Part shown: piece after piece, positions 1 through 55,527 of the stretch
Position numbering within the stretch: position 1 is the first letter of the stretch
How the letters are laid out: the number at the start of each line of letters is the position of its first letter
Assembly: GCA_012728835.1 (NCBI GenBank)
Contig: JAAYEJ010000077.1
Coordinates: 1 to 55,527, forward strand
Direction: 5' to 3'
Length of the DNA stretch: 55,527 nt
Source of the DNA: Candidatus Brocadiaceae bacterium
GTDB lineage: Bacteria; Planctomycetota; Brocadiia; SM23-32
Made by a program: the position numbers and the translations under genes
Notes under the pieces: generated by a model
Told to the model about the DNA's origin: nothing
The model's database searches: none
What the model saw: only the letters and a program-made list of their open reading frames with translations

Positions 1-2538
1 GCCGGGAACCACCCCTCGGTCGTCTTCTACTCGACCAGCCACAACGCCACCGGGTACGTGGACGACATGAACCCGGAGATGATCGACGGCGTGCACAACC
101 CCCGCGACGCCTGGGCGGCGCAGAACGCCGAACGCGCCCTGCACGCCGAGGCGATCATCCGCCGGCTCGACCCCGGCCGGATCGTCTACCATCACCACTC
201 GGGCAACCTCGGCTCGATGCACACCGTCAACTTCTACGCGAACTGGACGCCGATCCAGGAGATGTCCGACTGGTTCGGGCATTGGGGAACCGAGGGGGTC
301 AAGCCGCTCTTCACGTGCGAGTACAGCACGCCGTTCCTCTGGGACTGGTCGATGTACCGCGGCTGGTACAGGGGCAAGCGAGAGTACGGAAGCGCGCCGG
401 TGCCCTGGGAGTTCTGCCTGGCCGAATGGAACGCGCAGTTCGACGACGGCGCCGCCTACGACATCACCCCCGAAGAGAAGCAGAACCTGCGCTGGGAGGC
501 CGAGCAGTTCGGGGCGGGCCGCATCTGGCACCGCTGGGACTACCCGCACAAGCTCGGGGCGATCGTGTTCGACTCCCGCTACCCCATCATCGCCGCCTAC
601 ATCTCCGAGAACTGGCCCGCCTTCCGCACCTGGGGCGTGTCCGCCAACTCCCCCTGGGAGTACGGCGCCTACTGGCGGCCCCGCAGGGGCCTGCGCCGCG
701 CACGCCGCGAGCTGCCCGTGGACTGGGACAGCCTGCAGCGCCCCGGGCTGAGCCCGGACTACGTCCACGAGCGCTACGAGCAGATGAACACGGCGTTCGA
801 GCCGCCCGACTGGGTGCCCACCCCGGCCGCCGACGCCGTGTGCCGCTACAACATGCCGCTGCTCGCCTGCATCGCCGGGCCCCGGGACGCCTTCACAACA
901 CGGGGCCACAACGTCCTCCCCGGCGAGGCGTTCAAGAAGCAGCTCATCGTCATCAACAACTCCCGCGAAACGGTCACGGCCGAGTGCCGCTGGTCGTTCG
1001 GGAAGGACTCCGGCCGCGCGACGATCACCCTGCCCACCGGCGAGCAGGAGCGCATTCCCCTGTCCCTGACCGTGCCCCGCACGGCCGCGCCCGGCCGGCG
1101 CGAGCTGACCGCCGCCGTCCGCTTCAGCACCGGCGAGACGCAGACCGACTCCTTCGCGGTCGACGTGATGGCGAAACCGCGCGCCGTGCGGCGCACGCGC
1201 CGGATCGCGCTGTTCGATCCCCGCGGCGAGACGGCCGCCCTCCTGCGCACCATGGGCGTGCGGTGCGACGCGGTGGAGGCGGACGCCGACGTCTCCGCAT
1301 ATGACCTCTGCATCATCGGCAAGAACTCCCTGACGCCGGACGGCCCGGCGCCGGACCTGGCCGCCGTGCGCTCGGGGCTCAGGGCCATCATCTTCGAGCA
1401 GGCGGGCGAGGTGCTCGAACGCCGCTTCGGCTTCCGCGTCGCCGAGTACGGCATGCGGCGCCTCTTCCGGCGCGTGCCCGACAGCCCCCTGCTGGCCGGC
1501 CTGGACGGCGTGCACCTGCGGGACTGGCGCGGCGAGGCGACGGTCCTGCCGCCCCGCCTGGACCTCGACGTCACCGAGACGGGCCACACCGTGCGGTGGT
1601 GCGACATCCCGGTGACGCGCGCATGGCGCTGCGGCAACCGCGGGAACGTCGCCTCCGCCACCATCGAGAAGCCCGCCTGCGGCGACTTCCTGCCCGTCCT
1701 CGACGGCGGCTATGCACTCCAATATGCCGCCCTGATGGAATACCGCGAGGGTGCGGGCATGGTGCTGTTCTGCCAGACCGACGTCACAGGCCGCACCGAA
1801 GGCGACCCGGCGGCCGAGACGCTCGCCCGCAACCTGATCGAGTATGCGGCCGGCTGGACGCCCTCGCCCCGGCGCACGGTCATCTACGCCGGCGACCCGG
1901 CGGGCCGCGCACACCTGGAGGCCTGCGGCCTGGCGCCGGCCGCCCCGGACGCTGAGCTTGCGGCGGACCGGGTGCTCGTCGTGGCCCCCGGCGCCGCCCG
2001 GCAGCTCGCCGGGCGGGCGGCGGCCATCGCGAAGTGGCTCAGAGCGGGCGGGCATGCCCTGGCCATCGGGCTCGACGCCCGGGAAGCCAATGCCATCCTG
2101 CGCACGAAGGTGGCCACGAGACGCGCCGAGCACATCGCCGCCTGCTTCGAGCCCTTCGGGGCGGACTCCCCCTTCGCCGGCGTCTCGCCGGCAGAGGTGC
2201 ACAACCGCGACCCGCGCAGGATGCCGCTCGTCACAAAGGGCGCCGCAGTGGTCGGGGACGGCGTGCTGGCCCGCGTGCGCAGCCGGAACGTCGTCTTCTG
2301 CCAGCTCACGCCCTGGCAGTTCGACTACTCGCGCGAACGGATGAACGTCAAACGCACCTTCAGGAAGGCGTCGTGCCTGCTGGCGCGGCTGCTGGGCAAT
2401 ATGGGTGCCTCGGGCGCCACGCGCCTGCTCGAGCACGTCTCGACGCCGCTCGGCGCGGGCGAACGACGCTGGCTGGACGGCCTGTACCTGGACGTGCCCG
2501 AGGAGTGGGACGACCCCTACCGCTTCTTCCGGTGGTGA
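1..2538 (+). CDS. GH2-like giant secreted glycosidase-family protein, 5'-truncated by the window edge (paralog 1)
   Basis: The reading frame is open from base 1, so the gene starts before the window; 845 codons are visible. It is clearly homologous along its length to the two complete copies at 3719-7438 and 12487-16422, and begins within the TIM-barrel block NHPSVV. The GH2 acid/base position, aligned without gaps to the LacZ block NHPSVIIWSLGNE, is Asn (visible residue 15), while the nucleophile-like Glu in TCEYS (visible residue 107) is present. The C-terminal half carries beta-sandwich and GATase-like segments (IALFDPRGETAALL; MVLFCQTDVTGR) as in beta-galactosidase-type architectures. It ends in the tail DDPYRFFRW shared with the paralogs. 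It converges on the dehydrogenase gene at 2549-3655. Family membership is well supported; substrate and activity are unknown. Confidence 0.85.
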   Translation, partial: AGNHPSVVFYSTSHNATGYVDDMNPEMIDGVHNPRDAWAAQNAERALHAEAIIRRLDPGRIVYHHHSGNLGSMHTVNFYANWTPIQEMSDWFGHWGTEGVKPLFTCEYSTPFLWDWSMYRGWYRGKREYGSAPVPWEFCLAEWNAQFDDGAAYDITPEEKQNLRWEAEQFGAGRIWHRWDYPHKLGAIVFDSRYPIIAAYISENWPAFRTWGVSANSPWEYGAYWRPRRGLRRARRELPVDWDSLQRPGLSPDYVHERYEQMNTAFEPPDWVPTPAADAVCRYNMPLLACIAGPRDAFTTRGHNVLPGEAFKKQLIVINNSRETVTAECRWSFGKDSGRATITLPTGEQERIPLSLTVPRTAAPGRRELTAAVRFSTGETQTDSFAVDVMAKPRAVRRTRRIALFDPRGETAALLRTMGVRCDAVEADADVSAYDLCIIGKNSLTPDGPAPDLAAVRSGLRAIIFEQAGEVLERRFGFRVAEYGMRRLFRRVPDSPLLAGLDGVHLRDWRGEATVLPPRLDLDVTETGHTVRWCDIPVTRAWRCGNRGNVASATIEKPACGDFLPVLDGGYALQYAALMEYREGAGMVLFCQTDVTGRTEGDPAAETLARNLIEYAAGWTPSPRRTVIYAGDPAGRAHLEACGLAPAAPDAELAADRVLVVAPGAARQLAGRAAAIAKWLRAGGHALAIGLDAREANAILRTKVATRRAEHIAACFEPFGADSPFAGVSPAEVHNRDPRRMPLVTKGAAVVGDGVLARVRSRNVVFCQLTPWQFDYSRERMNVKRTFRKASCLLARLLGNMGASGATRLLEHVSTPLGAGERRWLDGLYLDVPEEWDDPYRFFRW

Positions 2539-2548
2539 CGGACGCGCC

Positions 2549-3655
2549 TCAGAACGGCAGCGTGTGCCGGGTCAGCCCGAGGTCTGCGCGCAGCGCGCGG
2601 AACTCGGCCCGGAGCGATTCGCCGAAGGGCACTCCCTTGTCCTTCCGTTCGAGCCAGGCGTCGTGTTCCTTCTCGCCCGGCGTCCAGATGCGCTCGGCGC
2701 CCGGCGCCTTGCGGCTGTGGCGTAGCGCTCGGCAGATGTCGCCCGTGGTCTGCCTGAAGGCGTCCAGGTCGGTGAACGCCTCGACGTCGACCGCCAGGAA
2801 GAAGTGTCCGAGAGGGTACGGGATGCGCTTGCCATCGGAGTCGACGCCGCTCAGCGCCTTCAGAAACGCCCCCTGCTGCAGCGCCGCCGAGAGCATCTCG
2901 ACAACCATGGCATAGCCGTAGCCCTTGTAGCCGGCCGTCTCCTCACCGAGCCCGCCGAGCGGCGTAAGCGCCGCCTTGCCCTTCACAAGGTCCACCAGGA
3001 TCTGTTCGGTGTCCGTGCGATAGCGGCCGTCCTCGCCGATGACCCAGCCTTCGGGCACGCGCTTGCCCGTGCGCGCGTAGACCTCGATCTTCCCGCGCTG
3101 CGTGACGGACGTCGCGCAGTCGATCACGAACGGGAACGGCTCATCGGTGGGCATGCCCCAGGTCATGGGGTTCGTGCCGAGCATGTTCTCCACGCCCCAG
3201 GTGGGCGCGATGGACGGGCGCGCGTTCGTGCCCGTCAGGCCGATCATGCCCGCTTCGATGGCCATCATCGGGTAGTAGCAGGCGGCGCCGTAGTGGGTGG
3301 AGTTGCGCACGGCCGTCATGCCCAGGCCGTATTCGCGGGCCTTGTCGATGGCCATCTGCATGGCGCGCTTCGCGATGACGTGCCCCATGCCGTTGTGGCC
3401 GTCGATCACCGCTGTGGTCGGCCCCTCGCGGACGACCTCGAACTCCGTGACCGGGCTCAGTATGCCCGCCTTGATGCGGTCGAGGTAGATGGGCTTGAAC
3501 CGGCTGACGCCGTGCGAGTCGATCCCCCGCTTGTCGGCGGTTATGAGGACGTCGGCGCAGACGGCGGCATCCGCCTCGGGCACGCCCATCGCCACGAATC
3601 CATCCCGCATGAAGCCCTCGACCGCCTCGAATCCCCACCAGACGATGCCATCCAT
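2549..3655 (-). CDS. Ldh family (malate/L-lactate/ureidoglycolate type) NAD(P)H oxidoreductase
   Basis: A 368-residue protein matching the AllD/MdhA/YlbC family of NAD(P)-dependent 2-hydroxyacid dehydrogenases, which are unrelated to classical Rossmann malate dehydrogenases. Family signatures are visible: DSHGVSR near residue 47, the catalytic-region block VRNSTHYGAACYY, GTNP, and GYKGYGYAMVVEML. The length is normal. ATG at 3655 is preceded by GAGGAAC about nine bases upstream. It lies 63 bp downstream of the GH2-like gene 3719-7438 on the same strand, so the two are probably co-transcribed, which suggests the enzyme oxidises a sugar acid or hydroxyacid released by polysaccharide breakdown. 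The substrate cannot be read from sequence. Confidence 0.9.
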   Translation of the reverse strand: MDGIVWWGFEAVEGFMRDGFVAMGVPEADAAVCADVLITADKRGIDSHGVSRFKPIYLDRIKAGILSPVTEFEVVREGPTTAVIDGHNGMGHVIAKRAMQMAIDKAREYGLGMTAVRNSTHYGAACYYPMMAIEAGMIGLTGTNARPSIAPTWGVENMLGTNPMTWGMPTDEPFPFVIDCATSVTQRGKIEVYARTGKRVPEGWVIGEDGRYRTDTEQILVDLVKGKAALTPLGGLGEETAGYKGYGYAMVVEMLSAALQQGAFLKALSGVDSDGKRIPYPLGHFFLAVDVEAFTDLDAFRQTTGDICRALRHSRKAPGAERIWTPGEKEHDAWLERKDKGVPFGESLRAEFRALRADLGLTRHTLPF

Positions 3656-3718
3656 GTGGTCGTTCCTCAGAGGACGGGGCGCCCGCGCGAGCGCCCCGCC
3701 CGTTTCCAGTGCACGTGT

Positions 3719-6700
3719 CTACCAGCAGAAGAACCGGTACGGGAAGTCGTATTCCTCCGGCACGTCGAGGTAGAGGCCGTCCAGCCAACGCTGCTCGCCG
3801 TCCCCGACCGGCTGCGACACGTGCGAGAGCAGCGGCGTGCGGCCCGCGGCTCCCATGTTGGCCAGCAGCCGCGTGACCGTGTAGGAGGCCTTCCGGAAGG
3901 TCCGCTTGATGCTCCACTGCTCCCCGGCGGAGTAGTCGAGCTGCCAGGGCGGAAGCTGGAAGAACACGACGTTGTCCTCCAGATGCCCCAGCACACCGTT
4001 GCCGACCGGCGTCGCGCCGCCCGAGACGAGCGGAAGCTCGCGCGGATCGCGGTTGTGCACGTCCGCCGGCGAGACGCCTGCCAGCGGCGACCCCAGGGGG
4101 ACCGTGTCGAAGTACGAGGCGATGTGTTCGCCCGGCGTCGTCGTGACGGCTGCGGGCAGGAACGCGCCGGCCTGCACGCCCGTCAGGCCGAGCACCAGGA
4201 CGTGTCCGCCGTCCTGCACCCAGCCGCGCACGTCGGCCGCGTTCGCACCGAGTTCTTCGCCTGCGCCCGGCCCGAGCACCAGCACCTGGTCGTCCGTCAG
4301 GTCGCCGAGGAATGCCGCCGGCTCCAGGCCCGCCGCTTCCAGGTGTTTCCGCCCAGCGTCCTCACCGGCATAGACGACCGTGCGGCGTTCGGCCGGCTCC
4401 CAGGCCGAAGCGTAGCCGACGATGTTGCGTGCCAGCGCCTCGGCAGCCGGATCGCGCTCGGTGCGGCCCGTCACGTCCATCTGGCAGAACAGCACCATCC
4501 CCTGCCCCTCGCGGTACTCCAGCAGCGGCGCGTATTGCAGCGCGTAGCCGCAGTCGAGGACCGGGAGGAAATCGCCCGCCGCCGGCTTCTCGATCAGCAC
4601 AGAGGCCACACTGCCCCGGTTGCCGCAACGCCAGCGCTCGGTGATCGTGATGCCGCACCACTTCGCCATCGGGGAGTGGTAGCTGTACTCGTAGGTGCCG
4701 CGCGGCGGCAGCAGGGTGGCGTCGCCGCGCCAGTTCCACAGGTTCTCGTCGGCAAGGCCCTCGAGCAGCGGATGCTCGGGCACGCGCGGGAACACCCAGC
4801 GCATGGCATCCCGCGCGATGCGGAAGCCGAAGCGCTTCTCCAGCACTTCGTCCGTCTGCTCGAAGATGACGACCCTCAGCCCGTCGCGTACGCGCGCGAT
4901 GTCCGGCGCGGGGCCGTCCGGCGTCAGGGAGTCCTTCCCGATGATCAGGACGTCATAGCCGGCCGGATCGTCGCCGGCCCCGACGGCGTCAAACGCAACC
5001 CCCAGTTCAGTCAGCAGTTGCGCCGTCTCCCCCTTCGGGTCGAACACTGCGATCCGCTCGGCGGCCTCCACCGGCTGCGGCATGGGCAGCACGTCGATGG
5101 GCAGGACGTCGTCCTGCCGTTCGCCATTGCTGAACTCGACCGTCGCCCGCAGGGCGTACTGGCCCGGCGGCAGATCCGCCGGCAGATCGAACGCCAGCGG
5201 GATGCGCTCCTGCTCGCCGGTGGGCAGGGTGATCGTCCGCCGTCCGACTCGGGCCGCGGGCAGGTCGAGCGACCACTCGCATTCGGCGGTCACGGTCTCG
5301 CGGCAGTTGTTGATGATGATGAGCTGCTTCTCGAACGCCTCGCCCGGAAGGAAGTTGTGGTCCTTGGTGGTGAAAGCGCCCGGCCGCCCGGCGATGTAGG
5401 CCAGCAGCGGCATGTTGTTGCGGAGGATGGCGTCCGGGGTGTGGTTGAGGAAATCGGACGGATCGTTCGACGAGAGTCCCCAGGTGCGGAACGCACGCCA
5501 GTTGTTCGTGAAGTACATCGAGTAGACGCCTTCGCGCTCCTCGTACGGATGGTTGAAGTCGTACGGGTAGTTCCAGCGCTGCCAGAAACCGTCCCCGCGG
5601 AACCGCGCGGCCTCCCAGCGCAGGTTCCGGGCCTCTTCCTCGCTGATCCGGTAGGCGGTCGGGCCGTAGAACTGCGCGTTCCACTCAGCGAGGCTCATCT
5701 CCCACGGGACGATGGCGCTGCCGAACACGCGCGTGCCCTTGTACCAGCCACGGTACATGCTCCAGTCCCAGGGGTACGGCACGCCGTACTCGTTCAGGTG
5801 CAGGGGCTTGACGCCCTCCGTCCCCCAGTGCTCGAACCAGTCGTCCATCTCCTGGATCGGCGCGAAGTTCGCATAGAAGTTGTTCGTGTGCATGACGCCC
5901 AGGTTGCCGGCGGCGTGGTGGTAGAGGATGCGCGTGGGGTCCAGGCCGTTGACAAGCGCCTGCGCCCTCAGCGCGTTGGCTGCGTTCTGCGCTCCGCTGC
6001 CCGAGCGCCGTTCGTGGATCCCGTCGATCATGTCGGGGTCCATACTGCCCATGTATCCAACCGAGTTGTGGCTGGTGGCGTAGAAGACGACCGACGGGTG
6101 ATTGCCCGCCACGTGGGTGTAGAACTCCGCGTGCTCGGCGTAGCCGTTGGTGCGCTCGGCGTCTTCGGCGTCCCAGTCATACTGGCGGAAATGCGGCTGG
6201 GTGAGCGCCATGAGCACGCCCACGTCGTCGGCAGCCCGCAGAACGCCCTCGAAGCTCACGTGGTCGCCCGGGGCGGCGCCGAATCCGCCGCACGCCCCGA
6301 AGTTGAGCCCCATGTCCTTCCTCTCCTCCAGTCGCGCCCGGCTGTCCTCGTAGTCCGATCCCGGCTGGCTGCGCGTGAACGAGAGGAAGATCCGCGTGCC
6401 GTTCAGGTAGAAGTCCCGCCCGTCAATCCAGAACTCGCGGAAGCCGAACCGCTCCGGCAGCGCCTCGTCCAGCACGTTGCCGGCGCCGTCCCGAAGCGAG
6501 AGCGTCACGTCATACTGATTCTGCGGCGTATGGATGTCCCAGAGCCTCTCGGGATGCCAGTCGCAGGTGAACGGCAGGTGCCCGTCGACGACGTCCGCCC
6601 CGCCGAACGGGTCGCTGGTGAACTCCGTGACCGCCCCGTCCGGGTCGCTGACGCGCGCATGCAGGACGTAGGTCTGCTCGGGGTCGACGTCGTCCAGGGC

Positions 6701-7438
6701 CGTGTTGAAGGTGACCTGCCAGTTGCGCACCGACGTCTCCACGCGCAGGCGGCGGATGCGCCCGCCGCGCGGCGCGCCCACCAGGCTCACGTCCCCGCAG
6801 AGGCCGCGGCGGTTCACCTGCCCCGGCACCTCCCGCGACCCCATGGTGTCGTTGAAGGACATCATGACGGCGCGGAGCGGCAGCGCCAGGACGAGCATGC
6901 TCAAGACGTGCGTCCCGCCGGGCCGGCACACCTCTGTCAGGTCCACCTCTCCCGAAGGCCAGCGCATGTCGGCCACCTTGCGGCCGTCCACGTAGACGCT
7001 GGCGAAGGAGTGCAGGTACTCGGTCGTCAGGGCGATGTGGCGCCCCTCCCATTCGGCCGGAACGGTCAGGTCGACCTGGTACCAGGCGGCCTTCACGTCC
7101 CGCAGGTGCTCGGCGGACCAGGCCGGGTTGCGCACGAACCCCTCCGTGCCGCCCCGCTGCCCGCGGCCCGATGGCCAGGGCGCCGGAACCGCCTGATAGC
7201 CCCAGCCGTCCGCCGGGACCGTGTCCACCGAATCCCCCGCCGGCTGCCACCGCCACAGGCCGGCCAGCGATATGCGTTCGCACGTAGGCGTCGCCTCGCG
7301 CTCGGCCTCATCCAGCGTCCACATCGCCCGACCCTCCGGTAGAACGGCCACCTGGGCTGCCGCCCGGTGCGCCGCAGTGCAGACCAGAGCCCCAAGCAAG
7401 CACACGACCAGACCGACCCTCGGTGACTTCCGATTCAT
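3719..7438 (-). CDS. GH2-like giant secreted protein, complete (paralog 2)
   Basis: A 1239-residue protein. ATG at 7438 is chosen because AGGGGAGG stands just upstream and a typical signal peptide follows (MNRKSPR, then a hydrophobic stretch ending AHRAAAQ). Order: signal peptide, GH2 sugar-binding jelly-roll (about 45-220), Ig-like domain (to about 340), TIM barrel (about 340-700), then beta-sandwich and GATase-like regions, ending DFPYRFFCW. The barrel block NHPSVVFYATSHN aligns with the GH2 acid/base block but has Asn458 where Glu is expected; the nucleophile-like Glu550 (LNEYG) is kept. YHHAAGNLG between them is conserved in all three copies. It may form an operon with the dehydrogenase downstream. 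It could be a glycosidase with displaced acid/base chemistry, or a non-hydrolytic binding protein. Confidence 0.9.
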   Translation of the reverse strand: MNRKSPRVGLVVCLLGALVCTAAHRAAAQVAVLPEGRAMWTLDEAEREATPTCERISLAGLWRWQPAGDSVDTVPADGWGYQAVPAPWPSGRGQRGGTEGFVRNPAWSAEHLRDVKAAWYQVDLTVPAEWEGRHIALTTEYLHSFASVYVDGRKVADMRWPSGEVDLTEVCRPGGTHVLSMLVLALPLRAVMMSFNDTMGSREVPGQVNRRGLCGDVSLVGAPRGGRIRRLRVETSVRNWQVTFNTALDDVDPEQTYVLHARVSDPDGAVTEFTSDPFGGADVVDGHLPFTCDWHPERLWDIHTPQNQYDVTLSLRDGAGNVLDEALPERFGFREFWIDGRDFYLNGTRIFLSFTRSQPGSDYEDSRARLEERKDMGLNFGACGGFGAAPGDHVSFEGVLRAADDVGVLMALTQPHFRQYDWDAEDAERTNGYAEHAEFYTHVAGNHPSVVFYATSHNSVGYMGSMDPDMIDGIHERRSGSGAQNAANALRAQALVNGLDPTRILYHHAAGNLGVMHTNNFYANFAPIQEMDDWFEHWGTEGVKPLHLNEYGVPYPWDWSMYRGWYKGTRVFGSAIVPWEMSLAEWNAQFYGPTAYRISEEEARNLRWEAARFRGDGFWQRWNYPYDFNHPYEEREGVYSMYFTNNWRAFRTWGLSSNDPSDFLNHTPDAILRNNMPLLAYIAGRPGAFTTKDHNFLPGEAFEKQLIIINNCRETVTAECEWSLDLPAARVGRRTITLPTGEQERIPLAFDLPADLPPGQYALRATVEFSNGERQDDVLPIDVLPMPQPVEAAERIAVFDPKGETAQLLTELGVAFDAVGAGDDPAGYDVLIIGKDSLTPDGPAPDIARVRDGLRVVIFEQTDEVLEKRFGFRIARDAMRWVFPRVPEHPLLEGLADENLWNWRGDATLLPPRGTYEYSYHSPMAKWCGITITERWRCGNRGSVASVLIEKPAAGDFLPVLDCGYALQYAPLLEYREGQGMVLFCQMDVTGRTERDPAAEALARNIVGYASAWEPAERRTVVYAGEDAGRKHLEAAGLEPAAFLGDLTDDQVLVLGPGAGEELGANAADVRGWVQDGGHVLVLGLTGVQAGAFLPAAVTTTPGEHIASYFDTVPLGSPLAGVSPADVHNRDPRELPLVSGGATPVGNGVLGHLEDNVVFFQLPPWQLDYSAGEQWSIKRTFRKASYTVTRLLANMGAAGRTPLLSHVSQPVGDGEQRWLDGLYLDVPEEYDFPYRFFCW

Positions 7439-7616
7439 GACGGCCACCTCCCCTGAACCGATCGCCCCCGGCCCCCGCCCGTCCGCCGGGCATCCTTGCC
7501 GGGGCGACCCGGCACGTCGAAGTGTACGGGAACGCGTGCGGCCGCGCAAGCCCTGCCGCAATGCCCGGCGGCACTGGCACGGCCGGCGCATCTCATGGTA
7601 GCGTGGAGTATGGAGA

Positions 7617-7638
7617 GCCCCGCGGGGGCCCGCGGGGC
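7617..7638. repeat. Strong GC hairpin in the leader of the thioredoxin gene
   Basis: GCCCCGCGGG and its exact reverse complement are separated by only two bases, giving at least 9 pairs with a short loop. It lies 27 bp before the ATG at 7665. There is no following T-run, so it does not look like an intrinsic terminator. It may be a structured leader or an mRNA-stabilising element. Confidence 0.5.
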
Positions 7639-7664
7639 GGGGAGTCTCTTCGGAAAGGGGGCCG

Positions 7665-8285
7665 ATGATGGTCCGCACTGCCGGTCTTGCCGTCGTCCTT
7701 GCCGTCGCCGTCACGTTCCTGTCCGGTGTGGCGTCCGCCGCCGAAACCCTGAAGCCGGGCGCCGAAGCGCCCGCCTTCGAGCTGTTCGGCGTGGACTACA
7801 GGTATCACAGTCTGGAGGGCGCCGCAGAGGCCAGAGCGCGCGTTCTGATCTTCACCTGCAACCACTGCCCCGTGGCCGTGAGCTACGAGGACACGCTGGT
7901 CGCCCTGGGCAACGAATACCAGCCGAAGGGCATCCAGTTCATCGCGATCAACACGAACCCGGCCGACATGGTGGCCGCCGACGGGTTCCCCCAGATGATC
8001 GAACGCGCCAAGGAGAAGAACCTGCCGTACCCATACCTCTACGACGAGACGCAGAAGGTGTCCAGGGCCTACGGCGCGACCGTCACGCCGCATATCTTCG
8101 TCGTCGGCCCCGAAGGCACCATCCTCTACGAGGGGGCCGCGGACAACCGCCGTCGCGAGCCGAACTACCTGGCCGACGCCCTGGACGCCATCCTGGCCGG
8201 CCGGCCGGTTCCGGACGCGTCCACGGCGGAGTTCGGCTGCACGGTGAAGTACCGCCCGGAGCCCAGGGAAGCGCAGGGGGAGTGA
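7665..8285 (+). CDS. Exported thioredoxin-fold (redoxin/AhpC-TSA type) protein
   Basis: A 206-residue protein with a signal peptide (MMVRT, hydrophobic to about residue 22, AxA-type site near SAAE) followed by a redoxin domain. The motif FTCNHCPVA gives a CxxC pair at C65/C68, typical of a thioredoxin-family subgroup with CNHCP in place of CGPC. The rest of the fold is visible as FIAINTNPAD and a cis-Pro block TVTPHIFVV. It probably acts as a periplasmic thiol-disulfide protein. AAAGGGGG precedes two adjacent ATGs (7665, 7668) and either could start translation. The lipoprotein TlpA-like gene begins two bases after its stop codon, so both are one operon. Confidence 0.85.
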   Translation: MMVRTAGLAVVLAVAVTFLSGVASAAETLKPGAEAPAFELFGVDYRYHSLEGAAEARARVLIFTCNHCPVAVSYEDTLVALGNEYQPKGIQFIAINTNPADMVAADGFPQMIERAKEKNLPYPYLYDETQKVSRAYGATVTPHIFVVGPEGTILYEGAADNRRREPNYLADALDAILAGRPVPDASTAEFGCTVKYRPEPREAQGE

Positions 8286-8287
8286 GC

Positions 8288-8845
8288 ATGTATGCCGATC
8301 GACCGGGGGCGCTGGTCGTCGTGATCGGCGCCATGGTCCTCCTCTCGGCTGCAGGAGGATGTTCGCGCAGCGACGGGGATGCCGGGCAGGTCCCGACGGC
8401 CGCGCCCGAACGTCCCCGCGTGCACCGCATCGACGCGGCGGGCCTCCGCCGGGTCATCGAGGCCCACAGGGGCGACGTCGTCCTGGTGGACCTCTGGGCC
8501 ACGTGGTGCGCCCCGTGCGTCGAGGCGTTCCCGGAGGTCATCCGCTGGCATGACGAGCACGCGCCCGCCGGGCTCCGGATCGTCAGCGTCAGCCTGGACT
8601 TCCCGGAGGACTACGACGGGCTGGTGGACTTCCTGGCCGAGATCCGGCCGCCCTTCCCGACCCATCATCTGGACGTGGAGGACTTCGACGCCTTCGTGAA
8701 CTCCTTCGCCCCCGAGTGGAGCGGCGCCATGCCCGCCATGGTGTTCTTCGACAGGGACGGCGCCCGCCGGCATGTGCTGCAGGGCGCGGACGTGCAGGAG
8801 CGCGCCGAGGGCCTGTTGCGACAGATGCTCAACGCCGCCCCGTAG
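8288..8845 (+). CDS. TlpA/ResA-like thiol-disulfide lipoprotein
   Basis: A 185-residue protein with an N-terminal lipoprotein signal (hydrophobic core, AAGGC with lipidated Cys25) and a thioredoxin fold containing WATWCAPC (C74/C77), the TlpA/ResA-type active site. The cis-Pro region is AMPAMVFF. Such proteins keep periplasmic thiols reduced, for example during cytochrome c maturation, or serve as thiol reductants for exported enzymes. It starts immediately after the redoxin gene at 7665-8285, so the two probably form an exchange pair anchored in the envelope. No cytochrome maturation gene is seen nearby, so the partner is unknown. Confidence 0.88.
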   Translation: MYADRPGALVVVIGAMVLLSAAGGCSRSDGDAGQVPTAAPERPRVHRIDAAGLRRVIEAHRGDVVLVDLWATWCAPCVEAFPEVIRWHDEHAPAGLRIVSVSLDFPEDYDGLVDFLAEIRPPFPTHHLDVEDFDAFVNSFAPEWSGAMPAMVFFDRDGARRHVLQGADVQERAEGLLRQMLNAAP

Positions 8846-8870
8846 TGCGCATCGTCGCGCACCCGGGGCG

Positions 8871-9398
8871 TCAGAACACGAAAAGGCCCACCACGCCCGA
8901 CCCGGCGATGACGGCCAGCGGGTGCACCTTGCCCTCGCACAGCGTCAGCAGCGCGAACGCCCCGGCGGCGATCGCGAACTCCATCGGGGCCGCGATGACG
9001 ATCCGCCCGTACGACCAGACCGCGAACAGCAGCAGGCTGAGCACGCCGATGCGCAGCCCGCGCCGCAGGCGCAGGAAGTGGTCGTTCGGCCCGCTCCGCG
9101 TGCGCACGCTCTCCAGCAGTGTCAGCATCAGCAGGGCGGGCAGAACCACCACTGCCGTCGCCAGGAGCGCCCCGCCCAGGCCGGCGACACGGAAGCCGAC
9201 GAACGTGGCGGCGTTGACGGCAATCGGCCCCGGCGTCATCTGCGCGACGGCCACGATCCGCGACATCTCCTGCTCCTGAAGGAACCCGCGGTTCTCCACC
9301 AGCTCGCGGCCCATCAGCGGCACGGTCACCAGCCCGCCCCCGTAGGCGCCGACGCCGATGATTGCGAAGCTCACTGTCAGCAGCCACAGCTTCTGCAT
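8871..9398 (-). CDS. chrA: Chromate transporter family (CHR) protein, single CHR domain
   Basis: A 175-residue membrane protein equal to one half of a long ChrA. Typical CHR motifs are visible: GVGAYGGG near the N-terminus, AVAQMTPGPIAVNAATFVGF, and several hydrophobic helices. Short CHR proteins usually work as pairs from adjacent genes with opposite topology; the partner is the gene 18 bp upstream (9417-10583). Family members export chromate or related oxyanions, but many are unassigned. The chrA symbol denotes the family only. Confidence 0.88.
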   Translation of the reverse strand: MQKLWLLTVSFAIIGVGAYGGGLVTVPLMGRELVENRGFLQEQEMSRIVAVAQMTPGPIAVNAATFVGFRVAGLGGALLATAVVVLPALLMLTLLESVRTRSGPNDHFLRLRRGLRIGVLSLLLFAVWSYGRIVIAAPMEFAIAAGAFALLTLCEGKVHPLAVIAGSGVVGLFVF

Positions 9399-9416
9399 AG
9401 GTCTACGCTCCGAACG

Positions 9417-10583
9417 TCAAAGCAGTTCCGCACACTCCCGCCGGGCCGTCACGACGAGGTTCCTGAGTCCCCGAACCCCGTCCGCCCGGAGCCACTGATC
9501 GAGGAACCCCTCCCGCGCCGCCATCTGCGCCAGCCCCGCGATGCAGGCCAGGTAACACTCGCGCATATCCAGCGACCCGACCAGCACGAAGACGATCCGG
9601 ACCTGCGGCGCCTGCTCGGAGAAGAAGGCCCCGCCCCGGCATCGCACCAGCGCCATCTTCAGCACGTTCTGGCCGTCGACAACGACGTGCGGCAGCGCCA
9701 CGGACGGACTGACCGCGGTGCTGCTGGCGGCCTCGCGATGCTTCAGCGCCGCCGCCAGCGCCGACCGCTCCGCCGGAGCCGGCCCGCCGAGTTCCTGCCC
9801 GACCAGCTCGAGCAGCTCATCGGAGGAGACCGCCCCCTTCAGGTCGAGCACCGGCGCCTTCTCCAGCAGTGCGCGCACCCGGCCGCGCAACCGGTCATGC
9901 GGGTAGTAGATGATCTCCCGCAGGTCCGCCCCGTAGTGCTCGCCGAGCAGTTCCTGCGCGGGGATGCCCTCGATGAGCTTCAGGAGCGCCAGCCCCTCCT
10001 CGGTCTCCTCACGCACCGCCATCCGCTCGCGCATCAGCAGGTAACCCAGCCCGGCGGCCACCAGGACCGCCCAGATGGGGTGCGGACCGAAGACGGCCAC
10101 CGCCAGCCCCGCAGCGCCCACGAATGCGTTCTGCCACGTGCGCCGAAGCCTTCGCGCGAACGTCAGGGCGGAGAACGCAATCTGCCCCGCCACGGCGATG
10201 GCACAGCCCTTCAGGAAGGCGGCCACCGCAGGATGGTCGAAGTACGGCGCGCCGAATCGGACGATCAGCAGCATCACGAGAACCGACGGGCACACGGTGC
10301 CGGCGGCGGCCGTCGCGGCGCCGCGCATGCCCGCCAGACGCCGTCCCTCCACAAACGCCAGGTTGACGGCGATCGCGCCGGGAACGGCCGTCGCCCGCGA
10401 CAGGACGTCCACGAACTCCCGATCGGTCAGCCACCGGCGCCTCAGGACCAGCTCGTGGCGCATGACGGCGGCCATGGCGAACCCGCCGCCGAAGGTCATC
10501 AGGCCGATGCGGAAGTACGTCCAGAAGAGCCTCAGGCACGACACCGAGGGCGCGTTCGCAAGGTCCTGGTTCACTGCACTCAT
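9417..10583 (-). CDS. CHR-domain transporter fused to a PTS EIIA(type 2)-like domain
   Basis: A 388-residue protein. Residues about 15-190 are a CHR domain (GLMTFGGGFAMAAVM; SRATAVPGAIAVNLAFVEGRR; several helices). After a linker, residues about 235-388 resemble the EIIA-Ntr/EIIA-fructose family: REAASSTAVSPSVALPHVVV, with His299 in the position of the phosphorylated histidine (consensus AIPHA), then VRIVFVLVGS and a C-terminal helical part. ATG 10583 was chosen; an in-frame GTG at 10610 is possible. The companion CHR half lies downstream. The fusion suggests transport gated by PTS phosphorylation or protein contact. The domain assignment rests on motif reading, not on a search. Confidence 0.8.
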   Translation of the reverse strand: MSAVNQDLANAPSVSCLRLFWTYFRIGLMTFGGGFAMAAVMRHELVLRRRWLTDREFVDVLSRATAVPGAIAVNLAFVEGRRLAGMRGAATAAAGTVCPSVLVMLLIVRFGAPYFDHPAVAAFLKGCAIAVAGQIAFSALTFARRLRRTWQNAFVGAAGLAVAVFGPHPIWAVLVAAGLGYLLMRERMAVREETEEGLALLKLIEGIPAQELLGEHYGADLREIIYYPHDRLRGRVRALLEKAPVLDLKGAVSSDELLELVGQELGGPAPAERSALAAALKHREAASSTAVSPSVALPHVVVDGQNVLKMALVRCRGGAFFSEQAPQVRIVFVLVGSLDMRECYLACIAGLAQMAAREGFLDQWLRADGVRGLRNLVVTARRECAELL

Positions 10584-10686
10584 CCGTCGTTCCGTCCACC
10601 TGCAGAGCACCGTGGGCCGCCAGGCGGGCCCATTCGCCCGACTGTAGGGCAGGAGGCCTCCGGTTTCAACGTGCGGGCGCGCGGGA

Positions 10687-11229
10687 TCAGCGGGCCGCCG
10701 CCAGTTCGTGGAGCACGCGCTCGTGCAGGCGCCGGTCCTCTTCGCTGAAGAGCACGAAGCGGACGCAGCGCACGGACCTCAGCCTCGGCGCCGCCTCCAG
10801 CACGGTCGCGAACGCAACCCGCGCGGCGGCCTCCATCGGATAGCCGAACACCCCGGTCGAGATGGCCGGGAAGGCCACGGAGGCCAGCGTCTTCTCCTCG
10901 GCTCGCAGGAGCGCGTTCCGATAGCACGCGGCCAGAAGCCCGTCGGACGGAGTGTCGACCCCGTAGACCGGCCCCAGGCAGTGGATGACATGCGGGTTGG
11001 GCAGGTTGTGCCCGCCGGTGATCACCGCGTCGCCCGGTCGGATCGGCGCCAGCGGCCTGCACTCCGCCTCCAGGCCCGGGCCGGCCGCGCGGTGGATCGC
11101 CCCGGCCACGCCGCCGCCCGGCCGCAACTGTGCGTTGGCGGCGTTCACGATCGCATCCACGTCCGGCTGACGCGTGATGTCGCCCCGCACACACTCGATG
11201 GTCACGCCATGGACCTCGCGTATGGACAT
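10687..11229 (-). CDS. Macro domain protein (ADP-ribose / O-acetyl-ADP-ribose hydrolase type)
   Basis: A 180-residue single macro domain. Signatures: GDITRQPDVDAIVNAANAQL with the catalytic-type Asn pair, GGGVAGAIHRAAG, and AFPAISTGVFGYP for the phosphate-binding loop. These are the features of the MacroD/YmdB class, which removes ADP-ribose from proteins or deacetylates O-acetyl-ADP-ribose. ATG 11229 has GGAGG about 13 bases upstream. No ART or sirtuin is nearby, so its target is unknown. Confidence 0.93.
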   Translation of the reverse strand: MSIREVHGVTIECVRGDITRQPDVDAIVNAANAQLRPGGGVAGAIHRAAGPGLEAECRPLAPIRPGDAVITGGHNLPNPHVIHCLGPVYGVDTPSDGLLAACYRNALLRAEEKTLASVAFPAISTGVFGYPMEAAARVAFATVLEAAPRLRSVRCVRFVLFSEEDRRLHERVLHELAAAR

Positions 11230-11524
11230 TGCCCGGTCTTCGCCTCCACAAAGGGAATCAGCACGTCCGCACCCGCGGGATGGGGTCGATCCCGTCCTGC
11301 TCGATGCCGCCGATCCGCTCGCGCAGCACATCGTTCGCCGGCATGACCCGCTCCAGTCTACCGCCCGTGGCGCTGCCGTGCCCACTGCAGCGGACAGCCC
11401 CCACGGGGGTCTCCCTGCACACGGCCCGCACGGCCCGCACGGCCCGACATTGGACCGCCGCGCCCCACAAGCGGTAGAATCGGCCGCTCGGCACACCGGC
11501 AACACTGCAGACAAGGGGTCGCAC
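11230..11524. other. Intergenic region with a short tandem repeat and a possible epimerase promoter
   Basis: This 295-base gap separates the divergent macro-domain and epimerase genes. It contains three tandem copies of CACGGCCCG at 11420-11446 and a TAGAAT -10-like hexamer at 11474-11479 facing the epimerase. A TTGGAC lies 19 bases upstream of that, which is a long spacer. I see no further gene here. Confidence 0.5.
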
Positions 11525-12466
11525 ATGGCCGTATTCACAGTCACCGGCGGCGCAGGCTTCATCGGCTCCAACATCGTTCGGCGCCTCGTGGCCGACGGGC
11601 ACGTGGTCCGCGTGGTCGACGACCTGAGCACCGGCCGCCGCGAGAACCTGGACGGGCTGGAGGGCCGCATCGCCGTGCACGAGGGCTCCATCCTGGATCC
11701 CGCGCTGCTTGCGGGGGCCTGCACGGGCGCCGACTGCGTGATCCACCAGGCCGCGCTGGCCAGCGTGGTGGGGTCGGTCCGGGACCCCGTCGCCACGAAC
11801 GCAGTCAACGTCGACGGCACGCTGAACGTGCTCGTGGCCGCGCGCGACGCCGGCGTCCGGCGGGTCGTGTATGCCTCCAGCAGCGCGGTCTACGGCGACA
11901 CGCCCCCCCTGCCGAAGGACGAGACCATGGCGCCCTGTCCCCAGAGCCCCTACGCCGTCAGCAAGCTGGCCGGCGAGCACTACTGCCGCGCCTTCACGCA
12001 CGTGTACGGACTGGAGACGGTCTCGCTGCGCTACTTCAACGTCTACGGCCCCCGGCAGGATCCGTCCAGCCAGTACGCGGCCGTCATCCCGATCTTCATC
12101 CGCCGCCTCCTGGCGGGCGAGCCGGTGACCGTCTATGGCGACGGCGAGCAGTCGCGCGACTTCGTGTTCGTCGAGGATGTTGCGGCCGCCAACCTTGCGG
12201 CCGCGCAGGCCCCGGATGCGGCCGGGGCCGTGGTCAACATCGGCTCGGGCGAGCGCCGCACGCTCAACGACCTGATCGCCGTCCTCCACGATCTGACCGG
12301 CGAGCACACGCCGCCCCGCTACACCGCCGCGCAGCCGGGCGACGTGAAGCACTCCCAGGCCGACATCTCGCTGGCCCGTCGGATCATCGGCTACGAACCG
12401 CAGGTCGACTTCGCCGAGGGCATCCGCCGTACCTGCGAGTGGTACGGGAGCCGACGGAGCGGCTGA
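11525..12466 (+). CDS. NAD-dependent epimerase/dehydratase (UDP-sugar 4-epimerase type, extended SDR)
   Basis: A 313-residue extended short-chain dehydrogenase. The Rossmann motif GGAGFIG lies at residues 8-14, followed by VDDLSTG, the SS-S triad region YASSSAVYG, the catalytic SPYAVSKLAGE (YxxxK), RYFNVYGPRQDP and the substrate-loop motif YGDGEQSRDFVFVEDV. This is the pattern of GalE-like enzymes of the WbpP/Gne/GalE2 group that interconvert UDP-hexoses or UDP-N-acetylhexosamines for cell-surface polysaccharides. AAGGGG precedes ATG 11525. It converges on the third GH2-like gene. Exact sugar specificity is not determinable. Confidence 0.9.
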   Translation: MAVFTVTGGAGFIGSNIVRRLVADGHVVRVVDDLSTGRRENLDGLEGRIAVHEGSILDPALLAGACTGADCVIHQAALASVVGSVRDPVATNAVNVDGTLNVLVAARDAGVRRVVYASSSAVYGDTPPLPKDETMAPCPQSPYAVSKLAGEHYCRAFTHVYGLETVSLRYFNVYGPRQDPSSQYAAVIPIFIRRLLAGEPVTVYGDGEQSRDFVFVEDVAAANLAAAQAPDAAGAVVNIGSGERRTLNDLIAVLHDLTGEHTPPRYTAAQPGDVKHSQADISLARRIIGYEPQVDFAEGIRRTCEWYGSRRSG

Positions 12467-12486
12467 ACCGCCGGCATCGAGCGCGC

Positions 12487-15400
12487 CTACCAGACGAAGA
12501 ACCGATAGGGATCGTCCAGCTCCACCGGCGTGTCCATGTAGAGGGCGTCCAGCCACCGCGTCTCATCGCTCCGCACCGGCTCTGCGAAGCGCTCCGGCAG
12601 CGGCGTCCGACCGCGCACGCCCATGTTCGCCAGCACCCGGTTCACCAGGTAGCTCGCCCGCCGATAGGTCATCTTCCGGTTGAACTGCTCCTCGTAGTCG
12701 AACTGCCAGGGCACCAACTGGCAGAAGACGACGCCCGGCGCCAGGCCGAGCACGCCGTTGCCGACCGGGGTGGCCCCTGCGGTGACGAGGCTCAGCTCGC
12801 GCGGATCGCGGTTGTGCACGTCGGCCGGCCCCACGCCCGCCAGCGGCGAACCCAGAGGGGCCGCCGGGAGGACGGCGTTGATGTGTTCGGCCTGCCGCAT
12901 CGCCACGCGCCCGGGCAACACGGCGTTCGCCTCGGCTTCGGTGAGCCCGACGGCCAGCACGCGCCCGCCCTCGCCGAGCCACGCGGCGATCTCGGCCCGG
13001 TGCGGCGCCAGTGGCCCCGCGGCGCCCGGGCCGATGGCCAGCACACGGTCCGCCGCCGGGCGGCCGCCTTCATAGTCCGCCGGGCTCAGGCCCGCCGCCT
13101 TCAGGTGCGCCCTGCCGGCCTGGTCGCCGGCGTAGAGCAGGCCGCGCGGCGCATCGGGCCGCCACCCGTCCGCATAGGCCAGCAGGTTGCGCACCAGCCG
13201 CCCGGCAGCCGGGTCGTCCTCGGTGCGGCCGGTCACGTCCATCTGGCAGAAGACCACCAGACCGTTGCCCTCGCGCCACTCCAGCAAGGGGCTGTACTGC
13301 AGCCCGAAGGCCCCGTCGACGATGGGCAGGAAGTCGCCGCAGGCGGGCTTCTCGATCAGGACCGATGCCACGCTGCCGCGCCGGCTCGACCGCCATCCGC
13401 GCGTGACGTCCAGGCCGCACCACTTCGTGAGGGGATACTGCCAGCGAACGAACTCGTACTCCAGGACCGGCGGGACGCTCGTCGCCTGGCCCCGCCAGTC
13501 GCGCAGATTGGCCGTCGCGAGGCCCGCCAGCACGGGGTGGTCCGGCACGCGCGGGAACACCCGCCGGAGCCCGTACTCCTGCACGCGAAAGCCCAGGCGC
13601 CTCTCCAGGACGTCCCGCGTCTGCTCGAACACGATCGCCCGGAGCCCGCCGCGCACGGGCGCCAGGTCGGGCGCCGGGCCGTCGGCCGTCAGGGCGTGCC
13701 TGCCGATGACCAGCAGGTCGAAGCCGGCCAGGTCGGCCCCGGCGTCGATGGCCGTGGCTTCGATCCCGAGGGACCGGAGCAGCGCGGCCGTCTCCCCCTT
13801 CGGGTCGAACAGCGCGACGCGGCCCCTGCACTCGAGCGCCGGCGCGGGCGCCAACACGTGCACGGCGAAGGCGTCGTCCTGCACCTCGCCCGTGTCGAAC
13901 CGCGTGCGCATGGTCAGTGCATACTCGCCGGCCGGCAAGGCGTCCGGCAGCGCGATCTCGAGCGGAATGCGTGCCTGTTCGCCCGTCTCGACCGTCGCCT
14001 GCGCGGCGCCGCTCACCGGCGTCGGTGCGGCCAGGGTCCACGAGCAGTCCGCCGTGACCGTGCGCCGCGAGTTGTTGATGACGATGATCTGCTTGCGCAC
14101 CGTCTCGCCGGGCAGCACGTTGTGGTCCTTGCCGGTGAACTCGCCCGGTCGGCCGGCGATGTAAGCGAGCAGCGGGCGGTTGTTGCGCAGGAACGCCTCG
14201 CCGGTCGCGGCCGGCTGCCAGTCCTCCCGGGCATAGGCCATCTCGAAGGACTCCTGGCGCCGGTCCACCAGGTCCGGGCTGAAGCCCGGCCGCTGCAGCG
14301 CGTCCCAGTCGGTCGGGAACTCCACGGCCCGGCGGTCCACCCCGTCCCGGAGCTTGAACAGGTTGTTGTGCGTCCAGATGTTGAAGGCCGTCACGCCCCA
14401 GGTGCGGTAGGCGCGCCAGTTGTCGGTGATGTAGGCCGCCCCGACGTCGGCCACATTCGGTATGCCGAGCGGGGACGCGGTGATCGGCGACGGGTAGTCC
14501 CAGCGCTTGAAGGGGCGGTTCTCCCGCCAGCGTCCCGCCTCGTAGCGCAGGTTGCGCCGCTCGGTCTCGGTCAGGTCGAACGCGGCATCGCCTCGGAACT
14601 GCGCGCCCCACTCGGCCGTGCAGAACTGCCAGAGCAGGCTGTCGTTTCCGTAGACCCAGCGCCCCTCCATCTTGCCGTTCGGATAGCCCCGGTGCATCGT
14701 CCAGCTCAATTCGCACGGAGCACCGTACTCCGTCAGTATCAGCGGCATCACGCCGGCGTTCGCCCAGTGCTCGAACCAGTCCGACCGCTCCTGGATGGGC
14801 ACGAAGTTGATGTAGTGGTTCAGGGTGTGCATCTGCCCCAGGGTGCCCGCCGAATGGTGGTAGATGGGCCGGGTCGTGTCGAACCGCTGCACGACGGCCT
14901 CGGAGCGGAGGCCGATCAGGGCCCGCTCGTCGTCGCGGGGGCCCTTCTCGCCCATGCGGTCGTGCAGCCCGTCCATGTGGTGCGGGTTCACGCTGTCGGC
15001 ATAACCCATGGTGTTGGCGTTCATGGCATACATGACCACGGACGGATGGTTCTGCGCCATGCGCACGTAGAACTCAGCCTGCTCGGCGAAGCCGTTCGTC
15101 TCCTCCGCGTCGGGCGCGTCCCATGGGAAGTCCATGGCGTGAGGCAAAAAGAGCGCCATCAGCATCCCCACGTCGTCGGCCGCCCGGAATATCTCCTCCA
15201 GACCCACGTGCACGCCCGGATGGCAGTTGTAGTTGTGCGTGTAGACCAGGTTCACGCCCACGTCCTTGAGGCGCCGGAAGGTCTCGCAGGCGCCCTCGTA
15301 GGTCGCGCCCGCCACGCCGGTCTTACCCGCCCGGTGGCTCTCCAGCGGCAGCACGAAGCACTGGATGCGGGAGCCGTTCAGGCGCAAGTCCCGCCCGTCC

Positions 15401-16422
15401 ACCCGCAACTCGCGGAAGCCGAAGCGCACGGGCAGGAAGGCGTCAAGAACCCCGCCCGCGCCGTCCACAAGCGAGACCTCCGCAATGCACACGTTCTGCG
15501 GCGTGTGCGTGTCCCACAGCCGATCGGGACGCCAGGGCGCGCCGAACCGGAAGCGCCCTCCGGCCAGGGCGTCCGCCCCGAACGCCGGGCCCTCGACCTC
15601 CCGCACGGTCTCCCCGTCCTGCTTGAACACGGCGCGCAGGCCGTACTCACGGCCGGCCTCCAGGCCCTCCAGGGCGACGTCCAGCGACACGGTCCCGTCG
15701 CGCACCGAGGTGTCCACCTTGACGTCGGTGATGCGCGCGCCCGCCGGCGTGGCGGTCAGGAACACGTCACCGCACAGGCCGCGCCCGTCGACGGTCCCCT
15801 TCACCTCGCTCGACTGATTCGTCTGGCTGAACACGGTGACGACGTCCTTCAGCGGCACCGCCGCCACGAAGAGCGTCAGGACGTGGCTCGCGCCGGGCCG
15901 GCAGGCGGAGGTGATGTCCACCTCGCCCCAGGGGAAGCGGATCTCGCCCAGCCGCCGGCCGTCCACGTAGACGGCGGCGAACGAGTTCAAGTAGGCCGTG
16001 GAGACCGCGATACGCCGACCCGCCCAGTCCTGCGGGATGCCGATCGTGCGCTGGTGCCAGGCCTGGTTGACCTCCGACAGGCGGCGGTCCGCCCAGCTCG
16101 GGTGCGGGTAGAGCCGCTGGTTGTCGGACCGGTCGCCGCGCGGCCACGGCCCCGGCACCTTGATGTGGCCCCAGCCGCCGTCCGGCAGGGGCTCGTCCGC
16201 GCTGCGCGCCGGCCGGAACCTCCAGAGCCCGTTGATGCAGACGCGTTCCCGCGTCGTCGTCGCCTCCCGATGGGCCTTCGCGAGGTCCCAGACCGCACGC
16301 ACGCCGGGCGGCAGAGGCGCGGCGGCATCCTCCGCGCCCCGGCCCGGGGACGCCGCACAGACCCACAGGCCCAGAAGAACCACCGTCCCGACGACCCGTC
16401 CCGCGACGCCACCGCGCACCAT
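12487..16422 (-). CDS. GH2-like giant secreted protein, complete (paralog 3)
   Basis: A 1311-residue protein. ATG 16422 follows GGGAGGG, and a signal peptide follows (MVRGGVAGR, hydrophobic run, ASPGRGAED). The architecture equals that of the copies at 1-2538 and 3719-7438: jelly-roll (about 60-230), Ig-like, TIM barrel, then beta-sandwich and GATase-like regions, ending DDPYRFFVW. In the acid/base block NHPSVVMYAMNAN, Asn470 replaces the GH2 Glu; the nucleophile-like Glu565 (LTEYGAP) is present, as is YHHSAGTLG. It carries an insertion relative to paralog 2 around WTHNNLFKL, and resembles truncated paralog 1 in having a longer segment there. Probably periplasmic or extracellular; substrate unknown. 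Confidence 0.9.
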   Translation of the reverse strand: MVRGGVAGRVVGTVVLLGLWVCAASPGRGAEDAAAPLPPGVRAVWDLAKAHREATTTRERVCINGLWRFRPARSADEPLPDGGWGHIKVPGPWPRGDRSDNQRLYPHPSWADRRLSEVNQAWHQRTIGIPQDWAGRRIAVSTAYLNSFAAVYVDGRRLGEIRFPWGEVDITSACRPGASHVLTLFVAAVPLKDVVTVFSQTNQSSEVKGTVDGRGLCGDVFLTATPAGARITDVKVDTSVRDGTVSLDVALEGLEAGREYGLRAVFKQDGETVREVEGPAFGADALAGGRFRFGAPWRPDRLWDTHTPQNVCIAEVSLVDGAGGVLDAFLPVRFGFRELRVDGRDLRLNGSRIQCFVLPLESHRAGKTGVAGATYEGACETFRRLKDVGVNLVYTHNYNCHPGVHVGLEEIFRAADDVGMLMALFLPHAMDFPWDAPDAEETNGFAEQAEFYVRMAQNHPSVVMYAMNANTMGYADSVNPHHMDGLHDRMGEKGPRDDERALIGLRSEAVVQRFDTTRPIYHHSAGTLGQMHTLNHYINFVPIQERSDWFEHWANAGVMPLILTEYGAPCELSWTMHRGYPNGKMEGRWVYGNDSLLWQFCTAEWGAQFRGDAAFDLTETERRNLRYEAGRWRENRPFKRWDYPSPITASPLGIPNVADVGAAYITDNWRAYRTWGVTAFNIWTHNNLFKLRDGVDRRAVEFPTDWDALQRPGFSPDLVDRRQESFEMAYAREDWQPAATGEAFLRNNRPLLAYIAGRPGEFTGKDHNVLPGETVRKQIIVINNSRRTVTADCSWTLAAPTPVSGAAQATVETGEQARIPLEIALPDALPAGEYALTMRTRFDTGEVQDDAFAVHVLAPAPALECRGRVALFDPKGETAALLRSLGIEATAIDAGADLAGFDLLVIGRHALTADGPAPDLAPVRGGLRAIVFEQTRDVLERRLGFRVQEYGLRRVFPRVPDHPVLAGLATANLRDWRGQATSVPPVLEYEFVRWQYPLTKWCGLDVTRGWRSSRRGSVASVLIEKPACGDFLPIVDGAFGLQYSPLLEWREGNGLVVFCQMDVTGRTEDDPAAGRLVRNLLAYADGWRPDAPRGLLYAGDQAGRAHLKAAGLSPADYEGGRPAADRVLAIGPGAAGPLAPHRAEIAAWLGEGGRVLAVGLTEAEANAVLPGRVAMRQAEHINAVLPAAPLGSPLAGVGPADVHNRDPRELSLVTAGATPVGNGVLGLAPGVVFCQLVPWQFDYEEQFNRKMTYRRASYLVNRVLANMGVRGRTPLPERFAEPVRSDETRWLDALYMDTPVELDDPYRFFVW

Positions 16423-16574
16423 GCCGACGCCCTCCCTTCCCAGCTCTGTGCGGCCCGGCTGCCGCCGGCCCGAGCCTCTGCGGATGTTACCCGTCCGCCG
16501 CCCCACATGCCAGAGCAGGACCGAACCCGCCGCGTCACTCCGAGCCACTGCACAAGTGCCGCGGTGCCGGATGG

Positions 16575-16603
16575 TTGACGCAGGTCGTCAGAATCGCCAT
16601 AAT
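16575..16603 (+). promoter_or_regulatory. Sigma70-type promoter for the GNAT gene
   Basis: TTGACG (16575-16580), a 17-base spacer, then CATAAT (16598-16603). The predicted start of transcription is near 16610. This excludes the in-frame ATG at 16602, which lies inside the -10 box, and supports ATG 16638 as the translation start. Confidence 0.65.
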
Positions 16604-16637
16604 GCGGTCGTATCGTGCTCTGGGTGAGGCACAGACG

Positions 16638-17399
16638 ATGGCAGCTACCAGGACGGCATGGCCCGACGTGAACCAGCATCTCGCTGCGGACCTGCGCGAC
16701 GATCTGTACGTGCAGGACGAACTTCGTCAGGCCGATCCCTCCGATCCGCTCTACGTATCCGGGGGACAGGGGGCCCGCAACGCGCTCAGGATGTGGCTGC
16801 AGTATGACCCGCTCGACGTATGGATCGAGGCACAGGATGAGGACGCGCGGAGACTGCTGCGGCTTCTGCCGGCCGATCGCGACCTGCACGTGAAGGTCGC
16901 CTCGCCCTTCGGCCTCCAGATCGTTCAGGAAGAACTGCGCGGCACCGTCAGCGTGGGGCAGGTGTTCTGTTTCGTTGACCGGGCCAGGTTCAGGCCTTCG
17001 CTGGTCCATAGAACGATGCCGCTCTCCCGGAACGACGAGAAGGCCCTCGCGGAGTACCCCGAGCAGTGGCCCACCGACTGGGATCGCGAGCTGGAGGGGG
17101 TCGACGCAGGTTCCGATTGCATGTTCGGCTGCTGGGAAGACGGGCAGCTCGTGGGCTACGCCACGGCGTACTCGTACGACGGAGTCGGCCAAATCACCGC
17201 CGACGTCCGGCCCGAATGGCGGGGCAAGGGCTACGGCCGGAGCCTGCTCTCATCCGCCATCGAGGATCGCCTGCAACGCGACCGTTGCGTGCTTTGCTCC
17301 TGCTGCATGGAGAACATCGCGCACCTGCGGACCGCCGTCGCCCTCGGCTTCGCGCCGCTCCGTCAGACCTTCTACTTCCACGGACGACGCAGAGGCTGA
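16638..17399 (+). CDS. GNAT family N-acetyltransferase with an uncharacterised N-terminal domain
   Basis: A 253-residue protein. The C-terminal half is a GNAT fold with the acetyl-CoA motif A VRPEWRGKGYGRSLLSSAI (RxxGxG type) and the following ENIAHLRTAVALGF, the usual motif B. The N-terminal about 120 residues do not match a domain I recognise and may be a second, degenerate GNAT-like lobe. ATG 16638 has GTGAGG eight bases upstream and agrees with the promoter at 16575-16603. Substrate unknown. A Fic protein gene follows after about 100 bp with its own promoter. Confidence 0.82.
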   Translation: MAATRTAWPDVNQHLAADLRDDLYVQDELRQADPSDPLYVSGGQGARNALRMWLQYDPLDVWIEAQDEDARRLLRLLPADRDLHVKVASPFGLQIVQEELRGTVSVGQVFCFVDRARFRPSLVHRTMPLSRNDEKALAEYPEQWPTDWDRELEGVDAGSDCMFGCWEDGQLVGYATAYSYDGVGQITADVRPEWRGKGYGRSLLSSAIEDRLQRDRCVLCSCCMENIAHLRTAVALGFAPLRQTFYFHGRRRG

Positions 17400-17433
17400 C
17401 GGCACCTCGCGGCCGACCATTAGTAACGCTCCC

Positions 17434-17470
17434 TTGACTAACGCCGCGCACAAGGTAAGATATCCTTACC
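17434..17470 (+). promoter_or_regulatory. Promoter with overlapping palindromic operator for the Fic gene
   Basis: TTGACT (17434-17439), 16-base spacer, TAAGAT (17456-17461). The inverted repeat GGTAAG-ATATC-CTTACC at 17454-17470 covers the -10 region, and TTAGT/ACTAA arms flank the -35 side. The placement is that of a repressor operator. The tract is notably A+T-rich for this genome. Confidence 0.6.
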
Positions 17471-17501
17471 AGGGAACCGCGTTGTCCAAGGGGGCTTGAC
17501 C

Positions 17502-18686
17502 ATGGCCCGGTCCGTCGGGACGTACCGCCAGATCCGCGTCGGCGGGGAGAACGTGCGCGCCTTCGTCCCCTACCCGCTCCCGCCCGAGAATCCGCCGCTG
17601 CGCATGGAGGGGCCGCTCGAGGCCCGGCACACGGCCGCCCTGGCCGCTCTGAGCCGCCTGAACGTCGCCGGCGCCATGGTGCCCAGCCCGGAGTGGTTCC
17701 TCTACGGCTTCGTGCGCAAGGAGGCCGTCATCTCCTCGCAGATAGAGGGCACCCAGGCCACGCTCATGGACGCCCTGACCTACGAGGCCACCCACGAGGC
17801 GGAACGCCCCGCCGAGGTCGCCGAGGTCTGCAACTACGTCGATGCCCTGGCCCACGCCCGCAGGGAACTGGCCCGGGCGAACGCGGTCCGGCTGGACACG
17901 CGCCTGCTCTGCGCCGCCCATGCGCGGCTGATGCGCGGCGCCCGGGGGCTCGCCGCGCGGCCCGGCAGCGTGCGAACCGCCCAGAACTGGGTGGGCGGCG
18001 CCACGCCGGCCCTCGCGAGCTTCGTCCCGCCGCCGCCCGAGCACGTGCCCGCCGCCCTCGCCCGGCTGGAGCGCTGGATCCACGCCGACGACCCGCTGCC
18101 GCCGCTCGTGCGCACCGGGCTGGCGCACGTGCAGTTCGAGACGATTCATCCGTTCCTCGACGGCAACGGCCGGATCGGCCGGCTCCTGATCGCGCTCCTG
18201 ATGGAGCACTGGGGCCTGCTCTCGCTGCCGTTGCTCTACCTGAGCCTCGGCTTCCGGCGCCGCCGGCAGGAGTACTACGCGCGCCTCGCAGCCGTGCGGA
18301 CCCACGGCGACTGGGAGGGCTGGACCGCGTTCTACCTGGAATGCGTGCGCGAGGCCGCCGACGACGGCCTGGATGCCGCCCAGAGGCTGTTCACCGTCAT
18401 CGGCCGCGACCGCCGGACGCTCCTCGGCCGCCCGGACGCAACGGTCACCGCCCTGCGCCTCTGCGACCGCCTGCCGGAGCACCCCATCGTCACCCTCGCG
18501 GCGGCGACCCAACTGCTGGACACCACCAAGCCGACGGCCGCCAAGGCCATCGAGGTGCTCCGCCGCGCGGGCATCCTGCGCGAGACCACAGGCCGCCGGC
18601 GCAACCGCGCCTATGCCTACGACGCCTACCTGAAGGTGCTGTCCGAAGACACCGCCACCGGGCCGCACCACCCAACCAGCGGGTAA
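17502..18686 (+). CDS. Fic family protein (AMPylase, class II) with a winged-helix-like C-terminus
   Basis: A 394-residue protein. The Fic active site HPFLDGNGRIGR begins at His216, complete with catalytic His and the phosphate-binding loop. The N-terminal auto-inhibitory helix SSQIEGT, with Glu82 in the (S/T)xxxE(G/N) motif, marks class II Fic proteins, which carry their own inhibitor and need no separate antitoxin. The C-terminal about 90 residues (HPIVTLAAATQLLDTTKPTAAKAIEVLRRAGIL) look like a winged helix that may bind DNA, common in this Fic subgroup. AAGGGGG precedes ATG 17502. The upstream palindrome at 17454-17470 could be its own operator. It converges on carB. Confidence 0.93.
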   Translation: MARSVGTYRQIRVGGENVRAFVPYPLPPENPPLRMEGPLEARHTAALAALSRLNVAGAMVPSPEWFLYGFVRKEAVISSQIEGTQATLMDALTYEATHEAERPAEVAEVCNYVDALAHARRELARANAVRLDTRLLCAAHARLMRGARGLAARPGSVRTAQNWVGGATPALASFVPPPPEHVPAALARLERWIHADDPLPPLVRTGLAHVQFETIHPFLDGNGRIGRLLIALLMEHWGLLSLPLLYLSLGFRRRRQEYYARLAAVRTHGDWEGWTAFYLECVREAADDGLDAAQRLFTVIGRDRRTLLGRPDATVTALRLCDRLPEHPIVTLAAATQLLDTTKPTAAKAIEVLRRAGILRETTGRRRNRAYAYDAYLKVLSEDTATGPHHPTSG

Positions 18687-18734
18687 GCGTCGGGCGTCCT
18701 CGCCCGGGGGGCGGGGCCGGTGCGTGCGCGGACG

Positions 18735-18757
18735 GGCCGCCTCCCCGATGGGCGGCC
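18735..18757. terminator. Possible bidirectional hairpin between the convergent Fic and carB genes
   Basis: GGCCGCC and GGCGGCC form a 7-pair stem with a nine-base loop in the 73-base gap between convergent stop codons. There is no clear T-run on either strand, so termination is inferred mainly from position. Confidence 0.3.
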
Positions 18758-18759
18758 GT

Positions 18760-21984
<3,225 letters not shown>

Positions 21985-22007
21985 GGCGTTCCCGGCCGGC
22001 GGCCCGG

Positions 22008-23538
<1,531 letters not shown>

Positions 23539-23546
<8 letters not shown>

Positions 23547-24645
23547 GGGCGGCGCGGTTGCGTTCACTGCGCATCATCTCCTCGAATCGGCCGAACAGGT
23601 AGCGTGCATCGTGCGGACCGGCGGACGCCTCCGGGTGGTACTGCACGGAGGCGACCGGCAGGGAGCGGTGCCGCAGCCCGGCCGCCGTCATGTCGTTCAG
23701 GTTCAGGTGCGTGACCTCCACCTCGGCGTCGTCGAACGAGTCGGCCTCCAGGTTGAAGCCGTGGTTCTGACAGGTGATGCAGACCCGGCCGGTGGCCAGT
23801 TCCCGGACGGGGTGGTTGGCGCCGCGGTGGCCGAACTTGAGCTTGCGCATGACGCCGCCGAGTGCCAGGCCGATGAACTCGTGTCCCAGGCAGATGCCGA
23901 ACAGCGGCGTGCGGCCGATGAGTTCGCGGGTCGTCCGGACGGCGTACGGGACGCCCTCCGGGTCGCCGGGGCCGTTGGACAGCAGCACGCCGTCCGGCCG
24001 CAGCGCCAGGACCTCTGCGGCCGTGGTGCGGGCGGGGACGACGGTGACCTTCATCCCCATGGCCGCCAGGCAGCGCAGGATGCTGCGCTTGACGCCGAAG
24101 TCCAGGACGACCGCGTGCAGGGCGTCCCCTCCGGGGTCGGCGTAGACGTAGGGCTCGGGGCACGTGACGTTGCGCACGAGGTCCACCCCGACCAGTCCCC
24201 GGCCGGCCCGCGCCCGTTCCACGAGCGCCTCGGGCGGGTGATCGTCGCCGGCCGCGATGACGGCCCGCATGGCGCCCCGGTCCCGCACGTGGCGGGTCAG
24301 GGCACGGGTGTCGACCTCGGTCACCGCGACCACGCCGTTCGCGGCCAGGTAGTCGGCCAGCGGCCATCGGGAGGCGAAGTTGGACGGGAACGGGCAGTAC
24401 TGGCGCACCACGAAGCCCTCGACCTGCGGCCGGTCGGACTCGACGTCCTGCTCGTTGGTGCCATAGTTACCGATCAGGGGGTAGGTCATGGCGACGATCT
24501 GGCCGTTGTAGGACGGATCGGTCAGGACCTCCTGGTAGCCGGTCATGGTGGTGTTGAAGACGATCTCGCCCTCGCGCACACCGCCGGCGCCGAAGGCAAC
24601 GCCCTCGAACACCCGCCCGTCTTCCAGCGCCAGCACGCCCTTCAT
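23539..24645 (-). CDS. carA: Carbamoyl-phosphate synthase small (glutaminase) subunit
   Basis: A 368-residue protein with the CarA N-terminal domain (LALEDGRVFEGVAFGA; FNTTMTGYQEVLTDPSY) and a class I GATase domain. The catalytic Cys252 lies in FGICLGHEFIG, with the YHPEAS His/Glu pair downstream. The usual motif is GICLGHQ; here residue 256 is Glu rather than Gln, a position that contacts the substrate glutamine in the E. coli enzyme. KFGHRGANHPV is otherwise canonical. It follows glnA after a 108-base GC-rich self-complementary spacer and overlaps guaA. Confidence 0.95.
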
Positions 24646-24753
24646 CGACAGGCGCCCCCCGGATTGCGCGACGGCCCGGCGCACGCGGTGCGGCGGGCCG
24701 GCCGCCCGGCCGGGGCGGCGCCGGGCGGGCCGACACGCCATGCGGTCCGTTCG

Positions 24754-26085
24754 TCAGAGGATCGGCAGGTACTTCTGCTGCTCGAACCGGCTCACGTGGC
24801 TGCGGTAGCTGTCCCACTCGAGCTTCTTGTTGGCGATGAACTTCTCGAAGATGTGATCGCCCAGGGCCTGGCGGACCAGCTCGCTCTTCTCCGTCTCGGC
24901 GACGGCCTCGTCCAGGCTGCCGGGCAGCGACGAGATGCCGTTGGCGGTCCGGTCCTTCGGGGCCATCTCGAAGATGTCGTCCTCCACGGCGGGGGCCAGT
25001 TCGTAGCCCTCACGGATGCCCTTGAGCCCGGCGGCCAGCATGACCGAGAAGGCCAGGTAGGGATTGCAGGCGGGGTCGGGACAGCGGAACTCGGCCCGCA
25101 TGGCCTGGGCCTTGCCCACCTTATACGTGGGCACCCGCACGAGCGCGGAGCGGTTCCGACGCGCCCAGGAGACGTAGACGGGCGCCTCGTAGCCGGGGAC
25201 CAGCCGCTTGTAGCTGTTGACCCACTGCGCCACGACCGAGCAGATCTCGCGCGCGTGCTTCAGCAGCCCGGCGATGTAGGCGCGGGCGACTGACGAGAGG
25301 TTGTACTCGTCGGACGCGTCGAAGAACGCGTTCTCGCCGTCCTTGAACAGGGACTGATGCACGTGCATCCCGCTGCCGTTCTCACCGAACAGCGGCTTCG
25401 GCATGAAGGTGGCGTAGACGCCGTGCTTCATCGCCACCTCCTTGACGACGAGGCGGTAGGTCATCGACGCATCGGCCATCCGGAGGGCGTCGTCGTAGTG
25501 CAGGTCGATCTCGTGCTGGCTGGGGGCCACCTCGTGGTGGCTGCACTCGACCACGATGCCGAGCTGTTCGAGCATGTGGACGGTGCTCATGCGCAGCCCG
25601 CTGGCCACGTCCAGGGGGGTCAGGTCGAAGTAGCCGCCGGCGTCGAGCAGCTCCATGCCCACGGCGTCCTTGAAGTAGAAGTACTCCAGCTCGGGGCCCA
25701 CCAGGAAGGAGTAGCCCATGTCGGCCGCCTCCTTCAGGTTGCGCTTCAGTGCGGCGCGCGGGTCGCCGGGGTAGGAGGTGCCGTCCGGGTTCAGCACATC
25801 GCAGAACATGCGGGCGACGCCGCTGCCTTCGTCGGTGCGCCACGGCAGCACCATGAACGTGGAGGGATCGGGCATCGCGATCACGTCGCTCTCTTCGATG
25901 CGCGCGAACCCCTCGATGGACGACCCGTCGAAGCCCTTGCCTTCCTCCAGGGCCCCCTCGAGTTCCTCGGCCGTGATGGCCACGCTCTTGAGCATGCCGA
26001 GCACGTCCGTGAACCACAGGCGGACGAAGCGCACCTTGTGGTCCCGTACCGCCTTCAGAACGTCATCCTTGGTCTTCACATCCAT
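24754..26085 (-). CDS. glnA: Glutamine synthetase type I (GSI-alpha, short form)
   Basis: A 443-residue protein, the length of Bacillus-type GSI-alpha. Motifs: the beta-grasp region FVRLWFTDVLGMLKSV, the glycine loop GKGFDGSSIEGF, VGPELEYFYF, HHEVAPSQHEI metal ligands, GSGMHVHQSL, and RNRSALVRVP. The adenylylation segment and the insertion found in GSI-beta are absent, so GlnE-type control is not expected; feedback inhibition is more likely. It fixes ammonia onto glutamate. ATG 26085 is 87 bases after purF and upstream of carA, placing glutamine production inside an operon of glutamine users. Confidence 0.97.
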   Translation of the reverse strand: MDVKTKDDVLKAVRDHKVRFVRLWFTDVLGMLKSVAITAEELEGALEEGKGFDGSSIEGFARIEESDVIAMPDPSTFMVLPWRTDEGSGVARMFCDVLNPDGTSYPGDPRAALKRNLKEAADMGYSFLVGPELEYFYFKDAVGMELLDAGGYFDLTPLDVASGLRMSTVHMLEQLGIVVECSHHEVAPSQHEIDLHYDDALRMADASMTYRLVVKEVAMKHGVYATFMPKPLFGENGSGMHVHQSLFKDGENAFFDASDEYNLSSVARAYIAGLLKHAREICSVVAQWVNSYKRLVPGYEAPVYVSWARRNRSALVRVPTYKVGKAQAMRAEFRCPDPACNPYLAFSVMLAAGLKGIREGYELAPAVEDDIFEMAPKDRTANGISSLPGSLDEAVAETEKSELVRQALGDHIFEKFIANKKLEWDSYRSHVSRFEQQKYLPIL

Positions 26086-26172
26086 CGTCGTCGGCCTCCT
26101 TGAGCCGTATGCACGGTTCTCCTGGTTCGTCCGGCTGCGAGTCATGGCTGGGTGAGTGAGTATTCTGCGGGC

Positions 26173-27600
26173 TCAGAAGGCCCGCTGCCTCTGCAGGGCA
26201 TGCTTGCCCATGCCCTGCTCGGGCGGGACGGGGTACTCGCCCGTGAAGCAGGCACGGCAGTAACCGGCCCCGTCGCCACCGACGGCCGCCATCATACCGT
26301 CGATGGTCTGGTAGCCAAGCGAATCGACCCCGATGAACTCCGCGATCTCCTCGGGGGAGCGCGACGCGGCGATCAGTTCGTCGGCGCTCTGGAAGTCGAT
26401 CCCGTAGTGGCACGGGAAGCGGATCGGGGGCGCGCTGATGCGCAGGTGGATCTCCCGGGCGCCGGCCTCGCGCAACGACGCCATCCGTGCCTTGCTGGTC
26501 GTCCCGCGCACGATCGAGTCGTCCACGACGACCACCCGCCGGCCCCGGACGACCTCGCGGACGGCGTTGAGCTTGATCTTCACGCCGTTGACGCGCGCGG
26601 CCGTCGAGGGGGCGATGAACGTGCGCCCCACGTAGTGGTTGCGCACGAACCCCACGCCGAGCGGGATGCCGGAACGCTGCGAGTATCCGAACGCCGCCGA
26701 GTTGCCCGAGTCCGGCACGGCGAACACGACGTCGCCGTCCGCCGGCGCGCTCTCGGCCAGGTTCTCGCCCAGCCGCACGCGCACGGCATGGACGTTCCGG
26801 CCGAACACCGTGCTGTCGGGCCGCGCAAAGTAGATGTGCTCGAACACGCATTGCGCGCGGCAGTGCCCTTCGGCGAACCGGCGGGAGCGCACGCCCGCGC
26901 CGTCGATCGTCACGATCTCGCCGGGCTCCACGTCCCGAACGAACTTCGCGCCCAGCAGGTCGAACGCGCACGTCTCGCTGGCCACCACGTGCCCGCCGTC
27001 GAGCGTGCCCAGGGACAGCGGCCGGAAGCCGAACGGGTCCCGCACGGCCACCAGCGCGTCGACCGTCATCATCACCAGCGAATACGCGCCGTGCACGCGC
27101 CGGCAGGCCGCCGCCATCGGGTCCTCGCAGCCCCGCTGGGCGGGGTCGGCCAGCAGATGCGCGAACACCTCGCTGTCGGTCGACGTCTGGAAGATCGACC
27201 CCCGCGCCTCGTACTGGCCGCGCAGGCTGCGCGCGTTCGTCAGGTTCCCGTTGTGGGCAATGGCCATCAGGCCGTCGCAGTACTCGATCACCAGCGGCTG
27301 GATGTTCTGTACGCGCAGGTCGCCGGTGGTGGAGTAGCGCACGTGCCCGACCGCGACGTGGCCGGGCAGCCGGCCCGGCGTCTCCGGCCGGATCGCCTCG
27401 CTCAGCAGGCCGAGCCCCTTGGCGCTCCGGATCTCGCGGCCGTCGGAGGCGACCACGCCGGCCGACTCCTGCCCGCGGTGCTGCAGCGCATACAGACCCA
27501 GGTAGGCGCTGCGCGCCGCCGCCGGCACGCCGTACAGGCCGACGACGCCGCACTCCTCGCGCGGCCCCGTCCGTCCGGTCTGGGTCATCGTGGTCCGCAT
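26173..27600 (-). CDS. purF: Amidophosphoribosyltransferase, Bacillus-type Fe-S form
   Basis: A 475-residue protein, first enzyme of purine synthesis (PRPP plus glutamine to phosphoribosylamine). The N-terminal nucleophile Cys17 follows a 16-residue stretch (GPREECGVVGLYG) consistent with a cleaved propeptide as in B. subtilis PurF. The PRPP loop VVVVDDSIVRGTTS is present. Cysteines in CRAQCVFEH, FPCHYG and the CxxC of YCRACFTGEYP match the four-ligand Fe-S site of the oxygen-sensitive class. ATG 27600 has GGGAAGG upstream. A perfect sigma54 promoter lies at 27650-27665 and makes this the first gene of the glutamine operon. Confidence 0.96.
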   Translation of the reverse strand: MRTTMTQTGRTGPREECGVVGLYGVPAAARSAYLGLYALQHRGQESAGVVASDGREIRSAKGLGLLSEAIRPETPGRLPGHVAVGHVRYSTTGDLRVQNIQPLVIEYCDGLMAIAHNGNLTNARSLRGQYEARGSIFQTSTDSEVFAHLLADPAQRGCEDPMAAACRRVHGAYSLVMMTVDALVAVRDPFGFRPLSLGTLDGGHVVASETCAFDLLGAKFVRDVEPGEIVTIDGAGVRSRRFAEGHCRAQCVFEHIYFARPDSTVFGRNVHAVRVRLGENLAESAPADGDVVFAVPDSGNSAAFGYSQRSGIPLGVGFVRNHYVGRTFIAPSTAARVNGVKIKLNAVREVVRGRRVVVVDDSIVRGTTSKARMASLREAGAREIHLRISAPPIRFPCHYGIDFQSADELIAASRSPEEIAEFIGVDSLGYQTIDGMMAAVGGDGAGYCRACFTGEYPVPPEQGMGKHALQRQRAF

Positions 27601-27649
27601 GTGAACGCCTTCCCGCCCCGCCTTCAAGGATAGCCGATGTCCCCTTGGA

Positions 27650-27665
27650 TGCAAAGTGCGTGCCA
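27650..27665 (-). promoter_or_regulatory. Sigma54 (-24/-12) promoter of the purF-glnA-carA-guaA-carB operon
   Basis: On the minus strand: TGGCAC, five bases GCACT, TTGCA. This is a full match to the sigma54 consensus TGGCAC-N5-TTGCA, with GG and GC at the correct ten-base spacing. Transcription should start near 27638, leaving a leader of about 38 bases before the purF ATG at 27600. It is nearly identical to the second such promoter at 30315-30330. Confidence 0.85.
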
Positions 27666-27787
27666 TGGCGCGCCGGCCCGGCGTCCGCCGCCCGCGTCCG
27701 CCCGGCTGGTGCTGCCAGCCCGTAGAAGAAGTGTCGAACAGCCGCCCACCCCCACCGCCTCCGCATGTTCAGCCGCACACCAGATGC

Positions 27788-27823
27788 TCAACTGTTGACC
27801 GCTTCGGAAGCGCGTTGTAGAAT
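27788..27823 (+). promoter_or_regulatory. Sigma70 promoter of the sigma54-activator gene, with palindrome over -35
   Basis: TTGACC (27795-27800), 17-base spacer, TAGAAT (27818-27823), reading toward the ATG at 27884. The 11-base palindrome TCAACTGTTGA (27788-27798) overlaps the -35 hexamer. It also lies about 150 bp upstream of the purF sigma54 start, so it could be both an autoregulatory site and an activator enhancer site. That dual role is inference. Confidence 0.6.
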
Positions 27824-27883
27824 GCGGGCGGTGCCGGCGACCGCCGGCGCCCAGCAACGGTCACGCGCAGGCGGGGGCCTCTG

Positions 27884-30169
27884 ATGCACCCTCGGACGTT
27901 CAGCACGGGAATCGACTACCTGGATGCCCTTCTGGGCGGCCTGAAGGCCGGCGACAACGTTGTGTGGGAGGCCGATTCGGGCGCGCCGGTCGAGTTCTTC
28001 ACCCGGAGCTTCCTGAAGACGGCCGCGCAGACGGACCACGGCGTCCTGTTCGTCAGCTTCACGCACTCGCCGCAGTCGGTGATCAACCGGTACGTGACCG
28101 AGGAGTTGCGGCCCCGCCTCCACCTGCTGGACGCCTTCACGTCGGGTTTCGGCAAGGACAACGAGTTTTTCGCCGACTTCTACCGTTCCCCCGAGGCGGG
28201 CGCCGCCGTCTCGCACGTGCCGCGGCCGGCGGACACCGAGGGGGTCAGCAACGTCATCGACCGCCTGACCGACAGCACGGGCGAGGGGACCTGGTACGTC
28301 TTCGACAGCCTGACGGCGATGTTCAACCTGTGGGGGGAGGAGGCCTTTCTGAAGTTCTTCGGCTACCTCTGCCCCAAGCTCTACGACCTGGGCAGCATCG
28401 CCTACTGGATCGCCGAGAAGCAGGCCCACTCCCCCGCCTTCCTGGCCCGGCTGATGCACATCACGCAGGTCGTGCTGGAGATCGGCACCGGCGAGGAAGG
28501 CATCGGGCTGACCATCCGCAAGGCCGAGGACCGCCCGGCCAGCCCGGTCGGTGTGCCCCACTACTTCCTGTCCGTCGACGGCCACCCCGAATCGCTCCGG
28601 ACCCGCCGCGAGGCCCTGGAGATGCGCCTGCTGCGCGAGATCAGCCTCGCCCTCGGCAGCAGCCTGGACCTGAACGTCGTCTTCGACGGCATCATGCAGA
28701 TCCTGGCCGCAGGGCTGGACATGCACCGGGGCACACTGGTGCTCGAGGATGCCGCCAGCAGCACGTTTCGCATCGCGGCCGCCCACGGCCTGAGCGACGC
28801 CGAGATGGCCAAGGGCGTCTATCGCCTCGGGGAAGGCATCACGGGGACGGTCATCCAGGACGGACGCGCCGTGGTCGTGCCGGACATCCGCCACGACCCG
28901 CGATTCCTGGACCGCACGGGCGCGCGCGGCAAGCTCCGCACCGGCCCGCCCGTCTCGTTCGTCTGCGTGCCGCTGAGCATCGGCCAGGAGGTCATCGGTG
29001 CCCTGAGCATCGACCGCGAGTTCATCGACACCGAGACGCTGTCCAAGGACGAACGCCTCCTCCAGATCGTCGGCTCCATGATCGCCCAGGCCATCAAGAT
29101 CCACCGCATGGTGGGCGTCGACAAGGAGGAACTCCTGAAGTCGGACGGCCCGCCGGCCCCCGAATCCCGCTACGCCGTCGGCAGCATCGTGGCCGCCTCG
29201 CCCAAGATGCGCGAAGCCCTCTCACTGACCCGCGTCGTCGCCCGCAGCAACTCGACCGTCCTGATCCAGGGCGAGACGGGCACCGGAAAGGAGCTGATCG
29301 CCCACATCATCCACAACAACAGCCCGCGCCGGGACAAGCCCTTCGTGGCCGTCAACTGCGGCGCCCTGCCCGACACGCTGCTGGAATCGGAGCTGTTCGG
29401 GCACGTGCGCGGTTCGTTCACCGGCGCCGTGCGCGACCGCGCGGGCCGCTTCGCCCTGGCCGACGGGGGCACGATCTTCCTGGACGAAGTGGCCAGCATG
29501 AGCAATCAGCTCCAGGTCCGCCTCCTGCGCGTGCTGCAGGAGAAGACGTTCGAGCCCGTCGGCTCCTCCGAGGCCGTCAAGGTCAACGTGCGCGTCGTCG
29601 GCGCCACCAACGTCGACCTGGCACAGAAGGTCGACGACGGCGAGTTCCGCGAGGACCTCTACTACCGCCTGAACGTCGTCCCCATCCACCTGCCCCCCCT
29701 GCGCGAACGCCGCGAGGACATCCCGCGCCTCACCGAGCACTTCATGGACGTCTTCAGCCGCCAGAACGACAAGCAGGTCAACCGCATGTCCCGCGAAGCC
29801 CTCGACCTGCTGATGTCCTACGACTGGCCCGGCAACGTGCGCGAACTCGAGAACTGCATGGAGCGCGCCATCGTCCTGTGCCAGACGGGCACCATCGGCG
29901 CCGACCTCCTCCCGGACGCCCTGCGCACCTCGCGCCGCCGCCCCCGCCCCATGGCCACCACCGACCCGCGAGAGGCCCTCCGCCCCCTGATCGCCCACCT
30001 CCGCCACACCACCGCCGGCAACGTCCTGGGCGCCGCCATCGAGTTCGTTGAGGAGGCCGTCGTGCGCGCCGTCCTCCAGGCCAACGAGGGCGTGCAGACC
30101 CGCGCCGCCCGCGAACTCGGCATCAGCCGCAACACCCTGCGCGACCGCATCCGCGCCTACCGCATCTGA
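27884..30169 (+). CDS. Sigma54-dependent activator: degenerate KaiC/RAD55-like domain + GAF + AAA+ + Fis-type HTH
   Basis: A 761-residue enhancer-binding protein. Residues about 1-235 look like a KaiC/RAD55 RecA-like domain ([28 protein letters not shown] at the Walker B position), but the Walker A loop is lost ([11 protein letters not shown]). Residues about 250-410 are a NifA/FhlA-type GAF domain ([24 protein letters not shown]). The AAA+ core has Walker A GETGTGKE (463-470), the sigma54-contact loop GSFTGA (510-515; the usual motif is GAFTGA) and Walker [10 protein letters not shown] Fis-like HTH ends the protein ([17 protein letters not shown]). It is transcribed divergently from purF and lies between two perfect sigma54 promoters, so it is very likely their activator. 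The sensed signal is unknown. Confidence 0.92.
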
Positions 30170-30192
30170 CACCCACGCAGGGCGGCCCGATT

Positions 30193-30228
30193 GTGGTCAC
30201 CCACTGACCGTGCGCACGTGCTGACCAC
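30193..30228. promoter_or_regulatory. Putative enhancer (UAS) for the sigma54 activator
   Basis: GGTCA-N5-TGACC (30195-30209) is a perfect inverted repeat, and GTGGTCA (30193-30199) pairs with TGACCAC (30222-30228) across a wider spacing; the palindrome GTGCGCAC (30210-30217) lies between. The cluster is about 110-150 bp upstream of the predicted start at the sigma54 promoter 30315-30330, a normal enhancer distance. Binding by the adjacent activator is inference. Confidence 0.5.
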
Positions 30229-30263
30229 CTCCGGGCCGCCTCCGGGCCGCCTCCGGGCGCCTC
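30229..30263. repeat. Short tandem CTCCGGGCCGC-type repeat
   Basis: Three adjacent, slightly decaying copies of an 11-base unit CTCCGGGCCGC between the putative enhancer and the sigma54 promoter. It probably acts only as spacer DNA. Confidence 0.5.
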
Positions 30264-30314
30264 CTCCCGCGCCCGAACCGCCTCTTTCGCACACTCTGCC
30301 GCACCGACGCGGTG

Positions 30315-30330
30315 TGGCACGCCACTTGCA
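30315..30330 (+). promoter_or_regulatory. Sigma54 (-24/-12) promoter of the glutamate-synthase-like gene
   Basis: TGGCAC (30315-30320), GCCAC, TTGCA (30326-30330): a full match to the sigma54 consensus. The predicted start is near 30341, giving a leader of about 64 bases before the ATG at 30405. It mirrors the promoter at 27650-27665 on the other side of the activator gene. Confidence 0.88.
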
Positions 30331-30404
30331 TCCCCGCCCCTTTGAACCCCACGCGGGGCGTGCCTGCCTTGCTAACCCCTTATTGACAAAGGGCCTACAC
30401 CACG

Positions 30405-32015
30405 ATGACACTGATGAGACCCAACGCGTCCGGTGCCCTGCAGGGCACGAACCGCAGCCGCAGCGTGACGCCCAGCAGCGGCATCTGCTCGACGTGCGTC
30501 GACGGATGCCGGGGGAACTGCGAGCTGTTTCAGGCATCCTTCCGGGGGCGGGAGCTGCTCTATCCCCGCCCGTTCGGGCAGGTGACCGCCGCCGCCGAGA
30601 AGGACTACCCGGTCGACTACTCGCACCTGAACATCCAGGGCTACGCCTCCGGCGCCGACGGCCTCACAGGCGCCCTGCGGGCCGATTCGGACGACTGCAT
30701 CTTCCCGAACGTCTCGACCGAGACGGCCTACGGCCGGCGGCACGCGGTGAGGATGTCCCTGCCGGTCTTCACCGGTGCGCTGGGCTCCACGGACGTGGCG
30801 GCGGCCAACTGGGACTCCATCGCGGCCGGAGCGGCCCTGACGGGCATGACGGTCGTCTGCGGCGAGAACGTCTGCGGCGTGGACCCGCGCCTGGAGGTCG
30901 GCGCGGACGGACGGGTGGCCGAGTCGCCCGAGATGCGCCGGCGGGTGGGCGTCTGGCGCCGCTGGCACACGGGGCGCGGCGACCTGGCCGTGCAGCTCAA
31001 CGTGGAGGACACGCGGCTGGGCGTGGCCGAGTACTGCCTCGGCGAGCTGGGCGTCGAGACCATCGAGCTGAAGTGGGGGCAGGGCGCCAAGTGCATCGGC
31101 GGCGAGATCAAGGTGGATTCGCTCCAGCGCGCCCTCCAGCTCCAGTCGCGCGGCTACCTGGTCACGCCGGACCCCTCCCTGCCGCCCGTGCAGGATGCCT
31201 ACCGCGACGGCGAGATCACGACCTTCGAGCGGCACAGCCGGCTCGGGTTCGTGGACGCCGAGGGCTTCCTGCGCGAGGTGGAGCGGCTGCGGGGACTCGG
31301 CGCCCGGCGGGTGACGCTCAAGACCGGCGCCTACGGCGCTCGGGAGCTGGCGATGGCCCTGCGATGGTCGTCCGACGCGGGGGTCGACCTGGTGACCGTC
31401 GACGGCGCCCCCGGCGGCACGGGCATGAGCCCGTGGCGCATGATGAACGAGTGGGGGGTGCCCACCTTCTACCTGCAGTCGCTCTGCTACCGGTTCTGCC
31501 GGCGGCTGGAGGCGCAGGGCCTGCCCGTGCCCGACGTCGCCGTCGGCGGCGGCCTCTCGGCCGAGGACCACATCTTCAAGGTGCTGGCGATGGGCGCGCC
31601 CTACGTCAAGGCCGTCTGCATGGGCCGCGCCTTCATGGTGCCGGCCTTCGTGGGGAAGAACATCGGCGAGTGGATCCGGTCCGGCGACCTGCCGAAGAAC
31701 GTGTCCGCACACGGGACGTCCGTCGAGCAGATATTCTGCTGCTATGACGAACTCAAAGACCTCGTGGGCGAGGCGGTCTCGGAGCTGCCGCTCGGCGCGG
31801 TGGCCGTCTACACCCTGGCGCAGAAGCTGCGCACCGGGCTCCAGCAGTTCATGGCGGGGAGCCGCAACTTCAGCGTGCCGGCGATCGGGCGACGGGACCT
31901 GGTCGCACTGACGCGGGAGGCGGCCGAGGTCTCCGGCCTCCCCTACGTGATGGAGGCGGGGCTCGAGGAGGCGCAGGCCATCCTGGAGGGAGCCGTGCCG
32001 GCCCTGGCCCGCTGA
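30405..32015 (+). CDS. FMN-binding glutamate-synthase-like protein with N-terminal Cys cluster
   Basis: A 536-residue protein of the GltB FMN/synthase-domain superfamily: ELKWGQGAKCIGGEIK, VTVDGAPGGTGMSPWRMMNEWG and DVAVGGGLSAEDHIFKVLAMGA match the FMN-binding barrel. The canonical CHTNTCP segment that holds the 3Fe-4S cluster of glutamate synthase is absent; the corresponding region reads KAVCMGRAFMVPAFVGK. Instead the N-terminus has C-x2-C-x3-C-x3-C (GICSTCVDGCRGNCELF), a possible Fe-S or metal site. No separate amidotransferase or electron-donor gene adjoins it. It is preceded by a perfect sigma54 promoter and follows the activator gene. Its role in nitrogen metabolism is inferred from regulation; the reaction may differ from glutamate synthesis. 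Confidence 0.85.
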   Translation: MTLMRPNASGALQGTNRSRSVTPSSGICSTCVDGCRGNCELFQASFRGRELLYPRPFGQVTAAAEKDYPVDYSHLNIQGYASGADGLTGALRADSDDCIFPNVSTETAYGRRHAVRMSLPVFTGALGSTDVAAANWDSIAAGAALTGMTVVCGENVCGVDPRLEVGADGRVAESPEMRRRVGVWRRWHTGRGDLAVQLNVEDTRLGVAEYCLGELGVETIELKWGQGAKCIGGEIKVDSLQRALQLQSRGYLVTPDPSLPPVQDAYRDGEITTFERHSRLGFVDAEGFLREVERLRGLGARRVTLKTGAYGARELAMALRWSSDAGVDLVTVDGAPGGTGMSPWRMMNEWGVPTFYLQSLCYRFCRRLEAQGLPVPDVAVGGGLSAEDHIFKVLAMGAPYVKAVCMGRAFMVPAFVGKNIGEWIRSGDLPKNVSAHGTSVEQIFCCYDELKDLVGEAVSELPLGAVAVYTLAQKLRTGLQQFMAGSRNFSVPAIGRRDLVALTREAAEVSGLPYVMEAGLEEAQAILEGAVPALAR

Positions 32016-32030
32016 CCGGCCGGAGTTCCG

Positions 32031-32060
32031 CAGGGGCCACCCCGGGCGGCCCCTGTTCTT
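32031..32060 (+). terminator. Intrinsic terminator after the glutamate-synthase-like gene
   Basis: CAGGGGCC (32031-32038) pairs perfectly with GGCCCCTG (32048-32055), followed by TTCTT. It begins 16 bases after the stop codon. Confidence 0.65.
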
Positions 32061-32076
32061 CCTCCCGGCCACACGA

Positions 32077-32274
32077 CTACACCTGCGCCTTCCGCAGAAG
32101 CTCGATCATGGCTTCGTTCTGCCGGGCATTGGCCAGAAGCAGCGTGGTCATCGCCTGCAGGTAGCGCACCTGCCGCATCTCCATGTCCTCGCGGAACTCC
32201 GCGTCGCTCAGGTAGCCCTCGGCTTTCTCGATCAGTTCGGCCAGCTCGTTCTGTCTCGCATCAGTATCGGCCAT
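32077..32274 (-). CDS. Small hypothetical protein, helical
   Basis: A 65-residue protein rich in Glu, Gln, Ala and Leu and probably all helical (NELAELIEKAEGYLSDAEFRED; LLLANARQNEAMIELLRK). I recognise no family. ATG 32274 has GGAAGAG upstream, and it follows the metallophosphoesterase gene by 39 bases on the same strand, so it is likely the last gene of that operon. It has no signal peptide and no Cys. Confidence 0.65.
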   Translation of the reverse strand: MADTDARQNELAELIEKAEGYLSDAEFREDMEMRQVRYLQAMTTLLLANARQNEAMIELLRKAQV

Positions 32275-32313
32275 CGGGATGCTCTTCCAGTTCCAGTGTG
32301 GATGATGAAGGGC

Positions 32314-33084
32314 CTACATGCCGACCGTAAGGCGTTCTCCGAGCGTATCCGGGAGGTCGGGCTCGGCCTTGATGCGTTCCATGGTGGTGCGGATGTCGTA
32401 GGGGACGCGCCGGATCTCGGTCAACTGGCTCACGATGCGGAAGCTCATGTCCTGGTCGTCGATGTAGGAGAACCGGAACCAGGCGTCCTTGAGCACCGCG
32501 AAGCTGGCCCGCCAGTTGCGGTCGCGCGGCTGTCCGACACTTCCCGGATTGACCACGCGCGGGGTCTGGATCGGGATGTGGCTGTGGCCGACGACCAGCA
32601 TGCGCCCCGGCAGCCGCATGCTGGCCACCTCTCGCACCTCCCCGGGCAGCATGTACTCGTTGAGCATGTCGGCGGTCGTGCCGGGCTTTCCGTGCACCAT
32701 CACCAGCCCCTCGTCGACGATCTGGAGCGGCAGGCCGCGCAGGAACTGCTTGTTGGGCTCGGTCAGCACGCGGCTGGTCCAGACCGAGGCCGCCTGGGCC
32801 GCGCTGTTCTTCTGCTCGAACATCTCGCGGCAGAGCACCTGCATCTCGCGCGGGAAGTCCGGATACACCCCGTCCAACCGGTCCAGGTTGGCGCAGACGA
32901 AGTCGTGGTTGCCCTGAACGGCCCGGATGCCGTGCTTCTGTATGAGGTCGCAGCATTCATTCGGATTGGGGCCGTACCCGACGATGTCCCCCGCACAGAA
33001 GACCAGGTCGGCGTCGGCGATCTCGCGCAGAACGGCCTTCAGAGCCGGCTCGTTGGCATGCACGTCCGAGATCACGGCAATCAT
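32314..33084 (-). CDS. Calcineurin-like metallophosphoesterase (YfcE/PrpE-like)
   Basis: A 256-residue protein with the full metallophosphoesterase motif series: SDVHAN (DxH), AGDIVGYGP (GD), GNHDF (GNH), MVHGKPG and VGHSHIP (GHxH), ending the core with NPGSVGQPRDRN. These ligands build the di-metal centre. Relatives hydrolyse phosphodiesters, nucleotide phosphates or phosphoproteins; this GYGPNPNE subgroup is often annotated as a serine/threonine phosphatase or diadenosine tetraphosphatase-like protein. Substrate not assigned. The start at ATG 33084 puts the first motif at residue 6, as usual. Confidence 0.92.
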   Translation of the reverse strand: MIAVISDVHANEPALKAVLREIADADLVFCAGDIVGYGPNPNECCDLIQKHGIRAVQGNHDFVCANLDRLDGVYPDFPREMQVLCREMFEQKNSAAQAASVWTSRVLTEPNKQFLRGLPLQIVDEGLVMVHGKPGTTADMLNEYMLPGEVREVASMRLPGRMLVVGHSHIPIQTPRVVNPGSVGQPRDRNWRASFAVLKDAWFRFSYIDDQDMSFRIVSQLTEIRRVPYDIRTTMERIKAEPDLPDTLGERLTVGM

Positions 33085-33215
33085 GGCCGGCCACCGTCTG
33101 TCTGAGGGGCCTCTGTCACACCGGCCTCGTCACCCATCCCGCATCGACCGGCACAACATCCTATCAGACTCCGCGCGCCACGCGCAAACCAAAAGCCGGC
33201 GGCCCGTGCCGGGCC

Positions 33216-33653
33216 TCAGAGCGCCCGTTCGCTGTCCCGGATACGGTGGATCTCCTGGACCGGGTAGAGCCGTCCCGTGCCCATGCCCGGGCAGCGCTTG
33301 CACGCCACCTTCCAGGCGGTGGGGCTCGCCAGGAGGTCGTGCCAGAACGGGAACGAACGGCACTGCTCGGGGCGCTCCTGGTAGACGCTGCAGCCCTGCG
33401 GCGTCAGGAACACGCAGTCGCCGTTGGCCCGCTCCTTCAGGCTCACCCGCCACCAGACGCGCCGGCAGTACCGGGCCGCGAACTCACGCACGGGCATCGA
33501 CAGGAACTCGGCCATCCGCTCCATCCGGCTCCGGGTCACCCACACGAACCCGGGCTCGCCCGTGCAGCAGAGGTTGCAGCGCGTGCATTCGAAGCGCAGG
33601 CCGTCCGCATACCACTCGGCCGCCTCGCCTGTGTCGGTGGGGTCCTGCGTCAT
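33216..33653 (-). CDS. YkgJ family cysteine-cluster protein
   Basis: A 145-residue cytosolic protein with the YkgJ/UPF0153 pattern: FECTRCNLCCTGEPGFVWVT, CVFLTPQGCSVYQERPEQCRSFPFW, and a late CKRCPG. The eight or so conserved cysteines suggest a metal or Fe-S site; the family has no settled biochemical role. GGAGAG is about 11 bases before ATG 33653. It follows ftsH by 49 bases on the same strand. Confidence 0.88.
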   Translation of the reverse strand: MTQDPTDTGEAAEWYADGLRFECTRCNLCCTGEPGFVWVTRSRMERMAEFLSMPVREFAARYCRRVWWRVSLKERANGDCVFLTPQGCSVYQERPEQCRSFPFWHDLLASPTAWKVACKRCPGMGTGRLYPVQEIHRIRDSERAL

Positions 33654-33702
33654 CTACGGGAACTCTCCGGCTGGAAGGGCATGGAATCACACACCCTGCG
33701 GT

Positions 33703-35733
33703 TCAGGCCGGGCTGCGGGCCGGCTGCGGCAGGCCGCCGGGCTCCGGCCCTTCCTCGCGGTCGGTCGCGGCCGCCCGCCGCCCGGCGACGGCGGGCTTCT
33801 GTTCGGCCTCGGCCGCTCGCTCGGCCCTCAGGTCGGCCGCGGTGGCGCCGCGGAAGAGGCGGTCCACCTCGTCGCCCGTCAGGGTCTCCAGCTCGAGCAG
33901 GGCCTCGGCGATGCGCTCGAGCGCGCCCGCGTGCTCCCGGCACAGCGCCTGGGCCTTCTCGTAGCAGCCCATCAGCAGGGCGCGGATCTCCTGGTCGATG
34001 CTCTCCGCCATCCGGTCGCTATGCATCTTGCCCCGGGTGATCTCGTTGCCCAGGAAGACGTGCTGTTCGTCGTCCGAGTAGCGGATCGGCCCGAGTTCCG
34101 GGCTCATGCCCCACTGCGTGACCATCTTGCGCGCCAGGTCGGTCGCGGTGCGTATGTCGTTCTCGGCCCCGGATGAGATGTCGCCGCAGAACGCCTCCTC
34201 GGCCACGCGCCCCGCCATGCTCATCGTGATGTTGCCCAGGCACTCGCGGTAGCGCATCCCGTACCGGTCCTTCTCGGGCAGGATCATCGTCATGCCCAGG
34301 GCGATCCCGCGCGGGATGATCGTCACCTTGTGGAGCGGCTCCACGTGGCGGTCCAGCAGGGCCACCAGGGCGTGCCCGGCCTCATGGTAGGCCGTCATCT
34401 TGCGGTCTTCCTCGGTCATCACGCGGCTGCGCTTCTTCTGGCGGCCGAAGCGCACCTTGTCGCGCGCCTCCTCCAACTCCTCCATGGTCACGGCGTCGCG
34501 GCCGCGCGAGGCGGCCTGGATGGCCGCCTCGTTGACGAGCGCCTCCAGGTCGGCGCCGGTGAACCCGGGCGTTCCGCGCGCGATCTCGCCCAGGGCCACC
34601 TGCGGAGCCAGCCGCACGGCGCGCCCGTGGACCTGCAGTATCTCCTCCCGCCCGGTCAGGTCCGGCATGTCCACGACGATCTCGCGGTCGAACCGCCCGG
34701 GCCGCAGCAGCGCCGGGTCCAGCACGTCCGGCCGGTTGCTGGCCGCGATGACGATCACGCCCTCATCGCGGCTGAACCCGTCCATCTCGCTCAGGATGGC
34801 GTTCAGGGTCTGTTCGCGTTCGTCGTGGCCGCCGCCCAGCCCGGTACCCCGCTTGCGCCCCACCGCGTCGATCTCGTCCAGGAAGATGATCGACGGCTGG
34901 CTCTGGCGCGCCTTGCGGAACAGGTCACGAACGCGCGCGGCGCCCACGCCGACGAACAGCTCCACGAAGTCCGATCCGCACAGGCTCAGGAACGGCACGT
35001 CCGCCTCGCCAGCGATGGCCTTGGCCAGCAGCGTCTTGCCCGTGCCCGGCGCGCCCACCAGCAGCACGCCGCGCGGAATCCGGCCGCCCACGCGCTGGAA
35101 CTTCTCAGGGTTCTTCAGGAACTCGACGATCTCCTGCACCTCCTCCTTCGCCTCGTCGACCCCGGCGACGTCGTCAAAGGTCACCAGAGGCCTCTCCTTG
35201 CGGGCGTGCGAGGTGCTGCTGCCCACGAACGGCATGATGCCGTCCCGAGGGTTCGCCACACGCATCTGCCGGTTGAACAGGTAGATCATCAGCACGAACA
35301 GCAACAGGATCGGCGCGATCTGGAGCAGCAGCATGGGCATGAAGCCCGGCGTCTTCACCTCCAGCCCGTCCTGGGGCAGCGCAGCGACCCAGTCGTCCAT
35401 GTGCTCGTCGATGTAGCCCTGGGTCAGCCCCACCCAGAACGTCATCGGGGCTTCGGGCGGCGACTTGCAGACGCCGTGCACCTTCACCCCCTCGATCCGC
35501 ATGCGCGCCACCTGCCCGGCCTTGAGCAGTTCGTGCAGTTCGCCCGGGGTGATCCTCCGCTCGGCCGGGCGGCTCAGGCTCTGGTAGAGCAGCAGCCCGA
35601 CCAGCCCGGCGCCGATCGCCACGACCCAGATCAGCAGTTGCCGGCCGATCCGGGGACGGTTCGGGCCGTCCGTGTCCGCAGAATCACCCGGCGGCACCGG
35701 CCGGCGACGCTTGTGTTCATCGTCCAGAGACAT
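33703..35733 (-). CDS. ftsH: ATP-dependent zinc metalloprotease FtsH
   Basis: A 676-residue membrane-anchored AAA+ protease. Two membrane segments frame a small periplasmic domain ([40 protein letters not shown]). The AAA core has Walker A GAPGTGKT, the pore loop in [17 protein letters not shown], Walker B FLDEIDAV and [11 protein letters not shown]. The zinc site is HEAGHA, with the third ligand region in the block [14 protein letters not shown]. It degrades unassembled membrane proteins and regulators such as LpxC in other diderms. The C-terminal 40 residues are a charged, low-complexity tail. It lies downstream of the LptE-like gene, in keeping with an envelope role. Confidence 0.96.
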
Positions 35734-35784
35734 CGGCCATCCCGTCTGGTTCAGACCGCTTCGGAGACACTCCCCAAACCCATG

Positions 35785-36300
35785 CTACCATGGCTCCTGC
35801 ATCTGGTCCACGACCCGCATGGCCAGCTCCTCGAACAGCAGCCGGTTGGCGCCCTCGCCGGTCATCCACGCCACCCGCACGGAATCGCTCACCGACTGCG
35901 GCGGCACGATGTCGGCCCCCGTCAGGCGGTCGACCCAGCGAAAGCGCACGACGCCCGTGACGCGGGAGATCAGGACGACGTCGTCCTCGGACTTGATGTG
36001 CGTGGCCAGGTCCAGGCTGACCAGCTCGCCGCTCAGGACGCTGTCCGCGCGGCCGGGGCCGGCGAAGACCAGCGGGGTGCGCAGCTTGATCTCGTCCTCG
36101 ATGGCCCGCGTCAGGTCCACCTCGTAGCCGCGCCAGAACGTTCGGTTGTCGAAGACGCGCAGGTGCACCGTGCGGATGTCCGGACGGAACAGCGGACGCG
36201 CCGTGTAGCCGCGACAGCCCCCGACGGCAGCGGCGGCCGCCACGAGGGCCAGGAGCCCGCAGCATCGCGGGACGATCGCTCGGTTGCAGCATCTGCTCAC
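35785..36300 (-). CDS. lptE: LptE-like LPS-assembly lipoprotein
   Basis: A 171-residue lipoprotein. A GTG start at 36300 is chosen because GAGGAG stands nine bases upstream and the gene then begins just after the preceding stop codon; an alternative start at 36336 would overlap it. The signal peptide ends VGGCRGY with a lipobox Cys. The mature part starts GYTARPLFRPDIRTVHLRVFDN, then RGYEVDLTRAIEDEI, the pattern of LptE family proteins that plug the LptD pore and deliver LPS to the outer membrane. It sits between a TPR/BamD-like gene and ftsH. LptE sequences diverge strongly, so the symbol is tentative. Confidence 0.78.
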   Translation of the reverse strand: MSRCCNRAIVPRCCGLLALVAAAAAVGGCRGYTARPLFRPDIRTVHLRVFDNRTFWRGYEVDLTRAIEDEIKLRTPLVFAGPGRADSVLSGELVSLDLATHIKSEDDVVLISRVTGVVRFRWVDRLTGADIVPPQSVSDSVRVAWMTGEGANRLLFEELAMRVVDQMQEPW

Positions 36301-36313
36301 GGGTAGGTTCTCC

Positions 36314-37303
36314 TCAAGGCCCGGTTTCGGTCGCAACGCCCGGCAGCGCCAGCTCCTGCACGGTGCCCCGCAGGGGCGCCTCGAGCCCGGCCCGGATCCT
36401 CTGCAGTTCGACCTCGGCCCATCCGGCCTCGGGCGACTCCGGGAACTCCCGCAGGAGGCGCTCCAGGTAGACCACGGCGGCCCAGGGCTTCCTCTCGGCG
36501 TCGATGTAGAATCGGGCGACCTGCCAGACGAACGACGCGCGTGCGGCCTGCACGTCGGCCACGCGCTCGCGGGCCTCGGGCGCGTGCAGGTCGCTCGGAT
36601 AGGTCCGGGCGAAGTCCTCGAACTGCTTCTCCGCGTTCTCCATACGCTCCAGCCCGAGGCCGAGCCACTGCGCCATCCGCCACTCGCACTCGGCCGCGCG
36701 GAACCACGCGTAGGTGTTGTGCTCGCTGCGCGGGAACTCCGTGATCAGCTCCAGGTAGAAGGCCTCGGCGTCCAGGTAGCGCCGCGCCCGGAAGAACGCG
36801 TCCGCCTTCTCGCACAGGATCGTCGCCGCCTCGTCGGCATCCCGGGCCGTGACCACCAGGCGGTCATAGAGCGTGCCGGCCGCATCCGGCTCCTCAACGG
36901 CCAGCACGCGCGCCGCCGTCCGCTGGTATCCGCGCGTGCGCGCGGCGAACGGGCTGTCCGGAAACTCCTCGGCGACCCGCTCCAGCTCATCGAACGCCTC
37001 GCGCGGCCGGCCGGTCGCCAGCAGCCCGCGGGCGATCGCAAATCGCGCCTCGGCCGCCCATTCCGCATCGGGCTCGGCCGCCAGCAAAAGCCGCAGCTCC
37101 TCCGTCCCGCTCGACCACTGCCCCCGGCCGATCAGGGCCAGGGCGTGCAGCCGCCGCGCCTCCGCGTCCTGGCGGGGCAGGTCCTCCAGGCTCATCTCGC
37201 CGGTCTCCGGCATCCACATCTCGGCGGCCATCGCGGACCCCACGGCCGCCGCGGCAGCCAGCGCCATCGCCAGGCCCACCATCCGTCGGAATGCCCAGGC
37301 CAT
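36314..37303 (-). CDS. Exported tetratricopeptide protein (BamD/YbgF-like)
   Basis: A 329-residue protein with a signal peptide (MAWAFRRMVGLAMALAAAAAVGSAMAAE) and at least five TPR-like helical pairs (for example GLLATGRPREAFDELERVAEEFPDSPFAARTR; RYLDAEAFYLELITEFPRSEHNTYAWFRAAE). The FPDSP/FPRSEH spacing is that of BamD-like outer-membrane assembly proteins, but no lipobox Cys is present, so it is not a typical BamD. AAAGGTGA precedes ATG 37303. It is 13 bp upstream of lptE and probably in the same transcript. Confidence 0.82.
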   Translation of the reverse strand: MAWAFRRMVGLAMALAAAAAVGSAMAAEMWMPETGEMSLEDLPRQDAEARRLHALALIGRGQWSSGTEELRLLLAAEPDAEWAAEARFAIARGLLATGRPREAFDELERVAEEFPDSPFAARTRGYQRTAARVLAVEEPDAAGTLYDRLVVTARDADEAATILCEKADAFFRARRYLDAEAFYLELITEFPRSEHNTYAWFRAAECEWRMAQWLGLGLERMENAEKQFEDFARTYPSDLHAPEARERVADVQAARASFVWQVARFYIDAERKPWAAVVYLERLLREFPESPEAGWAEVELQRIRAGLEAPLRGTVQELALPGVATETGP

Positions 37304-37336
37304 CCCGTCACCTTTCGCTGCGGACACAGACCGATC

Positions 37337-39658
37337 CTACGGGATTCTATCAGAAGACGGGGCCCCGGTGCACACGTCTTCCAGCGCCCGGCCGACGGCC
37401 CGCCGCAACGGGGTCGCCCACTCCACGGCCGGCGACGCCGGATCGAACGAATCCTCCTGCGCCGTCCCGTCGGCACTGCTCCGCGCGGTCACGCGCACGC
37501 GCGCGCCGGCCGCCGCGGCGTCCGGCCGGAACACGGCCACCACCGGCTGGTCGGCGAAGTCGGCCGGACCGCACACGATGCGGGCGCCGACCCCGCCACC
37601 TGCCTCCGCCTCGACGCTCCGGAGGGCGGCCGAGCGAAGCCCGAGCAGCAGGTCGAAGACCGCCAGCTCGGCCGCCTGGGCCGGCGGGAGTGCCAGCGCC
37701 ACGCCGCCGGAGGCGGCGGCGAGGTCCCGATAGCCCGGCGCCGGACGGTCGGCCCCGATCTGGAGCACCGCCAGCCGCACGCGCGATCGGTGCAGCACCT
37801 GCCGGCAGGCCGAGAGATCCCCGGGCACGTTGCGCCCCGTGACGAACACCACCAGGCTCTCGCCCGTCGCCTCGGCGCCCGAGAGCGCCTCGTGCAGGAA
37901 GTCGCCCGGGCGCGGCTCGGCGCCGTCCGCGAGCCCCCAGAGCGCCGTCAGCATGGTGTCCGCACGCTCGGGTGAATGCGGCGCCAGGCGGTTCGGCTCC
38001 AGCTTCAGGGTGCCGTCGTAGGCCAGCAGTCCGCTGAAGGTCGCCGGCGGCAGGGTGTTCAGGAGCACTTCCAGAGCGTCGTGCGCCGCGGCCGCTCCGC
38101 CCTCCCCGAACTCGCCCGCGGCGTCGAACGCCACGATGACGCTCCGCCCCTTGCGGACCCACTCGTCGCGCGGGGCGCGCGGCTGCCAGGCAGCCACGGT
38201 CACGCCCCCGGCCTCGGTCGGGAACGCCATCTGATGGACGGCCGGTCCCCGGCCGGGCTCATATTCGATGACGATCGGGAGGCCGGGGTCGACGTGCTCC
38301 CGGCGGCCGGACCACGCGGTGATGCCCGATCCCTTCGGGGCCGCCGCCAGCGTCGGACAGGCCAGCCGGCGCAGACCGGACTCGCCCGGCGCCTCGACCT
38401 GGACCGTCAGCCGCCCGATCCCGCCGCCTGTCCAGACCCACGGCAGCAGGCCGAGCGCATGGCGCTCCTCTCGCGCGCGCACCACGCAGAGCGCCGCCAT
38501 CTCGTGCACCGCGCGCCCCCCGGGCTCCAGCACGATGCCCCGCGCGGGGACCTCCGCCAGCGGACTCGGCAGCAGCGCGCCGGCGGGGCGCAGCTCGCCC
38601 TGCCAGACCTCCGGGCCCTCGTTGGCCAGCGTCAGAGCGATCTCCACAAGGGCCAGCGCGCCGTGCAGGTGCGCACGCACGTCCAGCGCCACGATGGCGA
38701 CCGAGGGCGGCAGGACGGGCGCGTCCGGCCGCAAGGGAACGGCGGCGAGCTGGCGCGGCGTGAGGCGGCCGCCCTCGTGGAGCGGGAACAGGTGCAGGAA
38801 ATGCGCCAGCTCCGCCCCCCGGGCCGCCCGAACCGGCCCGGCCGGGCGGCCGCCGGTCAGCACCGCCACCTGGCCGGGGCGCAGTTCCACGGCCTCGTCG
38901 CCCTCCCCGGCCGTCGCCGCGCCGGCGATGCAGCCGATCTTGAGGCGCTCCAGGGACCGCGCGACCGAGAGCAGTCCCGTCGCGCAGCGCACGGTCCCCG
39001 CGCCGGACAGGACCTCCGTCACGTCCTCGCCGCCCGTGCATTCCACGTAAGCGCGGCCCACCACCAGCTCCGCCTGCTGCCCCTCGCCGAACGCAACGCG
39101 CGCCATGGGCGGAAGCGACCAGAGGGCCGCTCCGTGGCGGACCCGGGCGAGCGCGTCCGGGCCGGTTCGCACCTCCGAACAGACCGGCAGGGGTTCCCGG
39201 CCGGTCAGGGGCCGCCAGTCGTGCGTCCCGGGCACGCAGACCTGCACGCCGCCCACGGCCAGCACGACGCCCGGGCCGCCCGGATCGGCCGCGCCCGGCG
39301 AACCGAGAAGCGCAATGCCCGCCACGGCCGCCACCAGGATGCCGATGAGCGCCACGGCCGCGATGGCCGCCTTCTTCTGCCCGGGCATCTGAGGGGTCGG
39401 GTCGGCCGGCGGGCCGTCCAGTTGCATGGGACGGTCCAGGGCCTGGCGGAGGCCCTCGGACATGATCTGGTCGAGTTCGGGCGGCGGCTCGGCGGGCGGC
39501 ATCGCGCGGATCGCGTCGCGCACCGCCCGGTACTCGGCCAGTCGGCGCACGCAGCCCGGACACTGGCGCAGGTGCTCGGCCAGATCGGCACCGGGATGCG
39601 CCTGGCCGCCCTGCAGGACCAGGCTCACGATCGACCGCGCGGCGTCTGGACACTTCAT
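37337..39658 (-). CDS. Anti-sigma factor: zinc-finger + TM + FecR-like + VIT/VWA-like domains
   Basis: A 773-residue protein. The N-terminus has the zinc anti-sigma (ZAS) motif HxxxCxxC at His29, Cys33 and Cys36. One membrane segment lies at about 97-118. Outside the membrane follow a FecR-like domain (about 130-265: GVQVCVPGTHDWRPL, LRPGQVAVL), a VIT-like beta-domain (VAIVALDVRAHLHGALALVEIALTL), and a VWA-like fold (SVIVAFDAAGEF ... ESLVVFVTGRN) whose metal-site motif DxSxS is missing. ATG 39658 overlaps the stop codon of the ECF sigma gene as ATGA, implying translational coupling. It should hold the sigma factor and release it on an envelope signal. Confidence 0.85.
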   Translation of the reverse strand: MKCPDAARSIVSLVLQGGQAHPGADLAEHLRQCPGCVRRLAEYRAVRDAIRAMPPAEPPPELDQIMSEGLRQALDRPMQLDGPPADPTPQMPGQKKAAIAAVALIGILVAAVAGIALLGSPGAADPGGPGVVLAVGGVQVCVPGTHDWRPLTGREPLPVCSEVRTGPDALARVRHGAALWSLPPMARVAFGEGQQAELVVGRAYVECTGGEDVTEVLSGAGTVRCATGLLSVARSLERLKIGCIAGAATAGEGDEAVELRPGQVAVLTGGRPAGPVRAARGAELAHFLHLFPLHEGGRLTPRQLAAVPLRPDAPVLPPSVAIVALDVRAHLHGALALVEIALTLANEGPEVWQGELRPAGALLPSPLAEVPARGIVLEPGGRAVHEMAALCVVRAREERHALGLLPWVWTGGGIGRLTVQVEAPGESGLRRLACPTLAAAPKGSGITAWSGRREHVDPGLPIVIEYEPGRGPAVHQMAFPTEAGGVTVAAWQPRAPRDEWVRKGRSVIVAFDAAGEFGEGGAAAAHDALEVLLNTLPPATFSGLLAYDGTLKLEPNRLAPHSPERADTMLTALWGLADGAEPRPGDFLHEALSGAEATGESLVVFVTGRNVPGDLSACRQVLHRSRVRLAVLQIGADRPAPGYRDLAAASGGVALALPPAQAAELAVFDLLLGLRSAALRSVEAEAGGGVGARIVCGPADFADQPVVAVFRPDAAAAGARVRVTARSSADGTAQEDSFDPASPAVEWATPLRRAVGRALEDVCTGAPSSDRIP

Positions 39659-40197
39659 GGGGTCCCGGCCGCCTCCCTGCGCCGCAGCCGGGCCATCGTC
39701 CGATAGGCGCGCGCCAGACAGTGCCGCGTGCGCTCCACGCTGAAGTTGCACACGAGGGCGGCGTCCTCGACGCTCAGGCCTGCCAGCGTGGCGAGCAGAA
39801 AGGGCTGGCGCAGCGCGCGGTCTATGTCCACCACTCGGAAGAAGAGCCGTGCCCGCTCCGTCGTGCGCTCGGTCCGCTTCAGGTCGTCGAGAAGATCGGT
39901 CAGCCCGAACGTCTCCGGACGCGTCGCCGGCGTGGTGTTCTGCGTGGCCACCGCGTAGAGCCAGGTGCGGAACGAGCCGAACCCCGCGAACGCACCCCGC
40001 CAGCCCGCCAGCAGCGCCCACGTGCTGCGCAGCGCCCGTGCGGCGGCGTCCTGCTTGCCCGTGCTGAGCAGCAGGTACCAGTAGAGTTCGCGCCGGTAAC
40101 GCCGTTCGAGCGCGGGAAGGGCCTCGTCCTGACCGGCGACGAACGCCGCCCACAACTGCTCGTCCGACCGCTCGTCGCGGTGCTCTCCGTCGCCCAT
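39655..40197 (-). CDS. ECF-type RNA polymerase sigma factor
   Basis: A 180-residue protein with a sigma-2 region (LWAAFVAGQDEALPALERRYRRELYWYLL ... FRTWLYAVATQNT) and a sigma-4 region (RQPFLLATLAGLSVEDAALVCNFSVERTRHCLARAYRTM). GGAGG lies six bases before ATG 40197. The next gene encodes its likely anti-sigma factor, coupled by an ATGA overlap. The downstream series (TPR protein, lptE, ftsH) suggests it responds to envelope state, though regulation of those genes is inference from order alone. Confidence 0.88.
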   Translation of the reverse strand: MGDGEHRDERSDEQLWAAFVAGQDEALPALERRYRRELYWYLLLSTGKQDAAARALRSTWALLAGWRGAFAGFGSFRTWLYAVATQNTTPATRPETFGLTDLLDDLKRTERTTERARLFFRVVDIDRALRQPFLLATLAGLSVEDAALVCNFSVERTRHCLARAYRTMARLRRREAAGTP

Positions 40198-40282
40198 GCC
40201 GTCCTCCGGGAAAGGCCCCATTCTACGCGCAACGCGCCGCCCCCGCCAACTCCGGGGCAGCCGGCGCCGGCCGCCCGCGCCG

Positions 40283-40311
40283 TGGCATCGCGGGCGGTGC
40301 GCTGGTAGAAT
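40283..40311 (+). promoter_or_regulatory. Sigma70-type promoter giving a leaderless ispF transcript
   Basis: TGGCAT (40283-40288), 17-base spacer, TAGAAT (40306-40311). The usual start distance falls at about 40318, which is the A of the ispF ATG, and no Shine-Dalgarno is visible before it. Confidence 0.5.
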
Positions 40312-40317
40312 GCCGCC

Positions 40318-40794
40318 ATGCGAATCGGGAACGGCTACGACATCCACCGGCTGGGCGCAAACCGCATGCTCGTCCTGGGCGGCGTGCAGTTCCCCGGCGA
40401 GCCGGGGCTCATCGGCCACAGCGACGCCGACCCGGTCATGCACGCCCTGGCCGACGCAGTGCTGGGCGCCGCCGCGCTCGGCGACATCGGCGAGCACTTC
40501 CCCGATACCGACCCCGCGTGGAAGGGCGCCGACAGCGCGGGCATCCTGGCCGAGGCGCTCCGACTCGCGGCGGTCGAACGCGGCCTGCGACCGGTCAACG
40601 TCGACGTGAACGTCATCGCGGAACGCCCGCGCCTGGCGGAGCGCAAGGCGGCCATCCGCGCGCGCCTGGCGGCCGTCACCGGCCTGCCGGCCGACTGCGT
40701 GAGCGTGAAGGCGCGCACCGCCGAAGGCCTCGGCCCCGTGGGCCGTCGCGAGGCCATCGAGGTCCATGCGGTCGTCCTGATGGACACACTCTGA
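40318..40794 (+). CDS. ispF: 2-C-methyl-D-erythritol 2,4-cyclodiphosphate synthase
   Basis: A 158-residue protein of normal length. The metal-site DIH motif in GNGYDIHRLG, the HSDADPVMHALADAVLGAAALGDIGEHFPDTD block, and the C-terminal KARTAEGLGPVGRREAIEVHAV are diagnostic. It catalyses cyclisation of CDP-methylerythritol phosphate in the non-mevalonate isoprenoid pathway. There is no other MEP-pathway gene alongside, and it converges on proC. The ATG has no Shine-Dalgarno and lies directly after a -10 hexamer. Confidence 0.97.
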   Translation: MRIGNGYDIHRLGANRMLVLGGVQFPGEPGLIGHSDADPVMHALADAVLGAAALGDIGEHFPDTDPAWKGADSAGILAEALRLAAVERGLRPVNVDVNVIAERPRLAERKAAIRARLAAVTGLPADCVSVKARTAEGLGPVGRREAIEVHAVVLMDTL

Positions 40795-40810
40795 GGCGCC
40801 GGCCCCTCTC

Positions 40811-41623
40811 CTACCCGCCCCCGGCCAGTTGCCGCGACCTCTCCGTGGCGGCCGCTACGGCCTTGACGAACGCGGTGCGCACGCCGCCCGCCTCCAGCGC
40901 CCGCAGGCCCTGCTCGGTCGTGCCGCCGGGCGTGGTCACGTCCGCGCGGAGTTCGGCCGGGCTGCGGCCGACCTCGGCGGCCATGCGGCCGGCGCCCAGC
41001 ACCGTCTGGGCGGCCAGGCGGCCGGCCACGTCGCGGGGCAGCCCCGCCGCCGCGCCGGCGTCCGTCAGCGCCTCGATCACCAGGTAGACGTACGCCGGGC
41101 CGCTGCCGCTCAGGCCGGTCACCGCGTCCATCTGCCCCTCGTCCACGCGCACGCACAGGCCCACCGAGCGCAGCATCTCGTCGATCAGCATCGCGTCGGC
41201 GTCCGTCGCGCCGGGGCCGACGCAGTAGGCGGCCGCGCCGGCCCGCACGAGCGCCGGCGTGTTCGGCATGATGCGCACCAGGCGCTCGGTGCCGAGCATC
41301 CCACGCAGGGCGTCCAGAGGCACGCCGGCGGCGATCGACGCCACCAGATGCCCGGGGGTGAGCGCCGCCGTGAGGTCGCGGCAGGCGTGCGGGACGATCT
41401 GCGGCTTGACGCTCAGCACGATCACGTCGCACGCACGTGCAAGTTCCGCGTTGTCCGCCAGGACGCGCGCGCCCAACCGAGCCGAGAACAGGCGGCGGCG
41501 CTCCTCGGCCGGATCGGCCACGTACAGCCGTTCCGCGGCGGCCGCGCCCGCCGCGATCATGCCGCCCACCAGGGCGTCGGCCATCTTGCCGGCCCCCACG
41601 AAGCCCACCGTCCGCTCGATCAT
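40811..41623 (-). CDS. proC: Pyrroline-5-carboxylate reductase
   Basis: A 270-residue protein with the Rossmann start VGFVGAGKMADALVGGMI, VLSVKPQIV, the block VRIMPNTPALV, and the signature LSGSGPAYVYLVIEALTDAG with the C-terminal TTPGGTTEQGL. It reduces pyrroline-5-carboxylate to proline with NAD(P)H. ATG 41623 follows GGGAGGA. Normal length and complete active-site motifs. Confidence 0.97.
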   Translation of the reverse strand: MIERTVGFVGAGKMADALVGGMIAAGAAAAERLYVADPAEERRRLFSARLGARVLADNAELARACDVIVLSVKPQIVPHACRDLTAALTPGHLVASIAAGVPLDALRGMLGTERLVRIMPNTPALVRAGAAAYCVGPGATDADAMLIDEMLRSVGLCVRVDEGQMDAVTGLSGSGPAYVYLVIEALTDAGAAAGLPRDVAGRLAAQTVLGAGRMAAEVGRSPAELRADVTTPGGTTEQGLRALEAGGVRTAFVKAVAAATERSRQLAGGG

Positions 41624-41782
41624 GGTCTCCTCCCTTGCCGGATGCTCTGCGGGCGGCATTATGCCCGGAGGGCGCGCCCGTGCGCAACGCGCGCGCAGCG
41701 TGCGCGCGTTTCTCCGACGTCCACTTGCGCCGTCCGTAGGGGCCATGTACACTCGGCACGTCCTGTGTATAGAAGCCACACC

Positions 41783-44602
41783 ATGCCCTCCGTACCGATA
41801 GCGTTCGCCGTGCTCCGGACGACCGGCCCGTCGCCGGCGGACGACCGCGTGACGGACGCGGCCGCCGTGCGCTGCGACGCGGACGGCGCCGCAGCGCCCT
41901 GGCGTGCCCCCGCCGGCGCCGGACGGGGGCGGAAGGCGGACGGGCGCCTGATCGCGGCCCTGCAGGCCCACTGCGCCGCCCTGCCGTTGGTGGTCGAGGA
42001 CGCGGCCGCCTTCGCGGCGTTCCTGTCGGCACGCCAGGCGCCGCTGCCGAGCGTCCTGCTCGGCCTTTCGGACCTGGCGCGCATCGTCCACCCGACGGCC
42101 CCCGACTACTCGCTGCCCGCGCTGGCGGACTTCCTGGGGCTCGGGGCGCCGGACGCGGAGGCGGACGCGGTGGCCCGCGCGCTGCTCGTCAAGGGCGTGT
42201 GGGAGCACCTGGAGCAGGACCTCCGCCGCCTGCCGCCGGCGGCCCTGGACCTGATCTGCCGCCTCGCGGACGCCTCCGGTGCCCCGCTCGCGCGGGTGCT
42301 GCGGGCGGCCGCCGCCGAGGACGGACGCCTGGCGCTGGAGCCCGACGGCGGCCCGGAGCAGCTCCTGACCGACCACTCCGACCTGCTGCGCCGCGCACAG
42401 AAGGAGCCCGCGCGCGAGCCCACGCAGGAACCCCTGCGCACCGACGCCATCTGCCGCATGTTCTCGCGCGAGGGCCTGATCGGCCGGGGGCTTGCCGACT
42501 ACGAGCCCCGCCCGGAGCAGGCGGACATGGTCTACGCCGTGTGCGAAGCGCTCAACGAGGGCGCGCATCTGCTGGTCGAAGCGGGCACCGGCACCGGCAA
42601 GTCGCTTGCCTACATGGTGCCCGCCATTGCCTGGGCGTGCACGAACGGCGACCGGGTCGTCATCTCCACGAACACCCGCAACCTGCAGGAGCAGCTCTAC
42701 CGCAAGGACTTGCCGCTGCTGGGCCGGCTGTTCCCGGACCGCGTCCGGAGCGCCCTGCTGAAGGGACGCACGAACTACCTGTGCGCGCGGCGGTTCGCGC
42801 ACCTGGCCCGCTCCTTCGACCGCGAGATCGCCGATCCGGCCGACTGCCTCGCCCTGGCGCCGCTGGTCGCCTGGCTGGCGGAGACCGAGACCGGAGACCT
42901 GGCCGAGTGCAACGGCTTCCAGCTCAGTCCCGCGGCGGCCTCCCTGACGTCGGCGCTCGTGACGGGGGGCGAGGAGTGCGCCGGCCGCGCCTGCCGCATG
43001 CGGAGCCGGTGCTTCGTCCAGCGCGCCCGGGCCCTGGCCCAACTGGCGGACATCCTCGTGGTCAACCATGCCCTCCTGTTCGCCGAGAGCGGGCTGGAGA
43101 CCCCCGTGCTGCCGCCCTATCGGTGCGTCGTGTTCGACGAAGCCCACAACCTGGAGGACGTCGCCACCGACGCGCTCTCGGTCGTCGTCGAGCCGTACAG
43201 CGTCTACCGCGTCACCAACTTCCTCTATCGCAGCCGCCGCGACGGGAGCGGCAGCGGCCTGCTGGCGACGGCGATGTACGAGGTCGGCCGCATGCGCGAC
43301 CGCCCCGGAGCCGTGGCCCCGGGCGCGGCGCGCGAACTCTGCACGAACGCCATGGCCGCGGTCACCGAGGTGACCGACGCGGCGCGCCAGTTCTTCGAGA
43401 CGATCGGCGAGCCGTTCGCCGAGGTGCCGCCGTCCGTCGAGCGCATCCTGCTGGCCGAGTGCCGCCCGTCCCTGGGCTCCGGCAGCGAGGCGTGGCAGGC
43501 CGGCGCACGGCTTCAGGAGACCGTTCGGTCGCTCGGTGGGCAACTGGAGGAGCTTGCGAAGGCGTTCGAGGGCGCCGAGCGCGAGGCCGCCGCAGGCGGC
43601 GAGCTGGCCACCGACCTGCGCGCCCAGACCGTGCGCCTGCAGGAGGTCTGCGCCGCCATCGAACTCGTTCTGGCGCAGGAGGACGAGGCATTCGTCTACT
43701 GGCTCGAACGGACGCGGCGGGACCGCGGCGACCAGTGCTCCCTGCACGCCGCGCCGCTGCGCGTGGCGCAGTACTTCCGCGACGCCTTCCTGCGCGACAA
43801 GCGCACGGTCGTGTTCACCTCGGCCACGCTTCAGGTGGACGGCAGCTTCGACTACATGATCGAGCGCCTGGGTGCGGAGAACACCCCGGCCGAACGGCTG
43901 CGGTGTCTCGCCCTGGGCTCTTCGTTCGACTACGAGCGGCAGGCCCTGGTGGGGGTGACCGCCTTCCTGCCGGACCCCGGCGGGCAGCGCAACAGCCAAT
44001 ACGACGTCGAACTGGCCGCGTTCCTCACCGAACTGCTCGAATGCACGCAGGGCCGCGCCATGGTCCTGTTCACGTCCTACTCGCTCCTGAGCTTCGTCTA
44101 CGACGCCGTCAGGGGGCCGCTGCAGCGGCTGGGCATCACCGTGCTCGCGCAGGGCCATAGCGGCAGCCGCGAGGCGATCACGGGGCTGTTCCGCACGCGC
44201 CCGCGCTGCGTGCTGCTGGGCACACGGAGCTTCTGGGAGGGCGTGGACATCTCGGGAGAAGCCCTGAGCTGCCTGGTGCTGACCAAGCTGCCCTTCCACG
44301 TCTTCACCGACCCGCTCGTGCGCGGGCGCACCGACTACCTGCGGGCGCTGGGCCGCGACCCGTTCCGGCACTACACGCTCCCGGAGGCCGTGATCGACTT
44401 CCGCCAAGGGTTCGGACGGCTGATCCGCACGCGCACCGATGCCGGCGTCGTCATCGTGACCGATCGGCGGCTGACCACCAAGGGCTACGGCCGGAGCTTC
44501 CTGCGCAGCCTGCCGACCCGGCACCGGGTCTTCGACACCCCGCAGGACGCCCTGGAGGAGGTGCGGCGGTTCTTCGCCCGCGTCCGGGACAACGGCTCAT
44601 GA
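41783..44602 (+). CDS. DinG/XPD-type Fe-S helicase with a degenerate DnaQ-like N-terminal domain
   Basis: A 939-residue superfamily 2 helicase. Walker A AGTGTGKS spans 267-274 (invariant Lys273), the DEAH box is at 452-455 (VFDEAHNLE), motif VI is QGFGRLIR, and four Cys between motifs Ia and II (NYLCARR; CAGRACRMRSRC) fit the XPD-like 4Fe-4S site. The first about 190 residues resemble the DnaQ exonuclease found in some DinG proteins (AFAVLRTTG; HPTAPDYSLPALADFLGL), but the DxE pair and the later HxAxxDA acids are lost, so it should lack nuclease activity. Its 3' end overlaps the convergent glycosyltransferase gene by six bases. Likely role: unwinding during repair or R-loop removal. Confidence 0.9.
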   Translation: MPSVPIAFAVLRTTGPSPADDRVTDAAAVRCDADGAAAPWRAPAGAGRGRKADGRLIAALQAHCAALPLVVEDAAAFAAFLSARQAPLPSVLLGLSDLARIVHPTAPDYSLPALADFLGLGAPDAEADAVARALLVKGVWEHLEQDLRRLPPAALDLICRLADASGAPLARVLRAAAAEDGRLALEPDGGPEQLLTDHSDLLRRAQKEPAREPTQEPLRTDAICRMFSREGLIGRGLADYEPRPEQADMVYAVCEALNEGAHLLVEAGTGTGKSLAYMVPAIAWACTNGDRVVISTNTRNLQEQLYRKDLPLLGRLFPDRVRSALLKGRTNYLCARRFAHLARSFDREIADPADCLALAPLVAWLAETETGDLAECNGFQLSPAAASLTSALVTGGEECAGRACRMRSRCFVQRARALAQLADILVVNHALLFAESGLETPVLPPYRCVVFDEAHNLEDVATDALSVVVEPYSVYRVTNFLYRSRRDGSGSGLLATAMYEVGRMRDRPGAVAPGAARELCTNAMAAVTEVTDAARQFFETIGEPFAEVPPSVERILLAECRPSLGSGSEAWQAGARLQETVRSLGGQLEELAKAFEGAEREAAAGGELATDLRAQTVRLQEVCAAIELVLAQEDEAFVYWLERTRRDRGDQCSLHAAPLRVAQYFRDAFLRDKRTVVFTSATLQVDGSFDYMIERLGAENTPAERLRCLALGSSFDYERQALVGVTAFLPDPGGQRNSQYDVELAAFLTELLECTQGRAMVLFTSYSLLSFVYDAVRGPLQRLGITVLAQGHSGSREAITGLFRTRPRCVLLGTRSFWEGVDISGEALSCLVLTKLPFHVFTDPLVRGRTDYLRALGRDPFRHYTLPEAVIDFRQGFGRLIRTRTDAGVVIVTDRRLTTKGYGRSFLRSLPTRHRVFDTPQDALEEVRRFFARVRDNGS

Positions 44603-45733
44603 TGCGCCCAGAACCGTTCGGTAGACCTGGATGACTTCCTGCGCCTGCCGCGAGGTCGAGAACAGGTCGCACATGCGCTGCCGGGCCGCAGCCCCCCAGG
44701 CACGACGCCGCTCGCCGTCGGCCGCCATCTCCAGGATCGCCTCGGCCAGTTGCCCCGGCGTATCGTCCACGACGATCCCCGTCCGGCCGTCCAGCACGAT
44801 GTCGGGCAGCACGCCGCGCCCGGCCACCACCAGCGGCTTGCCCATCGCCGCCATCTCCATGGCCGCCCGGCAGGAGCCGTCCGACCCCGGCATCAGCATC
44901 ATGCCGGCGTCGAAGGTCGCCAGCACGTCGGCGTAGTCGTCGCTCCGGTAGCCCAACGGCAGGACCGTCCCGCCCAGGCCCGTCGCCAGCACCGGGCGGT
45001 CCAGGAGTTCCTCCCTGTGCGTGCCGCGGCCGCAGACGGCGATCCGGACGCACGGGTTCCTGCGCGCCACCGTCTGCGCCGCCCGCAAGAGCACGTCGAA
45101 GCGCCGGTGCCGCTGCACGCGCGCCACCAGCCCGATCACCACGTCGCCCTCGCCGAAGCCCAGCCGCGCGCGCAGTCCGTCGGGCGGATCGGCGGGCTGG
45201 AAGGCCCGCACGTCGATGGCGCCCCGCACCGCGCTCACCGTGCCGGGCGCGCGCCGCAGGCGCTCCAGCGCCTGCGCAACGTGCCGCTCGCTGAGCACGA
45301 TCAGGTGGTCCAGGTTCCGGGGCCCGTAGAAGCGTCGCTCCAACAGCCCGCCGGCGTACTGGCGCGCCCCGTGATCGGTCCGCACCGTCGGGATGGTGCG
45401 CCGGGACCCGGCCAGGACCCCGATGAACTGATCCCACCCGCCGTGGAAGTGGATGATCCCGTAGTCGGCATCCGCCGCCTCGCGCAGCCGTCGGCGGGCG
45501 CGGAGCGCCTCCCGGAGGCTCCAGGCCCCGTGCGGCCGGAACACCTCCAGGCAACGGACCCCGGCCTCCCCGGCGCGCTGGGCCACGAGGTTCGGCACCC
45601 CGGGCGGCGCCGCCATACAGGCCAGGTCCGAGACCCAGCCGCGCTCGGACAGGTCCGCACAGAGCCGGACCACCGGCCCGGACGGGCCCGTCCACTTGTA
45701 GTCTGCCAGACAGTGCAGGACTCTCGGGTACAC
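44597..45733 (-). CDS. Family 4-like glycosyltransferase (GT-B)
   Basis: A 378-residue GT-B glycosyltransferase. N-terminal half: VLHCLADYKWTGPSGPVVRLCADLSERGW; C-terminal half: VIGLVARVQRHRRFDVLLRAAQTV and the donor-binding block MMLMPGSDGSCRAAMEMAAMGKPLVVAG, a variant of the usual E-x7-E arrangement. GTG 45733 is preferred, with GAGG ten bases upstream; GTG 45742 is also in frame but too close to that site. It probably adds a sugar to a cell-surface glycan or lipid; acceptor unknown. Confidence 0.85.
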   Translation of the reverse strand: MYPRVLHCLADYKWTGPSGPVVRLCADLSERGWVSDLACMAAPPGVPNLVAQRAGEAGVRCLEVFRPHGAWSLREALRARRRLREAADADYGIIHFHGGWDQFIGVLAGSRRTIPTVRTDHGARQYAGGLLERRFYGPRNLDHLIVLSERHVAQALERLRRAPGTVSAVRGAIDVRAFQPADPPDGLRARLGFGEGDVVIGLVARVQRHRRFDVLLRAAQTVARRNPCVRIAVCGRGTHREELLDRPVLATGLGGTVLPLGYRSDDYADVLATFDAGMMLMPGSDGSCRAAMEMAAMGKPLVVAGRGVLPDIVLDGRTGIVVDDTPGQLAEAILEMAADGERRRAWGAAARQRMCDLFSTSRQAQEVIQVYRTVLGAS

Positions 45734-45834
45734 CCCGCTCACACCTCTTGTCGGCCGGAGCGCCCATGATAGTCGCGCACGGCGCGGAAATCCAATCGAG
45801 CCCGCGGCCCGGCGGCGGAAATGCTCCGAAACGC

Positions 45835-45863
45835 TTGCACTGCGCCCGCCTTTGGGGTAACAT
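45835..45863 (+). promoter_or_regulatory. Sigma70 promoter of the tRNA-Leu/tRNA-Gly unit
   Basis: TTGCAC (45835-45840), 17-base spacer, TAACAT (45858-45863). The predicted start is near 45870, seven bases before tRNA-Leu. Confidence 0.7.
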
Positions 45864-45876
45864 TGGCTGCTTGAGC

Positions 45877-45965
45877 GCGAAGGTGGCGGAATTGGCAGAC
45901 GCGCTAGACTTAGGATCTAGTCCGCCTTGAGCGGATTGGGGGTTCGAATCCCCCCCTTCGCACCA
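45877..45965 (+). tRNA. tRNA-Leu (anticodon TAG)
   Basis: The acceptor stem GCGAAGG (45877-45883) pairs with CCTTCGC (45955-45961); CCA is encoded. The anticodon loop CTTAGGA gives TAG, reading CUA-type leucine codons. A long variable arm typical of class II tRNAs is present, and GGTTCGAATCC is the T-arm. Confidence 0.97.
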
Positions 45966-45992
45966 ATTCCACCACGGACGTTCTGCAGCGGA

Positions 45993-46067
45993 GCGGGTGT
46001 AGCTCAGCGGTAGAGCACCAGCTTGCCATGCTGGGTGTCGAGGGTTCGAATCCCTTCACCCGCTCCA
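45993..46067 (+). tRNA. tRNA-Gly (anticodon GCC)
   Basis: The acceptor stem GCGGGTG (45993-45999) pairs with CACCCGC (46057-46063), followed by T73 and an encoded CCA. The anticodon loop TTGCCAT gives GCC. It lies 27 bases after tRNA-Leu, with no separate promoter seen, so the two are probably co-transcribed. Confidence 0.97.
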
Positions 46068-46196
46068 TCCCCCGTCCCGACGAACCCCTCCTCGCCCACC
46101 GCCCGTCCGTACGCCGCCCGCACCGGCGCCCGTGTGCACGCACGTCTGCGGCCGGGGACGGCCGCGCTGCCCGGTGTTGTTCGGAGGGCCGGGCAT

Positions 46197-46485
46197 GGCA
46201 GGCGCGGGCACGACGGAGCGTGCCCCTCCAACGGCGGGGTCGCGTCCGTGCAAGTGGAGGGCCGCGCTCCGTCGCGGCCGGGGATGGCAGGCGGCCGGCC
46301 ATTGCAGGAGCGGGCACGACGGAGCGTGCCCCTCCAACGGCGTGAACCGTTCGTGCAAGTGGAGGGCCGCGCTCCGTCGCGGCCGGGGGTCGGTGGAGGG
46401 CCGCGCTCCGTCGCGGCCGGGGATGGCAGGCGGCCCGTCATTGCGAGAGCGGGCACGACGGAGCGTGCCCCTCCAACGGCATCCC
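46197..46485. repeat. Array of six inverted, covarying hairpin repeats
   Basis: Six copies of one element in both orientations. Minus-type hairpins are GGGCACG-ACGGAG-CGTGCCC at 46206-46225, 46312-46331 and 46451-46470; plus-type hairpins are GGCCGCG-CTCCGT-CGCGGCC at 46260-46279, 46365-46384 and 46399-46418. The loops are exact reverse complements (ACGGAG/CTCCGT), and each element is flanked by TGGAGG or its complement. The two stem versions differ by compensating changes. Larger units (spacer GATGGCAGGCGGCC and ATTGC) are duplicated too. It occupies the 433-base gap between tRNA-Gly and the glycosidase gene, and I see no gene within it. Confidence 0.85.
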
Positions 46486-46500
46486 TGCCGGCCCCGGCGG

Positions 46501-49215
46501 CTATGGCTCCAGCCGGACGCTCTGTGCGATGCGTCCGGCAGCGCCCGCCGGGCCGACCAGGTAGAGCGGCGTCGGGGACACGGTGACCGTCGGCCCCGAG
46601 ACGGACCGCCCCATCAGGTCCAGGCATTCGGCCCCGTCGGGAATGGAGACCCGCGCCGTGCCCGCCGCGTCCCACAGGACGCAGACCGCCTGAACGCCGG
46701 TCTCGAACCCCAGGGAGAACCGATCCTCGCCCACGTCCCCGGAGGCCGCGAACCGCGCGTTCGGCCCCATCAGGTCCGTGAAGACCGCCAGCGCCGGGAA
46801 GACGCGCGCCGGGGCGCCGCCGTACTTGAAGAACATGCAGTTGTAGTTGGGCTGGTTCACGCGCCCGCCCACGCCGGCGTGCACGATGATCTTCTCCACC
46901 CCGCGCGCCATCATCACGGCGAAGAGGCGGATCGTGTACTCGGCGCACTGGCGCTCGTCGGCCAGCAGCCGCTGCCCCGCCCACCCGGTTCCCGGCAGCA
47001 CCGGCTGGGCCGGCGGGTCGTCGTCGCCGTAGTAGGAGAACTCCGTGACCCACATCGGCTTGCGGCCGCCGTGTCGGTCCATCCGTTCCAGCAGTTCATC
47101 CGTCTGGCCGATGAAGCTCTCCGGCGGCACCCGGCCCGGGTAGAGGTGCAGGCCGAAGATGTCGACGTGCTCCAGGCAGCCCGCCTCGATCACCTCGCGG
47201 GTCAGGTGGCGCGGAGAACTGCCGATCCCGCCGATCACCCGGCACTCCGGGTCGGCGCGGCGCATCGCGGCGGCCGCCTTCGCCAGCAGGTCCACGTAGT
47301 CGGCCGGTGTATACCCGCCCGAGGCGGGCAGCGAGTAGTGCGTGTAGATCGGCTCGTTCAGGAACTCCCACACGCGGATGCGGCCGCCGTAGTGCTCGAC
47401 GGCCCTTCCCACGAACTCCGCGAGCCGCTCGGGGTCCTTCGGCGCCCAGGCCAGCCCGCCCGGCGCCCTCCCCGACACCTCCGCATCCGGCGGAACGGAC
47501 GTGTTCCATACGGTCGAAGGATACGGCGGCAGAAGGGCCGTCACGTTCACCCCTTCCCGGATGACCCGGTCGACCTGCACGTCGCCGATCTCCCATCGGT
47601 ATTCGCCCTGCCGCGGCTCCAGGTCGTGCCACTTCAGCGTCCAGTCCCTGTGCCACGTGCACCCGGCCTTCCTCGCCAGCCGGATCAGGTATGCGTCCGG
47701 GAAGGCGTGGTTCAGCCCCAGAGCCGTATCATCCCACCGCGGCTCGGGCACGAACGCCAGGCGCAGATCCTGAGACCACGAGCGGCCGGCCGCGCTGAAC
47801 TCGGCCGTCAGGCGGTAGTAGCCTCTCCAATCGGCCGGCAGCTCGACGTCCCGCTCGGCGCCCGAGGACGGCGGCACGTCCAGGCGGACGTCCGGCAGCT
47901 CGATCGCCTCGTCGAAGAAGTCCGCAGCCCGCAGGCGGACGGCGACCGCCCCGGCCTCTTCCGTATGGTTGCACGCGCGCAGCCTGATCGAGGCGGGCGT
48001 CGCGGCCGTGAAGATGCCGGCCGGGCTGTTGGGCTCAATCCCGGCCTCCAGGGGCGCGTACGGCTCAAAGGCTGTCGCCACCTCCCCCCGCTCGAGCTGG
48101 ACGGCGTCGATGTCCACGGCCACCGGCGAGTCATCGACCAGGTCGGGGCCGACAAAAACGTAGACGTAGCGCGTCTCCGGGCGGAACGTGAACGAGTAGC
48201 GCCGCCAATCGGTCGAGAGCCGGACGGTCTCCCGCAGGTCGCGGGCACGGACCCGCGAGGCGCCCTCCGGCTCCTCCGCGCGCACGCCCAGGGCGGCCTG
48301 GGCGCCGTCCGCGCTTGCGCGCATCCGGCACGAAAGGGTGTACGCCTCGCCGGGCTCCACGGGAATCCAGCCCACGTTGGCCGCCTGCATCATCCGGATG
48401 CGCCGCGCCACGGGCTCGTAGTAGTCCCAGTACAGCATCGGCCCGTCCGGCCCGCCCAGCGGCACACGCAGGAAGCGCCGGCCGTGCGCCGCGCCGTCGG
48501 ATTCGATCCGGCCCTGGAGGCGGTCCAGGTTCCCCCAGGCGATCGGGCGTCCGACGGCCCCCCAGCCGACCAGCCCCAGCTCAAAGGAGCCGTTCGGCAC
48601 CATGTTCCTGCCGGCCGCCGGCGGGACCGTCTGTGTGAAGGCCACCTCGTCCACCGTGAACTCCACGATGCGCACGTCGTCCAGGTACAGCGTGCCCGCC
48701 TCGTGGAACCAGAACTGGAGCCGGCTGGTCTCGCCCACCGACGCCGTCGCGCGGAACGGCACCCGCACCTCCTGCCACTGTGTCGTCAGCGGCACGCCGA
48801 CGCTCAGCCCGGCCGGCTGCCAGTCGGCGGTATCCGTCAGCGCCACGGTGACGCTGCGGTCCTTCATCCCCTCCGCGCGCATGCGGCAGGAGAACTCGTA
48901 GAGCCGGCCGCGCTCCACGTGCACTCGGCCCACCTGGGCCACCATGGCGTGGTGGGAGCCGCCCGAACCCTCGCAGCGCGTGCACTCGAGCCGGCCGTGC
49001 GTGTTGCCGTCGTCATGGACCACGGTCAGCTCCTGATCGACGCCGCCCGGGTCGCCCGCCGCCTGCCAGTACAGGGGCCGCCCGTCCTCGACCTGCGCAA
49101 AGTCCCCGTTCGACACCCGATTGTCCATCATCATCTCCTGCGCGTTCCCGGGCCCGGCCAGCAGGGCCGCCCCGATCCACAGCATTCCGATCACCGACCG
49201 CGTCCCTGCGTTCAT
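46501..49215 (-). CDS. Secreted clan GH-A glycoside hydrolase (GH39-like) with N-terminal carbohydrate-binding-like domains
   Basis: A 904-residue exported protein (signal peptide MNAGTRSVIGMLWIGAALLAGPGNAQ). Two jelly-roll, CBM-like domains (about 30-215 and 220-405: RNMVPNGSFELG, LYLDDVRIVEF) precede a linker and a TIM barrel from about 500. The clan GH-A acid/base is Glu621 in WEFLNEPIY and the nucleophile is Glu725 in WVTEFSYYG, so unlike the GH2-like trio it is catalytically complete. ATG 49215 overlaps the stop codon of the Tat-exported gene upstream (ATGA), so the two are coupled. Substrate uncertain (xyloside, iduronide or similar). Confidence 0.85.
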   Translation of the reverse strand: MNAGTRSVIGMLWIGAALLAGPGNAQEMMMDNRVSNGDFAQVEDGRPLYWQAAGDPGGVDQELTVVHDDGNTHGRLECTRCEGSGGSHHAMVAQVGRVHVERGRLYEFSCRMRAEGMKDRSVTVALTDTADWQPAGLSVGVPLTTQWQEVRVPFRATASVGETSRLQFWFHEAGTLYLDDVRIVEFTVDEVAFTQTVPPAAGRNMVPNGSFELGLVGWGAVGRPIAWGNLDRLQGRIESDGAAHGRRFLRVPLGGPDGPMLYWDYYEPVARRIRMMQAANVGWIPVEPGEAYTLSCRMRASADGAQAALGVRAEEPEGASRVRARDLRETVRLSTDWRRYSFTFRPETRYVYVFVGPDLVDDSPVAVDIDAVQLERGEVATAFEPYAPLEAGIEPNSPAGIFTAATPASIRLRACNHTEEAGAVAVRLRAADFFDEAIELPDVRLDVPPSSGAERDVELPADWRGYYRLTAEFSAAGRSWSQDLRLAFVPEPRWDDTALGLNHAFPDAYLIRLARKAGCTWHRDWTLKWHDLEPRQGEYRWEIGDVQVDRVIREGVNVTALLPPYPSTVWNTSVPPDAEVSGRAPGGLAWAPKDPERLAEFVGRAVEHYGGRIRVWEFLNEPIYTHYSLPASGGYTPADYVDLLAKAAAAMRRADPECRVIGGIGSSPRHLTREVIEAGCLEHVDIFGLHLYPGRVPPESFIGQTDELLERMDRHGGRKPMWVTEFSYYGDDDPPAQPVLPGTGWAGQRLLADERQCAEYTIRLFAVMMARGVEKIIVHAGVGGRVNQPNYNCMFFKYGGAPARVFPALAVFTDLMGPNARFAASGDVGEDRFSLGFETGVQAVCVLWDAAGTARVSIPDGAECLDLMGRSVSGPTVTVSPTPLYLVGPAGAAGRIAQSVRLEP

Positions 49216-50273
49216 CGTTCGTCCTTCGCACTTCTCTGCTTGTGCAGATGGTCCGTCAGCTCGCTGGGCCGCATCCACGCGACGCGCTCTTCGTGGAACT
49301 CCCGGATGCGCGCCACCACCAGGCGGAACGCGTCCCAGCCGACTCCATCGGCAGGGTTCAGGCCCTGCCAGTGCGCATGGAAGAGGCAGTATGGCGCCCC
49401 CTTCCGGATGTACTCGGCGATGCGGCCGCCCTGCCCGTCCGCCGTGATGTAGTAGTCCGGATCGACGTGCGCAGGGCTGTTCTCCCAGCGGCCCAACCTG
49501 TCCTCGCCGATCACGGGCATGTCGTAGACGCCGAACTCGCCCTCGGCGGCCATGCATTCGGCAAGGCCGCGCCTGTGGACGAAGCACGGCACGGTCGGGC
49601 CGCGGAAGCCCCCGCGCCGGGCCACGTTCAGCAGCGCCCGCCAGCAGTTCGCGCTCAGGTTCGTCGCCCCCTGCCTTCGCAGTTCGGCATAGCGCGCCGC
49701 CGCCTCCGGACCGCCGCCGCCGGGCCACGTCAGGCCGGTGAAGCGCACGCCGATCTTCGCGCCCTCGGCAATGATGTCCTCGAAGTACTCCTCGTATTCC
49801 GCCGCCGGCACCTCCGGTTCGTGCATCCAGAGCCCTTCGTAGGGGGCGTCCGGCGGGATGGTGCGTGTGCGGAAGTCATAGCGGCGGCCGTGGGTCATTA
49901 CCTCCATGTGGGAGTCGATGCCACATGCACAGGCCCGCTGCAGTTGCTCGATGTAGATCCGCTCGGCATCCGACCTCGGCTCGCTGAGCACGCGGCCGCC
50001 GGAACCGAGCGCCAGGATCACGCTGGATTCTCCGGCGATAGCCTCCGCACGGACGTAGTCCAGGAAATCGCCGAACGCACTGGGCGGCGCCCGCCAGGGG
50101 CTCGTGTCGTCACAGAAGAAAGACAGGATCGTCGTCTTCATCCTCTCCTCCCGGTCGCCCGGTTCGGCATCCGCCGCAGGCTCAGCGGCGCGTGCCGTCC
50201 GCATCGGCTTCGAGAGTGGGAGCAGCAGGGCTGCCGCACCGACACACCGCTTCAGGAAGCTCCGTCTCTCCAT
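49212..50273 (-). CDS. Tat-exported protein, possibly polysaccharide-deacetylase-like
   Basis: A 353-residue protein with a clear twin-arginine signal (ERRSFLKRC then hydrophobic AAALLLPL). The mature part starts MKTTILSFFCDDTSPW; the DD pair, SHMEVMTHGRRYDF and the late FHAHWQGLNP give Asp and His residues in an order reminiscent of NodB-like polysaccharide deacetylases, but the canonical TFDDG and HSxxHP motifs are not exact. I treat that label as tentative. AAGGAGG is eight bases before ATG 50273. Translationally coupled to the GH-A hydrolase downstream, it probably acts on the same polysaccharide. Confidence 0.7.
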   Translation of the reverse strand: MERRSFLKRCVGAAALLLPLSKPMRTARAAEPAADAEPGDREERMKTTILSFFCDDTSPWRAPPSAFGDFLDYVRAEAIAGESSVILALGSGGRVLSEPRSDAERIYIEQLQRACACGIDSHMEVMTHGRRYDFRTRTIPPDAPYEGLWMHEPEVPAAEYEEYFEDIIAEGAKIGVRFTGLTWPGGGGPEAAARYAELRRQGATNLSANCWRALLNVARRGGFRGPTVPCFVHRRGLAECMAAEGEFGVYDMPVIGEDRLGRWENSPAHVDPDYYITADGQGGRIAEYIRKGAPYCLFHAHWQGLNPADGVGWDAFRLVVARIREFHEERVAWMRPSELTDHLHKQRSAKDER

Positions 50274-50436
50274 GTGCGCACCCCTCCTTGAACCCAGAAT
50301 GCGTGTGGCTGCCTCGCCGCGCCGGGGATGTCGGGCATCTGTCCGCACCGGTTCGAGAAGCGGAACGGCCGCCCATGATCGCACGCCCGCCACGCGCGCG
50401 CAACCTCCGCGCCGGATGCCCGACCGCCCGTGCCGC

Positions 50437-50466
50437 TTGGCAGGCCCCCGGCGGGCCCTGTACAAT
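50437..50466 (+). promoter_or_regulatory. Sigma70-type promoter of mnmG
   Basis: TTGGCA (50437-50442), 18-base spacer, TACAAT (50461-50466); start of transcription near 50473, about 42 bases before the TTG start codon. Confidence 0.6.
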
Positions 50467-50514
50467 GGGCCGGCGCAGACACTCCGTTCCCCCTCTGGCG
50501 CCGGAGCCGCCCCG

Positions 50515-52374
50515 TTGTCCGACACACGTTTCGACATCATCGTCGTGGGCGCCGGCCACGCCGGCTGCGAGGCCGCGCTCGCGGCTGCCCGCATGGGCGC
50601 GCGCACGCTGCTGCTGACGATGAGCCTGGACACCGTCGGCCTGATGAGCTGCAACCCCGCCATCGGCGGGCTGGCCAAGGGACAGCTTGTCCGCGAGATC
50701 GACGCCCTCGGCGGCGAGATGGCCCGCGTGACCGACGCCACGGCCATCCAGTTCCGGATGCTGAACACCGCCAAGGGCCCGGCGATGCACTCGCCGCGCG
50801 CGCAGGTCGACCGCAGCGCCTACCGCCGGCTCATGAAACGCCGGATCGAGCAGCAGGAGAACCTGCACCTGCGCCAGGACATGGTGAGCGGCGTCCTGAC
50901 CGAGTCCGGCGCCGTCCGGGGCGTCCGGACGGCCGACGGGCACGTCGAGTCCGCACGGGCGGTGGTCCTGACGGCGGGCACCTTCCTGTCCGGCACGCTC
51001 CACCTGGGCCGTTCGATCACGCCCGGCGGGCGCATGGGCGAGCCGGCGGCCGTCGGGCTCTCGCAGAGCCTGCGCTCCCTCGGCCTCGAACTGCGCCGCC
51101 TCAAGACCGACACCCCCCCGCGCGTGAACGCCCGCACGGTCGACCTCCACCGCCTCGAACCCGTGGCGGGCGACGCGCGTCCCGTCCCATTCAGCAGCTC
51201 CACCGAGCGCCTCGACCGCCCGCAGGCCCTCTGCTACGCCGCCGCGACCAATCGCCGCACCCATGACCTGATACGCGGCAGCATCCACCGGGCCCCGCTT
51301 TACGACGGCCAGATCACCGCGACCGGCCCGCGCTACTGCCCGTCGATCGAGATCAAGGTCCTCCGCTTCCCGGAGCGCGACACCCACCAGCTCTACCTCG
51401 AGCCCGAGGGGCTCGACACACTCGAACTCTACTGCAACGGCCTGTTCACCAGCCTGCCGCGCGACGTGCAGGAGGCGATGGTCCACAGCATCGAGGGCAT
51501 GGAGCGCGCGCAGATCACGCGCTACGGCTACGCGGTCGAATACGACTGGCTCCCGCCGACGCAGCTTCGTCCGAGCCTCGAGGTCAAGCAGGTCGACGGG
51601 CTCTTTCTCGCCGGCCAGATCAACGGCACCAGCGGCTACGAAGAGGCCGCCGCGCAGGGGCTCGTCGCCGGCATCAACGCCGCCCGCAAGCTCCGGGACC
51701 GGCCCGCCCTCGTCCTCGGACGCGACGAAGCCTACATCGGCGTGCTCATCGACGACCTGGTCACCAAGGGGACCGAAGAGCCCTACCGCATGTTCACCTC
51801 GCTGGCCGAATACCGCCTGCTGTTGCGCCAGGACAACGCCGACCGCCGCCTCGGGCGCTACGCCCGCGAAAACGGGCTGATGGCCAACGCGCGATGGACG
51901 GACCTCGTCCGGAAGGAGGAACAGATCGCCGCCGCCCTCGCCTACCTGAGTGCCACGCGGCGCGACGGCGTGCCGCTGGCACAACTGCTTCGCCGGCCGG
52001 AGGTCACGCTGGACGATCTGCGCGGCGCCGACCCGGAGCTGGCCCGGATGACCGCCCGGCCGGACGTGCGGCAGCAGGTGGAGATCGAGGCCAAGTACGC
52101 CGGCTACATGAAGCGGCAGAGGGAGCAGGTGGAGCGCTTCCGCCGCAATGAGGACCGGCGCATCCCCGCGTCCGTGGACTACGACAGGGTCCCTGAACTG
52201 CGCTTCGAGGCCCGCGAGAAGCTCGCCCGCATCCGCCCCGCCTCGCTCGGCCAGGCGTCGCGCATCGCCGGCATCTCGCCCGCCGACCTCACCACCCTGA
52301 TGATCTGGCTCGAGACCCGGCGCCCCCGCACCGCGCCGCCGCAAGCCGCCCCCTCCGAGGAGCCGACCCCATGA
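50515..52374 (+). CDS. mnmG: tRNA uridine-5-carboxymethylaminomethyl modification enzyme MnmG (GidA)
   Basis: A 619-residue FAD protein of normal length. N-terminal dinucleotide motif DIIVVGAGHAGCEAALAAARMG; SCNPAIGGLAKGQLVREIDALGG; GTFLSGTLHLG; FAD-binding GLFLAGQINGTSGYEEAAAQG; and C-terminal TSLAEYRLLLRQDNADRRL are all diagnostic. With MnmE it modifies the wobble uridine of several tRNAs. TTG 50515 is the only start that gives the normal N-terminus; GGAG lies upstream. The next gene overlaps it by four bases (ATGA). The partner mnmE is not in the window. Confidence 0.96.
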   Translation: MSDTRFDIIVVGAGHAGCEAALAAARMGARTLLLTMSLDTVGLMSCNPAIGGLAKGQLVREIDALGGEMARVTDATAIQFRMLNTAKGPAMHSPRAQVDRSAYRRLMKRRIEQQENLHLRQDMVSGVLTESGAVRGVRTADGHVESARAVVLTAGTFLSGTLHLGRSITPGGRMGEPAAVGLSQSLRSLGLELRRLKTDTPPRVNARTVDLHRLEPVAGDARPVPFSSSTERLDRPQALCYAAATNRRTHDLIRGSIHRAPLYDGQITATGPRYCPSIEIKVLRFPERDTHQLYLEPEGLDTLELYCNGLFTSLPRDVQEAMVHSIEGMERAQITRYGYAVEYDWLPPTQLRPSLEVKQVDGLFLAGQINGTSGYEEAAAQGLVAGINAARKLRDRPALVLGRDEAYIGVLIDDLVTKGTEEPYRMFTSLAEYRLLLRQDNADRRLGRYARENGLMANARWTDLVRKEEQIAAALAYLSATRRDGVPLAQLLRRPEVTLDDLRGADPELARMTARPDVRQQVEIEAKYAGYMKRQREQVERFRRNEDRRIPASVDYDRVPELRFEAREKLARIRPASLGQASRIAGISPADLTTLMIWLETRRPRTAPPQAAPSEEPTP

Positions 52375-53390
52375 CGCTGCCCCCCGGCAAGCTCGAACCC
52401 CGTCTCCTCGCCGAACTCCTCTCGGCCATCCCCGCGCGCGACGAACGCGTCGTGATCCGCCCCGCCGTCGGCCGCGACGTCTGCGCCATCGACATGGGCA
52501 ACGGCCGCTGCCTCGTGGCCAAGACGGACCCCGTCACGTTCGCCACCGACCGGATTGGCTGGTACGTCGTGCACGTCAACGCCAACGACCTGGCCACCGT
52601 CGGCGCGCGCCCGCGCTGGTTCCTCGTCACCGCGCTCCTGCCCGAAGGCCGGACCGATGACGGCCTCGTGCGGCGCCTCTGGAGCGAACTGACCGATGCG
52701 CTCGAGACGATCGGCTGCGAACTCTGCGGCGGACACACCGAGATCACCGTCGGCCTGGACCGCCCCATCCTCGTCGGCTGCATGCTCGGCGAAGTGCCTG
52801 CGGATCGGCTGGTCGACAAGGCAAACGTGCGCCCCGGCGACCGCCTGCTGCTCACCAAGGGCGTGCCCATCGAGGGAACGGCCATCATGGCCCGCGAACG
52901 CGCCGCAGAACTCGGGCAACACTTCCCCGCCGAGGACATCCGCCGCGCGGCCGCCTTCCTGGACGCCCCCGGCATCGGCGTCGTGCCGGAAGCCCTCGCC
53001 GCCTGCGACGCCGGTGAGGTGCACGCCATGCACGACCCCACCGAGGGAGGCGTCCTGACCGGCCTGTGGGAACTCGCCCAGGCCGCCGGCTGCGGCCTCC
53101 GGGTCGATGAGGATCGCATCCCCGTGCTCGAACCCGGCGGCGCCTTCTGCCGGCACTTCGGGCTCGACCCGCTCGGTACCATCGCCAGCGGCGCGCTGCT
53201 GATCTGCGCTCCGCCCGCCGATGCGGAGCGCATCGCCGCGGCCGTTCGCGCACTTGGCGTCGCCTGCACCGACGTCGGCGAGGTCCGCCCGACCGCCGAG
53301 GGCGCCGTCCTGCTCCGCGCCGGCCGGCCCGTCCCCTTCCCCATCTACCCCCAGGACGAGATCACGAAGCTCTTCGCCTCCGCCCCGTAG
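52371..53390 (+). CDS. AIR-synthase/PurM-like ATP-binding protein (HypE/ThiL superfamily)
   Basis: A 339-residue protein with the two-domain PurM/HypE fold: N-terminal ATP-binding domain (about 35-155: AKTDPVTFATDRIGWYVVHVNANDLATVGARPRWF, ELCGGHTEIT) and C-terminal domain (about 160-335: LLLTKGVPIEGTAIMA, HDPTEGGVLTGLWELA). It resembles HypE but lacks the C-terminal PRIC-type Cys needed for cyanide ligand synthesis, and no hydrogenase genes are nearby, so it is not a standard HypE. It is coupled to mnmG by an ATGA overlap. Substrate unknown. Confidence 0.85.
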   Translation: MTLPPGKLEPRLLAELLSAIPARDERVVIRPAVGRDVCAIDMGNGRCLVAKTDPVTFATDRIGWYVVHVNANDLATVGARPRWFLVTALLPEGRTDDGLVRRLWSELTDALETIGCELCGGHTEITVGLDRPILVGCMLGEVPADRLVDKANVRPGDRLLLTKGVPIEGTAIMARERAAELGQHFPAEDIRRAAAFLDAPGIGVVPEALAACDAGEVHAMHDPTEGGVLTGLWELAQAAGCGLRVDEDRIPVLEPGGAFCRHFGLDPLGTIASGALLICAPPADAERIAAAVRALGVACTDVGEVRPTAEGAVLLRAGRPVPFPIYPQDEITKLFASAP

Positions 53391-53482
53391 GGCGCCCGGC
53401 CCCGCCCGGCGGGCAGGATTGCGCCGGCACGGACGACTGCGGTATCATGCTCGCGCCCACACACCCCCCGCGGAGACATGCG

Positions 53483-54301
53483 GTGAACTGCCCACGAGAC
53501 CTGCTTGCCACTGTGATCGTGCTCCTGGTTGCCGCCGGATGCGGCGACGACGGAGCGGCCCAAATCGAGACCGCACGCCTCGCGGCCGAACTGGACGCCG
53601 CCCGGGCCGAGCGCGCCACCCTGACGCACGACATCGACGCCCTCCGACACGAGCTACAGACGGTCCGCGACGACCGCGCCCTCCTCGAAGCCCGGCGCGA
53701 CGCCTTTCAGAAGCGCATCGCCGAACTGGAGGCCGCCGCACAGGCCGCGCCCCCGCCCCCGGAGCCCGCCGCGCCGCCCGCCGACGACCGCCCGCTCCTC
53801 GACGCCCGCCGGCAGATGGAGGCCCTCGCCGCCGTCCTGTTCGCACGCGAGCACTACGACGTCGCCCGCCTCGTCGCCCTGACCGCCATCGAACTCGGAT
53901 CCGATCGCCCCGAGATGCACTTCCACATCGCCTACGGCAGCGCCGACGCCGGCGAGGACGATGCGGCCGCGCAGGCATACGCGGCCGCCGTCGACGCCCT
54001 GGAGGGCCGCCCCGACGCGGACCTCGAGCTGCTCGCGAAGTGCCTCAACAACCGCGCCGCCGCCCTGACGCGACTCGGACGAACGGACGAGGCGGAGGCC
54101 CTCTACCTGCGCATCCTCGCCCTGGATGCCGACGACTCGGCCGCGCACTTCAACCTCGGGCTCCTCTACTCCGCCCGGCCCGAGCGGGCTGCCGACGCCG
54201 CCCGCCACCTCCAGCAGCACATCGTCCACGGAGGCACCCGTGCGACCACGGCCGGGGAACTCATCCTGAAGCTGCAGCAGGCTCAGGACGACGCGGACTG
54301 A
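53483..54301 (+). CDS. Coiled-coil/TPR lipoprotein
   Basis: A 272-residue protein. GTG 53483 has GGAGA about eight bases upstream. The signal peptide ends LVAAGCG, with a lipobox Cys. A coiled-coil follows (ARLAAELDAARAERATLTHDIDALRHELQ), then a Pro/Ala linker, then about three TPR-like repeats (LNNRAAALTRLGRTDEAEALYLRILALDADDSAAHFNLGLLYS). It probably scaffolds an envelope complex. TTGCGC-N18-TATCAT upstream is a plausible promoter. Its 3' end overlaps the convergent hydrolase gene by 19 bases. Confidence 0.8.
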   Translation: MNCPRDLLATVIVLLVAAGCGDDGAAQIETARLAAELDAARAERATLTHDIDALRHELQTVRDDRALLEARRDAFQKRIAELEAAAQAAPPPPEPAAPPADDRPLLDARRQMEALAAVLFAREHYDVARLVALTAIELGSDRPEMHFHIAYGSADAGEDDAAAQAYAAAVDALEGRPDADLELLAKCLNNRAAALTRLGRTDEAEALYLRILALDADDSAAHFNLGLLYSARPERAADAARHLQQHIVHGGTRATTAGELILKLQQAQDDAD

Positions 54302-55149
54302 GCCGCGCCGTCCCCCAAGACGCCTTCCAGCCACGCACAGGTGCCCTCGATCGCCTCGCGCTTCCACGCCAGGGAGTAGAAATTATGGTTGGCGCCGACG
54401 ACCGTGTGGAAGCCGGCCGGGATGCCCTGCCCCGCGAAGAACGCGCGGAACGCCGCCTCGGCTCCCGGCGCCTCCGGGTCGCGCCCGCCGTACACGAAGA
54501 ACACCCGCCCCCTGTAGCGCCCCAGCGCGCCCAGAACGTCCCGGCGCGACCTCTGCCGGTCCCGTTCGGAGCCCTCCCCCTTGCGGTAGTGCCCGAACAA
54601 CGTCCGCCGCACGCCCCCCACGTGCACGCCGCCCCGCAGCAGTTGCCACCATGTGGAAAGGCGTAACGCCTTGGCCGCATAGACCTTAAGGAAATGCCCC
54701 GTCCGCTTCACATCCTGACGCCCGTCCCGCTGCTCCTGGAACGGGTACGTGCTCCAGGCCGCGACACCGGCCACCTCGCCGCTCAGGGCCGCCGTCGCCA
54801 GGGCCACGTTGCCCCCGGAGCACATCCCCAGCAACGCGACCGGCGCGCCCGGCGGCAGCCCCTCGCGAAGCGCGGCCACGGCGGCCGACGCGTCGGCGAT
54901 CATGCCGTCCAGATCGACCGCCATCGGGTCCCCCTCGCTCTCGCCCCGCCCCCCCAGGTCGAAGCGCAACGTCGCGAACCCGCGCCGCACCAGCTCGCGG
55001 GCGGCGTCCACCAGGATGCGGTGCGGCCCCATCCGGCAGCCCCCCCAGCCGTGGACCAGCACCACCCCCGCGCGGGCCTCCGCCGGGGCCTCCAGCACCC
55101 CGAACAGCCTGCGTCCTTCGGACACGATCGTGAGCGGCCTCAGCGCCAT
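54283..55149 (-). CDS. Alpha/beta hydrolase with a cysteine nucleophile (dienelactone-hydrolase-like)
   Basis: A 288-residue alpha/beta hydrolase: oxyanion region VLVHGWGGCRMGPHRILVDAARELVRRGF, FDLGGRGESEG, nucleophile elbow GMCSGG, Asp in YGGRDPEAPG and His in GANHNFYS. The elbow is GxCxG, so the nucleophile is Cys as in dienelactone hydrolase, rather than Ser. ATG 55149 gives a normal N-terminus without signal peptide. It is convergent with the TPR lipoprotein gene. Substrate unknown; similar proteins act on acyl or lactone esters. Confidence 0.88.
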   Translation of the reverse strand: MALRPLTIVSEGRRLFGVLEAPAEARAGVVLVHGWGGCRMGPHRILVDAARELVRRGFATLRFDLGGRGESEGDPMAVDLDGMIADASAAVAALREGLPPGAPVALLGMCSGGNVALATAALSGEVAGVAAWSTYPFQEQRDGRQDVKRTGHFLKVYAAKALRLSTWWQLLRGGVHVGGVRRTLFGHYRKGEGSERDRQRSRRDVLGALGRYRGRVFFVYGGRDPEAPGAEAAFRAFFAGQGIPAGFHTVVGANHNFYSLAWKREAIEGTCAWLEGVLGDGAAQSASS

Positions 55150-55294
55150 GCCGTCCTTCCCGAGCCTGTGGGCGAACCGGGAGCACAGTATAGCGTCAGC
55201 GGCCGGCACAGCCAAGGGGCCGGCCGAATGCCTCCCGACTGCGCGCGCATCACGCCGCCGCCCCCGACATCCGTCTGCAAAACCGCACCGGAAC

Positions 55295-55323
55295 TTGACG
55301 CCGGCTCCGGGGCCAGATACAAT
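55295..55323 (+). promoter_or_regulatory. Sigma70 promoter of the initiator tRNA
   Basis: TTGACG (55295-55300), 17-base spacer, TACAAT (55318-55323); predicted start about seven bases before the tRNA. Confidence 0.75.
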
Positions 55324-55336
55324 GGAGGGCATCAGA

Positions 55337-55413
<77 letters not shown>

Positions 55414-55422
55414 TGATTAAAG

Positions 55423-55458
55423 AAGACCTGCGACGCGAGTCGCAGGTCTTTTCATTTT
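55423..55458 (+). terminator. Intrinsic terminator after the initiator tRNA
   Basis: AAGACCTGCGAC (55423-55434) and its exact complement (55439-55450) form a 12-pair stem with loop GCGA, followed by TTCATTTT. Confidence 0.9.
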
Positions 55459-55527
55459 CCCCTTCTGCGCAGGCAGCGCGCTGGGCAAGTGCAAGGCGGA
55501 GCCTTCGAAGGACCGGCAAGGCGCCGC
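55459..55527. other. Window end without an identified feature
   Basis: After the terminator I see no tRNA, promoter or convincing coding start in the last 69 bases. Confidence 0.5.

What the first reader, a model, noticed from the sequence alone, without database searches (positions are those of the whole stretch)
9417..10583. Chromate-type transporter half fused to a PTS EIIA-like domain
CHR motifs are followed by a domain with EIIA hallmarks, including ALPHV with His299 at the phosphorylation position. A CHR-EIIA fusion is unfamiliar to me. It suggests that ion export is coupled to PTS-Ntr phosphorylation. Only one of the two CHR halves carries it, so it could regulate the heterodimer.
Basis: partly seen in the sequence, partly recalled or inferred. 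Interest (0 to 1): 0.65.

Follow-up and report, generated by a model that had tools for sequence, protein, structure and literature searches.

The report
Chromate-type transporter half fused to EIIA
One half of a two-part chromate-family ion transporter carries a phosphorylatable EIIA regulatory domain, evidently copied from an amino-acid permease of the same lineage, so ion export in this uncultured bacterium is probably switched directly by a phosphotransferase relay that seems to have no sugar permease.

Summary
Confirmed. Window 9417-10583 (minus) encodes a 388-aa protein with an N-terminal CHR half (Pfam E 2e-38) and a C-terminal EIIA domain (E 1e-11; PtsN-like by profile and predicted fold). 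The unfused second CHR half follows 18 bp downstream.

The EIIA part with its linker is a recurrent cassette. In the same phylum it is attached to APC amino-acid permeases (one in this genome, its sister in the tree), a ClC channel, Na+/H+ exchangers with TrkA-N, and the Mrp subunit MnhG. The CHR version was found once in about 430 genomes.

His299 is invariant in 34 of 34 cassettes. The second active-site His is Tyr344 here, as in related cassettes. The genome encodes EI, HPr and six EIIA domains but no EIIC or EIIB of the families tested, so its PTS looks regulatory. Charge distribution puts only the P0001 C-terminus in the cytosol, which explains why one half alone carries the domain.

Best model: EI, HPr, then His299 phosphorylation gates the CHR pair in cis, as unphosphorylated PtsN inhibits YcgO in trans. 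Phosphorylation, direction of control and transported ion are inferred. New variant of a known kind.

The parts
9417..10583 (-). CHR N half fused to linker-EIIA cassette, 388 aa (P0001)
   Evidence: ORF and Pfam
10041..10535 (-). CHR membrane domain, residues 17-181
   Evidence: Pfam PF02417 E 2.2e-38; N-half match to TIGR00937 positions 2-167
9420..10013 (-). Linker plus EIIA cassette, residues 191-388
   Evidence: 40% identical to the C-terminus of an APC permease in the same genome; 34-row alignment A1
9477..9833 (-). EIIA domain proper, residues 251-369
   Evidence: Pfam PF00359 E 1e-11; PtsN fold
9687..9689 (-). His299 codon, predicted phosphorylation site
   Evidence: Invariant in 34 of 34 cassettes
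9552..9554 (-). Tyr344 codon, at the place of the second active-site His of PtsN
   Evidence: Column is H in 28, Y in 5, F in 1 of 34 rows
8871..9398 (-). Second, unfused CHR half (C-type), 175 aa (P0002), with GGAG upstream and an 18-bp gap to the fused gene
   Evidence: Pfam PF02417 E 2.2e-36; TIGR00937 positions 201-368; intergenic sequence

Best explanation
The gene pair encodes a two-subunit CHR-family anion transporter whose N-half subunit gained a C-terminal linker-EIIA cassette from an APC amino-acid permease of its own lineage. The domain probably works as a built-in phosphorylation switch. PEP phosphorylates EI, EI phosphorylates HPr, and HPr phosphorylates His299. The phosphorylation state changes how the cassette contacts the cytosolic face of the CHR pair and so gates efflux. 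By analogy with PtsN and YcgO, the unphosphorylated form (low PEP supply) is the more likely inhibitory state. Loss of the second active-site His fits a domain that accepts a phosphoryl group but need not pass it on. Shown here by sequence: the fusion, EIIA identity, conserved His299, presence of EI and HPr, and kinship of the cassette with APC permeases. Supported only by charge distribution: cytosolic location. Inferred: phosphorylation itself, gating, its direction, and the transported ion.
For: CHR and EIIA domains in one frame. PtsN-like profile and fold. His299 and the neighbouring R283, E284, T289, P298 kept although the cassette is on a long branch; 22 of 29 conserved positions kept. 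EI and HPr encoded in the genome; no EIIC or EIIB of the families tested. Cassette shared with APC, ClC, Na+/H+ exchanger and MnhG proteins, so the common denominator is solute and ion transport. K+R bias puts the P0001 C-terminus inside and the P0002 C-terminus outside. Precedent in trans: unphosphorylated PtsN binds and inhibits YcgO (PMC11808508).
Against: No biochemical data. Second active-site His replaced by Tyr and the conserved DRFD linker motif lost, so phosphotransfer or its coupling may have changed. Only one example, so selection on the fused form cannot be tested. The published orientation of the B. subtilis CHR halves, which I recall only vaguely and could not check, may disagree with the charge-based topology.
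Confidence: 0.52

Rival explanations
1. The EIIA domain is used for its fold, not its chemistry: a cytosolic docking, dimerisation or ligand-sensing domain that regulates the transporter without phosphorylation, as the EIIA-fold N-terminal domain of eukaryotic SLC4 anion exchangers does.
For: SLC4 cytosolic domains are the next best structural matches after PtsN, and the resemblance is published (PMC4664831, PMC5608694). Second active-site His lost.
Against: His299 and its surroundings are kept on a fast-evolving branch, and a PTS donor chain is present. From general knowledge, not tested here, SLC4 domains have no phospho-His.
Confidence: 0.25
2. The cassette is a passenger: it was joined to the CHR gene by chance and is drifting, with little effect on transport.
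For: Single occurrence, long branch of 1.93, loss of 7 of 29 conserved positions.
Against: All conserved positions around the phospho-His are kept, the frame is open and the model folds well. The same cassette is kept on several other transporter families.
Confidence: 0.16
3. The domain takes part in phosphate relay to another protein, with the transporter as a membrane anchor or sensor.
For: It keeps the acceptor His.
Against: No EIIB of PF02302 in the genome to receive the phosphate; the second His is missing.
Confidence: 0.05
4. Assembly or binning artefact that joined two unrelated genes.
For: The genome is a draft in 82 contigs, and no second copy of the fusion was found.
Against: One open frame inside a 55-kb contig, no N, even GC3. 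The second CHR half follows in the normal operon position. The cassette is only 40% identical to the other copy in the genome and starts right after the last membrane segment, as in other fusions.
Confidence: 0.02

Closest known systems
Short-chain CHR pairs such as YwrB/YwrA (Chr3N/Chr3C) of B. subtilis (PMC8940164)
   Same: Two CHR halves encoded side by side; both halves match PF02417.
   Different: Known short-chain halves are about 200 aa with no cytosolic domain; here the N half has a 200-residue EIIA extension. Chromate transport is not shown here.
APC amino-acid permeases with the same C-terminal linker-EIIA cassette (L055 in the same genome, L008 and others)
   Same: Homologous cassette, same attachment right after the last membrane segment, same phospho-His.
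   Different: Unrelated membrane domain; single-subunit permease; most keep the second His and the DRFD motif.
PtsN (EIIA-Ntr) acting in trans on the K+/H+ antiporter YcgO and on TrkA in E. coli (PMC11808508, PMC13104625)
   Same: EIIA-Ntr-type domain, phospho-His, control of an ion transporter by a PTS without a sugar permease.
   Different: There PtsN is a separate protein and the targets are K+ systems; here the domain is covalently part of an anion-type transporter. Control is shown there, inferred here.
SLC4 anion exchangers with an EIIA-fold cytosolic domain (Band 3, NDCBE; PMC4664831, PMC5608694)
   Same: Anion transporter fused to a cytosolic EIIA-fold domain.
   Different: N-terminal position, eukaryotic, unrelated membrane domain; no PTS involved.
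ClC-EIIA (L022), MnhG-EIIA (L053), Na+/H+ exchanger-TrkA_N-EIIA (L058, L061) of the same phylum
   Same: Same cassette on ion-transport proteins.
   Different: Different transporter families; none is CHR.

Membership tests
CHR (chromate ion transporter) superfamily | Match to the CHR domain over its full length | tested here: met
   PF02417 positions 1-166 of 166, E 2.2e-38 and 2.2e-36 for the two halves
CHR (chromate ion transporter) superfamily | Short-chain type: two adjacent genes for an N-type and a C-type half | tested here: met
   TIGR00937 N-half and C-half matches; 18-bp gap
CHR (chromate ion transporter) superfamily | Transport of chromate or a related anion | not testable with these tools
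   Needs an uptake or resistance assay. The chromate-specific NCBIfam equivalogs are far below cut-off (63-64 against 250 bits), so chromate as substrate is not claimed
PTS EIIA type 2 (fructose/mannitol/Ntr) domain | Domain match above the curated cut-off | tested here: met
   PF00359 45.5 bits against 27; PtsN by profile and fold
PTS EIIA type 2 (fructose/mannitol/Ntr) domain | Phospho-accepting His in the (A)xPH motif | tested here: met
   His299, 34 of 34 rows
PTS EIIA type 2 (fructose/mannitol/Ntr) domain | Second active-site His | tested here: not met
   Tyr344; also Y or F in five related rows, so the domain is filed as EIIA-like, not as a canonical phosphotransferase
PTS EIIA type 2 (fructose/mannitol/Ntr) domain | Phosphate transfer from HPr | not testable with these tools
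   Needs purified proteins
PtsN equivalog (TIGR01419) | Score above the equivalog cut-off | tested here: not met
   18.3 bits against 138.7: PtsN-like domain, not a PtsN ortholog
PTS-Ntr system | EI with an N-terminal GAF domain (PtsP) | tested here: not met
   The only EI found has PEP-utilisers N, mobile and C domains and no GAF
PTS-Ntr system | Relay EI-HPr-EIIA without EIIB and EIIC | tested here: met
   EI, HPr and EIIA found; PF02378 and PF02302 absent from a 96.9% complete genome. Mannose- and glucose-type families were not searched
SLC4 cytosolic domain | Sequence match to Band_3_cyto | tested here: not met
   No hit for P0001 even at E 10; resemblance is by fold only

The most novel reading that the evidence does not exclude
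In this lineage the PTS has lost sugar transport and become a dedicated phosphorelay that controls ion and amino-acid traffic in cis, through a transferable linker-EIIA cassette plugged into APC, ClC, Na+/H+ exchanger, Mrp and CHR transporters, alongside EIIA units attached to a diadenylate cyclase, to a Usp-like region and to a V/A-ATPase operon. The CHR pair is one output of this switchboard.
Probability: 0.42. Interest if true: 0.75.

Novelty: new variant of a known kind. Interest (0 to 1): 0.55.

Why it matters
How regulatory PTS proteins control ion transporters is known mostly from PtsN acting in trans in proteobacteria. Natural fusions show which transporters are meant to be controlled and fix the stoichiometry, so the mechanism can be tested on one polypeptide. 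The CHR case ties an anion exporter of uncertain physiological role to the cell's PEP supply. The cassette also gives a sequence handle for finding further PTS-controlled transporters.

Tried and rejected
A second CHR-EIIA fusion was sought in 392 genomes across the phylum, all 75 held genomes of the class, two further classes, the GTDB-wide contig scan (close relatives only) and plasmids: none. The closest unfused CHR relative (L037, 49%) ends at 190 aa with a stop. G425 has an N-type CHR start cut by a contig end (C275:5-118) and cannot be judged. L039 (48% over 108 residues, the most similar cassette fragment) is cut upstream by its contig end; its downstream neighbour is not a CHR half, so an APC partner is likelier. 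The full-length structure model used a misaligned alignment (A2, checked) and is not used. No solved CHR structure was found by sequence. Literature searches found no CHR-EIIA or APC-EIIA fusion, but the library holds open-licence papers only.

Full report
The observation. The minus strand of the window carries one open frame, 9417-10583, 388 codons. Pfam assigns a chromate transporter (CHR) domain to residues 17-181 (E 2.2e-38) and a PTS EIIA type 2 domain to residues 251-369 (E 1e-11), both above the curated cut-offs. The next gene, 8871-9398, begins 18 bp further on behind a GGAG motif and is a plain CHR half. By TIGR00937 the fused gene is the N half and its partner the C half. GC and GC3 are even across the junction and there are no N in the window. 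The fusion is real as far as sequence can say.

What the EIIA part is. Against solved structures the single sequence gives only a weak match to EIIA-Mtl (E 0.007), but a profile of 34 related cassettes finds E. coli PtsN at 7.5e-16 and other PtsN proteins next. The AlphaFold2 model of residues 191-388 (pLDDT 88.5, pTM 0.85) matches PtsN structures with target-normalised TM-scores of 0.77-0.84 and also the cytosolic domains of SLC4 anion exchangers. That resemblance of SLC4 N-terminal domains to EIIA-Ntr is published (PMC4664831, PMC5608694). It is a fold-level precedent for an anion transporter carrying this domain.

Where it came from. Homology beyond CHR starts at about residue 191, immediately after the last predicted membrane segment, and covers a helical linker plus EIIA. 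The best full-length relative is the C-terminus of an APC amino-acid permease in the same genome (40% identity, query residues 172-382; Pfam AA_permease_2 plus PTS_EIIA_2). Across the phylum the same cassette sits on many APC permeases, on a ClC chloride channel (L022), on Na+/H+ exchangers with TrkA-N (L058 and L061 by Pfam; L059 and L062 by sequence), and on the Mrp subunit MnhG (L053 by Pfam; L057 by sequence). In a maximum-likelihood tree the window's cassette pairs with the APC cassette of its own genome (96/81) inside a three-row group of its own taxonomic family (98/91), on a long branch of 1.93. The simplest history is transfer of the cassette from an APC permease to the CHR N half in this lineage, followed by fast change. 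A long branch is placed with less certainty.

Is the phosphorylation site kept? His299 is identical in all 34 cassettes. Of 29 positions conserved at 90% or more in the other 33, the window keeps 22, including R283, E284, T289, A296, P298 and H299; the losses fall in the linker motif DRFD and at scattered other positions. The second active-site His of PtsN-type domains is Tyr344 here. That column is H in 28 rows, and all six rows with Y or F come from the window's own family. Retention of the acceptor site on a fast branch argues for a phosphorylation-dependent role. That loss of the second His makes the domain an acceptor switch rather than a relay is inference.

Is there a donor? The genome (3.07 Mb, 82 contigs, 96.9% complete) encodes EI, HPr (with a second, weaker HPr-like repeat) and a PtsN-like EIIA in one cluster next to a ribosome hibernation factor gene. 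No HPr kinase, no EIIC of PF02378 and no EIIB of PF02302 were found; the mannose- and glucose-type families were not searched. There are six EIIA domains in all. The system therefore looks regulatory. EI lacks a GAF domain, so it is not PtsP in the strict sense.

Why one half only. In N-type halves positive charges lie in the TM4-TM5 loop and the C-terminal tail; in C-type halves they lie in the TM3-TM4 loop, and the C-terminus has none. The pattern also holds in unfused pairs. The sorting of halves was by score, and two apparent C-type halves fell into the N-type set, which weakens rather than creates the contrast. By the positive-inside rule the two subunits are antiparallel and only P0001 ends in the cytosol, where HPr could reach an appended EIIA. 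From memory, a study of the B. subtilis pair reported antiparallel topology; I could not check its orientation, and it may disagree.

How it most likely works. EI~P passes phosphate to HPr and HPr to His299, and the phosphorylation state sets the contact between the cassette and the CHR pair. In E. coli unphosphorylated PtsN binds and inhibits the K+/H+ antiporter YcgO, and phosphorylation weakens the contact (PMC11808508); PtsN also binds TrkA and KdpD (PMC13104625). The fusion would do the same in cis, so low PEP supply would tend to close the exporter. Direction of control and transported ion are not known. The main rival is a phosphorylation-independent use of the fold, as in SLC4.

How common. 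No other CHR-EIIA protein was found in about 430 distinct genomes of the phylum, in the GTDB-wide contig scan (close relatives only) or on plasmids. Incomplete assemblies leave one unresolved candidate (G425:C275). Other databases of domain architectures could not be queried, so absence from the literature is not claimed beyond the open-licence library.

Verdict. The novelty is a new partner (CHR) for a cassette that evidently moves between transporters. I file the protein as a member of the CHR superfamily that carries an EIIA-like domain, not as a PtsN ortholog.

Noticed in passing
L004:595-1998 (-), G000 contig 56, same genome: 468-aa protein with EIIA, DacZ_P and DAC domains: an EIIA domain fused to a putative diadenylate cyclase, which would link the PTS to cyclic di-AMP.
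   Followed up: partly
L056:356-5028 (-), G000 contig 48, same genome: A stand-alone EIIA gene (4528-5028) heads a V/A-type ATPase operon with a G-like subunit and subunits I, K and F.
   Followed up: partly
L003:775-1929 (+), G000 contig 16, same genome: 385-aa protein with a Usp-like N-terminal region (judged by eye, no Pfam hit) and a C-terminal EIIA.
   Followed up: no
L074:1346-2446 (+), G421, same family: EIIA fused in front of the Mrp antiporter subunit MnhE, a second way of joining EIIA to Mrp beside the MnhG fusions L053 and L057.
   Followed up: partly
L050:3803-5307 (-), G000 contig 19, same genome: HPF, EIIA, HPr and EI genes in one cluster; HPr carries a second, degenerate HPr-like repeat. 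The EIIA also has a sub-threshold hit to Band_3_cyto (E 7e-8).
   Followed up: partly
window 3719-7714 (-) and 12487-16548 (-): Two very long related proteins of over 1300 aa, resembling glycoside hydrolases of the beta-galactosidase type by eye, flank the locus.
   Followed up: no
window 10690-11229 (-): Macro-domain protein (Pfam E 2.7e-40) directly upstream on the same strand; a functional link to the transporter is not evident.
   Followed up: no
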